DNA from: Aphrocallistes beatrix
Lineage: Eukaryota; Porifera; Hexactinellida; Sceptrulophora; Aphrocallistidae
NCBI GenBank assembly: GCA_963281255.1
Contig: OY725488.1
Span: 7,475,524-7,539,523 of the forward strand
Length of the DNA stretch: 64,000 nt
Direction of reading: 5' to 3'
Made by a program: the position numbers and the translations under genes. Below are positions 1-64,000 of the stretch, piece by piece (the first letter of the stretch is position 1; each line of letters opens with the position of its first letter). Below the pieces are notes generated by a model. It searched no databases, was not told the origin of the DNA, and saw only the letters and a list, made by a program, of their open reading frames with translations.

Positions 1-396
1 AGTTGCTTGGTGTGGGTTTATATACGGGATGTCATTTATTGCCGCCATATGCGATTCCAGTCTGAGATTGATTGCATAATGACCTGGCAAATGCTTATTG
101 TGTGGTCAAATTAGTAAAATTAGTTGTTTAAGTACTGCTGACTTTACAACTAGTTGAATAATCCACGAACTTTTTTTTGCGTTTGAACTTCCAACTCAAA
201 GCGAACGCTCTTTACCATGTAGCATATGTATCGCGCATGACATCCACCACTAAAATGTAACCACACCTACAGCATCTCGTTACCATTCTTATTAACCAAT
301 CTTGTATTAAATTTCTGTTAATTGTTAGTATTTATTATTAATTTTTTATTATATCTCAATTTATATGACTATTATTCTCTAGACACATTCTAGCAG
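1..396. other. AT-rich intronic sequence, no gene seen
   Basis: I see no coding signal here. The stretch ends in a pyrimidine-containing acceptor (...ttctagcag) at 396, so it is most likely the intron just upstream of the first visible exon of the SAM/PTB gene. The earlier exons of that gene would lie outside the window. Confidence 0.6.
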
Positions 397-3300
397 CCGT
401 GAACCTCCTTCCTGCTCCCCTCATCAACCTCAGGCCTTCTTCCCTCAGTCAATGGTTAAAACAGATCGGTCTCCATCAACTGTACCATCTGTTCACTTCC
501 AAAGGATATAACACAATTGATGACGTGTGCCATCTGTGGGATATCCATCTAGCTTCTGTCCTCGAAATACATCAATTGGGTTATCGAAAAAGAATTCTCT
601 ATTCGCTATCTCTGATAAGAGCTGCATCGCCCGAGAGAAATTATACGCCTTCCGAATCAGTATTATCTGCTCCTCTCTATCAAAATAGATTTTTCTCTGA
701 TAAGAGCTCTCCCATGAATAGCCTTGCTTCTGTGCCTCCGCCGCCCCCCAGGCGTGATTCTTTTATGGCTGCGCAGGAATTCTGGTCTTTCTATGAGAAA
801 AACAGCACCAACTCTTACCCCAGGGACTCCTCTCATGCTCATTACAAGATGAATGGGAATCAGCAGCACGATACTTCCCATACCAAGCTTAAATACTCAA
901 ACACATTGCCTCCTCCTCCTCTACCTCCTAAAATGATAGGCTCAAACCCTGCTCATCCTTCTGAAAAACCGCAAACTTTACCCAAACCAATACTGGACAA
1001 TAATGCCGCTATGAAGTATAGTAATAGCTTTTGTAACAGTTCGAGATATCCTGCTACAGGTCGAATGGCATCTTCTGGTGAGAAACTACCATACAATAAG
1101 AACTCGTTCTCTGCTATTGAGGTAGACTTGAAAAACACTGTGGATCAAATGTCTACCTCTTCCAAAGAAACATTGATCAGCTACATTTCCAACTCAATAC
1201 AACCTCCTATGATGAGCCAATTGAACTCAAATGACAAGCGTTCTAATACTGCATTGCCCCATGGACGTGTGTCCCAAGCCTCTAATACGAGTATACCTGC
1301 ATCCAAACTGAGGAAGGATAGTTCCTCTCATCCGGAGACCGGTAAGTTCATCATTTCTCCTCTTTATCAGCAGAGAGCGGAGGAGACCGGTGAGACACTA
1401 CCCCCTGAGATGGGGCCCAGCCGGACCAATAAGCACTACCACAGCATCGTGACTCACTCAACCCCTACTCAGCTCAGAAACGGAGCTAAAAACCAGGATC
1501 ACTCAGATGATAATTTGACCAAATACTACCCGGACCATCCAGATAAATTTCTCTCCAAAAATAACAAACCAGAGAAAAAGAAACACAAGTTTGGGAAGTT
1601 TAGATCTAGCAAGAAGATTATCAAGCAAAATCCAGTTTACCAGTCTTCTGGTGTATTGCAGGTAAGTATATAAAATATCTTGCTTCAGAACTACGAGGTA
1701 CATCCAGGGGCGTAGCCAGTACTCCGATCCGGGCCTGCGGGGGCCTACAGCAGCCTAAAAACGGCAAATCTTCAGGTCCTGGCGGGTCTGCCGGCAGGCC
1801 TTTGGCTACGCCCATGGGTACATCCATTGTACATAGTATTAAGGTTAAATGTCGGGAAAAATGCTTTTTAAGTTGCCCTGGATTTACTAATACGTACATA
1901 TACTTCCTTGCTTGCTACAACTTTAACTAATGATAATCCTGAATATTATGAAATGTGAATTGCTGTTATTTTAATAATATTTTAACCCTTAAATGGCGCT
2001 AGATTTTTGCTAACTCATTTCCTGTTAAGTCATTCTGGGCGGGGAAACCTTAGAAGTGTGGGGTCTTTGCTATAAAGAGAAATGACCCCAGGTAATTTAA
2101 GGGTTGTTAAGTACAGAAAAAATCAGGGCAAATATTCTACTACAGAGCTAATTGACTCATATCCATGGTACATTTAGTGCTAATAGTGTCTAGTCAACTG
2201 TCTAGCTTCTAAATCTATCCAACTAGAATATATATTATCTTTACAACATTTCGACAATTGAGAAATGTATATTAATTTGTAAACCTCTACGTATAGGACT
2301 TCAGATAAAAATTGTTGTTTACCATAGTTGGGCATTAAACATATGTTTGCCTTAATTAAGAGCTGTGACATTAAATACACAGGAAATAAGAAACTTTGAG
2401 GGCAGGGGCGCCGAACTTCTATGGGTAATTTTGGCGTTCTAGGGGGGCTTGAGCCCCCCAGGGTTCGGCGCCTATGGTTGAGGGGAGGGAGTGTTCACGA
2501 GGTGTGTGAATAAGACAGATTGGCAATCACTGTTTTAATTTCAAACAATTTATAAAATTGACTTTTGTGATTGTTCGAATCATTATTTACAATTTCTATC
2601 GTTAGATAAATATATACGAAAATACTCTTTGCTACTTCATTATTCTCCCAACGACGTAATAAATTTGCGCCACAATAAAATCATATTCACCTACAATAAT
2701 TATTTAATTAATGTTGCTGTATTGATGATAAAATACTGACACCGTTAACTTGAGTAATAGACTTCTATCCGAACACCTTTTCAATGATTTAAGCAGAATT
2801 CCCCTACAACTGGCTCAATAGCAATTAATTAATCAAAATTTGTTGCGCTAAAATAATGATGCAAGTAAATTTAGGTTCTGTCTACTTCATTCAACGGCTG
2901 CTTTCAGATTGACTAACAGCAAAATTAAGTTTTGTGGATCTTGGTATTTAGCTTTGACTGCGAGAGATACGTACTAATCATAACTCGTGTTATTCTAAGT
3001 AATATTTATTTTGTATAATCTTCAGGGACTACCAACTAATGTACAAAACAATCCTCAAGCACCCCCAAGCAATCGCGTCTCTGAACCTAATGTCTCTAAC
3101 TCACCTTCGATCTCCCCCACTTCTACTGATGCTAGTTATCCCGTCTCTGACATTCGAATCAGATCTCCTATGGTTATGCGTCGTGAAACGATGAGTCCAA
3201 ATCTAGAGATCACAGAGATAAGTCAGACAGATGTGCAGAACCTCTGGCTACATCCCGTCAACACACTCACAACCGGTTGCGTCAATTATACTGTCAAGGT

Positions 3301-6300
3301 AGTTTCCAAATTTCATTTGAAAAACCAAACAAAAACGAGTAACCTATCTTCATTCTCATTACTCAATATTCAGTAACAGTAGAACCTCGTTAATACGAAC
3401 ACCAAGGAGATATTCAAAATTTGTTCGTATGAACCCCGGAATTCGTATTAATCGGAGTGCATTTCCTCCTAGGGAATAAATATACATAGTCTAGTCGGCA
3501 AACTAAAAACTGTTCCTATTACGAGGTTCTACTGTATTCAAATGCAATTAGGCTCAATCTGTCTATAATTTTGAGTCAGAGAAATAATATTATTAATATA
3601 AAGAGTAATATTCTATAATACTCCCTCTAATTGACCAAAAACTAGTGCATGATTAACCATATTATTCGTATTCCTGTCTCGTTTCATGCTCAATTAGTCG
3701 ATCAAGTTTCATTGTTTAATTAAGGTTTTAGATTTGAACTTTGGCCACAAGTTGAACTTAAATCTACAAGATTAAATTAGCATGATTAAACTTGGAAATA
3801 AAATGTTCATATCTCAGTGGAACGGAAAATATTTGTTCGAATATTCATAACTGTACTGCCTATTATAAAAATTAAGATTTAATGTTATATCATATGTAAT
3901 CAAATGTTGTTTGAGTGCGGGTTTAAATTTGAGACGTATTTGAGCTTCTCCCTGATTCAACGGAACTCTCTCTCTGAAATATTTCCCAATCCTTTACGTG
4001 TTAACCCGATCATTGGGACATTTTTTCTTAAAATACTCTCCTAGCATTCTGGGAACAAGGCACGAAAGTAATTTGATGAACTTTCTGTGTGGACATTTCA
4101 TACAAAGCATTACTTTCGATTAATTTTCTGTACATTACAAAAATAGAATGTACCATATGATGAAATAGCAATAGCCTAACAGTTCTAGTGATTGGTGATG
4201 GAAGTTTCTCGGAAACACTTTGTTTCTCAGAATTGAGATTGTTCATAGCAATAATACTCACTAAATTGCTTATCCTAATATAATATTTTTCATAAATTTT
4301 CTTAAAGAATTATTTCTTATCCTAAATATTTTTCCCTAATAAAAATTGTTAAATAGTGTCCATCCCAATAAGCAGATATGCATGCTTTAATGCATAAATT
4401 AATAAATCTGACATCTTTGTATCTTTTCTAGTACTTGGGATCTGCAGTTGTCTCAGCTCTGGTTGGAAAGGAAACCATCAACAACACGTGTAGGAAAATA
4501 AAGGTAATCATTAATGTATCATTTATTGTATTATTACAGATGGAACGTATTAAAATTGTTGTTCAAGTTGATTTAGTTAGATTTGATTCGTTGGTAGTAT
4601 TGCTTCTCGCCATATAACATAATTTATTTGCACTATTATCATTTGTTCAAACCCTCAACGAGTAATGTATATACTAATCAGGAATTCAATCATCCCCATT
4701 GATTCACATGCAATATTTTCGTTTAAATTTCAAAATAAAATTTGATAAACTTATAATCATTCAAAAGTGATCACTGACAATTTTCTCTTTATTCTGTTTT
4801 TAATGGTCTATTAATTATTTTTTTACTACCCATTGAATTAATAGGAAGTCACCAAGCGAAGTAAGAAGATCCCACTTATCACACTCTCTATTTCGTGGAA
4901 ATGGATCAGACTGAGTGAGAATAAGAAAGAGGTATGATATATCACATGTGTATATTCCTATCCAATGTGTCTGGATTTCAGTATGCTTTCTATACTAATA
5001 TCAATGATATAATAAAATGATGGTGCAGCTCGATATGCAAATTTGCATCTCTTTGAGATTTTCGAATTACAAAAGTCTTTTTTTACCTGTTTTTTTTGTC
5101 GCTAGGCCTCATCGTTTTATTAGTAGTGTAACTACATTGCAAAATAGTCTGTTTTTTTGTCCGTCGATGCTTTAATCGCCTAGGCCCTAGGCTATGAAAT
5201 CAATTGGACAAAAAAACTACTTCGACTGTGTATTTACTCTAAATCAGTATGATTACGTGGCATTTTGTGATTTTCTAATTTTGCTGAGAACTAAGACTTT
5301 CGACACAGCAACTCCATATTAATAATGAAGGTAAATAGTAACTTCATCTAACAGATGTTTCATTTATAATTCAATCGGATTTCTCCCCACTGACTTATTT
5401 GAGGTTGAAACTTTGGACGCGTCGTCACCTAATTTAATATGAAATCGCTTCACAATATTTTATAATGACAATTGATCGATTTGACATACATACTAAGTAT
5501 ATGCAACTAATTTAGTTCGCATTCCTTCAGATTATGGTTTCCAAATCTGACTGACTCAATCTCATGTCCAATCAATTGATTGAGTTCGAGAGTTTGCAAT
5601 TGATCAATATTTCTGGGAACTTATTGACCAATTTAAGAACAAAATTGTCAATCGATAACCTAAGTTTACAGAAAAAAGCGATTCGCATGAGTGATTCTTC
5701 TTCATTAAAAATTAGGAAGAGATATGAATCCACATGTGGGTATCGTAATATTGTGGTATTGAAGCACATGAAGCTAAGTAATGCATTTTCCTCAGTTTCT
5801 CCTTCAACAAATTGCTCTTATTACCTGAGGTATACCACACTATGTTGCAATTAATCAAGATAGCCTTTTTCTTTTGTTCAGTCATAAGTAATGGCACTGA
5901 CACTTCTTTCATGATTTACTTTTTTACCAGCTGGAGCAAAATTGATTCATGTGCAAACCCCCACAATCTGATATGAAAAAAAGAATAAAATTATTTTATG
6001 GAAAGAGGCCAAGAATAGCTGTAGTCCAAAGTCCCGATATTCCTGACAGATCCTGTTTTTAATTGTTCTGGTAGTTTAATTTGTAGCTGATCATAAACTG
6101 TCATTCTATAATACTGTCCCAAATGTATATACCCTAAAATATGCCTAGGCTTTAATGGGGGGGATATGCAAACTTAATTGAGAAAAAAGGTTAGATTTTC
6201 TATACAAATTATTTGATACATTTTCAATTTTTATAGCAGATAATTCAGGAGCACATGATGCATCACATCTCTTATTCATCTCAATACATGGACGATCTGA

Positions 6301-7353
6301 GAATGTTTGCTTTTATCTCAAGGGACAAGAAAACCCCCAAGTATTACTGTAACGTATTTCAATCACCTACAATTGTAAGTGTTGAAATGTTATACCCCGA
6401 CGCAACATTTCTAGATTCTTCATAATTTATTGCTCTGGCATTTTTAGGACCATGCTGACGAAGTCGTTCATACTCTAGGGCAAGCGTTTGAAGTATGTTG
6501 ATGCTAAAACGAAATATTTATATTTGGGGTTTTAATACTTTGTTCTGATATTTAGATTTCATACCAGCAGCTAATAAATGTTAAAAAAAGTCAAGATCAT
6601 GACAAAGACAACATTATGTCATCAAATGTAAGTTCTTTTCGATCTACCAATTTTTCTAAAATGACGACACCTTGAATTGAAACTGTTTGGTTGGAAAACA
6701 TGTATTAAATCATTTCAATACCAGATGCATTAGCTCATAGTTGCGATAAACTTCTATTTCGATAATCTGCTGATACTTCCATGTGTTCTCTCCAAAAATT
6801 AACACAACAGTGGCACAACTAGTCCTAAGCTGTATTTATAAATATTCGCTATGAAATCACCAGTTCCACTACCCACTTTTGGTCCACATTAAGGCTTTGC
6901 ATGATTCAGAAGATTTCATTGAAGTTTCAATGGAATGTGTTTTGTGCACATCATGCTACTCGTAGGTTTACGGGCGCTTACTGACTACACCTGCACAACT
7001 GGCTGAGATGTGTATGGATCATTTTGTTAAGCACTTTTAATGAAGTAGCCAGTGCTCCTGCTTAATTAACTATTTGTTTTTGGGTCTTTTACAATACGTC
7101 TATTTAATTAATAGAGACAGTGTGATTATGGTCAATATGTCACTAGATGAGATATGTCTCCCTGCGTTTCAGGGATCTACGTCTCGCATTTGTATACGAG
7201 TTTATTGTATCGAATATTATTTGAGAGCACTTATTTTCATCTGTATGGTTTTCATTCTATATATGTAATTTGTAGAAAACAAAAAAACTGGCAGTGACCC
7301 AATCGTCTCCTCTCAAATTCCACAGATCACAATCGGTAGATGATGTCATCTAA
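397..7353 (+). CDS. ANKS1-like SAM + PTB adaptor protein (3' part, 8 exons)
   Basis: Exons: 397-1661, 3026-3298, 4432-4503, 4845-4931, 6240-6374, 6448-6492, 6556-6627 and 7276-7353 (stop TAA). All junctions keep frame (phase 0 inside the gene) and have GT/AG ends. They encode at least 674 residues. The first exon opens with a SAM domain (about residues 12-70; the GYNTIDDVCHLW and LGYRKRI stretches resemble the second SAM of ANKS1), followed by a long Ser/Pro-rich linker with proline runs (PPPPPRR, PPPPLPPK) that could bind SH3 domains. Exons 3-6 build a PTB/PID domain (YLGSAVV..., then LGQAFE). ANKS1/ODIN proteins are cytoplasmic adaptors that read NPxY tails of receptors. Ankyrin repeats and the first SAM are not in the window; they may lie upstream or be absent. 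The apparent start at 399 is a GTG just after an acceptor, so it is not a real start. Confidence 0.78.
1705..1816. mobile_element. hAT-type MITE with 8-bp target duplication
   Basis: The ends are inverted repeats (CAGGGGCGTAGCC at left, GGCTACGCCCATG at right). A perfect 8-bp direct duplication, GGTACATC, flanks the element at 1697-1704 and 1817-1824. Eight-base duplications and CA(G/T)GGGCG ends fit non-autonomous hAT transposons. The 112-bp body is GC-rich against its surroundings and has no coding capacity. It lies in intron 1 of the SAM/PTB gene. A close relative is at 24376-24477. Confidence 0.85.
2403..2476. mobile_element. Tiny hAT-like MITE (74 bp)
   Basis: Terminal inverted repeats CAGGGGCGCCGAAC and GTTCGGCGCCTATG enclose an internal hairpin (GGGGGGCTTGAGCCCCCC). 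The flanks TTTGAGGG and GTTGAGGG agree at 7 of 8 bases, as an 8-bp target duplication would after one change. The termini are related to, but different from, the other hAT MITEs in the window. Confidence 0.7.
3376..3535. mobile_element. MITE with CAGTAGAACCTCG termini (pogo/Tc1-mariner-like)
   Basis: Inverted termini (ACAGTAGAACCTCG and CGAGGTTCTACTGT) bound about 160 bp with no ORF, inside intron 2 of the SAM/PTB gene. CAGT-starting ends with a nearby TA resemble pogo/Tigger-type elements. The TA duplication is clear only on the right, so the superfamily is a guess. A second inner inverted match (GTTAATACGAAC near 3391 and TTCGTATTAATC near 3442) makes it a foldback. Confidence 0.6.
5151..5217. 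repeat. Short foldback with perfect 12-bp arms
   Basis: GTTTTTTTGTCC at 5151-5162 is the exact reverse complement of 5206-5217. The loop contains CCTAGGCCCTAGG. It sits in intron 4 of the SAM/PTB gene and is probably an old MITE remnant. No target duplication is evident. Confidence 0.45.
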
Positions 7354-10140
7354 AATCTTTGTGTGAGTTGAAGTAGTTAATTTACCCCTATTATCATTAT
7401 CTTTATCAAATTGACTGAGTCAAATTGATGTGGTACTGCAACTTCATGCATCTGCGTACTGATATGTGACCATGTTATGATAATTCAGTATCTATATCTT
7501 TGTATTCAGCTGAGATTTCGGAGATTTAAGTGATTAATACCAATCATGATCATAGCACAATCAACTAGAATAAATCCTTTTACTCTCCAAATTAACCTGA
7601 ATTTCAACCCAACACAAATGGTACCATTTAAACAGAGCTTATTTTACACATTTGTAGAGCATAAATTATACAATTTTATTAATATACTTTGGGTAGAGCT
7701 TTTTTTTCGTCATCATTGGGCAATATGTCTCCGATACATATTTTATTTACGATATTATTGACGGCGGTGACACTAGAATTCATTTTTTAGGAGTATTGGC
7801 GATGTTGAACCTTCATATCGAAGTGACAAGCAGATACCAACCTGTTCTCTATCTCTATTTATGCACCCACCAGAGTATCGACCTATTCCCAATATATTTG
7901 CACCCGTGTGTGTATATTATTTTGTATATATACATGAGTACATTGTATGTGGATTTATTTTGTATATTTGAATGGAATCACCTGTAAATTCTTTATTTCG
8001 ATATTATCCGGTTCCGTATGCTGTCTTACGATTATGTAACGTTTCGCAAATCACTGCTTTTTTCGTGATTTTTTGAGGTTTGCTAAGTCAGCAATAACAT
8101 CACATTCTTACTAGTTGTGTATTTCATGGCGTCTTTCATCCTTGAAATGATTGTAATTATCCTCCTACGACATAGAAAATAAATTTTAAACATATAATTG
8201 CACCAATTGTTCTCAAATGGATATTCTCATTCCTAATTATCAAACATCATTGCACTACCTCCTTCAATCTCATTATTCATTGGAGACAGTTTGTAATATA
8301 CTCGTTATATCTTGCTTAGGTATAATTTTTGTGGTGATTATTGATACGTTGTGATATGCTTGATCTGAACCCGTCATCATTTTGCTTCGATTTAATCCTA
8401 ATTTTGAACTGCTGCATATACAGACAGTCTAATCTTTTATAGCGCAATATAATTTTTAATAGCTGGTAGACACGTAGTCCAACAACAATTGCTCCTTACA
8501 TGTAACAACTAGTGCTAAATCTCCGCTGCATTCCATGACAAGAAATTACGAACCATTTACATCAGTTGACAATTTCAAACATCATTCTAATGCTGCAAGA
8601 ATCAAAATTTACGCACACGTCTTCACTATCCGACATGCGTCGTATTGCTAGTTAAATTATTTTGAAAAAATTGTCGCAGGAGATGTATGGTTATAATATT
8701 TAAAACTGATTCAATGGAATTCATAGTTGAAACACAGTCGGATTATTTCTAGATATGTAGTGGATACTCAAAATTTATTCTGAAACTCAAACAAATTGAG
8801 TTAATTAATCCTAAGAATTTAGAAATATGGCTATGTCCTGTTTGAAACTGAACAAATAAGCTAAGCAAAGAGTTGGTAAGATAGGAGCTTTCCTTTTGAC
8901 CATGACTATTTTGTACAGCTGCAGTTTCTTGGGAACCTATTATGTGCCATTTCACTTTCATTATGTTAACCTGTGTAGCCATTAAACTGTGAATTAATGC
9001 TTATAAGGTGCGTTTGTATGAATGATTGGAATATTTTTCGGAGAAACATACCGTGAGGACTTTTCACTGATTAGTTTGGTTGTTCTTTTGATTTTCAAGT
9101 TCACTTTTGCTACTTTGCTACAATTTCTGAATACGGAAAGTAGGATGAATTCCAAATCTTTCATCCGATGTTATGTAATGAAATTAAAAGCCATTATTTG
9201 TGCAAAAAATGGAAATCTTGCATCAGTTTGTAAGATCCTAAGCATGACATTCTAAGCTTACAACATTCAATTACCTAAAAATAATAGAATCTAGAGTATC
9301 CTAAGGAAGAAAACTGATTTTGTTAAATTATATATCTCAGTATTTCCAAAGTCCATGCTCAGATATCCATCCCCTGAACGATTGTTTGTCTTACTAACAG
9401 TGCAGTATGTATATATATTCGTTGACTGGTTAACTGAATCAAAATAATAAATATTTGTTCTCTTTAATGAGCATTCTTCGAGTACTCTTAGATGGCCTTG
9501 TTTATTCGTCTTACTATACCTTCTTTCTATAGCTGCAGTATACTGCAATTACTATGTACAGTTTCAATGCTAATAAGTTCTTAGTCCATGTATCCACAGT
9601 TCTTAACTAATACTGTGCGAGTAACTTCCATATTTCCTTAGTTAGAAGTAAAAAAATGATTATGAAATGGATTGCTAATTAATTGTTTATTTATAATTTG
9701 TACAACAAGCAGGTATTTTTCTAATTTTATTCATTTATACCACTTCCTATCTCCACTACTGCGTTTTCAGTTTTACTTTTATCTCGTATGTATATGATAG
9801 TGTGGAGACCAGAACTATTTTTAATTTCTTTTACGATGTCACACAGGACTTATCTTTGCTGTAATTTCAATTTACAGAAGAACCAACGTCATTTCAAAAA
9901 TGAAACCTATACTTCTCAATAATGTACTAGTAGCCAATCCATTACATTGAAAATGTAATAATACTTGAGCTAGCAGTAGGATTGTATAAGCTAGTACTAG
10001 AAGATGTTGCAAGCCATATTATAATAGATCTGTTGCAGCTTTAGTATAAATACATGCATATATCGATAAAAGAAAAAGGAATATACTTCTGAGTCAATAG
10101 GCAAGAGACCAAATATCAAAGATATACAATAACACAGAAA
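7354..10140. other. Intergenic, AT-rich, nothing recognised
   Basis: This is the spacer between the SAM/PTB gene and the pseudokinase gene. Short open frames here have AT-driven composition, no recognisable motif and no splice partners. It should hold the 3' UTR of the first gene and the promoter of the next, but I see no specific element. Confidence 0.5.
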
Positions 10141-12635
10141 ATGGCAAGCAATTACCGTTCATGTCCATATACCACTCTAAACACCATGCAAAGAAGAGCG
10201 AGACCAGATTCTCTCCCTACATCACAAATTCGTAGGCCCCATCTGTCCAAAATGCGCCCTAATATGAAAACATATTCAGGATCTCAGTATGGAACACATG
10301 CTACTCCTCGCCGAGAAGAGTTATTTCGTGCTGGAAACTATGTCGTCCTGAAAGGAGCTCAAATTGCAGGAGACCTGTATCACGCGGTGAACGTCTTCGA
10401 GAACAAGACATACATCACGAAGGTAAGCCCAGTCCTTTGACTGCATTCTAGCAGGTATTTAGAATTTACTTATTTCAGGCTGTTACTTAATATAATTATC
10501 TTTGCAGGTTGTTCATAAAAAAGATTGCTTCAAATCCATAAGTCACTACAAGAGTATTTGTTCCTGCACTGAACTCCCACATATCCATGACGTTGTATCA
10601 GTTAATGACTACACCCTTATCGTACTCGACCTCCATCCTTACTTCGATCAGCTGCCCGCTCAAGCGGATCAAGAAAAGGTTCAAAAGTACACGAAAGAAA
10701 TTCTCGAGCTTGTGAGCAAACTTCACGAGAGTGGTATCAGCCCTCAGAAAATGTCTATAGACGATTTCACTCGGTATAAGGATACACCTACCAGTGTTGG
10801 GTAAGTATATATTTTCAATTATTTTTGCTAATTACTTATAATATTTCCCAATTATATTTTTTGCAATCGAAACGCTTAGGATGTTTGGTAGGCAGAAAGG
10901 TCCAGAAGGTTATCAATTAGCTTACATGATATGACTTCCTGATTGTAATTCCAATTTATTGCTCATTATCTTGCATCATATAGCTTGCAAACATTTTTTC
11001 CGAACTTTAATCCCGATTAGCTATCCATATGTTCCAGAGGGAAATTCATTCTACTTGCATTCATAGGTTATACTAAGGCTTACAATATTTGATCTAAGCT
11101 TAATAATATTATTCAGCAGAGTTTTTCCGACTTTGTAACCAAATCTGATCACTTTTGCTGTATGTATTTTCCTGTACTTTTTCTTCCGACTCAATGCCGT
11201 AACATCCGAATTCTACTGTAAGCATACTAGTAATTGCTTAGCTTGGAATTTTAGTGATGCTTACATTACCTTAGATGAACTCTGCTTCACTTTGCTGCTT
11301 TACTTAGGCCAATGAGCGATTTGCTTTTAGCAGAAAAGGATAGAATTTCAAAAAAAATTAGTTTAGTATTACGTCCCGCGACTTGTCTTCAGGGAGAATA
11401 ACAAAAATCATGATTAGTTATGGAAAGTGTATGTCGGTTCGTTTTATGTCCCTAAGCAAATATTCTGATGAATTAGGCATTATGATTCTTGAATAATTCT
11501 ACTCAATAACCACATGCAGAAATTGAAAGCTTTTTATCCGGCTGTTCAATTGTTTGGTACCAAATATGTTTGGAGTTCACAACTTCAGCATTAGTTTGCT
11601 GAGGTCATTATATTATAAGTGATTCAGCATTTGAATCATATTTCGTCTCATTTTTTTCTAATTTGGATGAACTAGTATAGTCTACGCTCATTCATTATTC
11701 AAGTTGAATTAACAATTCATATGAATTATGAAATATGAATCACTAAGAAGGCATAACGTGACCTAGATATTACTGCCTAAGTCTACGTAACAACTTGTAA
11801 TGGATTTATTGAAAAGTTTCTCCAAATCAAATCTATTTTCGATACTGTCAAGGACAAGTACTTATCTCTCATTCTCTTTAGTTACCATTTACAAATGATG
11901 AAATTGGATGGGTCACTTATGCTGAATGATTTTGATGAGGAATTCGATGGAGTTGACCCTCACTCTTCACCAGAACTCGTCCATCTCTTTCTTAATCAGA
12001 AAAATACTGCAAACAAAGCAGATTCTTGTGGTTCAGAGTTAAACGCCTCCATAAGTAAGCTAGAAGCAATGCGCAACGGACTTGACCTTGAGAAGGCAGA
12101 CAGTTGGAGAGTAGGTGTCATGCTCTACACAATGCTTTCGGGAAAGTGAGTAGAAATTGATTTATTTGCATAAATTATTGTTTCATAGGCTTATGATAGA
12201 TATTAAGTAGTCAGCCATGGGAGGAGTGCTGGTGTGAGAAATATGCGATTAGATATGACAACACTCTGATTACAAATCAATAAATTATTTGCACTTCCGT
12301 AATATTTCATTGTAATGTTTGATAAAAAAATCATATTTTAATTTTGCTTTCCCCATAGAACACCTTTCCCTGACCCAGTGAAAGAAACACAAGGCTTCTT
12401 CGATGCTATTTACAACTCACAACTGAAACCCCCAACGAAAAAAACAACAAGAAACGCTTGGGAATTTCTCCTCGGACTGTTAGAACCAGACCCAGAAGAA
12501 CGATTAAGTATCTCTCAAGCCCTCGAACATCCTTGGTTACAAGAGTATGCTTTGAGAACAGAATCACACGGAATGTTATCAAGTAAAGAAGAACACAAGC
12601 TCCCCTCGAGCAACCCTTCAAGTCCTGTTTTATAA
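10141..12635 (+). CDS. Tribbles-like pseudokinase (4 exons)
   Basis: Exons 10141-10422, 10508-10800, 11882-12145 and 12359-12635 join in frame to 371 residues. The N-lobe (YVVLKGAQIAG... YITKVVHKK) keeps a lysine at the VAIK position. The catalytic loop is lost: HRDLK is replaced by a segment around SPQKMSIDDF. The DFG region reads DFDEE and APE reads SPE. The C-lobe is clear (WRVGVMLYTMLSGKTPFPDP, then RLSISQALEHPWLQ) and matches Tribbles best by pattern (VWSLGVMLYTLLVG in TRIB). Tribbles proteins are scaffolds that bring substrates to the COP1 ubiquitin ligase. The tail here ends in SNPSSPVL and I do not see the usual COP1-binding motif, so either the tail has diverged or this is another pseudokinase. 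The start is the first ATG, after a purine-rich leader. Confidence 0.65.
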
Positions 12636-15600
12636 AAAAAGAGTACTTTTTCGCGTCTTAATGATATCATTTAATTTTTACATTTAAAGCACCAAGCTAT
12701 TAAAAGAGTAAATATATATCACTTGTTTCCTAGTTATGCAATTGGCATCAACCGGAAAGTTAATTTGATCACGTGATGACATTCAGCTATTTATTTGCAA
12801 CGCAAAGTTTCTGGACAGTTTTATTTATTCATAATTTATTGCTCTTCTTTAAATGAACAAATTATTGACCAAATGTAATCTAAGATTGAAGATACGATCT
12901 CAAATGCAAAATAAAGCCGGAAACATATTTAAAAATCACGCATATACCTTTCGTTTACAGCTCAACAAAATTGAATTAACTCACTGGATCATTCATTCCC
13001 CCGACAGTATTGAACCTAGATAGGGGTGTGGGCTAGATACACTACAGACTAAATCACATTCTTGCATATTTTGACTCAGTTCATTTAGGATGTGATACAG
13101 AATATGATACTCTTGATAGGGATAAAATGATTTGTTTAAATTTCATTCTTGTCTCATCGATAGAAAAGTATTGTCTCATTTGCAAGTACGTACCACTACT
13201 ATATCCATAAGTTTTTTATGATATAGTAATGCCATGTTTTATTTATTTTTTCCATTTATAACATTGAGTTAGATTTCTTGGATGTTTACTAGATTCTCAT
13301 TGCCTCCAGGAATTTTACTTTTTGAACATTCTACGATAGAGCATACCTTCCAAGATGTAAATTTGTATATTTGAGGAGATTAATTTTGCGATGGTGTCTT
13401 TTTTAAAAAAATGATCTACATCGGAGTCAGCAATGCTAAATTTCTTTAAATCCTACACAAAATGAATATTACATTATAAAACCGGGAAGTAAGCAAATGA
13501 CTGAATAATGGGATTTTCTAAATTTGAAACTCGTACATATCTACAACTTACAACTAGACATGCGTGAGTTGCAACAGGAAGACTTTCTCAAACCTCCGTG
13601 CAACCTGTAAATAATAATGTGCGTAGTAGACAAAGACTACCGCACCAGTTAGGATGGAACCACGTAAGTATGATCTAATATACCAATAGTTTCTATTGCA
13701 GTAATTAATCAATATGTATATCTCCAACTAGTTGCTTTCATGTTAGCTTTGTGCTGGAGTAGTTTGTCTAATGCAGATACGCGATACAATATCTCACATG
13801 GGATGATTTACGTTCACAGATTTTAGCCACACACATACATATATTACGTTGTGAAACAGATCCCTAAATTAAGATTAGTCTTTATTTGTCTCCGTCGCTT
13901 AATCTTAGAGTCTAATTGCGTTTATTACACCACATGCCACACTGACTATGAAATTATACACAACATCGCCTACCGGACCACTCAATCTCTTGGGCAATAA
14001 TAGCTTTTTCCTTAAGAATATGATTATTATCCAACCAAATACGTGCGGTATCCAAGCTCTATTTGTGTTTTTAGTCTTGGGTAATATTTTCAGTATTTTA
14101 GAGCAGCTGTTGTGAGTAATCAAATTCGACATAAGATGGTACTGCTCTGGTATGCAGTCAATTCTCACTACCTACACTAATTGGAAGGAATCCTACCCAG
14201 CTGCGCTAGAATGTGGAATTTTTGAGAGGGATACTCGGAGAGAGTTTTTGAGTCGACATTACTCTCAGTTTATTGAAGTTTTGTCACCTAGTCTTGCTTG
14301 ATATTAGTATGCGTATTTTCAGACTATAGCTATTGCCAGACCATTCGCGTTTTCCTTCGATGATGAATTGCAAGAGTATCCTAGTGGGGCCTAGGATAAC
14401 GGCAGCATGGGCTAGATTTTCGGCCTTACTGAAAGTATGGATTATGTGGCCGGGACCAGAGGTAAGTTGGTGGTCGAGGGTTACCCTCCTGATGAGTCCC
14501 TGGGATGGGACGAAACTACCCATTACATCTGATCACATTTTGCCTAAGATATCCAAAAACAGAGAATACCAGCTCAATCGCATATTTATCTATTTGTTCG
14601 TAACTTTTTCTTTTTCTGAACAGAAGTAACCTAAGTCCTTATCTCTCTGACATGGAATGTTTGATACTGTTTATAAGCTTTATTTCTGGTTGATTCCCCC
14701 ACGCTCAATAAATGGAAATTATATGATCATTTCCCTCATCATAACGCAAAACCATCAAATAATTATAAAACACAGAAAGCAGTAGGGACAAGTTGCTTTA
14801 TCATAAACAGATGTCTTAAATGCTTAACCTCCTACTGATACTGACCTCAACCTACAGCTCTACCTCAAAGCTCCTATGACCAGACCCCGTCACACTTTCT
14901 TAGTCAGCTATTAATATTGTCTATGGTACGCAATTTTTTTATCTAAGCATTGAAACATATCTGTTCTAAAACCTCAACATCCATTAAAGATGCCATTTTG
15001 AAATGTAGCCAACGTATACACTTTTGTTTTTTTCTGGATTCCAATAATTAAAAAGGTTTTTTTTTCACTTTTCTATTTCTAGTTCTCCGAGGACATGAAT
15101 TTTCAATGCTAATAGAGTTCTGATATTTCGAATATAATACGTAGTAGTCTTGTATTTTTCTAGATGTATAATTATATTGAGATTCTTACCAGATATTATG
15201 CTTTCGAGGATGATAGTATTGTTTAGTTTATTAACAATATATTACTAAGGTCATCAAGTATACTTTACTTGTAGTTCGCCAGTATTGTTAGAGCACCAAC
15301 TTATCTGGTGATAAATTATCTAGGGACGTAGGAGGCGGTGCGGCTGGTAAGGCCATGGCCATACCACTTTTATAGAAACTTGGTTCTATGAACGATAAGT
15401 TGGAGGATCCGCACCACTTTTTATGAGCTACCGATGGCCCTGCTATTAATACTTCATCCCAGGGGGCGTATCTAGGGGTGCAAGAGAGCCAGGCGCTCCT
15501 ATAACTCAGTTATCGATTTGAGAGTTCAGGTGTCTTTACATAGATTTTATAGATAAGTCCCCAGACCATCCCTATAGTCATTCCATTCCAAAGAGTTCCT

Positions 15601-15999
15601 TTTGGTAGGCCAGCCCCCAGATCCCCCTTATGATCAGCAACTCCAATACTTTCTTCTGTGTGACAGGACCCTCCTTACCGTCGCTCGCTCCGCCTGTTCT
15701 TGCCCCCCTCCCTCACTTTTACAAAAAAGTGTGAAATCTTTACGCCTATCGTTACAAGACTAAGATATACTACGGTACGTGGTAAAACAGTAAGAATCTT
15801 TTTATGCTACTTAGTAAAATAGGCCAGAATATTTTCTCGTATAGTGTTTGAGTTCTATTTCCACTGCTCGCCTAGGCAAATAAGTTTATTTTCTGAAACT
15901 GGTTCTAACTGACTTTCCTTAAACATACACAGCCTATTAAGGCTATGATTAATGAATGTATAATTAGTTTAAACCCACACTCCTAGTAATTGAAGTAGA
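12636..15999. other. Intergenic region with a ribozyme and repeat scraps
   Basis: Mostly AT-rich and non-coding. Two GC-richer patches stand out. One at about 14330-14520 ends in a hammerhead ribozyme (listed separately). The other, at about 15310-15720, contains a half-element starting CAGGGGGCGTA at 15460 that resembles a hAT MITE left end; I could not find its right end. An acceptor-like tcctag at 15981-15986 precedes the next start codon by 13 nt. Confidence 0.5.
14469..14520 (+). ncRNA. Hammerhead self-cleaving ribozyme (type III topology)
   Basis: All core elements are present in order. Stem III 5' strand GGTGG (14469-14473) leads into cleavage triplet GTC (14473-14475). Stem I is a closed hairpin, GAGGG-TTA-CCCTC (14476-14488). 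The conserved core CTGATGA follows at 14489-14495. Stem II is GTCCC/GGGAC (14496-14500 with 14507-14511) around a 6-nt loop. GAAA is at 14512-14515, and CTACC (14516-14520) closes stem III, pairing G-C, G-U, U-A, G-C, G-C. The predicted cut is after C14475. Stem III is the open stem. The first loop is only 3 nt, so loop-loop contacts that speed natural hammerheads may be weak. It lies in a GC-rich patch between genes, so it may belong to a SINE- or retrozyme-like element. Confidence 0.85.
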
Positions 16000-18900
16000 A
16001 TGGGATGCTTCCCCAGCAAGAAAACGCCGAAGTCAGACAAAGAGCCTCTTCTCTCTCCAAATGAAGAAACTGGTCTCGACTCGGCTAAGAGACTCGTAGC
16101 CTGGCTCAGCACCGAATCATCCAGCAGCGAACCTCAGATTACGGAGCAGCGAGTTCGAGATCTGTGCGTGTTAGCCTATTCAGACCAGGTGGATCGTAAT
16201 GAGGCCGCGGCTGTCTCGTTTGTTGAGCTGTGTCAGCGCATGACCCAACCAGTTCCAGAGATGATGCTCCCGCCAATGATTAAGCTGCTTCAGTCTCCAG
16301 AATATGAGGTAGAATTACAAAAATATGCCTAATCAATTTGCTCAAGGGAAATTAATCTCAGAGTCACGCCAAGTAAGAATATTCTGATTTGGCGCAACAA
16401 AGTTGGAATAATCTTACAAAAATTTACTTACCGTTGCACCAAGTAGGAATATTCTTACTTGGAGTAGAACAACGGTACTTTTATGAAAAGGGAAAGTACT
16501 AAATATTACTTATTTTTGAGTAATGATTCTGAATATTTATCAGCTCTTTCTGCCCCCAGGTGCAGAAGTCAGCTTCTTTAGCCCTCACGCACTTAGCAAC
16601 TAGAGGCCCTGCTCAGAACAAGATTATGGTCGTCCAGTCCGGAGCTCTGTCCGCACTCCTTCCACTCCTGAAAAGTCCTCACGATGATATCCGGTGCAAC
16701 GTGTGTGGCTGCATCACTACGCTGGCCACACTCGACGCCACCAAGAGACAGATCGTGGTACAAGGTGCGATCCCCCCACTCATCGATTTGATAAGAAACA
16801 CAGACATCACCAAAGACGCCATTTTGAGGAATGCGGCTGGTGCGCTATTAAATTTGTCACATGTAGAAATTAACAGGTAGAGTTGTGCAGTCAAGCGTCT
16901 GCTAATTATACAATTGCACTTGTAACGATGGATCAAAATATTTGCAATCTTACAGATTTTTATTGTGCAAATTATCTTGCATTGCGACACAACTTCGGCC
17001 GCTCCTTATCCTGGAAATGCTGACATAATTCTATATAATTTCACATTGCACCATGAACATGACCCTAGCAGAAAGAAGGACGTTATTTTAAAATGCTTAC
17101 ATATGTTTTTTTGAGTAACTTCTCTTAATTCCCATAATTCCGAATCTTCTGATTATAAAATGATTTTGCTAAATCGAGGGTTCAGGAATGTCAGTGGTCC
17201 CCGGGACTTCTGATCCTAAGGCAAACAGTCTCCAGCCCTAGTTCTCAAGTCCTGGAAGACATGACATCTAGCCCTTGGGTAGCAGACTTCCAAGAAGACA
17301 GGGCTGGGCTAGGATTGGATGGGGGACCACACACACCGTGAAGTAGATCTAGGGTGTCAGTGGATAAGGATACCCGATGCGTGATGAGATGAACAGCAAT
17401 AATCTGTCATTCTTCAATCCACAATTAAAACCTCTTTTTAACTCCCACTTAAATTAGGTGTCTTCTCCGGAGGAGCTAGGGGACCATCATATTTACACTG
17501 TACCTTTATCTTCATCGAACTAAATTCTTCTAGTTTGCATGCAACTCAAGTTATATCCTAGCCTTTATTTTTATGTGGGATTCTCTAACTAATAATAGGA
17601 TTAAATATTTGCACTTCCAGGTATGACCTCCATCGGGCCGGTGCGAGCGGGGAGTTCATGAGGCTGCTGGGCTCCAAGGACTGCGACGTCCAGTTCTATG
17701 CTTGTGCTTCTCTTAGCAATTTCGCAGTACACTCGTCCATCCGACAGGCGCTCACTCAAGAAAAAGATGGGATTATTTTCAAATCTTTGATAAATCTGCT
17801 CTCCTCGCATTCAGAAAAAGTATTTTAATTATACATTCGAGTTGAATTTCTGTTTTCATACTCTTACGACTTATTTTCGATTAATCCAGGTTATTAATTG
17901 AAGATACTTAATATGTGTCGCAGTCCAAATGCGTTTCGATGCCAAACGCGTTTGGCGTGGAAACGTATTTGGACTGCGAAATTACTATTAATTCTTAAGA
18001 TCCACTCGATCATCCGCGTCTATCTGAAGTTTTAACATTCTTCGTATGGAATATTAGTTTCCTTCAAAGCCAGAAACCGTCTATAATTGTCCGAAAAGCA
18101 TCCTCCACTGACTTAGCAAGCCATTGCCATGTTGAGCATGAATTTGAATGGGTATCATGATCTTGACATTATCTTGACTATATTTAGGGTATCTGGTAAT
18201 GGATGTTCCTTTTGATTCGGACAATGTTTAGGGATCTAGAGATACAAGCAATGAACGAATGCTATATTTACGTCAGGAGCTTTATACTGATTATACTGTC
18301 TTGTTCATTGGTATCTCTTTGTTTCCATTGATGGTTATTTCCAAATCCATTTTTAATTAATGAAACATTATCATCTGACTCTATCCTGCATAAACTGAGT
18401 GATACATCTGCGAAATTTAGCTGCAATCAAAATTATATTTAGTTTATTTGTCCAAGTGCTTTTTTAGGTATTAGCTGAACCTTATTAGAATTGTATTCAG
18501 ATATATAGATAGAACGTAGGTTTTTAATTATTTTTCTGAATCAAATGATCACTAATTCAATTTTTTATTAAGAGTATAATGAAGATTGCGAATACTCAAT
18601 CTGGAAGAACAAGCTGCAACGTGTGACCGCTAGTCCATGTGTTATGTTGCAATAGTAATTTGTTTAGCATTTCATTAAGGCCCTTGTTTTGTTAATCAGA
18701 ATCCCTGCCGAGTGATTACTGAATTCGTACAAGTCAGGACAATTAGGCTGCCATGTTGTATCGCACTGACTAATCAGTTGGACATTTGACCTTAATTTCC
18801 TAGATTTGTGGGTATCTCTTAATACGAAATGCTATCAAAGCAGATTTATCTGTTGTTCAAGTACGGAAGTTCAGTTCTACTAATTGGATTTTGAAATGTA

Positions 18901-21900
18901 CTTGTACAGTATTAACATTCTAATGTCAGGGATTTCTTGTTGACGTTTAAGAATTGATATTAAAGTCATTGTCTAAAAAATGCAAACAGGTTACAGGTGT
19001 ATTTTTTTTAATCGACAGAAAGCATTGATACATTCGACTAACTACTTAAGAAACGATTATTGAACAATAAATATATTTAGTAATCTGAATTCCATTTGGT
19101 TCCATGTACCACTGTACCAGTCTCGTGATAATGAGATAAATATGCTGAACTACACATTTTGAAATTTTAAAATGTGATTCAATAATTATGCTAACAAGCA
19201 TACTTCTACTCCTTAATAGAGGTTCTGATGGGAAGTGTTTTTTAAATGCTACTAAATTTCGCTTTAATCTTAATCTATGCCACCTTGAATTTATTAATTC
19301 GATATAAGTTTACCATTTCCTGCTATGGATATTAGCATTGAATACTTACAATTTGCAAATAATGCCACTAGTGCATCCTAAATGATCAGGAGTTAATTAC
19401 ATTTGTAATTTTGTATTTTATCAACTTTAAACTCGTTAATTTGAAGCGAGACATAATTATATGTTGTGCAATGAGTAATATTTTATATTATGGTACAATT
19501 ATGTTTGCCAATGTCATTACTTCATAATTTCACCATTCTGGCGTCTAGTGCAAAATTCAACTTTTTATCTCTAAGAGCATATTTATACTTCCACTAACAG
19601 GTTCAGCAGGTTTTTGCGTCTTTGACCTGTTTTGTTGTTTTTCTCAAATTTGCTTACTCTTCCTCTTTTCATGCTTTTTTTTGGTTTAAATAATTATATA
19701 TGTACCATGCTAGCCTTTAACCTTTCTATACTTTGCCAGATTTAGATGTGTTTTAATGTTATTTTGTCTACTTTAAATGCTCATATTGCACACGCACGGA
19801 CATATTGATGTACCATAAAAACAAATTAATAGAATTAAAGTAATCCTTGTTTTTATCAATCTTGTCTTCAGGTTAGTTCACAAGCAGCCTACGTTATTCG
19901 TAACCTCGCTTCTGCTGACGAGAATCAGACAAAGTTTGTTGAATGTGGTGTACTGGAATCTTTATACAACTTACTGCTTTCAAAGCAACAAGGTTCAATG
20001 GTTGCTTCTCTTGCTGCTATCCGGAATATTTCTATCCATCCGAAGAACGAGCAACCCATCATGTCCACAGGGTTTCCTGAGCTACTGTGCAGCATTGTAC
20101 AGGAATCAAAGATGCCTGAAATGTTGTGCCATGCTATTGGAACCCTAAGGTATGCAATCACTGTAGTTTACAGCCTATGAAAATCCCTTCTACTCGGTAA
20201 TTGTGTCTACTTATTATTTTGTAAAATTATAGTATTTTAAAGTAACTAAATTAAAATTGCATACGTACTTTTTATTAAAATTTACAAAAAAGCATCTAAA
20301 ACCCCCTTTCTTGATGTTGCTTATCCGCATTCTACTCTCCTTATTATAATTTCATAAAATTCTCGTAAGCTTTCAAATCTATTACGAATATTAACTAATT
20401 TTATACTAAGGTAAATTTCACAAATCAACTTCTTCATTTTAAATTTAGCACAACAATTGTCTACAAAGGTAAAATGACTAAGTAGGCTATATCTCAGTTC
20501 TTGAGAAATTGGATAGGATGAATTTGACCTTTAATTAAACTTAGTCATTTGAGATGGAAATTAACCTTTAAGAAAATCAAGAAGGTGCATAATATAGCCA
20601 TTTCTTGAGACACACTTGTGGATATAAATGTACGTATATGTGTTGGTATAGGTAGACATAATTATATAGTAACTATTATTCTCGATGAAACATACTTTAA
20701 GGATTTGTGTGCTATAATCAAATACAACTGGCCGTAGTACTCTCCAACGCAATGAACCCAATGCATGATCCAAACATTGATTGCTCTGTAACATTATTTT
20801 AACGCTATTAGACATTTCATCATGTTTTCATGGCGCTGTCGTGAAGTAATCTGACAGAGGCTAGAAGATTGGTAAAGACTTTATAATATCCAAACAAAAG
20901 ACTCGAGCAAGAAGTCCTTTTCATTAACAACCATGGATAATATATATTTGTTTAATTAGTTACTTTTTTTAGTTTGTCGACTATACTATAGTATAGCGGC
21001 CAACTAGTTGATTTCGCTCCTGGCAAGACCATGAGAGATAATAGGCTGAAAGTTTGGGAATAGGTGCTTTGAGAACATGGGGTGTGCACCTTAAGTACGC
21101 AATCCTGTATGAATAATTCATGTAATATAAAGGCCCCCATACACGATGCAACAAAGTTGCGTGCAACCTATTTTTCATGCAACAATGTTGCACAAAAATT
21201 GAACATGTTCTATTTCCATGCTACATGTTGCCGTGCATGGGGGCCATAATTATTAAGTTAATTAATTAATTAAGGATAAAACTATGTTTAAAACTTAATA
21301 ACTTCATAATGAAAAGCGATAGAAAAAACTTCTAACGAAAAGATGTTCATCATATACTACCTTAACACCTTTTTATGGATATATATTTGTGGTCTAGTGA
21401 CGATGACTCATCGCAAAGCGATCACAAGTGAGTATAGTCTGGGAAAGTTATTGCTCAAATAATTATGTCCCGCTGTGCTGGACGATACTCACTTGGTATC
21501 GCGGCGCATTCGTGGGATGTCTGGATGGTGACTGCCTGAGAAAGGTGGAGGCAAACCGGAGTATCTTTTTGATACTTTTTAATGGTAAAGGAATCCTTTA
21601 CAGCAACTAATACGGTTGTTTTTCCCTCTTGAGAACAATGGCGCTTCAAACTTATTTGCTAGCACTCGCATTCCACAACGTTTCTACCTACTTTTGTGTT
21701 GCTTTAGTTCGTTAGTAATTACGATTGTAACGAAATATTTGGGCCCTTTTTTCTATCAATTAAGTTAATAATGCATGTCTGAGTCTATGGTCAAACTCAA
21801 AAGGTTAGAACAAAAGTAATGAGTACTATAGGGTCGAGTTAAAAGGGAATATTATTATCTGTCGATTTAACTATTGATCTGTTAATTAATAATGTCCCTT

Positions 21901-23852
21901 GAGTTTTGGCTGGTCACCTTGCAATCTTTGAAATAGGAATAACATTTGTGTATAAACAAACATGTTCTGAAGAATATCTTGCAACTCTGAAAGCAATTCA
22001 AACTCTCCTGCATTTTGATTCCAATGAAATTTAAGGATGTGACGGTTGGCCAGGAGGTGAACGTTAAACTGAATGTGGACGATGATGACTTGGTAACTGG
22101 AAAGGTCCGTTACAAAGGGAGTATGGTGTCTCTTGAAGGATCTTGGGTGGGTGTGGAGCTCAACTCTAAACTAGGGACATCAAATGGCCTCTACAAAGGA
22201 AATCAGTATTTCTCTTGTCGAGATGGATATGGAATTTTCGTAAGGGCATGCTCTCTTACACTGTTCAATAGGCCAAGAAGGTTATTTGACGCCTATCGTA
22301 AACTGGGTCCATCTTGTGCCCAAGAAGATCTTTTCAAATCTCCGAGGAAACAAATCGTCGCGAAAGACCTCCGACATTCTTGCACAATTACACAAACCTA
22401 TCTAAAGAAAGCAAAATGTTCTTTTGCTAGTGATCACCAAGAATATACGAATCCCTTTTCTATCTTCAGTTATGACGCTCAATAGAAAGTTATTAATTAA
22501 TCGAATAACTCTTATATCCAGCTTACTACGAGTTTCTGTAATTGTTATATAACTCTTACACATCTGTGGAACTTATTGATATTTTTGACATTTCCATTAA
22601 AGACCTTGACCTATTGTTGGTATCATACTCCTTATGCACAAAGGAAAAAGATACAGATGCCTTGCAGTAATCTTTCTAATGATTTCACTGAACCTGAATA
22701 ACGTGTCATCTTTTGTCAGCAACCAATTTAGTTATCGTTAAACTGTAATACTTTAAGCAATTACTCCGCCAATTTGTGATAGCTATTGTGGAGATTATCC
22801 TTTCGAATAAGGTAATAAATACATAGACTTAATACCTCAGAACATATCTTTTATGATAATTTACTGCCTATGATGTTTCAGTATAGAATGGAACAATTGA
22901 GGTCACCTATCAATGGTACAATGGTCAAGGTACTAGCTTTCTCGTGTCGACACATTCTATCTTTCTAATGATATTATGGAATCATCACTGCAAAGGTTAA
23001 TTAATAACAAGGATGCTGAAACGTAATGATCGTGACAGATCACCATTAACCACTCTTTAGGCCAAATTACGAGAGAATACGCTCAATTACGTGTAAATCT
23101 TGAAAATATCTGTCTTAAAAATAGTCTTCGATAATATTATCATAATTATTAATTAACAGTTATAAATGGCTAAGGACTTAAAATTGCATCTCCATTGAAA
23201 TTGTAACCTTGTTTAAATTATAAAAAATTAAAAGGAAGAAAAGTATTGATTCAAAACAGATCTTTTCTGTGTCTAGGGTTTTATAATGTCTCTTCTCTTC
23301 AGGAACCTGTGCACACAGGAACAGCACGAAACGCTAGTCAATCAGTTCAAGATCCCGTCCATCCTAGCTGAGAAAATGATCCAAAAGGAATTGCATAACG
23401 AGCAGGTTCAGGGAGAGATCACTTCTTGTCTTGCAGTGCTCACATCCTTCCCTAACATCCGTCCTCATCTAGTGGCTCTCTATGACAACAAGTTCTTAGA
23501 TGTGGCAGTCACCTGGACTGAAACTGGATTCAATGAAGTCCGTTACAACACCCTGGGCATCATAGGGTACCTGAGCGAGGAGGCAGATTATCGTGAACAT
23601 TTAATTAATTCGACTCGAATTTTGGTGGTCATTAAGAACTTTCTGCAATCTCCCGAATCGCATTACATCCACATTGGACTGTGGGCCATCCAGCAACTCC
23701 TAAACAACGCATCTGACAGTACCAAACAAGCAGTACGTACCTGTGGCTTGGACTTATTGGTTAAGAGGCACACTGTCAACCATGAAGTTAAGGAGATATC
23801 AGATATGGCATCGAATATTCTCCAAATTTTAAATAATTCAAATGCGAATTGA
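16000..23852 (+). CDS. Vac8-type armadillo-repeat protein (5 exons)
   Basis: Exons 16000-16308, 16560-16876, 17621-17819, 19872-20149 and 23303-23852 join in frame to 550 residues, close to yeast Vac8 (578). The N-terminus MGCFPSKK has Gly2 for myristoylation and Cys3 for palmitoylation, as Vac8 does. The rest is tandem ARM repeats. Diagnostic stretches include ASLAAIRNISIHPKNE, CHAIGTLRNL and HIGLWAIQQLL, which parallel Vac8 (ACIRNISIHPLNE, CHAVSTLRNL, HIALWTILQLL). In fungi Vac8 is a vacuole-membrane scaffold for inheritance, fusion and autophagy factors; its role in an animal is not known to me. Intron 4 (20150-23302) contains a separate CAP-Gly gene. A possible acceptor (tcctag) ends 13 nt before the ATG. 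Confidence 0.85.
17919..17978. repeat. 60-bp loopless palindrome
   Basis: The two 30-bp halves pair at 27 of 30 positions, centred on GCCAAACGCGTTTGGC. The outer arms carry CGCAGTCCAAA and TTTGGACTGCG. It is in intron 3 of the Vac8-like gene. It may be a minimal foldback transposon or a hairpin in the transcript. There is no proper loop for a typical microRNA precursor. Confidence 0.7.
21132..21245. mobile_element. MITE with GGCCCCCAT termini
   Basis: GGCCCCCATACACG at the left end and CGTGCATGGGGGCC at the right end are inverted repeats with one mismatch. The body contains further inner inverted pieces (GCAACAAAGTTGC, GCAACAATGTTGC). It is 114 bp long with no ORF, inside intron 4 of the Vac8-like gene. 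I could not define the target duplication, so the superfamily is open. Confidence 0.65.
22024..22485 (+). CDS. Small CAP-Gly domain protein nested in the Vac8-like intron
   Basis: A single-exon ORF of 153 residues starts at the ATG giving MKFKDVTVGQEVN. The CAP-Gly domain occupies about residues 5-80: GKVRYKG, WVGVEL, YFSCRDGYGIFV. CAP-Gly domains bind the C-terminal EEY/F tails of alpha-tubulin and end-binding proteins. The usual GKNDG groove motif is GTSNG here, so the lysine and aspartate that contact the tail are missing and binding may be altered. The remaining 70 residues are basic and Ser-rich with no domain I recognise. The gene lies on the same strand inside intron 4 of the Vac8-like gene. 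It could instead be an alternative exon of the host, but it carries its own ATG and stop. Confidence 0.72.
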   Translation: MKFKDVTVGQEVNVKLNVDDDDLVTGKVRYKGSMVSLEGSWVGVELNSKLGTSNGLYKGNQYFSCRDGYGIFVRACSLTLFNRPRRLFDAYRKLGPSCAQEDLFKSPRKQIVAKDLRHSCTITQTYLKKAKCSFASDHQEYTNPFSIFSYDAQ

Positions 23853-24599
23853 GAAAATAGCTCAAGCTTTTATTTATTTTGAATTATCCTCTCGCGATTT
23901 AATGTGATTTCTTTATAAATATTTGTTTATCTCAACTGACCTTGCAATTTGTAAATTTTATTCTTAAAAAGCTTTTTTGGTGTTTTGAATCGATAAATGT
24001 TTTGACTTTGTTGTCTTGAACTTGATTGTATCTCCTTTATTGAAATATCGTATTTTTGATCAACCATACTCCAGTATATTTAACTCTTCTACTTGTTCTG
24101 AGAAGTGTCAGTAGATCTGCTAATGATGAATTGTAGTCACTACCGCTGAGTATTGTGAGGGAGGTACCAGAAATGGACGAACCCACCTCCTTTGCAATTC
24201 TTTGATTTACACACTTCTGAAGCCACTTTCATATACTACTTAGTTGCACTGTGGATAATATAATATATTTTCCCCATTTCAATACTACGTACTGTACAGT
24301 GGTTTGTTTAATTAACTGTAGTCTGTATGCATGTCTACTGATTGTCTGTTGTGAAATTTTCAGGTCATTTAACAGCATGGGCGTAGCCACTCGGCCCCCC
24401 CAAAATAAATAAATCACTTTGAAATTTGATCTAAATAATGGCCCCCCCCCAAATAATACTTGGTCGCTACGCCCATGTTTAACAGCCGAGATAATTTGGT
24501 TATCCGGGTTGACCGTAACAATGTAAATATTTGGACACCGAAGTTGTCCTGAAATGTAATATCCTACATACTTGTAATGTATTTAGTTGCTACAATACG
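23853..24599. other. Intergenic spacer with one hAT MITE
   Basis: AT-rich spacer between the Vac8-like gene and RFC4. Apart from the MITE at 24376-24477 I see no element. The tail of the Vac8-like 3' UTR and the RFC4 promoter must be here. The frame can be extended upstream of RFC4 to 24531 but only into AT-rich, non-conserved sequence. Confidence 0.5.
24376..24477. mobile_element. hAT-type MITE with perfect 8-bp target duplication
   Basis: The termini CATGGGCGTAGCCA and CGCTACGCCCATG are inverted. TTTAACAG is duplicated exactly at 24368-24375 and 24478-24485. The inside has C-runs (CCCCCCC and CCCCCCCCCC) around an AT-rich middle. It is the same family as the element at 1705-1816, judged by the shared GGGCGTAGCC end. 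It sits about 120 bp upstream of the RFC4 start. Confidence 0.88.
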
Positions 24600-25694
24600 A
24601 TGGACAACTTCCTGAAGTTGGCTAATCCCACGAGTTCTAAGTCTACCGCCAACCCAACAACCATCTCAGCGGCAGAAAAGCTTCGCTCCAAGCGCCTGGA
24701 GCAAACTCCGTGGGTGGAGAAGTACCGGCCCTGGGGAGTGGGAGACGTGGTGTCTCAAGAAGAAGTGGTGGCTGTCATGAAGAAGTGTTTGACGGGTCAG
24801 GACATCCCCAACCTGCTCTTCTACGGGGGACCAGGGACAGGGAAGACCAGCACCATTCTCGCGATGGCGCGTGAAATGTTCGGATCGGACGACATGCAAG
24901 AGCGTGTACTGGAGCTGAACTCATCGGATGAGCGGGGAATCGACGTGATAAGGAATAAAGTGAAAAGTTTTTCTCAGCGAACTGTTCTCTCTCACCGCAG
25001 CGACGGCCTGCCCTGTCCAGCCGTGAAGCTGGTGATTCTGGACGAAGCGGACTCCATGACGCAGGCTGCTCAGGAGGCCCTCCGCCGGATTATGGAGAAA
25101 GAGTCGAGGAGCACAAGATTCTGTCTCATCTGCAACTACATCAGCCGCATCATAGACCCGATCACATCTCGCTGTGCCAAGTTCCGCTTCAAGCCACTGC
25201 CTCGGGACCAGATAGAGGACAAGCTGCGACGCATTTCCGCGGAGGAGGGAGTGCGAGTGAGTGAAGGCGCCCTAGGAGCGCTGTTCGAGGCGTCAGAAGG
25301 GGATCTCCGCAAAGCGATCACTTACCTTCAGTCGATGGCTCGATTTCAGGACGCGGATTCCCAGGCGGAGGCTGAAGCGAATCAGGTGTACGAAATCGCA
25401 GGGTTCATCCCTTCGCAAGTGATGGACGATCTGCTGACAGCTTGCCAATCGGACTCCTACGATCAGCTGGACACGGCGATACGGGCACTGGTAGCAGAGG
25501 GGTACTCTGCCAATCAGCTGCTCTCTCAGCTGCACGACAGAATCCTGCCAGGCACCTTTCTCTCTGACAAGCAGAAGTCCGCTGTGGCGCTCAAACTGGG
25601 ACAGGTGGACAAAAGGATCTCTGATGGAGGCGACGAATATATAAACCTGTTAGATATGTGCTCATTCCTAATGCAGCAGGTGTGCCATTGCTGA
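24600..25694 (+). CDS. RFC4: Replication factor C subunit 4 (clamp loader)
   Basis: Single exon, 364 residues from the ATG at 24600 (MDNFLKLANP). RFC subunits form the AAA+ clamp loader that opens and loads PCNA at primer-template junctions. Walker A is GGPGTGKT (residues 76-83), Walker B VILDEAD (about 145-151), and the SRC box TSRCAKFRF carries the trans-acting arginine (about 189-197). The lead-in PWVEKYRP and the stretch SEGDLRKAITYLQS are typical of RFC4/yeast Rfc2. The C-terminal collar domain is complete, ending in MQQV. The length matches the family (human RFC4 is 363). It opens a tight same-strand run of genes; the next start is 122 bp away. Confidence 0.95.
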   Translation: MDNFLKLANPTSSKSTANPTTISAAEKLRSKRLEQTPWVEKYRPWGVGDVVSQEEVVAVMKKCLTGQDIPNLLFYGGPGTGKTSTILAMAREMFGSDDMQERVLELNSSDERGIDVIRNKVKSFSQRTVLSHRSDGLPCPAVKLVILDEADSMTQAAQEALRRIMEKESRSTRFCLICNYISRIIDPITSRCAKFRFKPLPRDQIEDKLRRISAEEGVRVSEGALGALFEASEGDLRKAITYLQSMARFQDADSQAEAEANQVYEIAGFIPSQVMDDLLTACQSDSYDQLDTAIRALVAEGYSANQLLSQLHDRILPGTFLSDKQKSAVALKLGQVDKRISDGGDEYINLLDMCSFLMQQVCHC

Positions 25695-25815
25695 CTTGAC
25701 TGCTGTTGTTATGTGACGCAGCTCTATTGAAATTGTATTTGTGAGCTCGGATTTCCTAACATGCGTACCTATAGGGCATGACACTTACGAGTAGTCTCGT
25801 CTTAGCAGTGCTAGA

Positions 25816-27009
25816 ATGGCATCCGAAAACTCTTCACAACTCAGCCGACTCGCGCACTACACAAAACTCATCTCACAGCATGAAGCAGTGGACATAAGCG
25901 GCCCCTCCCCCCTCTTCCACCCCTCCCCCTCCTACTTGGAAGGGTATCACGCCACTACTCTCAGCCCATACGGCCAGCAGTACTCCCTCTCGAAGGGGCG
26001 GTTGGAGCTCCTGCAGGCGATAGCTCAGCTCTACTCGCCGCTGATTGGGAGGCAAATCGACCCCCAAACTGACCTCCTCGTGTCCCTTGGGAGCACCGCT
26101 TGCGTGTATGAGATACTCTCCACCTTCTTGAACCCAGGTGATGAAGTCGTTCTCTTTGAACCCGTCCATCCCATCGTGACGTCACAGATAGCGTTGGCTG
26201 GCGGCGTGGCTGTGGTTGTGTCTCTCTCACGCAGGTCTGGAGACGCACTGGGCTGGCTGTTAGACATGGCAGAGCTTCGAAAGGCCTTCACTTCCAAAAC
26301 GAAGCTTGTTCTCATCAACAACCCAAACGAACCTTGTGGTAGGGCGTACTCGCTAGCAGAGCTGCAAGGAATAGCAGACCTGTGCAAGGAGTTCGATACG
26401 CTCTGTGTGACTGATGAGTCGTGCGATAGTTTGGTGTTCGAGGGACGGATGGAGAGAATGTCATCCCTTCCCGGGATGTGGGACCGCACCCTTTCTGTCC
26501 ACTCCGGCGGGAATCTGTTCGGGGTAGAGAACATGAAGCTAGGCTGGGTCATCGGACACGGGGACTTTATAAAGGAGGTCATGAAGTTCCATGTGTTGTT
26601 CTTGTTCCACACACCCACTCCCAACCAGGTTGGCCTCACTCAGGCACTACAGGACCATCTCTCCGCCTCAGAGGGCAAGGGCTGGACCTGTCAGCTGCAC
26701 GAGCAGGCCAAGAGAGCTAAAGACAAGATGTTCTCTCTCTTCACAGATGCAGGGTTCGCTCCCCTCCCCTCCTCTGCCTCCCCCTACTTGTTAGTCGACG
26801 CGTCCTGTTTGGGTCTTAGCGAGGAGCAGTGTGCCTCCGAAGAACTGATCAGGAGGGGAGTGGGCTGTTTTCCTCTTTCTCTATTCACCAGTGACAAAGC
26901 AGTAGGAAACAAAATTGTTTGTGTATCTTTTTTACAGCCACAGTCTGTGATGGACTCTCTCTCCCAGAAACTAAAGGCATCTCTTAACATTACTTCTAAA
27001 AGCACATGA
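25816..27009 (+). CDS. Kynurenine-aminotransferase-like protein, catalytic residues lost
   Basis: Single exon, 397 residues, fold-type I aminotransferase closest by pattern to KYAT1/KYAT3. It aligns along the whole length: YGQQYS...GRLELLQAI, GDEVVLFEP, SSLPGMWDRTLSV, MKLGWVIG. The enzyme's key residues are changed. The PLP-binding lysine of SAGKTFS is Asn233 (SGGNLFG). The cofactor-contacting Asn of NPLG is Glu172 (NEPCG). The Tyr of DEVY is Cys203 (DESC). The substrate-carboxylate Arg of YIRFCF is Val368. Asp200, which holds the pyridine nitrogen, and the lysine of MKLGW remain. The frame is intact, so this looks like a maintained pseudoenzyme, not a decayed gene. An acceptor-like cttagcag ends 7 nt before the ATG. 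Confidence 0.85.
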   Translation: MASENSSQLSRLAHYTKLISQHEAVDISGPSPLFHPSPSYLEGYHATTLSPYGQQYSLSKGRLELLQAIAQLYSPLIGRQIDPQTDLLVSLGSTACVYEILSTFLNPGDEVVLFEPVHPIVTSQIALAGGVAVVVSLSRRSGDALGWLLDMAELRKAFTSKTKLVLINNPNEPCGRAYSLAELQGIADLCKEFDTLCVTDESCDSLVFEGRMERMSSLPGMWDRTLSVHSGGNLFGVENMKLGWVIGHGDFIKEVMKFHVLFLFHTPTPNQVGLTQALQDHLSASEGKGWTCQLHEQAKRAKDKMFSLFTDAGFAPLPSSASPYLLVDASCLGLSEEQCASEELIRRGVGCFPLSLFTSDKAVGNKIVCVSFLQPQSVMDSLSQKLKASLNITSKST

Positions 27010-27159
27010 CTCTCTTGTGATGATTCATTGCTTAACTTTGTAAGGTTTTATTAGCATTTTGTATCTGAAATATTCTCTATCGTTTCTTTTCTGAGACTTA
27101 AGTTTTATTACTTCAGCTAGTAACGTCTCCTTATTTCATTAATGACAGAAGTTAGAGAT

Positions 27160-28125
27160 ATGTCTAGCAAGGAGCAGGTGATAGCATCTCTCGAGGATTT
27201 CGGGTTCACTAGCGAGCAGGCGGAGGAAGCTTGGATTAAGACCGGCGGAAATACTCTGGAGACTGCTCTGAACTATTTGGTGGAGCAACAGGAGGGTGCA
27301 GCACCAGCGCCGGAAGAAGATTCAGCTGCCAAACCGTCTTCCTCTCCAGGAGGAGCTGGCAAGAGTGCGGAGGGCGTGGATGGCACAGAGAACGTGGCGG
27401 CAGCGCAGAGTCTCAAGTGCGACGAGTGTGGAAAGCAGCTCCGCAACACAGAGGACGCAGAGGTACACGCAGCACGCACGGGCCATGCCAGCTTCTCTGA
27501 GAGTTCAGAGTCCGTGCAGCCTTTGACGCAGGAGCAGCGCGAAAAGCAGATGGCCAGGCTGGAGGAGCTGAGGCAAGCTAAGCGGGTCCAGCGAGAGGAG
27601 GAAGAGAAGGCTCGCGTGAAGGACCAAGAGCTGAAGCGAAGAGAAGTGGGGAAACAGATCACAAATGCTAAGCACGAGCGCGAGAAGCAAGAGGCTATGC
27701 TAATCGCGGACCAGAGGCGGAGAGAGAAAATCGAGCAAGCTCAGGCGAAGAAGCGTATCAAGGAGGAGATAGCAAAGGACAGAGCAGACAAAGCAGCAGC
27801 TGTGAATAGTGCGAAGAAGTCCGCACCAGCTACTGATGCCGGCACGGGGACAGCCCCAGGGGGTGCAGAGGCTCCCAAGGAGAAGAAGGAGTACACGGAG
27901 TGCAAGCTGAATATCAGACTCCCCGACGGAAAATCTCTCCCTAAGAGCTTCAAGCCTGAACAGCTCCTGAATGACGTCCGTCTCTTTGTAGTGACAGAGA
28001 CTGGAATGCTCGATTTTGATATTGGGACAACTTTCCCAAGAAAAGTATTCGCTCACGAAGATTATAGTAAGACTTTGAAACAGCTGGGGCTGGTACCTTC
28101 TGCCGCGGTTGTAATCAGCAAGTAG
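27160..28125 (+). CDS. UBXN1: UBXN1/SAKS1-like UBA-UBX adaptor of p97/VCP
   Basis: Single exon. UBA domain at about residues 3-42 (VIASLEDFGFTSEQAEEAW), then a C2H2-type finger (CDECGKQLR...HAARTGH), a long charged coiled coil (about residues 125-225), and a C-terminal UBX domain (CKLNIRLPDGKSL... LKQLGLVPSAAVVISK). UBXN1 binds ubiquitin through UBA and the p97 N-domain through UBX, and works in protein degradation and signalling control. The finger is absent from human UBXN1 but, as I recall, occurs in invertebrate and fungal relatives. I chose the ATG at 27160 (321 residues) because a pyrimidine-rich acceptor-like site (aatgacag) ends at 27148; an upstream in-frame ATG at 27142 would add six residues. 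It starts 150 bp after the aminotransferase-like gene. Confidence 0.88.
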   Translation: MSSKEQVIASLEDFGFTSEQAEEAWIKTGGNTLETALNYLVEQQEGAAPAPEEDSAAKPSSSPGGAGKSAEGVDGTENVAAAQSLKCDECGKQLRNTEDAEVHAARTGHASFSESSESVQPLTQEQREKQMARLEELRQAKRVQREEEEKARVKDQELKRREVGKQITNAKHEREKQEAMLIADQRRREKIEQAQAKKRIKEEIAKDRADKAAAVNSAKKSAPATDAGTGTAPGGAEAPKEKKEYTECKLNIRLPDGKSLPKSFKPEQLLNDVRLFVVTETGMLDFDIGTTFPRKVFAHEDYSKTLKQLGLVPSAAVVISK

Positions 28126-28387
28126 AACTTGAGGAATGTGAGCATTCCTGTGTAGCATATTTTGAGCTTGTAGCAATGACATGGTGTAAAGGGGGATACA
28201 TATAGTCTATTGAAATTATAACATTTTGTTACAGTCATGTTCATTCATTTGTGAAATAGCTTTTATGGAAAGTTGAGTGTACAAATGGAATTTTATTGTT
28301 ACTTTCTAGTGCCTATCGCCTAATTTCAGTGTGTTAACAGTCCCGGTTTTGAAATCTTGTTTTCGCACACGACGAGGTGCGTGCGAG

Positions 28388-29242
28388 ATGAGAGAGAAGC
28401 TGGTGTGTCCGATCGAGACTTGTGTCAGACATCAGCAGCCGTTCAGGAGCAAGAACAACCTTCAGCAGCATGTGCACTCCCTGCACTCAGGGAGGCCATA
28501 CAGGTGTGGCAAATGTGGCCGCTCTTTCGGACTGCGTTACCGTTGTGTGGGACATGAGCTAGAGTGCGGATTCAAGTTTCAGTGCAGCGAGTGTGGAAAG
28601 CGCATCCCTTCTTCTCAAGCCTTGGAACTCCACTGCAGGCGCAGCAAGCACCACAGCACGACAGCACGCGATCAGCTGATCCAGTCCGAAAGGGTGTCGT
28701 TCGATGCCGTCAGGAAGAAGGATAAACGGAAGAGGATCCCTCTCCTAAAACCCAATCAGCAGTTGAGATCCTCCCCCCTCTATCTGAAGGCTCTCGCTCA
28801 CTCGCTTTTGAGTCAACTGGAGCTCGTCTCTCAGAAGATGCCGCGATTAGCTAAGAGGAAGGAACTTAGAGATGCATCCACTCAGACTGCTAGAGACTCG
28901 CCCCCTCAAACTGTTCCCATTTCGCCTCTCTTCCTACCTACGGACACCCACTTCCCCTTGTTCCCTCCCTCTCATCTCCTGCTCTCAGACACTCAGACAC
29001 AGACATACGCAGCTGAATCACACACAGAGTCCGTCCAGACTAATCCAGTCAGCTCGCACTCTCCCTCCACGGAGCACGCCCAGGTCCAGACCCAACTCTC
29101 CTATGAAGGCTGGTCTCCGGACTGGTCTCTCTTCTCCCACTCACATTCTGATAATCTCTTCGACTTTGGCACACAGACTTATGAGACTCTGCTAGGGCAA
29201 GAGTTAGGTCTTATGGATAGCAGTGTTCAGACCTATTTCTGA
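28388..29242 (+). CDS. ATMIN: ATMIN/ASCIZ-like zinc-finger factor with LC8-binding motifs
   Basis: Single exon, 284 residues from the ATG MREKLVCPIETC. The N-terminal quarter holds C2H2-type fingers (CPIETC...H, CGKCGRSF...H, CSECGKRI...H..). The C-terminal half is Ser/Thr/Gln-rich with at least six TQT or VQT cores: STQTA, DTQTQTY, SVQTN, QVQTQ, GTQTY and SVQTY (the last two residues before the stop are YF). This is the ATMIN/ASCIZ plan: fingers bind the promoter of the dynein light chain gene DYNLL1, and the TQT array binds the LC8 protein so that LC8 feeds back on its own transcription. Human ATMIN is much longer (over 800 residues); this is a compact version. The open frame extends upstream to a GTG at 28331, just after an acceptor-like atttcag. 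Confidence 0.85.
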   Translation: MREKLVCPIETCVRHQQPFRSKNNLQQHVHSLHSGRPYRCGKCGRSFGLRYRCVGHELECGFKFQCSECGKRIPSSQALELHCRRSKHHSTTARDQLIQSERVSFDAVRKKDKRKRIPLLKPNQQLRSSPLYLKALAHSLLSQLELVSQKMPRLAKRKELRDASTQTARDSPPQTVPISPLFLPTDTHFPLFPPSHLLLSDTQTQTYAAESHTESVQTNPVSSHSPSTEHAQVQTQLSYEGWSPDWSLFSHSHSDNLFDFGTQTYETLLGQELGLMDSSVQTYF

Positions 29243-29281
29243 CTTGGACAATTCAACTATTTGAGATTTACATATTATTAT

Positions 29282-29308
29282 ACGTATATGTACTACGTAC
29301 ATATACGT
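29282..29308. terminator. Perfect 12-bp inverted repeat after ATMIN
   Basis: ACGTATATGTAC (29282-29293) and GTACATATACGT (29297-29308) form a hairpin with a 3-nt loop, 40 bp past the ATMIN stop and directly before a mobile element. It may be a 3'-end processing structure or an older insertion scar; the class label is tentative. Confidence 0.35.
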
Positions 29309-29310
29309 CT

Positions 29311-29769
29311 CCAGGGAATGAAAGGTTCACGAACGGACTGAATAAACGCAATTCAGTTCATTTCAAATTGGCGCACATTCAGTTCGTTCACGTTCACCTT
29401 CAACTCCACTAGCGTTCGTTCAGTTCGTTCACCTCTAGACTGTGTCGCCCCGCCCGCGAAGATGTCGGCATATCCTCTTGAGGCCCTGGTGGTGGTTAAG
29501 TACAACAAGCAGACATGAGTCCACGAGGCCAGGGATGTCTGGAATTAGCACTTAGTGATCTATTTCTATTTACTCGTTCAGTTAGTTCACGCTTTCGTTC
29601 AAAAAAGTTCACGTTCAAATGGTACGGATCAAGCCTTCGTTCATTTAGTTTGTTCAACTGCCGTTTGGCAACCGTTGGCTTTCGTTCAGTTCGTTCAGTG
29701 TAAATCCCTTAAAAGCTTTGCGTTCAGTTCAAGTTCAATAAGTTCGTTAGTGAACCTTTCATTCCCTGG
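29311..29769. mobile_element. 459-bp foldback element with 20-bp terminal inverted repeats
   Basis: CCAGGGAATGAAAGGTTCAC (29311-29330) is the exact reverse complement of 29750-29769. The interior is crowded with GTTCA/GTTCG steps (for example TTCAGTTCGTTCAC), so each half is made of degenerate copies of a short unit. It has no transposase ORF. It lies between ATMIN and AP3S, and removing it would leave a gap of about 150 bp, like the other gaps in this gene run. I see no firm target duplication. Confidence 0.75.
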
Positions 29770-29855
29770 CGTACTCTCAATTACATACTGCGACAACTAT
29801 GTTTAGAATTGCGGATAACTTTTCGTTTATTTCCTCCGTTGCTAGCAGAACCAGG

Positions 29856-30482
29856 ATGATCAGAGCTATAATCGTATTCAACAACTTTGGCAAACCTCGC
29901 CTGGTAAAGTTCTACGAGCACCACTCAGTGGAAAAACAGCAGCGCATGATCCGCGAAGTGTTCCACCTGGTGTCACGCCGAGATGAGTCGTTGTGCAACT
30001 TCTTAGAGGTAGGTCCCCTCATCTCGGACGAAGACATAAAGCTGATCTACCGCCAGTACGCAACGCTCTACTTCGTGATCTGCGCAGACTCGTCAGAGAG
30101 CGAACTGGGCATCCTGGACATGATCCAGGTGCTGGTGGAGACACTGGACAAGTGCTTCGAGAGTGTGTGCGAGTTGGACTTCATCTTCCACATGGACAGG
30201 ATTCACTACGTGCTGGATGAGGTCATAATGGGCGGACTCGTGCTTGAGACCAATCAGGCAGATGTGATGGCTGAGTTAGACGAACACGCCAAGGTGAGAA
30301 AAATGGAGAGCACTGCCACCGCATACGTGAAGGATACCCTCTCCTCGGCGCCAAACCGAGCAGCCACTGCTGCCAAGAATCTGAAGAACACCGACATCAG
30401 CGCTCTGCCTCAGAAGATGATTCCTTCTTTCCCCAAAGGATTCTCTCTCAAATCACTGAAGGGCAACAGCCTTCAGAACTAG
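29856..30482 (+). CDS. AP3S: AP-3 adaptor complex sigma subunit
   Basis: Single exon, 208 residues. It begins MIRAIIVFNNFGKPRLVKFYEH, the standard sigma-adaptin start, and continues through RRDESLCNFLE, YATLYFVICADSSESELGILDMIQVLVETLDKCF and VCELDFIFH to VLDEVIMGGLVLETN. AP-3 sorts cargo from endosomes to lysosomes and related organelles. The tail of about 60 residues after the core is rich in Ser/Lys and slightly longer than in human AP3S1 (193 residues). The start is fixed by the conserved N-terminus, and a strong acceptor-like tract (ttcctccgttgctagcag) ends 7 nt before it. An upstream in-frame ATG at 29799 is not conserved. Confidence 0.93.
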   Translation: MIRAIIVFNNFGKPRLVKFYEHHSVEKQQRMIREVFHLVSRRDESLCNFLEVGPLISDEDIKLIYRQYATLYFVICADSSESELGILDMIQVLVETLDKCFESVCELDFIFHMDRIHYVLDEVIMGGLVLETNQADVMAELDEHAKVRKMESTATAYVKDTLSSAPNRAATAAKNLKNTDISALPQKMIPSFPKGFSLKSLKGNSLQN

Positions 30483-30658
30483 TCAGTCCCACCCTTAGCT
30501 CATTCCACAGTTTGTTATTTGTAATTGGTAATTTGTATATTCAGTGTTTGAGGAATTTATTTTGCTATCACTTTACTTCATTTATTGTTGATATATCACT
30601 TTTCCATATCCAAATAATACTATCTTCCAACAACTTTTTCATACTCACATATTTAAGT

Positions 30659-30830
30659 AACAAGCGCGCTTCGTTTGCTTGCGCTGCGCAGCTGGCGGCG
30701 GATACAACCCCGCCAGAGGCGTCCTTTGGGCGCTTAGGCTCACATTGATTAATTATAAGGCACGCAAGCGTGCTTCGCGCACTTGCGTAGCGCGGCTAGC
30801 AAACATTGTTCGCAGAGTTCGTGGGGATAT
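30659..30830. repeat. Two copies of a GC-rich hairpin-chain repeat
   Basis: AAGCGCGCTTCG...GCTTGCGCTGCGC begins the first copy (to about 30756), ending TTGATTAATTATA. A second, divergent copy follows at 30757-30830 (CGCAAGCGTGCTTCGCG, CGCACTTGCGTAGCGCG). Each copy is a string of short palindromes in otherwise AT-rich DNA. Relatives are at 33004, 33687, 33836, 42463 and 43102. Reading frames across these copies are by-products of the repeat. Confidence 0.75.
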
Positions 30831-31280
30831 CAGCAAATTCAGAATCGATCGATTCGAAAATGCAATATTAGGAATCTGCAGGCCCAAAAAAAAGAGGTCA
30901 ACAGTTGAAAGCTAGTTCCCAACATCTCTTTGAGAATTGTATACTTTATGTAGCTATCATAAACAAATACGATATTCGGAATCTACACCCCTAAAAACCC
31001 CATGTTAGCCTTTAGAAGCAAGTGTCTAGCATATTTTTAAAATTAGCCAAAAGGTGTAAATAAGATGTATACATAGCATTCTATATACTAAGGCAATGGC
31101 ACTCACCAAAAAATTGGTACCATGGATTGGTTAAATACTTCAATCCTAAAACCGTTAATTAAATAACTGTTATTATCAACTATATAATTATCTCATATTG
31201 TGAGTTCATGGTTGTTTAAATATTCATTTTGAAAATATTATGTAACCACAATATTTATATTTACTTCACATACAACACTA

Positions 31281-31530
31281 GTGGATTACAATAATGTATT
31301 GTTTTGCTGCATATTATTTCTATTACTCATTTATAATACCTCACTTGACAATACTAATTGCATAAATCATTTGGACGAGATGTCTTGTCTCGTGCCTGAC
31401 TCGACTTCCAATTACAGAGGAGTAGAACACTTCATGAAGTTTTTCAATTTCCTAAAGATGGTGCTCGTCGTGAAAATGGTATCGAGCCATTCCAAGACGT
31501 GTGAATACTACCAGAACAACAAGATCACGG
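31281..31530 (+). CDS. Possible orphan exon encoding a hydrophobic leader and Cys-containing segment
   Basis: An open frame of about 83 codons between an acceptor-like ...caacactag (ends 31280) and a good donor (acgg|gtgagt at 31531). The peptide begins with a strongly hydrophobic run (VLFCCILFLLLIY), then several cysteines (NCINH, MSCLVP, KTCEYY). It has no in-frame ATG before the hydrophobic run, and only one further in (31380). I recognise no domain. It may be an exon of a secreted-protein gene captured in the inverted-repeat unit, or chance. Confidence 0.25.
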
Positions 31531-31757
31531 GTGAGTGATTTCTTAAGTAATGTAGTTCATTATTCTAGAATCATGCATATATACATACTCAAGTTGGGTA
31601 GAAACAATTGACTGAATTTAAAAGACCAAGAAAAAGTGTTGCCTTCCCCAAATTTAGTAAATGCAATCCTCGTTACTACAAAAACGTGGGCATAAATACC
31701 TTTTTTTAAATTCGGACAAGTGCAATTTAACTAAACGTGCTCCAAATTAACATCGGG

Positions 31758-31816
31758 ACATTTCGCCTTTCCAACCTAACAAGCCTGCTGGTTGTCAGGT
31801 TGGAAAGGCGAAATGT
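31758..31816. repeat. 59-bp hairpin with perfect 20-bp arms
   Basis: ACATTTCGCCTTTCCAACCT at 31758-31777 is exactly complementary to 31797-31816, with a 19-nt loop that can pair further (AACAA with TTGT). The geometry is compatible with a small foldback or a hairpin RNA precursor. It lies inside the 1.9-kb inverted-repeat unit. Confidence 0.65.
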
Positions 31817-31990
31817 AATTTTGGCCCTTAAGATTTTCTATTAGTCAACTTCAGCCGGACTGTTAGCTTATATGATGGATAAGAACAGTGTAGACCAGAA
31901 CTAAACTGTTGAGTTCTTGAAATTCGTTAATGATGTTTAGGAAATGTTCAATGTGAATTGGGTAGGGAAGAATAGTCGTTTAACGACGAT

Positions 31991-32144
31991 CATAGGCGTA
32001 ACTATTTTGATTTTTTCATGGTTAGCTGGGGTGGCGAGATTTGTAAACATATATCAAACTAATGTGGCATGTCACCCCAAGTCAACATAACATTTAGGTC
32101 TGTGGTGGCACGCTACCCCTGCCACCCCTGGAGTTACACCTATG
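31991..32144. mobile_element. hAT-type MITE, 154 bp, perfect 8-bp target duplication
   Basis: CATAGGCGTAACT at the left and AGTTACACCTATG at the right are inverted (one mismatch). ACGACGAT is exactly duplicated at 31983-31990 and 32145-32152. It is nested inside the 1.9-kb inverted-repeat unit, so it inserted after that unit formed. Confidence 0.87.
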
Positions 32145-32360
32145 ACGACGATGTATCTGCACCCTCAGCAGAAATTTAAAACATTTATTCTGGCTCTTCC
32201 CGTACTAATATTATTCATTTGGCATGTGCTACTATGGAACTAAAACATTGTATACACTTCTAATAAAGTTAAGACCTATATATAATGCACTAGTATTGAA
32301 ACAAGAGAATAGTAAACTGGCTAAATTCAAGAACTAATTTAATATATTCTTTGTTTATTT

Positions 32361-32670
32361 GTCAAGTCAAGTCAAGTCAAGTCAAGTCAAGTCATGTCAT
32401 GTCATGTCAAGTCATGTCAAGTCAAGTCATGTCATGTCATGTCATGTCAAGTCAAGTCATGTCATGTCATGTCATGTCATGTCAAGTCAAGTCATGTCAA
32501 GTCATGTCAAGTCAAGTCATGTCATGTCATGTCATGTCATGTCATGTCAAGTCAAGTCATGTCATGTCATGTCATGTCATGTCATGTCATGTCAAGTCAT
32601 GTCAAGTCAAGTAATGTCAAGTCAAGTCAAGTCATGTCAAGTCAAGTCATGTCAAGTCAAGTCAAGTCAA
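32361..32670. repeat. Pentamer satellite (GTCAA/GTCAT), 62 copies
   Basis: There are 62 back-to-back pentamers without a single length change: about 30 GTCAA, 31 GTCAT and one GTAAT. Because 5 is prime to 3 and the unit lacks stops, all three forward frames stay open, which gives false ORFs of the MSSQVKS type. It is followed by two copies of GTCTGTCCCTCAAG (32671-32684 and 32694-32707). Confidence 0.97.
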
Positions 32671-33003
32671 GTCTGTCCCTCAAGCTAAGTCAAGTCTGTC
32701 CCTCAAGTCTCAATATTGTGATTAACTATTCTTTTGATATTTTGTATGTATTAAGTATTAAATAATTCGACTATGTGCATTAAAAACCAAATAATATATC
32801 TCATTTCAATTGTTCTGAAATAATAGTTAGTTTGTCAGGGGGGTGAATGCCTAAATTGATGGAAAATTGAAATACGTATCTACAATATCAAAATTATTGG
32901 TTTTGAAGTATTTAACCAATCCATGGTACTAATTTTTTGGTGAGTGCCATTGCCTTAGTATATAGAATGCTATGATGTATATAATTATTTTATAATTATC
33001 ATA

Positions 33004-33070
33004 TAACAAGCCCGCTTCGCTTGCTTGCAGACACTCGTGTCCACAGAGTCGCCCTGCGGGCACCTGGAGT
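33004..33070. repeat. Hairpin-chain repeat copy
   Basis: It starts with CAAGCCCGCTTCGCTTGCTTGC and continues with GACACTCGTGTC and GCCCTGCGGGC stem-loops. It is the same family as at 30659 and 43102, and stands just before the 140-bp tandem repeat. Confidence 0.7.
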
Positions 33071-33110
33071 TACTCAATCTAACCTATTTTACAAATTAAT
33101 TATCAAATTT

Positions 33111-33460
33111 ATTCGAAATCTACACCCCTGAAAACCCCATGTCAACCGTTGAAAGCAAGTTTCGAGCATATTTTTGAGATTTGTTTACTTTATGTATCTA
33201 TTGTAAACAAAAGTAAACAAATTAATCATCAAACTTACTCGAAAATATGATATTTGAAATCTACACCCTTAAAACCCCATGTCAACCGTTGAAAGCAAGT
33301 TTCTAGCATATTTTTGAGATTTGTTTACTTTATGTATCTAATGTAAACAAAGGTAAACAAATAATTTATCATATAGATCTGAAAATATGATATTCGAAAT
33401 CTACACCCCTAAAAACCCCATGTCCCCCGTTGGAAGCTAGTCTCTAGCATGTTTTTCAAA
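33111..33460. repeat. 140-bp tandem repeat, about 2.5 copies
   Basis: The marker ATCTACACCC recurs at 33118, 33259 and 33399, a period of 140-141 bp, followed each time by AAAACCCCATGTC, GAAAGC(A/T)AG and TTTGTTTACTTTATG. Single diverged copies occur at about 30980 and 42660, in both cases next to hairpin-chain repeats, so the two sequences belong to one larger dispersed unit. Confidence 0.85.
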
Positions 33461-33469
33461 ATTCGTATA

Positions 33470-33655
33470 ATTATTATATAATTATTATTATAATTATTAT
33501 ATAATTATTGTATAATTATTATATAATTATTATATAATTATTATATAATTATTGTATAATTATTATATAATTATTATATAATTATTGTATAATTATTATA
33601 TAATTATTGTATAATTATTATATAATTATTGTATAATTATTATATAATTATTTTA
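33470..33655. repeat. AT-only tandem array (ATAATTATTAT/ATAATTATTGT)
   Basis: Near-perfect 11-bp repeats of TATAATTATT(A/G) run for about 180 bp. The strand-symmetric ATAATTAT core makes the whole array self-complementary. The G variants recur irregularly. Confidence 0.9.
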
Positions 33656-33686
33656 CTAGTATTATACAATTATTTTATATTTATTT

Positions 33687-33947
33687 TTTATCAAGTGCGT
33701 TTCGCTTGCTTGCGGTGCGCGGCTGAACTCCCTTGTAGGCTCCTCATTATTTACCTTTGTGCCAAATTTCATATTTCTAACACCTCCCAGTTCTTCAAAC
33801 GACTTGCACGGAAAAAAACAACAAAAAAAATTTAGTTTTAATATATAAGACAAGCGCACTTCGCTTGCTTGCGCTCCGCGGCTGGCGGATATTTTGTGTC
33901 CGTCGGAGGCGCCCTATGGGCGCCTAGACTCACATTGATTAATTATA
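33687..33947. repeat. Two hairpin-chain repeat copies
   Basis: A short copy at 33687-33745 (AAGTGCGTTTCGCTTGCTTGCG) is followed by a full copy at 33836-33947 that begins TTTTAATATATAAGACAAGCGC. The full copy contains GGCGCCCTATGGGCGCC and ends TTGATTAATTATAT. The flanks on both sides match those of the 43102 copy (for example TGATGCGTAATG then TGACGTCATAACAGAG at about 34027), so the whole dispersed unit is at least 400 bp. Confidence 0.8.
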
Positions 33948-34626
33948 TCGTGGATAACATCTCTATATACGTACGTCTGTCTTACTAATATAATTGATAT
34001 CACTCGAAAAATCTTTTCAATTTTTGATGCGTAATGTTGACGTCATAACAGAGTCATTTTTTGATGAAAGTTGTATCATAGAGTATTTGAGATACGTTTA
34101 TTAATATACACAGTCTATTAAAATTTCAGCCTTATATCACCTAAAATGCCTGAGTACAGTCAAAAAACTGAAATTTCCAAGATTGCAACCGAATAGTTCA
34201 ATATTCAGTTAGATAAAATACTATTTGGCAAATATAGTTGATATTTGGTTGGGCACCGAATATCAGTATTCGTATTAGTTTGAGTAATCGAATATTATCA
34301 GTATTCGTATTCGATAAAAGCCACCGCTACCATAATTACTCATCAACTTTGCTACTGTCCCTCCCATACCATGATGGTACCACAGCAATACACCCACAAA
34401 ATGGAAATGAGTGATAATTATTGAGACTCAGTTACTTCAATAATCGATTGACCAACAGCTCCAGCTGATTACTAAGCTCTAACAACATGTTATTCTCAGG
34501 AGTCCAAAATTCTTCATCACCTCTGCTTGTTCAACTACCCTCGCTCTAAATTATTGGCATAGTACTTGCTCCAGCCTTCATTTAAGTTGTATTGCGCATA
34601 TTCTCTAGCTCGAGTCTTTTGAGAGA

Positions 34627-35664
34627 ATGGCTCTTAGCAGGGAAATGAGCTTCGACCCTACCACTGTACTGGATGATGTGCTACTCTACTTCCATCCTTC
34701 AATGCACAATCTGGCGACCAAACTTGTGAGTGTCTTAGCTGCTAAGTCACGTGACCCTGTCAGGAGTGACGGTGTTAGGTATAGGACTGTCCGGCTCATG
34801 GATCACATCATGTGGAAGAGGTTCTCCGACGGCTGGCCCAATCTGTTCATCAAGCACGTAGATCAGGTGAAAGGACGCGACGTTCTATTTCTAGCCAGTT
34901 TCCACACGCCAGACGCTATGTTCGAACAGCTGTCTATCCTCTACTCAATGCCTAAATACCTTGCCAACTCTTTCGTCGTCATCCTCCCTCTCTTCACCAC
35001 GGGAACGATGGAGCGCATAGACAAGGAAGGCCAGATCGCTACCGCCAAGGTCCTCGCCTCCCTCCTGTCCGCGATCCCACTCACCACCCGGGGCCCTCCT
35101 CAGATCGTAATTTTCGACATACACGCGCTGCAAGAGCGGTTCTACTTCGGCGACAACGTGATCCCGCGACTGGAGAGTGCCATCCCCCTCCTGAACCGGG
35201 TGCTGGGGCGCAGAGAGGACCGAGACAAGATCTCGATTGCGTTTCCAGATGAGGGCGCACTGAAGCGGTTCAGTGATCAGCTGGGTCACTGGCCGCTCAT
35301 CACTTGCTCCAAGGTGCGAGAGGGGGAACACCGGATTGTGACGGTGGCAGAAGGAGACCCAGGTGGGAGACACGTAGTTATTGTGGATGACCTTGTGATG
35401 ACAGGTGGCACGCTGATGGAGTGTTCGAAGGGACTGCTGAAGCGGGGAGCAGACACCATTAGTCTCTACGTCACGCACGCTATCTTCCCGAAGGAAACTT
35501 GGAAGAAGTTCCTACCTGACCAGAGTGAGATCAAATTTGAGAATTTCTGGATTACCGACTCAGTCCCCACATCTATTGAGATAGGGAAGCACCCTCCTTT
35601 CCAAGTCCTCTCACTGTCCGACCGGATAGCCGAGAGTCTCCTCAGCTACGATCTCAGGAAATGA
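34627..35664 (+). CDS. PRPP synthetase, plant-type class II (PRS3/PRS4-like)
   Basis: Single exon, 345 residues. Ribose-phosphate pyrophosphokinase makes PRPP from ribose-5-phosphate and ATP for nucleotide synthesis. The PRPP loop is VVIVDDLVMTGGTL. Other family stretches are FLASF, LPLFTTGTMERIDKEG, FDIHALQERFYFGD, IAFPDEGALKRF, CSKVREGEHRIV, YVTHAIFPK and FWITDS. These match the plant class II isozymes 3/4, which in spinach were reported to be phosphate-independent, and not the class I loop DDMADTCGT of human PRPS1. The animal-type neighbours and similar base composition argue against plant contamination. The ATG follows an acceptor-like ttctctag by 18 nt. Confidence 0.87.
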   Translation: MALSREMSFDPTTVLDDVLLYFHPSMHNLATKLVSVLAAKSRDPVRSDGVRYRTVRLMDHIMWKRFSDGWPNLFIKHVDQVKGRDVLFLASFHTPDAMFEQLSILYSMPKYLANSFVVILPLFTTGTMERIDKEGQIATAKVLASLLSAIPLTTRGPPQIVIFDIHALQERFYFGDNVIPRLESAIPLLNRVLGRREDRDKISIAFPDEGALKRFSDQLGHWPLITCSKVREGEHRIVTVAEGDPGGRHVVIVDDLVMTGGTLMECSKGLLKRGADTISLYVTHAIFPKETWKKFLPDQSEIKFENFWITDSVPTSIEIGKHPPFQVLSLSDRIAESLLSYDLRK

Positions 35665-35873
35665 CCTCGAAGCATACGATTTGCGCCTCAAAGGATAGCC
35701 TGGATAACTCAATTATTTGATTTAATTAATTTCTAGTCTTGGAATTTGTATTAACATTTGACTGTTGTTTGGAGTGAATAATGATTACAAATATCTATGT
35801 TTAGTATGCGTTTCAACTTGAATAGAAGCACTATATTAGTTAACTATTCAATCTGGTTGTGATAGCTAGGGAA

Positions 35874-38800
35874 ATGAGCAGTACAGCAATCACTCACGGG
35901 CACAAAGATCCAGTTTCCGGTCCCAAGCCTACCTCCTCTTCTACCAGCAGCCTTACAACCTCCTCCTCTTCGAGGGGTCCGGAGGAGATCGTCCACGACA
36001 ACATGTCGAAGAAGCAGTACGTTAAGGGGAAGTTCCTGGGGAAGGGAGGGTTTGCCAAGTGCTACGAGATGGTAGAGAAAGACCCAGTCACTGGGACCAA
36101 AGGTAAGGACACGCTCGCAGGTAAAATCGTACCCAAGTCTCTTCTCGTGAAGGACCATCAGAAAGCGAAGATGGCCATGGAGATAGACATCCAGCGACAG
36201 ATGCGGCACCGACACGTGGTCGAGTTCAGAGGTTACTTCGAGGACGACAGCAACGTGTACATCCTGCTGGAGCTGTGCAGGCGGCGCTCGCTGATGGAGC
36301 TGCACAAGCGCAGGAAGGACCTGACAGAGCCGGAAGTGCGCTACTACATGCGGCAGCTGCTGGACGCCATGGTCTACCTCCACGAGAACAAAGTGATCCA
36401 CAGAGACCTCAAGCTCGGGAACCTCTTCCTGAACGACCAGATGGAGATAAAGATCGGAGACTTCGGGCTGGCCACGCGTGTGGACTTCGATGGAGAGCGC
36501 AAGAAGACTCTGTGCGGGACTCCGAACTACATCGCCCCGGAGGTGTTGGGGAAGAAGGGGCACAGCTACGAGGTGGACATGTGGTCTCTGGGCTGTATCC
36601 TCTTCACACTTCTCTGTGGAAAGCCGCCATTCGAGACCAACTCCCTCTCAGAGACATATAAGCGTATCAAGCGAGGGGAGTACTACGTACCCTCGCACAT
36701 CTCTAAGAACGCCAAGGTCCTGATTGACAAGCTCCTGGTGCAGGACCCCACCCTCCGCCCCACGGCCCAGCAGACCCTGCAGAGTGCCTTCCTCACCACG
36801 GGCTACTGCCCGTCCCGCCTCCCCATCTCTTGTCTCACCACTGCCCCCTACTTCAAGCAGGAGAGGTACTCACAGATGGGTTCAGAGTCTCAGGGAAATG
36901 CACAACCGGACCTGCTTCCCCTGCAAGAGGTCCCCCTCCCCCCCGTCAGGTCAGTTAGAACTAGCACATCTCTCGGTGTATGTATGTATACTATACTATA
37001 TGTGTGACGTCACTCATTTCTCCACACTAACTCAGCATTAGCTGGAGTTAGAGATAGATTCTACTGTGCGTTGAAAGAAACAAACTGATTCTTTCAATAT
37101 TTGTCTCGTTACAGTTACCGCATTGTTCATAAGGCTATGTTGTGATGCAGATTTCGATGCATTTGCGACATAAGCCGTTTTGTTTTTGTTTATTATGAAA
37201 TCACAAAACTGACCCGCCAACCTGTCTGGATCTACTATTTATCTTTCTTTTAAGTCATTTTTTTCTGATTCATAATGTAATATTTCAACGTTGTATGTAC
37301 GAATGATCTCACTATTCAACTGACTGATTGCTGTTGCAGTTATTAACTGCGGATTATACAGAAGCTGAAGCTCTCGAACTGAGATCATCTGGCCAGAATC
37401 CTTCTTCACACTCATCAGATGTCTTATCAATCCTATCTGATTTCACGTCAAACCTTTTCTAATTAATCCACAGCATACAAATAACATTAAAACTTCCGAT
37501 CTAAATGAAGAGTACTTTGAATTAATACTGCGAATGGGATGAGAGTAGTATCTACAGAGGCTCTTATCGTTATGTTTCACACTGCTCATTGTCACAGCAG
37601 AACAAGCAATTATCTAATTTGTGGAAACCCTCTTTCTAAAGCTATTTACAGAGAAACCACCATGTCTCCTTCTGTACTCTCGGACCTTCCAATCCATTCT
37701 TCTGAGAAGTCTCTATGAAATGCTACAGTATGCGTTCAGAGGTGCCCCAGTACGCAGACTTACAACGGACCTTTCTGTGTTCGCAATAGTCATATATTAA
37801 CCTCTATGAATCCACGCATCTATACATCTCCCTTATATATTATTACTCTGGCTTTGCTGCTTATAATGCGCTTCAGTTCGAAGATGTCTTTTAAGTTGCA
37901 AGATTCAAATATTCCCACTTCTTCTAACGCCAGACTTGTGAAGATTACTCGAAACGGCAGCTCTAATCGGAGCCTGCGGCGATCACAGCGTGTTGGGAAG
38001 AATGGACGGGACCCCGTGGAGGTGTTTTGCCGCCTGAGGCCCATGGGGGATCCCTTTGAGAAGAGTTGTGTGGAAATAATTTCAGAAGACATTATCCAAC
38101 TGTGTCCACCTGCCACTGCTTCTCTTTCCAGAGGTGCGAATCGCACTGTCACCCAGCACACCTTCAAGAAGGTGTATAGCCCCGAGTGTGGACAGAAAGA
38201 ACTGTTCAATCAGATCGCTCTGCCGCTAGTCAACGACCTCCTCCACGGAAAGAACGGACTCCTGTTCGCGTACGGAATCACGAACTCCGGCAAGACGCAC
38301 ACTATGAACGGGACCTCTGAGGACAACGGAATCCTGCCTCGCACACTCGACGTCGTCTTCAACAGCATCGGAGACCTCCTGGCTAAGCCGTTCGTGTTCA
38401 GGCAAGACAAGTCCAACTGGTTCTCGGTACACACTGAAGCAGATGCCAGGGTTCATCAAGAATCTCTCAAGAAGTCCAAATCCAAGAAAAAATCCAAGAA
38501 CAAACCTCATGAAGAGCCTGCGGAGGACTCTTCCTCCCCAGTAAGTTCCCGCATAACCGACGAGTCCCTGGTCCAGGGCATAGTGGAGGATAACAGCTAC
38601 GCGGTTTTCATCTCCTACTTTGAGATTTATAACAACTACGTGTACGACTTGCTGGAAGACCCATCCGACGCTTCCCAGAGTCTGCTGATGCTGAGAGCTC
38701 ACCGGGGGCCTCAGGCTAAGACCATGCGGGAAGACTCCAGACACAATTTGTACGTGGGCGGGGGAACCGAGGTGGAGGTGAGGACAGCTAACGAAGCATA

Positions 38801-41575
38801 CGCACTGTTGGGCCGCGGACAGAAGCTACGCAGAAATTCTCAGACACAAATGAACCGTGCGAGTAGCAGGTCTCATGCCATCTTTAACATCCGGCTTGTA
38901 CAGGCCCCACTAGACTCCAGCGGTGAGGAAGTGCTGCAGGAGAAGAGCAAGGTCTCTGTCTCTCAGCTCTCTCTCGTCGACCTGGCGGGATCAGAGCGCA
39001 CCTCTCGTACGAAATCAGCTGGCGCCCAGCTGAGAGAGGCGGGAAACATTAACGCTTCTCTGATGGTATTGAGGAACTGCATCGAAACTCTCAGGGACAA
39101 CCAATTGAACGCGGCTAATAAACTTGTGCCTTATCGAGACTCCAAACTGACGCACTTGTTCAAGAACTTCTTCGACGGGGAAGGAAAGGTCAGGATGATA
39201 ATCTGCTTGAACCCCCGCACTCAGGACTACGAGGAGATCACGTACGTGATGAAGTTCTCCGAGCTGACTCAGTCCGTCTGCATTGACAGAGCCGAAGGGC
39301 CCAAGCACGACACCAGCCTCTCTGTGGGAAGGAGGCGAGCCAACATCCTGTACAAGACCGCTCTCAAGCAGCTGGAGGAGGAGAGTAGAATGAAGGAGGA
39401 GCAGGAGGAGGCGCTGGCTGCTCTCGACCTCGTGATAGGGAGGGAGGCGGGTAAGCACCCCTTCGCTGCAGCTCTGCCTCCTCTGGGTCTGGACATAGAC
39501 CGCTATCTGATGCGGGAGCTCAGCATTCAGGAGTTCGTGCAGGCGCTGAAGGACCGCTCCCAAGTGCGGATTCGGTTACGAGAGGAGATCGCCAGGAAAC
39601 AGTCCGTGTTCCGTGAGATGCTGGTGGCGATGGAGGAAGAGAGGGAAGAACTGAAGATCTCCAACTCCAAGCACCTCACCAAGATATCCAACCAGGAGCA
39701 TGAGATAGAGCTGCTGCAGGAGAGAGTTAACAAGCTGCAGAAGCGAAACGATCAGCTTCAGAAAACAGCTGACACCTACTTCCAGGCCAAGAAGGATCTA
39801 GAGGCGGGGCTGGAGGCCGCAGAGGTGCGGGTTGCAGAGGAGAAGCAGCGGAGAGAGAGGATAAAGTCCATGATTCAGGGCATCCTGTGCCATGAGAAGG
39901 CCAAGTGGGAGTCCAAGATGCGAATGAAGATGACGCGCAGCGAGGAGGAGTTGTTGTTCGTTCTCCGCGAAAAGCAAGGAGTCATCGATGAGTTGAAGAA
40001 GTTGGTGGAGAATGAGAGAGGGTTAAACCGTCCCGCTTCCTTCTACTCAATAACCTCTCCTACCTTCCAACCCAATGGGATAGGAGAGTTTCCAAGGAAC
40101 CCGATTAACCCTCCTATCAACACCGACAGTTCCAACGCCTCCAAACCCACGAAAATCCCGTTTCCTACCAAACTCCGGAAGAAAGTGGTCCAGAGTCCAC
40201 CCTCGCACGTAACGAACGCAGCCGTGTTCGACCACTACATCATCCCCAACCAAGATACGCCGACTGCGGATGGCATCACTCACCTCTACAAAGGAGGGAC
40301 CACATGCACCATCAAAGGGGTCGAGACTGCATCCCACTACGTGGAAGTTAGAAACGGAGAAAGGGGAATGCCCAAAATCAGCGCCAAGCCCTCCCACATT
40401 CCTAAACTCTCTGAGAAGTTGAAGCCTAGCAGCATTCCTGTCAGCACTTCGTTCAGCCGCACGGGTAGAAGCGCATATTCTCAGCCACATACGTGACAGA
40501 TCAGCTGACGAATGCGCTACGAATTGTTCATATTAAACGAGGAGTCGTTCTATGCTGTTTCATTTTGTTTCAACCTTCTTCTCTTTTCAAGATTTTCGTT
40601 TTCTTATTATATTATATTCATTTTTTATAGAGGATGTGTATATTATTATTCTATATTTTTCCTGAATGTCAGATGTTAAAATGTTATAATACATTTATAC
40701 AACAAAATGAGAAGTAGAGCTCAGCTGTTTATTGATTCTTGGTTTGTAGGAAGCCATTGGGAGAGAAGAACGCTGCTTATGAACAAGTGAAGAATACTGA
40801 GGCTTACAAACCAGACTCCGCAGGTGCGAAAGAGGAGCATAAGATGTGTGCCAAGGTGAACTTGTCCATGGTGGAGCCACTTGACTGGCACTTGAACACC
40901 CTGATCAGTCAGATCTCCTCTGTGCTCAACTCGAATCCGCTCGCCAAGAACCCCGGAGGACACGATGACGCGGACGACCCAGCTAGCATCCCCGTCTTCT
41001 GGGTGAGCAAGTGGGTGGACTACTCGGACAAGTACGGACTCGGGTACCAGCTGTCCGACGACTCGGTGGGAGTCCTGTTCAACGACCAGACGCGCATTCT
41101 GCTAGGAGAGGACGGACAGAGTATGCAGTACATCGATAAGAATGAGATCGAAGAGTTCCACACCATCACCAACTACCCAGAGGAGCACAATAAGAAGGTT
41201 GTTCTTCTCAACTACTTCCGGTCCTACATGAGTGAGCACCTGTTGAAGGCGGGAGGGGAGATGAAGGAGGGAGATATCGAGGACGGCACACGCTTGCCTC
41301 ACATGCGTCACTGGTTCCGCACCCGCTCTGCCATCGTGCTACACCTCAGCAATGGAATAATGCAAATCAACTTCTTCTCTGATCACACGAAGGTCATCAT
41401 ATGCCCACTCATGCAAGCCATCTCGTACATCGACGAGTCGAAGAACTTCAGAACGTACAAGTTCAATCTCATTGAGAAGTACGGCTGCTCCAAAGACATA
41501 CAGACGCGTCTGAAATACGCTAAAACCATGGCTGAGCGCCTGCTGGCTCGGCTCTGCCCACCCACTCGAAATTGA
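35874..41575 (+). CDS. PLK1: Polo-like kinase 1 (2 exons, hosts KIF23 in its intron)
   Basis: Exon 1 is 35874-36949 and exon 2 is 40750-41575, joined in frame (AG|G) to 633 residues. The kinase domain (about 50-305) has [10 protein letters not shown], the invariant lysine [19 protein letters not shown], an activation threonine in KKTLCGT and APE. The second exon supplies the polo-box domain: [56 protein letters not shown] and INFFSDHTK, with the Trp and His/Lys phosphopeptide pincer residues present. PLK1 drives mitotic entry, centrosome maturation and cytokinesis. The frame can be extended upstream only to a GTG; the ATG at 35874 is the first. The 3.8-kb intron contains the complete KIF23 gene on the same strand. 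Confidence 0.94.
37884..40496 (+). CDS. KIF23: Kinesin-6 KIF23/MKLP1, nested in the PLK1 intron
   Basis: Single exon, 870 residues from the [12 protein letters not shown]. The motor begins at about residue 42 ([15 protein letters not shown]). The P-loop is GITNSGKT, switch I SSRSH and switch [14 protein letters not shown]. The kinesin-6 insert between motor strands is present (Lys-rich [12 protein letters not shown]). Then come a neck, a coiled coil (about 540-700) and a basic tail. MKLP1 pairs with RacGAP1/CYK4 as centralspindlin, which bundles midzone microtubules and is controlled by PLK1 and Aurora B. The frame opens earlier (37806) but would begin with a hydrophobic stretch not expected in a kinesin, and an acceptor-like cgcttcag ends 7 nt before 37884. 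The gene is on the same strand as its host PLK1. Confidence 0.94.
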   Translation: MSFKLQDSNIPTSSNARLVKITRNGSSNRSLRRSQRVGKNGRDPVEVFCRLRPMGDPFEKSCVEIISEDIIQLCPPATASLSRGANRTVTQHTFKKVYSPECGQKELFNQIALPLVNDLLHGKNGLLFAYGITNSGKTHTMNGTSEDNGILPRTLDVVFNSIGDLLAKPFVFRQDKSNWFSVHTEADARVHQESLKKSKSKKKSKNKPHEEPAEDSSSPVSSRITDESLVQGIVEDNSYAVFISYFEIYNNYVYDLLEDPSDASQSLLMLRAHRGPQAKTMREDSRHNLYVGGGTEVEVRTANEAYALLGRGQKLRRNSQTQMNRASSRSHAIFNIRLVQAPLDSSGEEVLQEKSKVSVSQLSLVDLAGSERTSRTKSAGAQLREAGNINASLMVLRNCIETLRDNQLNAANKLVPYRDSKLTHLFKNFFDGEGKVRMIICLNPRTQDYEEITYVMKFSELTQSVCIDRAEGPKHDTSLSVGRRRANILYKTALKQLEEESRMKEEQEEALAALDLVIGREAGKHPFAAALPPLGLDIDRYLMRELSIQEFVQALKDRSQVRIRLREEIARKQSVFREMLVAMEEEREELKISNSKHLTKISNQEHEIELLQERVNKLQKRNDQLQKTADTYFQAKKDLEAGLEAAEVRVAEEKQRRERIKSMIQGILCHEKAKWESKMRMKMTRSEEELLFVLREKQGVIDELKKLVENERGLNRPASFYSITSPTFQPNGIGEFPRNPINPPINTDSSNASKPTKIPFPTKLRKKVVQSPPSHVTNAAVFDHYIIPNQDTPTADGITHLYKGGTTCTIKGVETASHYVEVRNGERGMPKISAKPSHIPKLSEKLKPSSIPVSTSFSRTGRSAYSQPHT

Positions 41576-42462
41576 CACCACCTGTTTGAGTTGCCACTGG
41601 AAAGTCCACCAGCTATCCGATCACTTGTATATTTAAATCAGCTCATACAGTGCATGGTGGGATAGGTACAGTTTGTCTCTAAGCTAATTTACGATGAGTT
41701 GCGTGTGTATCGGGTTAACGTAGTATGGTATTCAGTTGCTTTTATTGTTACTGAGTAATAGTGTAGTAGTAATTCTTCATTTGAACTGGTCTCGTACTCG
41801 AGAATCGTGAATTAATATATACTTCTTAATATTAATAAAATCAATTGTTCACAACGTATCGTTCAATTTAGTATGTATATGTGCTCCGCGCCAACAATTA
41901 ATATTCCTATTTCCTTAGGAAAGTTGTTATCATATTATTTCTGACTTATTATTTTGGTGATTTTTAGTGCAGCTCCTATTAGGGAGATGCCCTGATGGCA
42001 TAGACGATGTTCACGTCGGTCCGTATGTATTTCGGGCGTTGAGAAATTGATGTGTAGATGTGTACTGTCAATATTTTTCGTGAAATTCTATCACTTCCGG
42101 TTTTGACAAACGTATATTCATATTTTCTTCACTTCAAAACTTTGTTTAAACACATAGAGGAAATTTAAACGCGTCTAATATAATATTTTAGTTATTAATA
42201 TTTGTTTGTATGTATGATAAATTCATAGCGGCACAACATGTAAGCCGGAAATGATGTAACTACAGAGAACCAGAACAAAATTTATACGTGTACAAAGAGT
42301 ACATATTACAATTTTTTTTATTTTTGTGAAATCTAAAAAATTTGAGTTAAGGCTGCAATTTTTTCATGGAAAACAGAAAGTGTCAAGATAGCTACTGTGT
42401 TATAAAGGGCATTCGAGATAGAGAATGTCTCAAGTTCTCAACGTATTATAATGAATTACAAT

Positions 42463-42525
42463 CGCGCACTTGCGTAGCGCGAATACCAAACACTTCGTGT
42501 TCGCAGGGTCGCCCTGGCGAATGGG
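42463..42525. repeat. Hairpin-chain repeat copy
   Basis: CGCGCACTTGCGTAGCGCG, then AACACTTCGTGTT and CGCCCTGGCG form three consecutive small stem-loops. It matches the second copy at 30757-30830, including the following GAATTCAGAATC/AAATTCAGAATC. Confidence 0.65.
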
Positions 42526-43101
42526 AATGCAATCGAATTCAGAATCTCATATGAGTGCTAAATATTAATACTTTCACTAATCCATTTCAAATTTGTTTAC
42601 TTTATGAATTTATTGTAAACAAAAAATAATCAATATAAAATCGAAAATATGATATTCGAACTCTACACCCCTAAAAAATCCATGTCAACCTTTGGAAGCT
42701 AGTCTCTAGGGGGAGAAAAATTAGGTTCACGATAAAAGGAATTTGCTTAATTAAGAGCTAATTAATCTTGAATGTAATGTCAATTTGAATCCACAAAGTT
42801 CACAATACCAAATATTATGTTTTCAGTCCAGAATTGCAACGACAATCGAAGTATGTGTTGTATTACATAATAAATCATTTTGATTGTAAATGTAAGTCAC
42901 TACTGTTTAGATCCCAATATATTTGTATTATAAAATAATCGAATTTGATTGGTCAGCAAAATTTTTCACCTATCTCGGCAAGGTGTGAGGATTTCGCTTA
43001 GACCTTCGAACTCCCTCGTAGACACAAAATTTCACATTTCTAGGTTCCTCAATCAATTTGCACAAAAACACAAACACAAACAAACAAAAAACCCATTGAG
43101 T

Positions 43102-43210
43102 TTTAATATATAAGACAAGCGCGCTTCGCTTGCTTGCGCTACGCGGTTGGCGGACACTTTGTGTCCGCTGGAGGCGCCCTGCGGGCGCCTGTGGTCACCA
43201 TTGATTAATT
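43102..43210. repeat. Best-preserved hairpin-chain repeat copy
   Basis: After TTTTAATATATAAGA come three near-perfect stem-loops: CAAGCG-CGCTT-CGCTTG, GGACAC-TTT-GTGTCC and GGCGCCC-TGC-GGGCGCC, followed by TTGATTAATTATAT. This copy lets the family structure be read: a TATATAA-like lead, three stem-loops with 3- to 5-nt loops, and a fixed AT-rich end. Confidence 0.8.
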
Positions 43211-43840
43211 ATATGGGAGATAACATCTCTTAACACGTCTGCCCTACTGTTATAATCGATATCGCACGAAAAATCACCAAATATGTCAATTTTAAAAATT
43301 TTGATGCGTAATGATGACGTCATAACAGAGTGATGAGTCATCATTTTTCGCTGATAGTTGTGCCATATGTGAGATATATTAATATACATAATCTATTAAA
43401 ATTTCAGCCTTCTATCTCCTATAATGGCTGAGTTATACTCAAATAACTGTATTGCTTAACTTTTTAAAATGTGACAATGACGTCATAATTCCATGATGAG
43501 TCGACATTTTCGCCTGAGCTCAGAACTTACTGGAGCCATAGCCAAAAAACTCCCACATGCCAAAAATCAGCTTTCTGCGCCCGGCAGTTTCTTCAATCAA
43601 TTCGTTACAGATATAGATACGTACTCTGTATACACAAACAAACAAACATTAATCGAGTTTTAATAGTAAGGATTTAACATTTACGAAAACTTAAAGGATA
43701 CTTTTAGTGTGCTTCCTATACTATTATATATTGGTGTTTATAATGCAATGCTACGAACTTCAAACAAATTTTTTCATGCAAAAGTGTTTTACAAGATTCC
43801 AAATTAGTTTCTGCTGGCGTTATTTACCCCTTTCCTTAAG

Positions 43841-43884
43841 CCGTGGTTTGACCGTGATTTAACCGCGGTTAAGCCACGGTTTAA
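43841..43884. promoter_or_regulatory. Four 11-bp repeats of CCGYGGTTTAA type upstream of BET
   Basis: CCGTGGTTTGA, CCGTGATTTAA, CCGCGGTTAAG and CCACGGTTTAA follow each other without a gap, about 575 bp upstream of the BET start codon. The period of 11 bp would place each copy on nearly the same face of the helix. The (C/T)G(T/C)GGT core resembles Runx sites. It could be a regulatory cluster or simply a short tandem repeat. Confidence 0.35.
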
Positions 43885-44458
43885 TAGTGCCAGCATCTGA
43901 CATCTGACTTTTTACACCTGACACTTTGCAAAGCTTTTGTCAAGTATCAGGTGTGAATGCAGAACTAGTACAAACCTGTGCCATCCCATCAATTTCTCTC
44001 AAATCCAAGCGCCGACTGCGATGATAATTGATAATTATTAGGATATTATTCGGCAAATAAACAACATACTTGTATACTAGTAGTCTAGTACCTATCTTTT
44101 TTGTAGCTACCCTTGAACAGGCTATATATTTATGTATGTACTTTAATATTTAAATCTAATTTGGATTTTTTAATGTAAAACATAGCATGTTTTGCCACAA
44201 AATCTGAATTTAGGGGAAATGATATTTCCCCTAAAATGATTTTGGTTGAATTTTTTGGCATCTTTGTATTATGCATACAAAGCGTCCGAAAACAAAGTTG
44301 CTTGTTATATCTAAAATATCTGGACTCTTGTCAATTTCTCTTGGACTATATGGATCATGGTTAAATACATCAACCTCTGTCAAAATGCAGGTCTTTTGTT
44401 TGCTTAAACTGACTTATTAAGGACTTGAAGTAGATGCAGAACATTTTTTTTGTGAGAT

Positions 44459-47054
44459 ATGGATAGTAACCAAGGCGGCACAGTAGTGTCTGAAAACCGA
44501 ACAGCGCAAGTAAGCTTGTTTCTATTCATTTCTGTGAGAAGTATTTTTAGTTGTACGCATTATTATATTACAGAATATCGTACAACTAGCCAATGTTATG
44601 AGTTCTAGAATCGATGTTCACACCTCATCTAGCCAAAGTTCAGATAGCATCACGGCAAGGCAGCTTGAGTATATGTCGAACAATGTTATAAAGAAACTCT
44701 GTCAGCACAAATACGCCTGGCCCTTCCTCCAGCCAGTAGACCCGGAAAACTTAGACCTACCTGATTATTATGACATTATTCGATGCCCAATGGACTTCGG
44801 AACGATCAAAACCCGTTTGGAATCTGATCTCTATAAAACTGCTATTGAATGCATTCAAGACATCCGCCTTGTGTTTACGAACTGTCTTACATATAACAGA
44901 CCCACTGACGACATTGTTCATATGTGTCAAATTCTGAGCAAGTCGTTTGAGAATCGATTATCCCTTATGCCATCAAATGAATTGGACACACCAGATATTG
45001 AGAAAGGAACTATTTCCAAACTAATTTCTAATACTAATAAAGATGAGAAAAAGAGTAACAGTACAAAAAATGATGTCCCCAGTATTTCCAGGCAAGATAC
45101 CGGTGCACCTGGATCTAAACGTAAATCTGAATCGACCGCTAGTGAGGTGAACACACACACCTCAACACAATCTGGAACGACAGCAAAGAAGAGAAGGGAA
45201 TCTACCAGACAAGTGAAACGACCAAACCTTGAGATCGACTATTCTGTTGGACCTCAGTTTTCTCATAAAAAAACTAAATTGAATGTTCAGCTCAAATACT
45301 GTAACAACATTTTGAAAGAGTTACTTAGTCAGAAGTACCGAGATTTGAACTGGCCCTTCAGACAGCCTGTAGATCCAGTCGTCGAGTCCTTGCCTGACTA
45401 CTATGACATCATCAATGAACCGATTGACTTGGGGACTATTCGGAAGAGGATGGATAGCAGAGAATACCAGACAGTGGAGAAGTTCGCTAACGATGTCCGT
45501 CTGGTGTTTTCTAACTGCTACAAGTACAACCCTGCAGATAACGAGGTGGTGCAACTGGCTCATAAACTACAAGATATATTCGAAGTTAGATACGCTAAAA
45601 TGCCCCACTCAAACTTCTCTTCTCCCTCAGCGAGCTTCTTATCTCCGAAATCCGCTCCCGTAAGCTGCTCCTCCACCAGGATTCCTAGTATCTCTTCAAA
45701 CAACCGAGATAACTTTAATAATATTATCAATAATTCTAAGAATACCAGCTTCATTGCTCCTTCTTACATCAGCGATTCTTCTAGCGAAATGGATGTGTCA
45801 AGCGATGAGATGGCGATTGATAACTTTCTCGCTGAGGATGCATTAGACTCGGATCCTGAAGAGGTGCGGATTAAGAGTTTCAAGCGGTTGCAGAACTTAG
45901 TCGACAAATGCCCACAAGATAGGCCTTCAAATGATCTCGCTAAGATCCCAGCCACATCTCGACTCACTGACAGTATATGCGGTATGAGTCTGAGTCTACA
46001 GGTCACACCTGTTAGTGCGGTTCATAAACAATTGAAAGTAATTCAGGAGCGAAAGTCGAAAAAAGCCCCGCTTCCTTCTCCCCCGGATACGGCTGTTTCA
46101 GCTAATCAGGTCAAGGTACACACACGGAAACCTTCCACCAAACGAGCATCTACTTCCACATCTTCACATTCCACCTCCCAGTTGTTTGAAGCAGAAATTT
46201 CTAAGTTCGACCTTCCGATAACTAAATTAGATCCCCAAGCATGCACTCCTACTAAACGCAAAGAGCGAGTAAAGAAACAGGAAACTAAAAGTTATGTTTC
46301 TAAGCCGGTACGCTCCGCTTCCAGCCAGCAAAGGGCTAGACCCCAGAGGGTCAGAAAACATCACCATACCATTGAATCTTCTGACGAGGAGGATTCTCGC
46401 TCAATGACTTATGACGAAAAGAGACAGCTCTCTCTCGACATCAACAAGCTGCCTGGAGATAAGCTGGGGAGGGTCGTGCATATTATACAGAGTAGGGAAA
46501 TGAGCTTTAAAGATAGCAGTCCCGATGAAATAGAGATTGACTTTGAAACTCTCCGTGCTTCTACTCTCCGAGAGTTGGAGAAGTTTGTAAACGGATGTTT
46601 AAAGAAGTCTAAGAAAGCATCGAAATCCTTTGCAGTCAACGAAAAAGCAAGACAGAAAGCTGAATTAGAACGGAAAATTCAAGACATCCAGCGCCACTCT
46701 TTGCCTCAAAGTTCGTCTAGTCATAAATCACTTAAGCCGGGTACAGCCACGCCTACGAACACGAGCGTTCCTCAGTTCCCCTCGAGACTCAGCGAGTCCT
46801 CTTCTAGCTCCGATACTGAAAGTAGCTCTGGTTCAGGCTCTTCCACAAGTTCAGAGTCGGATTCGAATAATTCTGATGAGAAAAAATTAAATGTAAGTAG
46901 AGGTAGCACGAGTGATACTGCCACTCCAGGTGTTAACAATAGCAGCAAAGACCGCGTGAGTGCGAGTAAAACTAGTTTCCAACTGTACAAACAGAAGAGA
47001 GCTTCATTACTCAAAGCTCCGATGGTACCCCAGAAGACGTCTGGGTTATTTTGA
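44459..47054 (+). CDS. BET-family double bromodomain protein (BRD2/3/4/T-like), 2 exons
   Basis: A 51-nt first exon (44459-44509, encoding [17 protein letters not shown]) joins in phase 0 across a 64-bp intron to 44574-47054, giving 843 residues. Bromodomain 1 ([23 protein letters not shown]... TNCLTYN) and bromodomain 2 ([10 protein letters not shown]... SNCYKYNP) keep the WPF shelf and the acetyl-lysine-binding Asn. The ET domain ([26 protein letters not shown]... [12 protein letters not shown]) is complete. Acidic Ser-rich patches ([11 protein letters not shown]) and Ser runs follow the BET pattern. BET proteins bind acetylated histones and recruit elongation factors such as P-TEFb. The C-terminal region ends soon after the Ser-rich tract, so a long P-TEFb-binding tail as in BRD4 is absent. 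Confidence 0.93.
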
Positions 47055-47679
47055 TTTGACTTCATAATTCAGATTCTTATTATCATTTTGTAAACTCTTT
47101 AGAAGTAACTACCTTCTCAGATTATTCTCTTATTATATGAATGAATATTAGAAAAATGACTAGATTATTTCGAAACGGCTTGGCTTTATCTAGTTGCGTA
47201 ATGACTAAACTCTTCAACGCACCATTTCATATCCGTTTGATTTGATTATTTTTTCATTAAAAAATTTAAACAGTTTGTAGAATCTAATAGGATAATTTAG
47301 GCGAGGTACCGAGATTGTTCGTGTCCACATTAGAAACTAAATCCCGAAAATCAAAGTAGGTACTCGCCTGGATTATTAGAACTGAGCGAGTACTCATTTT
47401 TTCATATTATTCTACTTCTAATTGCGCTGGTACGAAAGTTAGTAACCAATATGTTTAATTTAAAACATGCATATAGTATATAACAAATAATTTGAGGAAT
47501 AGTATATATTACACACATAGATTTAGAGAAAATAAATGCTAGGAGGTTAATTAATTAATAAATCCCGAGCCGGACAAGGATAGGGGTCTGGTGTTTGGTG
47601 GGTATGGAAACCCAGAACGAGTCAGAAACGTTGACTTTCGCATGATCACATTGCTGCATTGTGGCCACATCCTACTTTT
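47055..47679. other. Intergenic spacer, nothing recognised
   Basis: AT-rich sequence between BET and the broken DET1 copy. It holds the BET 3' UTR. The last 100 bp become GC-richer and begin to resemble the 5' part of the intact DET1 gene. Confidence 0.5.
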
Positions 47680-49185
47680 CCCAATGTAAACTCCTCAATA
47701 AAACTATCAAATCTGTACCGCATTCAGATATCAACTACAGTTCACTCCAAGTGGAGAACACCTGGTCAAATCAGCCAATCCTATGATACCCTCTTCACCT
47801 ACAGATACAAGGGTGTCGATAGGGAGGCGGTGAGGTGTGCCCCTCTCACTGGCATCTTTGACGAGATATTCCAACTGGAACACACCATCCCTACCCCGGA
47901 TCCTCAGTTCACCTACTGTCCCGACTCTTGCTTCCTCTTCACGGAAGACTCACTCTTCTTGCTCGTGCTTGTCGTCAAGGAATTTGGTTCTGCCAGCCTC
48001 GACATCAACTCCACCCCAGAATTTCTCCCATCTCGCGAGGGTTACTTAGGCGCAGGAAGTCACCTGATGGTGGCACCTAGTGCTGCTGGGAACCACGAGT
48101 ACCTGATGTGCAGTCTGGTACTGGTTAGTCTGAGGACAGGCGAAGCGTTGAAGGGTGTTGAAGTAGCGGCAATTAAGAAGAGATCAAGGACGAGGGTGTG
48201 CGTTGAGCTGAGCGTATGGTTGCATGGCTACACTGTAGCCTTACTGTCTCCCGTCTACCAGAACATTTTCCTCCACATGATCCAGGCTGACGCGAGATCA
48301 TCTGGGAAATGGGTCGAGATTTGTGATCCAATCAGTCACTTCCTCTCCTACACAGACTACGTTGAGACCTTCCTCGCTCACCCAAGTTTCACTCCCCTTC
48401 CTCATCCTGCCCATGTGTTTCCTCCTTCCATACTGTCACAGTTGCAGCAGAAAATCTTCGCTTGTCTATACCACAAGTACTCCACTTGTGGCCGGATGAG
48501 TGAGGCGATGCTGTCTTTCTACCGGTTGTGGGAAGCTCTGAAGAAGTTACCAATCTGGAGGGTTCAGCTGCTGGACGGGGGCACACTCTTCCTCCGTTAC
48601 CGGGAGCTGCATGTCTCCTCCAAGGGTACCAGCACCTATCCACTCAGCATGTGGGTGATCTACTGCTATCCCGAACAGCGAGTTCTCCAGGTATTCTGCG
48701 ACCAGCTGGACCATCTTTCACAGCTGCTCGTATACTGTGAGCAGAAGTTGCCCGCATTTTGTCAACACATACGTTATAACATGTGGTACTCCAGTCGTTC
48801 TAAGCTAGTGGGGAGAGGTGAGTCACACAGCTCTGAGGACCTGGTGCGCCAGCTGATGGAGCGCTACCCGGTAAGGCTGCACAGGATGCCTTGCTATTCT
48901 CCCTACCTGGACAGGCACATATACTTAGCTCACCAATTACTGCCCATGACCTACTCGAGTAAATCGATGGATTTTGATGAATCCATCTGCTTCTATAATG
49001 CTCGAACCCTCAACTTCAGTTTCAACCTTGACCTATCCCTCTCCGGTTCTTCCTCCAGGGAACTAACCCTCATCCCCCACCCACATGACTACTTCATTAT
49101 CTCGGTTGAGCGACGGGAATCCACGGTAGAGTTCAATTTTCATCTACGATTCAAAGGAAATTTATTATGGGAACCTACTGACTAA
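47680..49185 (+). pseudogene. DET1: DET1 copy with damaged 5' end
   Basis: From 47773 to 49181 the sequence is an unbroken match to the minus-strand DET1 copy. Upstream (47680-47772) it is clearly homologous but diverged. Compared with the intact copy it has one-base deletions near 47738 and 47768-47771, which break the frame of the N-terminal part (the DIIYKFTPSGKHLV segment). The open frame that reaches the conserved part starts at a TTG (47659) and encodes an unrelated N-terminus; the first in-frame ATG lies well inside the protein (MVAPSAAG). So this copy lacks a usable start unless another promoter and exon are used. Stop codon TAA follows EPTD. Confidence 0.7.
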
Positions 49186-50865
49186 TAGCTAATTCTCGAT
49201 ATAGTGATACAATTATGTACTCCTATTCAAGTTTTAGTTTTAATCAGTAGGTTCCCNNNNNNNNNNNNNNNNNNNNNNNNNNNNNNNNNNNNNNNNNNNN
49301 NNNNNNNNNNNNNNNNNNNNNNNNNNNNNNNNNNNNNNNNNNNNNNNNNNNNNNNNNNNNNNNNNNNNNNNNNNNNNNNNNNNNNNNNNNNNNNNNNNNN
49401 NNNNNNNNNNNNNNNNNNNNNNNNNNNNNNNNNNNNNNNNNNNNNNNNNNNNNNNNTCAGTAGGTTCCCATAATAAATTTCCTTTGAATCGTAGATGAAA
49501 ATTGAACTCTACCGTGGATTCCCGTCGCTCAACCGAGATAATGAAGTAGTCATGTGGGTGGGGGATGAGGGTTAGTTCCCTGGAGGAAGAACCGGAGAGG
49601 GATAGGTCAAGGTTGAAACTGAAGTTGAGGGTTCGAGCATTATAGAAGCAGATGGATTCATCAAAATCCATCGATTTACTCGAGTAGGTCATGGGCAGTA
49701 ATTGGTGAGCTAAGTATATGTGCCTGTCCAGGTAGGGAGAATAGCAAGGCATCCTGTGCAGCCTTACCGGGTAGCGCTCCATCAGCTGGCGCACCAGGTC
49801 CTCAGAGCTGTGTGACTCACCTCTCCCCACTAGCTTAGAACGACTGGAGTACCACATGTTATAACGTATGTGTTGACAAAATGCGGGCAACTTCTGCTCA
49901 CAGTATACGAGCAGCTGTGAAAGATGGTCCAGCTGGTCGCAGAATACCTGGAGAACTCGCTGTTCGGGATAGCAGTAGATCACCCACATGCTGAGTGGAT
50001 AGGTGCTGGTACCCTTGGAGGAGACATGCAGCTCCCGGTAACGGAGGAAGAGTGTGCCCCCGTCCAGCAGCTGAACCCTCCAGATTGGTAACTTCTTCAG
50101 AGCTTCCCACAACCGGTAGAAAGACAGCATCGCCTCACTCATCCGGCCACAAGTGGAGTACTTGTGGTATAGACAAGCGAAGATTTTCTGCTGCAACTGT
50201 GACAGTATGGAAGGAGGAAACACATGGGCAGGATGAGGAAGGGGAGTGAAACTTGGGTGAGCGAGGAAGGTCTCAACGTAGTCTGTGTAGGAGAGGAAGT
50301 GACTGATTGGATCACAAATCTCGACCCATTTCCCAGATGATCTCGCGTCAGCCTGGATCATGTGGAGGAAAATGTTCTGGTAGACGGGAGACAGTAAGGC
50401 TACAGTGTAGCCATGCAACCATACGCTCAGCTCAACGCACACCCTCGTCCTTGATCTCTTCTTAATTGCCGCTACTTCAACACCCTTCAACGCTTCGCCT
50501 GTCCTCAGACTAACCAGTACCAGACTGCACATCAGGTACTCGTGGTTCCCAGCAGCACTAGGTGCCACCATCAGGTGACTTCCTGCGCCTAAGTAACCCT
50601 CGCGAGATGGGAGAAATTCTGGGGTGGAGTTGATGTCGAGGCTGGCAGAACCAAATTCCTTGACGACAAGCACGAGCAAGAAGAGTGAGTCTTCCGTGAA
50701 GAGGAAGCAAGAGTCGGGACAGTAGGTGAACTGAGGATCCGGGGTAGGGATGGTGTGTTCCAGTTGGAATATCTCGTCAAAGATGCCAGTGAGAGGGGCA
50801 CACCTCACCGCCTCCCTATCGACACCCTTGTATCTGTAGGTGAAGAGGGTATCGTAGGATTGGCT
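47773..50865. repeat. Large palindrome: 1409-bp inverted arms around 62 bp
   Basis: Arms 47773-49181 (+) and 49457-50865 (-) are both exactly 1409 bp, and their shadow reading frames translate identically in both arms, so synonymous positions are the same too. The true spacer is 49182-49243 (62 bp), since the 13 bases TCAGTAGGTTCCC just left of the N gap repeat exactly at its right edge. The run of N is therefore probably an artefact of contig overlap. Confidence 0.85.
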
Positions 50866-51030
50866 AAACGTGACCAGGTGCTTTCCACTCGGAGTGAACT
50901 TGTAGATGATATCTGAACGCGGTACGGACTTGACAGTATTATGAGGAGTTATACATTGGTACGGGTAGGAGTGGGATGGGTTGGTGACGTCTGCTGATTG
51001 TTGCTGTCTTCTTTTCAGATAATTTAGCAT
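49240..51030 (-). CDS. DET1: DET1 homologue, intact copy
   Basis: Single exon read from the ATG at 51030. Without the gap it would code for 525 residues (human DET1 has 550). It resembles DET1 throughout: SDIIYKFTPSGKHLVTFS near the start, CFLFTEDS (CSLFTDD in human), PIWRVQLLDGGTLFLRY (MWKMQLLDENHLFIKY in human), YSPYLDRHIYL, and FIISVERRESTVEFNFHLR at the end. DET1 works with DDB1, DDA1 and COP1 in a CUL4 ubiquitin ligase and acts in the nucleus. The coordinates include the 200 N and 17 bases beyond it; the real end is the TAA shown at 49240-49242 once the overlap is collapsed. It lies tail-to-tail with the damaged copy. Confidence 0.85.
   Translation of the reverse strand: MLNYLKRRQQQSADVTNPSHSYPYQCITPHNTVKSVPRSDIIYKFTPSGKHLVTFSQSYDTLFTYRYKGVDREAVRCAPLTGIFDEIFQLEHTIPTPDPQFTYCPDSCFLFTEDSLFLLVLVVKEFGSASLDINSTPEFLPSREGYLGAGSHLMVAPSAAGNHEYLMCSLVLVSLRTGEALKGVEVAAIKKRSRTRVCVELSVWLHGYTVALLSPVYQNIFLHMIQADARSSGKWVEICDPISHFLSYTDYVETFLAHPSFTPLPHPAHVFPPSILSQLQQKIFACLYHKYSTCGRMSEAMLSFYRLWEALKKLPIWRVQLLDGGTLFLRYRELHVSSKGTSTYPLSMWVIYCYPEQRVLQVFCDQLDHLSQLLVYCEQKLPAFCQHIRYNMWYSSRSKLVGRGESHSSEDLVRQLMERYPVRLHRMPCYSPYLDRHIYLAHQLLPMTYSSKSMDFDESICFYNARTLNFSFNLDLSLSGSSSRELTLIPHPHDYFIISVERRESTVEFNFHLRFKGNLLWEPTXXXXXXXXXXXXXXXXXXXXXXXXXXXXXXXXXXXXXXXXXXXXXXXXXXXXXXXXXXXXXXXXXXXXEPTD
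49257..49456. other. Scaffold gap of 200 N, likely spurious
   Basis: Exactly 200 N. The same 13 bases (TCAGTAGGTTCCC) lie at its left (49244-49256) and right (49457-49469) edges, so the two contigs overlap there. The right contig begins exactly at the edge of the 1409-bp inverted repeat. Confidence 0.9.
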
Positions 51031-51183
51031 GTAGGACGTATTTATTTTTTATTCCCGAGAGACCGTGTGTTTACTCAATATTGTTTTATTGTGGGTGACT
51101 ACGATCTACTCTTTTATTTGTTGGACAGTTAACGCGTAACTATAAAATTGTATGATTTCTTATAAGTTGAAGTAGCAATTACT

Positions 51184-54100
51184 ATGTATTCATCTGCTAA
51201 TCGATTCTTGAATCCATGTATCTGTCTCTGCTTTCTTATCGTATGCTCTGGTCAGAACACCGGCCCCCTATTTTCAAGACACACATACACTGTCCTGATT
51301 GAAGAATCGCACCCTGTCCTCACAGATGTGTATACAGTGGAAGCTACAGACTCAGGGGCATTTACCTATCGGCTGGATGCTGCTGGATTAGTATACTTCA
51401 GAATTGATCCCACCTCGGGAATTATCACTCTCACAAATTCACTGGACAGAGAATCCATGGACACCATCAAATTCAAAGTGATAGCAGATGATTCTGTGCT
51501 TCAGAGTTCTGCAATTGTTTTGGTGTTAGTTGGAGACTCTAACGACAACGCACCTCGGTTTACTGGCACTCCTTTCCAGGGGAACACTGCTGAGTCCACA
51601 GCTACAGGAGTATCTGTCTTGCAAGTTACTGCTGAGGATGATGTGAGTGTTCATATTGATTGTTGCCTGTCAAATACTTTCTTCAATCAGGCTTGTCAGG
51701 ACGTACCCTATAATTTAAAGTTGCGCTTTGATAAATTCATTTATAAGAGTATATGATTAATAATTTGTTACAGGTATCCCCTCTCCGCACCTACCATCTT
51801 ATACATCTTCCTTACTGTTAGACTTATCTTGTAGGATATTGGCCGGAACAAACAGATTCTGTTCTCACTGGATTCAACCGGAAATACGGCTGGTGCATTT
51901 CGAATCGATTCAGTCACGGGCATCATTCGTGTGGGGAGTACTCTGGACTACGAGACCATCAACCATTACTCTCTCACAGTCATCGCTACTGATCTCGGCG
52001 CTACCCCCCTCTCCGCCAGTACGGGCGTCTTCATAGCCGTAGACAATGTTCAGGATGGGCGCCCTCGCTTCTTGAACGCGTCTTACTCGGGTCTGGTGTC
52101 TGAGGGAAGTGGTGCGGTGGGGACGAGTATAGTACAGGTAGGCTGATCAGATATTCATGTATTCCACAATTTCCACTTGATTCCAGTGTTTCCCATAGAG
52201 CGAGTTAAGCTCGCTTTTTAACGCGCGCTTAGCTTGTCAAATAACGTCCTTTTGTTATCAAATAATGCAATTTAACCGAATAAACAGCCCCAAAATTGCA
52301 AAATTAAAGCGCTTTTCGATAAACCTGAGGGAAACACTGCTTGAAAATATTGAGTTAGATTGAACAAACCTAACAAATTACCAATGCGGAGGTCCAGCAG
52401 GATACAAATAAATACGTAATCCAATCAGATAATATTCTTCTTGATTAGTTTTCAGACTTCAACCACAGAGTTCACCTCGTGTTGACCACGCGATTGTATT
52501 AAAGCGATGCAGACAGGCTTGAGAATATAAATACTGTTCTATAGGTCCTTGCTAACGATGGGGATACTGGTAGTCTCGATAATGTCCTGTTCGAGATTAC
52601 GGACGGAGACCCCGGCAATCTATTCACGATAGGGACTGATGGGATTATTTCTATACAGACAGCTCTGGACCGAGAACAGAATGACAGCTACACGCTAGTG
52701 GTGAGAGCAGTTGAGAAGTCTGAGGCCACTTCTAGCTCGTTCGTTACTGTGTCTGTAACAGTGACTGATATAAACGATAACCCGCCAGAATTCGATCAGC
52801 CTAGCTATACAGTAGAGGTATCAGAGGGAGAGCCAATGGGGCGTGTCCTCTACACCGGGATATCTGCGCGTGATGGAGATATCGGCACGAATGCAGTTTT
52901 TGGATTCACAATTAGTGGTTCTGTGTTTGGGATAGAAGCTAATACTGGTTAGTAATTTCTCATTCTTTACATTAGCAATAAATACGATGCAGTTACTGCA
53001 ATAATTCCTATTAGGAAACCTGGTTGTTATGGCAGTTCTAGACCGCGAGACAACACCCAGTTACTCCTTCATGGTCTCAGCAACGGAGACAATGACTCAA
53101 GAGGCGAGAGCAGCCACTGTCCCTCTAACCATCACCCTCACTGATGAGAACGATGTAACGCCGTATTTTGCCAGCCAAGTTTACACCCTCCACGTCCAGG
53201 AGAACCAGCCTATCGGGACATCGTTTGCTGCAATAACTGCTTCTGATGATGACCTAGGCCCATCAGGAATGCTCAGTTACTCTCTCGCGGGAGCTGCTAG
53301 CTCTGCATTCACGGTTAACTCCGCTGGAGACATCAGTACGAACCAAATCCTGGACAGAGAATCGGCTGCTGAATATATCATCAGTCTGCTGGCTACAGAC
53401 CTGGACCCTCTCTATCCTAGGACCGCTGCTGTGCAGATCATTATATCCGTCAATGATACGAACGACAATGATCCTTTCTTTGACCCCTCTGTGTACTACC
53501 AGAGTGTGAGTGAAGCTGCCACACCCAACACTTTAGTGATTCAGGTAACACTTTGTCTTAATCTAGAAAATACCATACTTAGAAAGTGGAGTTACATCAC
53601 TATGTACTATGTATTAATTTCTGATCCAGATGCTTACATTTTTCGCCCCTTTTTCGTCATTTTTTTGTCATTTTTTCGTCATTTTTTCCGTCATTTTTTC
53701 GTTCCTTTTTTATCCTTTTTCGTCCGACTGCTGCTTGCTATATGGTGAACCGACTGGACGTATGTTAATTTGGTAGTGGCTACATATCTCTCCAATCAAT
53801 CTGAAAGATAAAACAATAGAGATAAACGAGCTCGTGGTTTATGGTTTATTTATTAGACATAACATTTAATAATTTTGAACAAAGTGCTACTGGCTTAATT
53901 CTAGATAATCATAGCCTGATACAACATTGAATAAGGGAAAAGCTAGTGGTGATTGTATGACACGATGCAACTGTGTACAACTGCAAATACATAATTAGCA
54001 TGTCTATGATCCTTTCTTGTGTTTCCAGGTTACTGCAATGGACATGGATGAAGGCATCAACGCAGAAGTCGTGTACTCGCTGGACCCTGTCTCCAATCCA

Positions 54101-57100
54101 GGAGGCCTGTTCCTGATCAGCACCAGTTCAGGGTCTATATCGGTAGTAGGACAGCTAGACGCAGATTCTCCTGCTAGCAGCTCCCACACCCTGACAGTGG
54201 TAGCCACTGACAAGGGGGAGGGAGGGAGAGAGGGCAGCTGTGTCGTGATGATATCTGTCCTGGATGTGAATGACAAGGACCCTACATTCCTCCTCAGCAC
54301 TTACACAGCCTCTGTGTCGGAGGCTGCTGGAGATGGAGTCAGTGTGCTGAGTGTATTCGCAGTGGATAATGACACGTCTCACAATGCCCTCATTAAGTAC
54401 GCTATCGACAGTTCCTCTTCACACCTCCCCTTCCGGATAAACCTCAACTCGGGCGTGATATCAGTGGTGGGGACGCTGGACCGAGAGACGAGCGGATCCT
54501 TCTCATTCACAGTGATTGCGTTTGACAGCGCAGTGGACTCTAACAACGGGACTGCTACGGTTGAGATTGAGCTGACTGATGAGAACGACAATCCCCCTGT
54601 CTTCTCCCAAGAGGAGTATCCACTGGTCGTGGCAGAGGATACCGACGTAGGGCTGACGGTGCTAAGGCTAGAAGGTTCTGACAGGGACGCAGGTGTCAAC
54701 AAGGTGTTCAATTTCACTCTCATATCCGGAAACATTCCAGACACCTTCTCTCTCAGTCCCAGCGACGGCTCTCTGACCATCTCCTCGCGGCCTCAGTGGA
54801 GCGAGAGTCAGAACAGCTTCGAGTTGACTGTGGAGATCAGAGATCAGGGCACTCCTCCCCTCAGCTCCACCGCCCTGGTTAGAGTAAACATCTCAGACAC
54901 GAACAACCAGAATCCTGAGTTTGTAGGAGACCCTTACTCCTTTGTGGTCAGTTCTGATCCCGTTTAAACAGGTTTTCTCAGGTCTTTTTATGCTGTCCCT
55001 CCTGTTAGGTAACAGAGGGATCTGGTTCTGAAGCTACCATTGGTCGCTTGCTCGCTACCGACAGAGACAACCCGAGTCTAAGCTTCGGACAAGTGAGGTA
55101 CAGTATCGGGAGCGGGAACACTCACGGCACGTTCTCCCTTGACTCTGCGACTGGTGAGCTGTCCGTCAGTTCAGTAGCGAACTCTCCGGACAGAGAGAAC
55201 ATCAGCAGCTACACGCTACAAGTCCAGGCCTCTGATCTGGCGCCTAATCCGAGACACAGTAACTTCGTAGCTGTGTTCATCTCAGTGCTTGATGTCAATG
55301 ATAACTCACCTCAATTCTCACAGCCCGCCTACTCCAGTGAAGTGGAGGAAAGGTCTGGTGCAGGTAGGTCTATTGTAACTGTGTCTGCTGCTGACCGTGA
55401 TGAAGGGACGAACGGAGACATTGAGTACTCAATAGTGAGTGGGAATGAGGGGAGTATGTTTTCCATCCACCCTGACTCCGGACTGGTTAGCACTACCGGC
55501 ATTCTCACTGATAGAGAGGCCACAGATAGACACACACTGACACTCCAAGCCCGAGACAAAGGCTCCACTCCTCGGATTGGGACGGCCGAGCTCGTCATCA
55601 CAGTGCTAGATATTAATGACAACTCTCCGGTTTTCCTCCAGTCTACCTACATACTGTACATCCCAGAAAACGCGACTGTCAACACCCAGTTGGGTACTGT
55701 GTCAGCACGGGACCTAGACCTGTCAGAAAATAGTACCATTTCGTATTCTCTAGCTCCTGGCGGCACTGCTCCTTTCGGCGTTATTATTGGTACGAATATT
55801 CTTGTTACGACTGGTCCGCTTAATCGTGAAGTGGAAAGCTTCTATAATTTCATGGTGCGAGCCTCAGACATGGGTTCACCCCCTCGCGTGACTGATGTGG
55901 TGGTCAACGTATTGATTACGGATGTGAACGACAACAATCCTGTCTTCTTGAACTCAGATTCCTCCGTCAACGTTTCAGAAGACGTTCAGTTGGGATCACA
56001 GATATTCCAGATCTCCATTGAGGATTTAGACGAGGGACTGAATGGGAGAGTCGTGTACTTCCTATCAGGAGATGATGGGAAGTTTGGTATCGGACGAGAT
56101 TCGGGCAGTCTTTTCACCATCTCTAGCTTAGACCGCGAGGAGGCTGGACAGTACCTACTGACCGTAACCGCTCGAGACGGAGGAGATCCTAGTCTAGTGT
56201 CTGAGTTCAGTCTGCAAGTGAATGTGACCGACACTAACGACAACCCACCCACTTTCCAGGCTAGCTACGATCTGCTGGTGAGTGAGGAGCACCGTGTCTC
56301 CGTCCCGATCACCGCACTCTCTGCAACAGATGCGGACGCAGGCTCCAACGCTGTGGTATCTTACAAGTTTCAGAACTCGAGCAGTGCCAGCAATTTCACA
56401 CTCTCGCCTGCTGGAGAGCTCTCTCTCAGCTCTTCGCTTGATTTCGAAGAGGTTAGAGGGTATCTGTTGACTGTGTTGGCTACTGATGCTGGGTCTCCTC
56501 CTCTCTCCGATTCTGTGGTGGTCAACGTGACGGTTGTAGACGAGAATGACAACACGCCTGTATTCAGCAAGCCCTTCTACCGAGCTGGCGTCCAGGAGAC
56601 TGCTTCGCACGGCACGAGTGTGCTGATCATAGCAGCGAGTGATAGGGACTCTAACGACTATGGTTCTGTCGGATTCGAGATAAATGAGCCTACAGCTACA
56701 CAGCGACACTTCGATATCGACTCTTCCACTGGGCAGGTGACAACGGAGGATGTGTTTGTAGGTAGAGTGGGGACCATTTATCAGACAATGCTGACTGCTT
56801 ATGACAATAATAAGGAAGTTCCGTCGAATTCTGTCACCACTAACCTGACAGTAACTGTTGTATCAGACTTTTACATTGTATTATCAGTCATTGCTTGCGG
56901 ACCAGGTGTTGTTATTGCGAAACTCGACTCACTGGTGTCCTCTTTTGAAGTGATAACAAATTCTCTTATAACAATCTATGACGTCACTCCGCACATTGAA
57001 GAGAACATAGTCGACCTCACAAAAACAGACGTGTACGTGTTCGGTGTTACAAAAGCAGGAAATTTGATTCCTCAAAGCGATTTAGTTAGGTCTCTGGATG

Positions 57101-57738
57101 AGAACCAGAATCTCGTTGAAGCAACATTCCAATGTGACATCGAGTCTGTGTTAGGAAAACCTGGAAGTTCCACCGTAGCCAACTACGATCCTATTTATTG
57201 GTCCCTGATAGCCGTTTTGGGGGTAATTGTCTGTCTTGGCATCACTTGCTGCTTGGTTCTTTTCTGCCAGGCGAGGAGACACCGCCGGAGGCAGTACAAG
57301 GGCTCCAAGGACTCTAGATTCGAATCGGTTATGAATTCTCTCGCGGATATGTCCAACATTAGCTCGCGGTTCTTCAGTTCTTCTGCCGCCATTGACAACC
57401 CTCTGTACCGCGGACCGTACGAAGACTGGTCCTCAGCTCAGTCGGCCAAGAGTTTGCACTACGAGTCTCAGGAGCTGATTATGGAGATGTTTGAAGATAC
57501 ACAGTCCATGGAGACATTCCATAGTTTTAGTCGCAGCCTATTGCTACCCCATGGCAGTGAATACAATTCCGATTTAGTGAATCCTTTCAATCATTACGAT
57601 TCTCAAGAACTACAAGTCGATTTCAGAGATCTTTATTCAGATAACAGTAGACCGGTAACCAGGTTCGAGGCTGAGTTAGTTACAGAGGATGATTTAGAAT
57701 TTGTAGAGTCAGACGAGGGCAGTATATCAGTGATATAA
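51184..57738 (+). CDS. Cadherin with about 14 repeats and one membrane span (6 exons)
   Basis: Exons 51184-51642, 51835-52137, 52545-52947, 53015-53544, 54029-54946 and 55009-57738 join in frame to 1780 residues. A signal peptide (CICLCFLIVCSG) is followed by about 14 cadherin repeats, counted by their DxNDNxPxF calcium linkers (DSNDNAPRF, DINDNPPEF, DVNDKDPTF and so on; the second, DNVQDGRPRF, and the eighth, DTNNQNPEF, are degraded). Then come a transmembrane helix (WSLIAVLGVIVCLGITCCLV), a basic stop-transfer (RRHRRRQYKG) and a tail of about 165 residues. No EGF or laminin-G domains and no catenin-binding site are seen, so it is protocadherin/Dachsous-like. The tail carries an NPLY motif that PTB domains can bind, and the C-terminus SVI fits a class I PDZ ligand. 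Confidence 0.9.
52184..52339. mobile_element. hAT-like MITE with CAGTGTTTCCC ends
   Basis: CAGTGTTTCCC at the left and GGGAAACACTG at the right are perfect inverted termini of the common hAT type, 156 bp apart, in cadherin intron 2. The flanks CTTGATTC and CTTGAAAA share 5 of 8 bases, a partly decayed target duplication. Confidence 0.8.
53637..53725. repeat. Degenerate TTTTTTCGTCA tandem repeat
   Basis: About seven copies of TTTTTCGTCA with variable T-runs, in cadherin intron 4. The reading frame entering from exon 4 stays open through it, producing a false Phe-rich tail. Confidence 0.75.
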
Positions 57739-58698
57739 CCAGACCGCTGAGATTCTCTGGTTATGGTTAGTCCATGTGACAAAATTTTACGATGTAAATT
57801 GGCAAATTTAACTTTCTAATGAATTTTTTCCTATTTTATATACCCAAATGTAAACCTAATGGAATTCTTCTCAATCTCGATTATCCGAACGATCGCGACC
57901 CATCTGGTACGAGTAGTTCGGTTTATTAATTAATCTTTCTCTCTCGGTTTTTTATTTTGTCGACAAAACACTGAAATAGACTAAATAGTTGACTGAAATA
58001 ATCATGTTGTTGGTTGTGGCTTCTACAATCATTGTTGTTTGATACTTTAAATGCGAATACACGAGTGCTACTTCACGCTTACGGTTCTTTATAGGTTTGC
58101 AAAATAATCAATACATTATACTGATATGTCTGAACTTAGTTAATTAACTAGTGGCCACTTTCAGAACCTGTATTTAAGTTTGTTCAATTTGCAATTATTC
58201 TCTTTAATTCGTATTTTTCTGAAGTGCATGCTATTGTGCATTAATTATTTCGTTTAATTTATGCAGCTGTGGTACAAGTGTGGTTTACGTCGAGTTTGTA
58301 CTTCGATATTGACTAGACTAATATTGTATATAAATACAACAATACATAATTTAAACGCCATTCATAATTTATCGTAGTCTATACTCAGTCCCTTACTAAT
58401 TCTTTAATCATGATTCATGAATATATAATACATACACTATTAGTGCATATTAATGTGAAATCCTGGGTAGATTCATTCTTCAAGGAAGAAGCAGAACATC
58501 TGTTGTTTACATTGGAATTTTATTTACTGAATATTGATTTTTTTGGTTGCAATAGCATGGAAAGTCAATGGGGATTCTTTCGGCACCAGCTCGAAGATTA
58601 GAGTTAATATAAAAGACTAATATATTCGTCTTTGTAAGAATGTTTAATGTGCATTTCTAGTCACACTCTTCACCTTGACACCAAATGGTTAGCATTGT
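57739..58698. other. Intergenic spacer, nothing recognised
   Basis: AT-rich region between the cadherin stop and the TFB1M start. A 63-codon open frame at 58410-58601 has AT-driven composition and no motif. The cadherin 3' UTR should be here. Confidence 0.5.
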
Positions 58699-59664
58699 AT
58701 GCAGAGGTTTCCCACACTCCCAAAGGTCTCCGAACTGCTCAAGCTATACAACTTGCGTGCGAGATCTCAGCTCAGCCAGAACTTCCTGTTGGATCTGAAC
58801 ATCACTAACCGAATAGTCGCTGCGGCCGGAGGGATTAAAGACAAGCACGTGTGCGAGGTCGGACCTGGTCCCGGTTCTCTCACCCGGTCCATCCTGATCC
58901 AGGATCCGAAACGTGTTGTTGCTGTAGAGAAGGACAGGCGCTTCATTCCCATTCTAGATCAGCTCTGTAGCTATGTAGAGAAAGATAAACTAGTGATACG
59001 TGAAAGAGACATCATGAATTTCGATTTTGAGGAAGAGTTCTCCGGAATTGTTCCTCTGGTGCGGTGGAAAGATGATATGTGCTTCCTTCACATCATCGGC
59101 AACCTCCCCTTCAACGTGTCTCTGCCCTTGCTAGTCCAGTGGATAAAGCATATCTCATACCACAGTGGACCTTTCAAGTTCGGACGTGTGCCGATGACTC
59201 TCACATTCCAGGAAGAAGTGGGCTTGCGAATGGTGGCTCCTCCTAGCAGTGAGTATCGGTCTAGACTTAGCGTCACTGTGCAGGCCTATTGCAGCGCAAA
59301 GCTAGCTTACAAGCTTCCATCTTCAGTCTTTGCTCCTAGACCAAAGGTTAAAGCATACGTTCTGCATTTGAGACCTTTAGTCACACCCAATATAGAAGTA
59401 CGGTTTGAAATTTTAGATTTGGTAGTCAGGTCTCTTTTTAACCAGAAGCGTAGCACCTTACGGAAAGGTCTTCACCTCCTCTTCCCGGACGACCATCAGC
59501 TGGGAGAGGACCTCCTCAAGAAGGCTGGAATCGACACCACTCAGAGAGTGTCTTGCCTAACCTTAGAGGAAATCAATGCCATCTGCCTTGAATGCAAGCC
59601 TTATATAGAAAACAGGTTGCAAGAGAAAATAACACAGGGTAGTGTTTTTAGAGCTGCTTATTGA
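58699..59664 (+). CDS. TFB1M: Mitochondrial rRNA dimethyladenosine transferase 1
   Basis: Single exon, 321 residues. TFB1M dimethylates two adjacent adenines in the 3'-terminal hairpin of mitochondrial small-subunit rRNA, which is needed for ribosome assembly. SAM-binding motif I is CEVGPGPGSLTRSIL; the acidic residue of motif II is in VAVEKD; the catalytic motif IV is NLPFNVS, the typical TFB1M form. QNFLLDLN at the N-terminus and VFAPRPKV further on are KsgA/Dim1 family marks. The N-terminus (MQRFPTLPKV) is short but basic and could target mitochondria. The length is close to human TFB1M (346). Confidence 0.93.
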   Translation: MQRFPTLPKVSELLKLYNLRARSQLSQNFLLDLNITNRIVAAAGGIKDKHVCEVGPGPGSLTRSILIQDPKRVVAVEKDRRFIPILDQLCSYVEKDKLVIRERDIMNFDFEEEFSGIVPLVRWKDDMCFLHIIGNLPFNVSLPLLVQWIKHISYHSGPFKFGRVPMTLTFQEEVGLRMVAPPSSEYRSRLSVTVQAYCSAKLAYKLPSSVFAPRPKVKAYVLHLRPLVTPNIEVRFEILDLVVRSLFNQKRSTLRKGLHLLFPDDHQLGEDLLKKAGIDTTQRVSCLTLEEINAICLECKPYIENRLQEKITQGSVFRAAY

Positions 59665-59918
59665 TGGTAACCGATTGTTTCAAACCTGAATAAGATCCCT
59701 TATGTGTGAAAATATCGAATCCCCAGGTACAAAAGCGACACTGTTAGTGTGAAATCGTGTATCTTAGCATAAATAATGACCTGAAGCCAGGTTTAGTTAT
59801 CGCACCAGCGTATATGTGTGACTAATATGGGTATAATAGCGAATTAATTTACTGAAATAATAGACTATTTTCACTGCTTATTTGCTTTACTTGAGTTTCG
59901 ATTCCTAGCTACAATATT

Positions 59919-62900
59919 ATGAATACAAACTCACTACTCTCCGTTCACAACAGCCCCAATCGCCGCTGCTCTACCACACACCAGTTGAAAGATGAAGCTA
60001 GCAGCCCCCGTCATGCGTTTGTCCCTCCGACCTCCCAACTCTCGCGAGGCTCCCTCACCTCCCGCACGAGCCACAGTCTCGTTGACGCTCCCGCGAAGAA
60101 GCTAACCTTTGGTTCCTACCTCGATCTCAAATCTCCACAGTTCGACCTCCGTCATCAGGCTCAGCAGTGTCTGGACGTGATTCACAAACTGGAGGAGTCT
60201 CTGAAAGTAGCGGAGAAGCAGTTCTACGACATTAACGAGACGCAGGACGGACGTCCTTCAGTGGGAGACTGCATGAATGAAGTTATTTCTCTCGTCACAT
60301 CAACCCTTGCGCTACTGGAACTGTCAGACACCAGCGACATCAGTGAGCTACTCAGCAAGCTCAACGATAAGATATTTCCGGCTCCTTCCTCTGCCAGACT
60401 GAAACCGGACTTCTCCAGCATCCACACCCTCATCGGGAAGCTGGTGCACGCGCTGTGTCAGTGCGTGGAAGAGTCCGACTATGTGGAGGACTTCGAGAAT
60501 GAGGTCCCTGCTCCAACTCCTGGCAGAGACTCGGACTACCTGTATGACTACAAGCAGAAAAACCTAGAAAGGGACCAGAAGAATGAAGAGCTGGAGAGGA
60601 AGCTTGCTTCGATGGACGAAGGTGTCGAGTTCTGTCTGAGCTATCTCAAGACTCTAGTAAAGTACTTCAAGGAGCTGCGGACTTATGTCCAGAATAGAAC
60701 CAAGGAAGAGTGGAACAATTTCCGCCGCATCCAGGCCATCGATCACCAGCACCTCTCAAGCTTAGAAGCGCTCAACAAGCGAATCCATCCTTACTTCGGA
60801 ACTGTTTCTGCTCAGCCGATCATAAGGGAGGAACTGGATCGGCTGAACGAGCGCCATGCGGAGGAAGCCATCAAGAACTACTTCAACCTCGTGAGCCACA
60901 AGGTGCTGATCCCGCTGAACGAGCACCTGAAGGAGCACCTGGAGAAGCGCTACAACAACTTCAAGGCCGGCTGGACCATCGAGAAGAAGAAGGTCCAGGA
61001 CGCAGAGACCGCCATGAACCGCGCCAAGGAGCGGTACTTCCAGGCCGGAGGCAGTTACGACTTCTCCATGCACCGGTCCGAGAAGAAGGAGGACGTGAAG
61101 CGGAAGAAAGAACTCGAGGAGGCTAGATTCCGTCTGGACGAGTGCGAGAAGGTGTATACTTCCGCGATCCAAACCTCCAACACCTGCCGCAAGCAGCACG
61201 AGTTGTTCAAAGGATCCATCTACTGCGCGTCTCGCATCCTAGCCACGGAGTCGGATCTGAAGCTGGCGCAATCCCTGGAGCACTTCTTCCGGTGTCAGCT
61301 GGAGTACAGCCAGCCCATCCCCGAGTACCTCTCCTCCGTGCTGGAGAAGGTGAAGAAGGTTGAGCCCGGCACCTCATTTTCCAAAGTCGTCTCCTGCGCC
61401 CCATCCTCCCAGAAGAAGCTCCCCATCGAGTCTAGGTTTGAGAAGTACTCCTCCTCCATCTCAGTGGACCCCTCTACCGGCAGGCTGGTGGAAGGAGGGG
61501 TAGAAGGAGAAGACTACAAACGACGGGCACTAGCCCCCTCCCAATCCTCTCCTCAGGCGTCTGGCGGAACTCCCGCCATAGGGGAGCACATTCAGCGAGC
61601 AGCCGCCCTGAAAGCCCAGCAGACGCACGACCTGAGCAAACTGATGAGGCCCACTAAATGCAGGGTGTGCGACCGCTTCACACTCCTCACCGGCGTCTGC
61701 TGCTCAAAGTGCGACGTAGCTGTGCATACCAAGTGCCTCCCCTTCCTCATCGTCATCTGTGGACAGGCGGAAGTTAATAAGTCCGACAATTTTACACGCT
61801 GTACCACTTTTGGGGTTTCTCTAGAAGATCAGCTGATCGCTACCAAGCAAAAGACCCCACCGATTGTGACGAAGTGCATTTCTGAGATTGAGAAGCGAGG
61901 CTTGGACCTGCAGGGCATCTACAGAATCGCAGGTGTGAAGAACAAAGTGGAGACGTTATGCGCTGCATTCGAATCGGGTAACCACAAGGAGATAGAACTG
62001 TCGGACGAACCGCCGCACTTGATAGCTTCCTGTCTCAAGCTCTTCTTCAGACAACTGCCAGAGCCTCTCTTCACATTTCATCTCTATGACGAGTTCATTC
62101 CCTTCTCCAAGAAGTGGGAATTGATGCTGCATAACCCTGACCTGGAGGCCGCGGCGGAGGAGAAGGAGAAACGCCTCCGTGAACTCCAGGAGATCATTCA
62201 GACCCTCCCACGCCCCAACTTCATCACCGCCAGGAAGCTGCTACGCCATCTCAGAGTGATACACGAGAACGCCAGCTCAAACTGTATGACTGCGCACAAC
62301 CTCGGGATTGTGTTCGGGCCCACTCTGTTCAGACCGGTGGAGCTGGGGATGAGTGCACTCGCCGAGATCTCCCACCGCACTCGCCTGGTGGAAATAATGA
62401 TAGACAATCCTTGCACGTTTGAGCAGGACTCTGTGATGGACGATGACGATGATGGCGCAGAATCGCCAGAGCATTTGATAGATGAGTGTAAGAGTGACAG
62501 TGAGATCCTCTCGCCTACTTCTGGAAATCGGCGGAAATCAAGATTCAGCTTGGACGGCGGCGTCATCAGACAGCCAGTCAGCAACATTAAGCGAAACCGA
62601 TCCATCAAGGACATTACTCGCATGACTCACCTCAGCCAGATGACGCTCAGAGAAACTTCTCCTTTCGCACGCAGGAAGAGGACACGCAAGCATCAATTGG
62701 AAAGTAAACACGAATCAGTGAAATCGCCTTCCCTCTCCCCTGTTGCCAGCGGGGACACGAAAGTCCCTTCTCTCTCGACGTCGCGTATGCGTCGCAAGAG
62801 TTCCACAACTCGGTCCATCGAGTCTCTCAGCATGATTAGCGTGGATTCCATGGAGTCCGGCCGTGAGAGAGTGCCGACGTTTAACGACAGTTGGGAGTTC

Positions 62901-63707
62901 AAGAAGGACAGCAGCAACCTGACACAGGACGTAGCCGCAGTCTTCCAGCTCAACCTGGAGGACTACCTCAGACACACGAATAATTACGCGCACACTGATG
63001 ACGACATTTCTCCTTCCCACCATGACAAGGGACCCAACTCCAAATCCAGACTTCGGAAAATAGAATCAGTCGCTGCTTCCTACCCCAACATCCTGGACGC
63101 CACTACTTCGGAGAGAGAGCGGGGCTTTGTGTCCAGAAGCTACTCCTCCATAGAAGATCCAGACATCGACAATTCTTCTCGCTACGAGAACAGGAGGCAT
63201 CCTGGAAGTCTCAGCCAGCCTCGCAGCACAGCCAAGAACCTAGACGACCTAGACACGCGCTCTGACGTCACCCCCATCAACCACAGCTCCTCGAGGGACT
63301 CTTCCTCTCTCGAGTCTGCCTCGGATGATAACACGGACGCAGATTGTGATCATGAAGACCGATTGTTCCTCATCAACATCAAGAACGAGTATGATCACTA
63401 CCTCAAACTTCCAGACCAGTCTGCACCCCCTTCGCAGGAGCTCGCCCTCTCCAGCAAGGAGCTGAATGAGTGCCAGCTCGAGATCAACAAGATCAGCTCC
63501 CAGCTGGATATCCTCATTACCGACTGCGACAAGTCAGGAGATGGGAGCAATTCCTCCGACAGCTCCTCTACCAACAGCTCGCACTATCACACTGTGGAAG
63601 ATCATGAACACCCTTCTGAAGAGGATGGGAGTCCAATTAATCGCTTCAAGACAAAGCACAACTCCCCTAAGAAGGAATATAAAGATTTCAACCCTTTGAC
63701 GTCATAA
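59919..63707 (+). CDS. F-BAR / C1 / RhoGAP protein of the ARHGAP29-ARHGAP45-GMIP family
   Basis: Single exon, 1262 residues. An N-terminal helical region is followed by an F-BAR-like coiled domain (about 205-480), a C1 domain (about 585-625; CRVCDRFTLLTGVCCSKCDVAVHTKC) and a RhoGAP domain (about 645-850). The arginine finger is in GIYRIAG, and SCLKLFFRQLPEPLF and NLGIVFGPTLFRP are standard RhoGAP blocks. The C-terminal 400 residues are Ser-rich and basic with no domain. This order defines the PARG1/GMIP/HMHA1 family, which switches off Rho at membranes and junctions. It is not RacGAP1, which lacks F-BAR. The ATG is 10 nt after an acceptor-like attcctag. Confidence 0.9.
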   Translation: MNTNSLLSVHNSPNRRCSTTHQLKDEASSPRHAFVPPTSQLSRGSLTSRTSHSLVDAPAKKLTFGSYLDLKSPQFDLRHQAQQCLDVIHKLEESLKVAEKQFYDINETQDGRPSVGDCMNEVISLVTSTLALLELSDTSDISELLSKLNDKIFPAPSSARLKPDFSSIHTLIGKLVHALCQCVEESDYVEDFENEVPAPTPGRDSDYLYDYKQKNLERDQKNEELERKLASMDEGVEFCLSYLKTLVKYFKELRTYVQNRTKEEWNNFRRIQAIDHQHLSSLEALNKRIHPYFGTVSAQPIIREELDRLNERHAEEAIKNYFNLVSHKVLIPLNEHLKEHLEKRYNNFKAGWTIEKKKVQDAETAMNRAKERYFQAGGSYDFSMHRSEKKEDVKRKKELEEARFRLDECEKVYTSAIQTSNTCRKQHELFKGSIYCASRILATESDLKLAQSLEHFFRCQLEYSQPIPEYLSSVLEKVKKVEPGTSFSKVVSCAPSSQKKLPIESRFEKYSSSISVDPSTGRLVEGGVEGEDYKRRALAPSQSSPQASGGTPAIGEHIQRAAALKAQQTHDLSKLMRPTKCRVCDRFTLLTGVCCSKCDVAVHTKCLPFLIVICGQAEVNKSDNFTRCTTFGVSLEDQLIATKQKTPPIVTKCISEIEKRGLDLQGIYRIAGVKNKVETLCAAFESGNHKEIELSDEPPHLIASCLKLFFRQLPEPLFTFHLYDEFIPFSKKWELMLHNPDLEAAAEEKEKRLRELQEIIQTLPRPNFITARKLLRHLRVIHENASSNCMTAHNLGIVFGPTLFRPVELGMSALAEISHRTRLVEIMIDNPCTFEQDSVMDDDDDGAESPEHLIDECKSDSEILSPTSGNRRKSRFSLDGGVIRQPVSNIKRNRSIKDITRMTHLSQMTLRETSPFARRKRTRKHQLESKHESVKSPSLSPVASGDTKVPSLSTSRMRRKSSTTRSIESLSMISVDSMESGRERVPTFNDSWEFKKDSSNLTQDVAAVFQLNLEDYLRHTNNYAHTDDDISPSHHDKGPNSKSRLRKIESVAASYPNILDATTSERERGFVSRSYSSIEDPDIDNSSRYENRRHPGSLSQPRSTAKNLDDLDTRSDVTPINHSSSRDSSSLESASDDNTDADCDHEDRLFLINIKNEYDHYLKLPDQSAPPSQELALSSKELNECQLEINKISSQLDILITDCDKSGDGSNSSDSSSTNSSHYHTVEDHEHPSEEDGSPINRFKTKHNSPKKEYKDFNPLTS

Positions 63708-64000
63708 TGTTCCCGTGTTAGATCCACATTATTTGCACCGATCATGGTTTTATTTACTGAACTTTCTACACTTTAGTTAATATGTAAATATTGTTAGTAG
63801 CTATGCTGTAGGACATGATGATACTCCTGCAGTATTTTAACTTACACTTTTATATGCTGACTGAGATGCTCTTTTATATATTATACTGTAAACCAGACTA
63901 TCATTAGAGGCCATGTTGACTGATTTATGCTTTATTTATATATATTTAGTTATCCGAGATGCCAGTCTTCTTCACCGAGTTTATATAGCATATTTTAATT
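63708..64000. other. 3' flank of the RhoGAP gene
   Basis: AT-rich sequence after the stop codon, probably 3' UTR and the start of the next spacer. No further gene is visible before the window ends. Confidence 0.5.

What the first reader, a model, noticed from the sequence alone, without database searches (positions are those of the whole stretch)
14469..14520. Intact hammerhead ribozyme in an intergenic spacer
Seen directly: CTGATGA core, 5-bp stem II, GAAA, GTC cleavage triplet, a closed 5-bp stem I and a 5-bp stem III pair in the right order, with one G-U pair. A chance match of core plus three stems is very unlikely. Known: hammerheads occur in animal genomes in SINEs, retrozymes and Penelope-like elements, mostly with stem I open. 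Here stem III is the open stem and stem I has a 3-nt loop, which is unusual. The surrounding GC-rich patch (about 14330-14520) suggests a carrier element.
Basis: partly seen in the sequence, partly recalled or inferred. Interest (0 to 1): 0.85.

Follow-up and report, generated by a model that had tools for sequence, protein, structure and literature searches.

The report
Plant-type self-cutting RNA in glass sponge
A short stretch of DNA between two genes of what appears to be a glass sponge encodes an intact self-cutting RNA motif of the kind best known from plants and viroids, one of some two dozen related copies in that genome that look as if mobile elements had spread them.

Summary
Window 14468-14521 (+) is a complete type III hammerhead ribozyme: Rfam RF00008, 58.8 bits, cut-off 48.5. 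All 16 helix pairs form; minimum-energy and centroid folds are the hammerhead. It lies between a kinase gene and an armadillo-repeat gene; the best named match of a window protein is the glass sponge Oopsacas minuta. The 100.5 Mb genome has 25 RF00008 matches, 12 over cut-off; no type I match was found (control silent). Between carrier groups the ribozyme is 78% identical, while 54-base flanks match like shuffled sequence; helices covary. The carriers are not one repeat. Two families are solo-LTR-like units of 180-256 bp with exact 5-bp target duplications in 8 of 12 copies with both ends found. A diverged ribozyme sits in a Ginger-like DNA transposon. The window copy's flanks match nothing else found; its proposed LTR ends (14148-14571) are tentative. 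I read it as a solo relic of an animal counterpart of plant LTR retrozymes. Cleavage was not tested.

The parts
14468..14521 (+). type III hammerhead ribozyme (whole RF00008 match)
   Evidence: cmscan 58.8 bits, gathering 48.5, model 1-54 of 54
14469..14474 (+). stem III, 5' strand (open stem; GGTGGT, includes U16.1)
   Evidence: 6 of 6 standard pairs with 14515-14520
14473..14475 (+). GTC cleavage triplet; cut expected after C14475
   Evidence: sequence; cleavage not tested
14476..14488 (+). closed stem I GAGGG-TTA-CCCTC
   Evidence: 5 of 5 pairs; one of its pairs is C-G instead of A-U in 3 of 18 aligned copies
14489..14495 (+). catalytic core CTGATGA
   Evidence: the same seven bases are present in 23 of 26 copies read
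14496..14511 (+). stem II GTCCC-TGGGAT-GGGAC
   Evidence: 5 of 5 pairs
14512..14520 (+). GAAA core and stem III, 3' strand (ACTACC, from A14515)
14148..14571 (+). tentative 424-bp solo-LTR-like carrier (TGGTATGC ... GAATACCA)
   Evidence: TG...CA ends, 7 of 8 inverted terminal bases, 4-bp duplication; 10 of 1166 control positions in this window do as well; post hoc. No second copy found
14144..14147 (+). tentative target-site duplication GCTC, left
14572..14575 (+). tentative target-site duplication GCTC, right
14330..14520 (.). GC-rich patch inside the spacer
   Evidence: 51.3% GC against a mean of 36.5% for 191-base windows of 12650-15990
12342..12635 (+). last recognised coding stretch of the upstream gene (C-terminal part of a protein kinase domain)
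   Evidence: Pkinase 2.5e-05, 24.2 bits, below its cut-off of 31.7; open frame ends in a stop
16000..16332 (+). probable first coding stretch of the downstream armadillo-repeat gene (MGCFPSKK...; ATG at 16000)
   Evidence: open frame, no Pfam match of its own; Arm repeats in the frames 16533-16880 and 19839-20180; that they are one gene is read by eye

Best explanation
The window holds one intact type III hammerhead ribozyme, the preserved core of an old solo-LTR-like insertion. Its lineage is a set of hammerhead-bearing elements in a glass sponge that are the animal counterpart of plant LTR retrozymes. In a source element, transcripts crossing the unit would fold, cut after GTC and leave 2',3'-cyclic phosphate and 5'-OH ends; with two units in one transcript the excised piece could be circularised, copied by a borrowed reverse transcriptase and inserted by an LTR-type integrase (5-bp duplications, TG...CA ends). 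The window copy stands alone, so it could only cut a read-through transcript once, between the kinase gene and the armadillo-repeat gene that both run in its direction. Shown: the ribozyme, its relatives, conservation and covariation of the ribozyme, and short units with 5-bp duplications for two sister families. Inferred: cleavage, circular RNA, reverse transcription, and that the window copy belongs to the same kind of unit.
For: RF00008 match far over cut-off. The helices form in full, and minimum-energy and centroid folds of 14462-14526 are the hammerhead. 25 RF00008 matches in the genome, 12 over cut-off; a 33-base core pattern with up to 3 mismatches gives 17 matches against 0 for the reversed control. 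Between carrier groups mean ribozyme identity is 0.776 against 0.480 and 0.472 for the 54-base flanks and 0.473 for shuffled sequence, 141 pairs from 19 loci. Covariation on 18 copies: 7 of 16 pairs with changes on both sides (3 of 500 shuffles as high); covariation score reached by 0 of 500. Exact 5-bp duplications: 6 of 9 family A and 2 of 3 family B copies with both ends found; no other length from 3 to 7 matched exactly. Copy L011 reads as a mosaic of A and B, as template switching would give. The window has LTR-like ends with a 4-bp duplication that 10 of 1166 control positions equal.
Against: No convincing LTR-internal-LTR element was found. Of 30 hammerhead loci one lies within 25 kb of any of the 150 integrase hits scored (of 641 candidates), and that one is a tandem-duplicated solo unit; this test is weak, since the list did not show the integrase pieces that lie inside the Ginger-like copies. 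No primer-binding site or polypurine tract could be assigned. The window's flanks have no relative; its proposed ends rest on a 4-bp, not a 5-bp, duplication, and the search was post hoc. Folding energies are not below shuffled sequence for the window copy (z -0.85) and are so at z below -2 for only 2 of 9 units. Four of 12 copies with both ends found lack an exact 5-bp duplication. No RNA data were available.
Confidence: 0.62

Rival explanations
1. The window ribozyme is not just a relic but has been kept at this place by selection, cutting transcripts between the kinase and the armadillo-repeat gene (as proposed for some 3'-UTR and intronic hammerheads of vertebrates).
For: It ranks third of 25 matches by score although its flanks have no recognisable relative; it lies in sense with both flanking genes.
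Against: Intactness alone does not need selection here: two loci score higher (60.6 and 60.3 bits) and one only 0.9 bit lower, and two of these, L002 and L004, are 97% identical over 137 bases and so look young. No orthologue could be examined.
Confidence: 0.12
2. The 180-256 bp units are not solo LTRs but complete minimal elements: DNA copies of a ribozyme-bearing RNA of about unit length.
For: Every copy I could delimit is a single unit; no convincing pair of units around an internal region appeared. Unit sizes lie in the range given for animal retrozyme circles (about 170-400 nt).
Against: Solo LTRs are common; in Jatropha most unpaired retrozyme hammerheads are solo LTRs (PMC4918200, passages). 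Constant ends away from the cut site are odd for a copy of a circle opened by the ribozyme.
Confidence: 0.15
3. The carrier is a Penelope-like element, an autonomous home of hammerheads in animals.
For: The pair L001/L009 (C9:720426 and 721445) flanks a reverse-transcriptase fragment (RVT_1 2.8e-04, below cut-off). That it is Penelope-like is my reading of its motifs from recall.
Against: Three related copies read (C9:4999400-5003200 with a 700-aa frame, and two on C6) hold no RF00008 match and no match to model R1 at E 0.1; in the 700-aa frame the protein runs on past the point where the ribozyme unit begins in L001. Known Penelope hammerheads are minimal type I; no type I was found (whose control rang nowhere). 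76 reverse-transcriptase matches exist; I read three.
Confidence: 0.05
4. Endogenous copy of a viroid-like or delta-like RNA.
For: Type III hammerheads are the type of viroids, satellites and some delta-like RNAs.
Against: Delta-like hammerheads are an atypical long-stem type III, unlike these. No ribozyme of opposite polarity in the window. Sister units have integrase-like 5-bp duplications. I did not search for a delta antigen gene as such.
Confidence: 0.04

Closest known systems
Plant LTR retrozymes (Cervera, Urbina and de la Pena 2016, PMC4918200; passages)
   Same: Type III hammerhead inside LTR-like units, many present as solo LTRs; short target-site duplications.
   Different: Animal host; units 180-256 bp instead of 300-400; 5-bp instead of 4-bp duplications (window tentative: 4 bp); no complete two-LTR element, primer-binding site or polypurine tract found.
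Metazoan non-LTR retrozymes (Cervera and de la Pena 2020, PMC7229834; passages)
   Same: Short ribozyme-bearing repeats dispersed in an animal genome.
   Different: Those carry type I hammerheads in tandem repeats and lack LTR features; here type III, single units, mostly TG...CA ends.
Penelope-like elements and Terminons with minimal type I hammerheads (passages)
   Same: Animal retroelements with a hammerhead in or near a terminal repeat.
   Different: Ribozyme type; no hammerhead beside the three related reverse transcriptases read here.
Type III hammerheads of delta-like RNAs, termites and dipterans (PMC7936874; passages)
   Same: Type III hammerheads in animal genomes.
   Different: Those have longer stems I and II with extra loop pairing; the sponge motif is the compact RF00008 form.
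Ginger1 DNA transposons (PMC2836005; passages)
   Same: For side family D: integrase pieces, OTU protease, TIRs, 4-bp target duplications.
   Different: A hammerhead between the OTU frame and the 3' TIR; termini TGTTT rather than TGTNR; duplications GTGC and GGCC rather than CCGG or CCGT.

Membership tests
Hammerhead ribozyme, type III (RF00008) | CTGATGA and GAAA cores and a NUH cleavage triplet between three helices | tested here: met
Hammerhead ribozyme, type III (RF00008) | helix III open, helices I and II closed by loops | tested here: met
Hammerhead ribozyme, type III (RF00008) | covariance-model score over the gathering cut-off | tested here: met
   58.8 against 48.5 bits
Hammerhead ribozyme, type III (RF00008) | helices supported by compensatory changes in relatives | tested here: met
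   7 of 16 pairs with changes on both sides, 18 sequences chosen as told in the report
Hammerhead ribozyme, type III (RF00008) | self-cleavage after the triplet | not testable with these tools
   needs bench work
LTR retrozyme (plant type) | type III hammerhead inside an LTR-like unit with TG...CA ends and target duplication | tested here: met
   families A and B only: exact 5-bp duplication in 8 of 12 copies with both ends found
LTR retrozyme (plant type) | the same for the window copy itself | tested here: inconclusive
   one candidate pair of ends, control rate 10 of 1166; no second copy
LTR retrozyme (plant type) | two LTRs around a non-coding internal region | tested here: not met
   no convincing pair among the loci found
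LTR retrozyme (plant type) | primer-binding site and polypurine tract | tested here: inconclusive
   no internal region found; a purine-rich stretch shared by L009 and L074 did not adjoin retroelement coding sequence at L074
LTR retrozyme (plant type) | 4-bp target duplications | tested here: not met
   exactly 5 bp wherever exact in families A and B
LTR retrozyme (plant type) | abundant circular RNA | not testable with these tools
   no RNA data
Metazoan non-LTR retrozyme | type I hammerhead | tested here: not met
   type III; no RF00163 match in the genome, though the control genomes gave none either
Metazoan non-LTR retrozyme | tandem repeats | tested here: not met
   no tandem array at the locus; no tandem units among the loci found
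Penelope-like element with hammerhead | hammerhead in terminal repeats of a reverse-transcriptase element | tested here: not met
   three related copies of 76 matches read, none with a hammerhead
Ginger1 DNA transposon (family D carrier only) | Gypsy-like integrase with OTU domain, TIRs and 4-bp duplication | tested here: met
   pieces: Integrase_H2C2 4.6e-13; rve 4.2e-07 (30.6 bits, cut-off 32.6); rve_3 0.0056 (below cut-off); OTU 2.2e-09 in L022; TIRs and duplications GTGC and GGCC in two copies
Ginger1 DNA transposon (family D carrier only) | CCGG or CCGT target duplications and TGTNR termini | tested here: not met
   GTGC and GGCC in two copies; TGTTT

The most novel reading that the evidence does not exclude
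Glass sponges harbour an animal lineage of LTR-type retrozymes with type III hammerheads, reduced to one-unit elements of about 200 bp that may be complete as they stand, and the same kind of ribozyme also works inside a cut-and-paste DNA transposon (Ginger-like). Self-cleaving hammerheads would then not be tied to reverse-transcribing elements, and LTR retrozymes would not be a plant speciality.
Probability: 0.25. Interest if true: 0.85.

Novelty: new variant of a known kind. Interest (0 to 1): 0.6.

Why it matters
In the passages I could read, canonical type III hammerheads in eukaryote genomes belong mainly to plants, in LTR retrozymes, while animal hammerheads are mostly type I in non-LTR retrozymes and Penelope-like elements. 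A type III family in solo-LTR-like units of a sponge would carry that architecture into the animals, bears on whether viroid-type ribozymes arose once or repeatedly, and offers a small genome in which the life cycle can be tested. A hammerhead inside a DNA transposon would ask for a role other than processing a template for reverse transcription.

Tried and rejected
Common carrier from aligned flanks: rejected, because flanks between groups match like shuffled sequence. Penelope-like carrier: the reverse-transcriptase fragment between L001 and L009 is a broken copy, and three related copies read hold no hammerhead. Polypurine tract before L009/L074 as proof of a 3' LTR: L074 lies beside what looks by eye like a host sugar-transporter gene, so the claim was dropped. 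LTR pair at C3:287735 and 296959 around an integrase hit: the two units share flanking sequence, so they are a tandem duplication of one insertion. LTR pair C9:4502220 and 4510604 (same strand, 8.4 kb apart): ends and flanks do not fit a pair, judged by eye. RNA folding energy of whole units: z from +0.31 to -5.24 over 9 units, two below -2 (-2.42 and -5.24), not used. Viral contig with the same core pattern (4 matches): a phage with a gpA-type terminase, taken as unrelated. Type I and type II hammerheads in this genome: none found, but the control genomes rang for neither, so absence is not shown. Literature: among the papers listed I found none on hammerheads in sponges or in Ginger elements. 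Limits: one search listed 15 of 414 papers; of most listed papers I saw only title and abstract; the one paper with all three terms speaks of hammerheads in Terminons (passages); the hits that I opened have the words in unrelated places, and one hit was not opened; the library lacks most subscription papers. One survey of hammerheads, asked for by a DOI I recalled, is not held; another (PMC3088659, over 10,000 hammerheads, sequences in a supplement) I saw only as two passages, so animal type III copies may already be listed there.

Full report
WHAT IS THERE. The stretch 14468-14521 on the + strand is a full type III hammerhead ribozyme. Rfam RF00008 matches over all 54 positions at 58.8 bits (cut-off 48.5, E 1.6e-10 for the window), and nothing else in the 64 kb reaches an Rfam gathering score. 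Stem III has 6 of 6 pairs with one G-U, stem I 5 of 5, stem II 5 of 5; the cores CTGATGA and GAAA and the triplet GTC are exact. The minimum-energy and centroid structures of 14462-14526 are the hammerhead, and a longer piece extends stem III by further pairs. The folding energy is not below that of shuffled sequence (z -0.85), so the case rests on sequence, order of helices and relatives, not on stability.

WHERE IT SITS. Searching part of one window protein, the best named match is Oopsacas minuta (77% identity); two unnamed proteins (79% and 76%) rank above it, and the next named sponge, Amphimedon, is at 44%. I take the organism to be a glass sponge; the assembly has 100.5 Mb in 28 contigs. 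The ribozyme lies between the last recognised kinase stretch (ends 12635; Pfam match below cut-off) and the probable first coding stretch of an armadillo-repeat gene (ATG at 16000), in sense with both.

RELATIVES. The genome has 25 RF00008 matches at E up to 1e-3, 12 over cut-off (only the best 68 of 13935 candidates were scored, so this is a lower bound). Further, mostly decayed copies came from DNA searches: five of six such loci tested with model R1 score 25-34 bits and one (L056) 50 bits, against 77 for the window copy, which is part of the model. A 33-base core pattern with up to 3 mismatches gives 17 matches and 0 in the reversed control. Of 26 copies read, 23 hold CTGATGA, 23 hold CGAAA and 21 hold both; some of these 21 have deletions in stems. 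No type I or type II match was found, but the control genomes rang for neither.

THE RIBOZYME IS WHAT IS CONSERVED. I compared 19 loci in eight carrier groups (the 20 loci of types A-C less L011, a mosaic, and L016, a duplicate, plus L038). The 141 between-group pairs give mean identity 0.776 in the ribozyme, 0.480 and 0.472 in the adjoining 54 bases, and 0.473 for shuffled sequence. On an alignment of 18 copies (17 of those 20 loci plus L038; L011, L016 and L024, which have deletions, were left out, which favours pairing) 87.5% of cells pair, 7 of 16 pairs change on both sides (3 of 500 shuffles as high), and the covariation score is not reached in 500 shuffles. Related sequences can exceed such shuffles without structure; but sliding the partners by 1-3 columns drops pairing to 44-59%.

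CARRIERS. Family A (L002, L004, L006, L007, L010-L012, L014, L016, L048 and fragments) is a unit of 180-232 bp, typically TGTAGTAT ... TATTACA. Family B (L005, L015, L023, L024, L076) is one of 243-256 bp, TGTACTGG ... CCACA. Both ends were found in 9 of 11 A copies and 3 of 5 B copies examined; the ends were set with patterns written after seeing the alignment, and L006 has a decayed start and L048 a decayed end. Exact 5-bp target duplications flank 6 of those 9 and 2 of those 3, and no other length from 3 to 7 matched exactly in any; the four others match at 4, 0, 3 and 3 of 5 bases. L010 and L016 are copies of one insertion, so the independent A count is 5. L011 is A with a B-like stretch around the ribozyme. 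A looser group C (L001, L009, L038, L073-L075) shares sequence around the ribozyme; L001, L009 and L073 end in CTTACGACA. Its 5' ends are uncertain; L073 may run from TGTTAGG to that end between two GAAT (by eye). L008, L013, L017, L020 and the window copy have flanks of their own (L017 and L020 are weakly alike). Eight of the 20 A-C loci lie on contig C9, 5% of the assembly (binomial 2.8e-6; 7 of 18, 1.5e-5, without L009 and L016).

A DNA TRANSPOSON AS CARRIER. Four loci (L018, L019, L021, L022) carry a longer-stemmed hammerhead 3' of a sequence that in L022 is an OTU-protease frame (2.2e-09), similar frames in L021 and L019, and a frame-broken relative (89% DNA identity) in L018. L021 and L022 belong to copies of 5838 and 5868 bp (C13:1616842-1622679, C2:6649480-6655347), 99.8% alike over the 2667 bases compared, bounded by inverted repeats that begin TGTTTCGTTG and by duplications GTGC and GGCC. 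Pieces match the integrase zinc-binding and core domains (4.6e-13; 4.2e-07, the latter below its cut-off). This fits Ginger1 apart from target sequence and fifth terminal base. I did not scan the whole element for a reverse transcriptase. L025 has the same ribozyme type in unrelated flanks; over the four distinct sequences 96.4% of cells pair and 5 pairs change on both sides, each in one sequence only. L019 and L025 have GTA, still NUH, in place of GTC.

THE WINDOW COPY. Its flanks (14100-14480 and 14300-14600 searched) match nothing else outside the ribozyme. A search for TG...CA ends found no 5-bp duplication and one 4-bp duplication with at least 5 of 8 inverted terminal bases: TGGTATGC at 14148, GAATACCA ending at 14571, 7 of 8 inverted bases, GCTC on both sides. 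Ten of 1166 control positions in the same window do as well. This is suggestive and post hoc.

HOW IT MOST LIKELY WORKS. Shown: an intact ribozyme motif, kept alike across copies while their surroundings differ, in units with integrase-like ends. Inferred: transcripts across two units cut themselves, the excised RNA is closed to a circle and copied into DNA by a borrowed reverse transcriptase, as proposed for plant retrozymes (PMC4918200 and PMC7761336, passages). A solo copy such as the window's can only cut a passing transcript once. Against this: no convincing two-unit element was found, and only one of 30 hammerhead loci is within 25 kb of the 150 integrase hits scored of 641 candidates, that one being a tandem duplication. 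That list is no proof of absence: the integrase pieces of the Ginger-like copies are themselves missing from it.

COMPARED WITH WHAT IS KNOWN. From the passages read: metazoan genomes mostly carry type I hammerheads, in tandem non-LTR retrozymes or as minimal forms in Penelope-like elements; type III belongs mainly to plants, where it sits in LTR retrozymes (PMC7229834, PMC7761336, PMC6155905, PMC4918200). Type III forms in termites, dipterans and delta-like RNAs are a long-stemmed variant (PMC7936874). The sponge units resemble LTR retrozymes in anatomy but fail two defining features tested here (two LTRs; 4-bp duplications), so I do not file them as members. I found no report of hammerheads in sponges or Ginger elements in the listings, within the limits told under Tried and rejected.

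VERDICT. Real, correctly described, with an interpretation that needs correcting: not one carrier, not a Penelope-like or SINE setting, but a type III family in an animal with LTR-like and DNA-transposon carriers.

Noticed in passing
G000 C13:1616842-1622679 (L068, L022) and C2:6649480-6655347 (L021, L077): Ginger-like DNA transposon with a hammerhead ribozyme between its OTU-protease frame and the 3' inverted repeat; two copies 99.8% alike over the 2667 bases compared suggest recent activity.
   Followed up: partly
G000 contig C9: 8 of the 20 type A-C hammerhead loci lie on this contig, which is 5% of the assembly; reason unknown.
   Followed up: no
window 47665-50974: Inverted duplication with arms of about 1.5 kb, 98.6% alike, with a run of 200 N (49257-49456) next to one arm; may be a scaffolding artefact around a gap.
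   Followed up: partly
window 32360-33685: Array of about 64 copies of a 5-base unit (TGTCA), followed by tandem repeats of 140 and 11 bases.
   Followed up: no
L072 6620-8257, contig IMGVR_UViG_3300036826_000065: Four type III hammerhead-like motifs on one strand within 1.7 kb of a phage contig with a gpA terminase that seems to hold a LAGLIDADG insertion; all four score below the Rfam cut-off.
   Followed up: partly
G000 C9:5000771-5001109 and other places: A reverse-transcriptase family (Penelope-like by recall of its motifs) with 76 matches, several in long open frames, the second-best one 17 kb from the end of contig C9.
   Followed up: partly
L005 1807-2451 (-) and L020 369-872 (+): Two hammerhead loci each lie 3' of, and in sense with, related GNAT acetyltransferase frames; probably coincidence of a gene family.
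   Followed up: partly
L071 1058-1149 (G000 C6): A strong inverted repeat inside a reverse-transcriptase copy gives sub-threshold matches to several microRNA families on both strands; most likely a rearranged, back-to-back copy.
   Followed up: no
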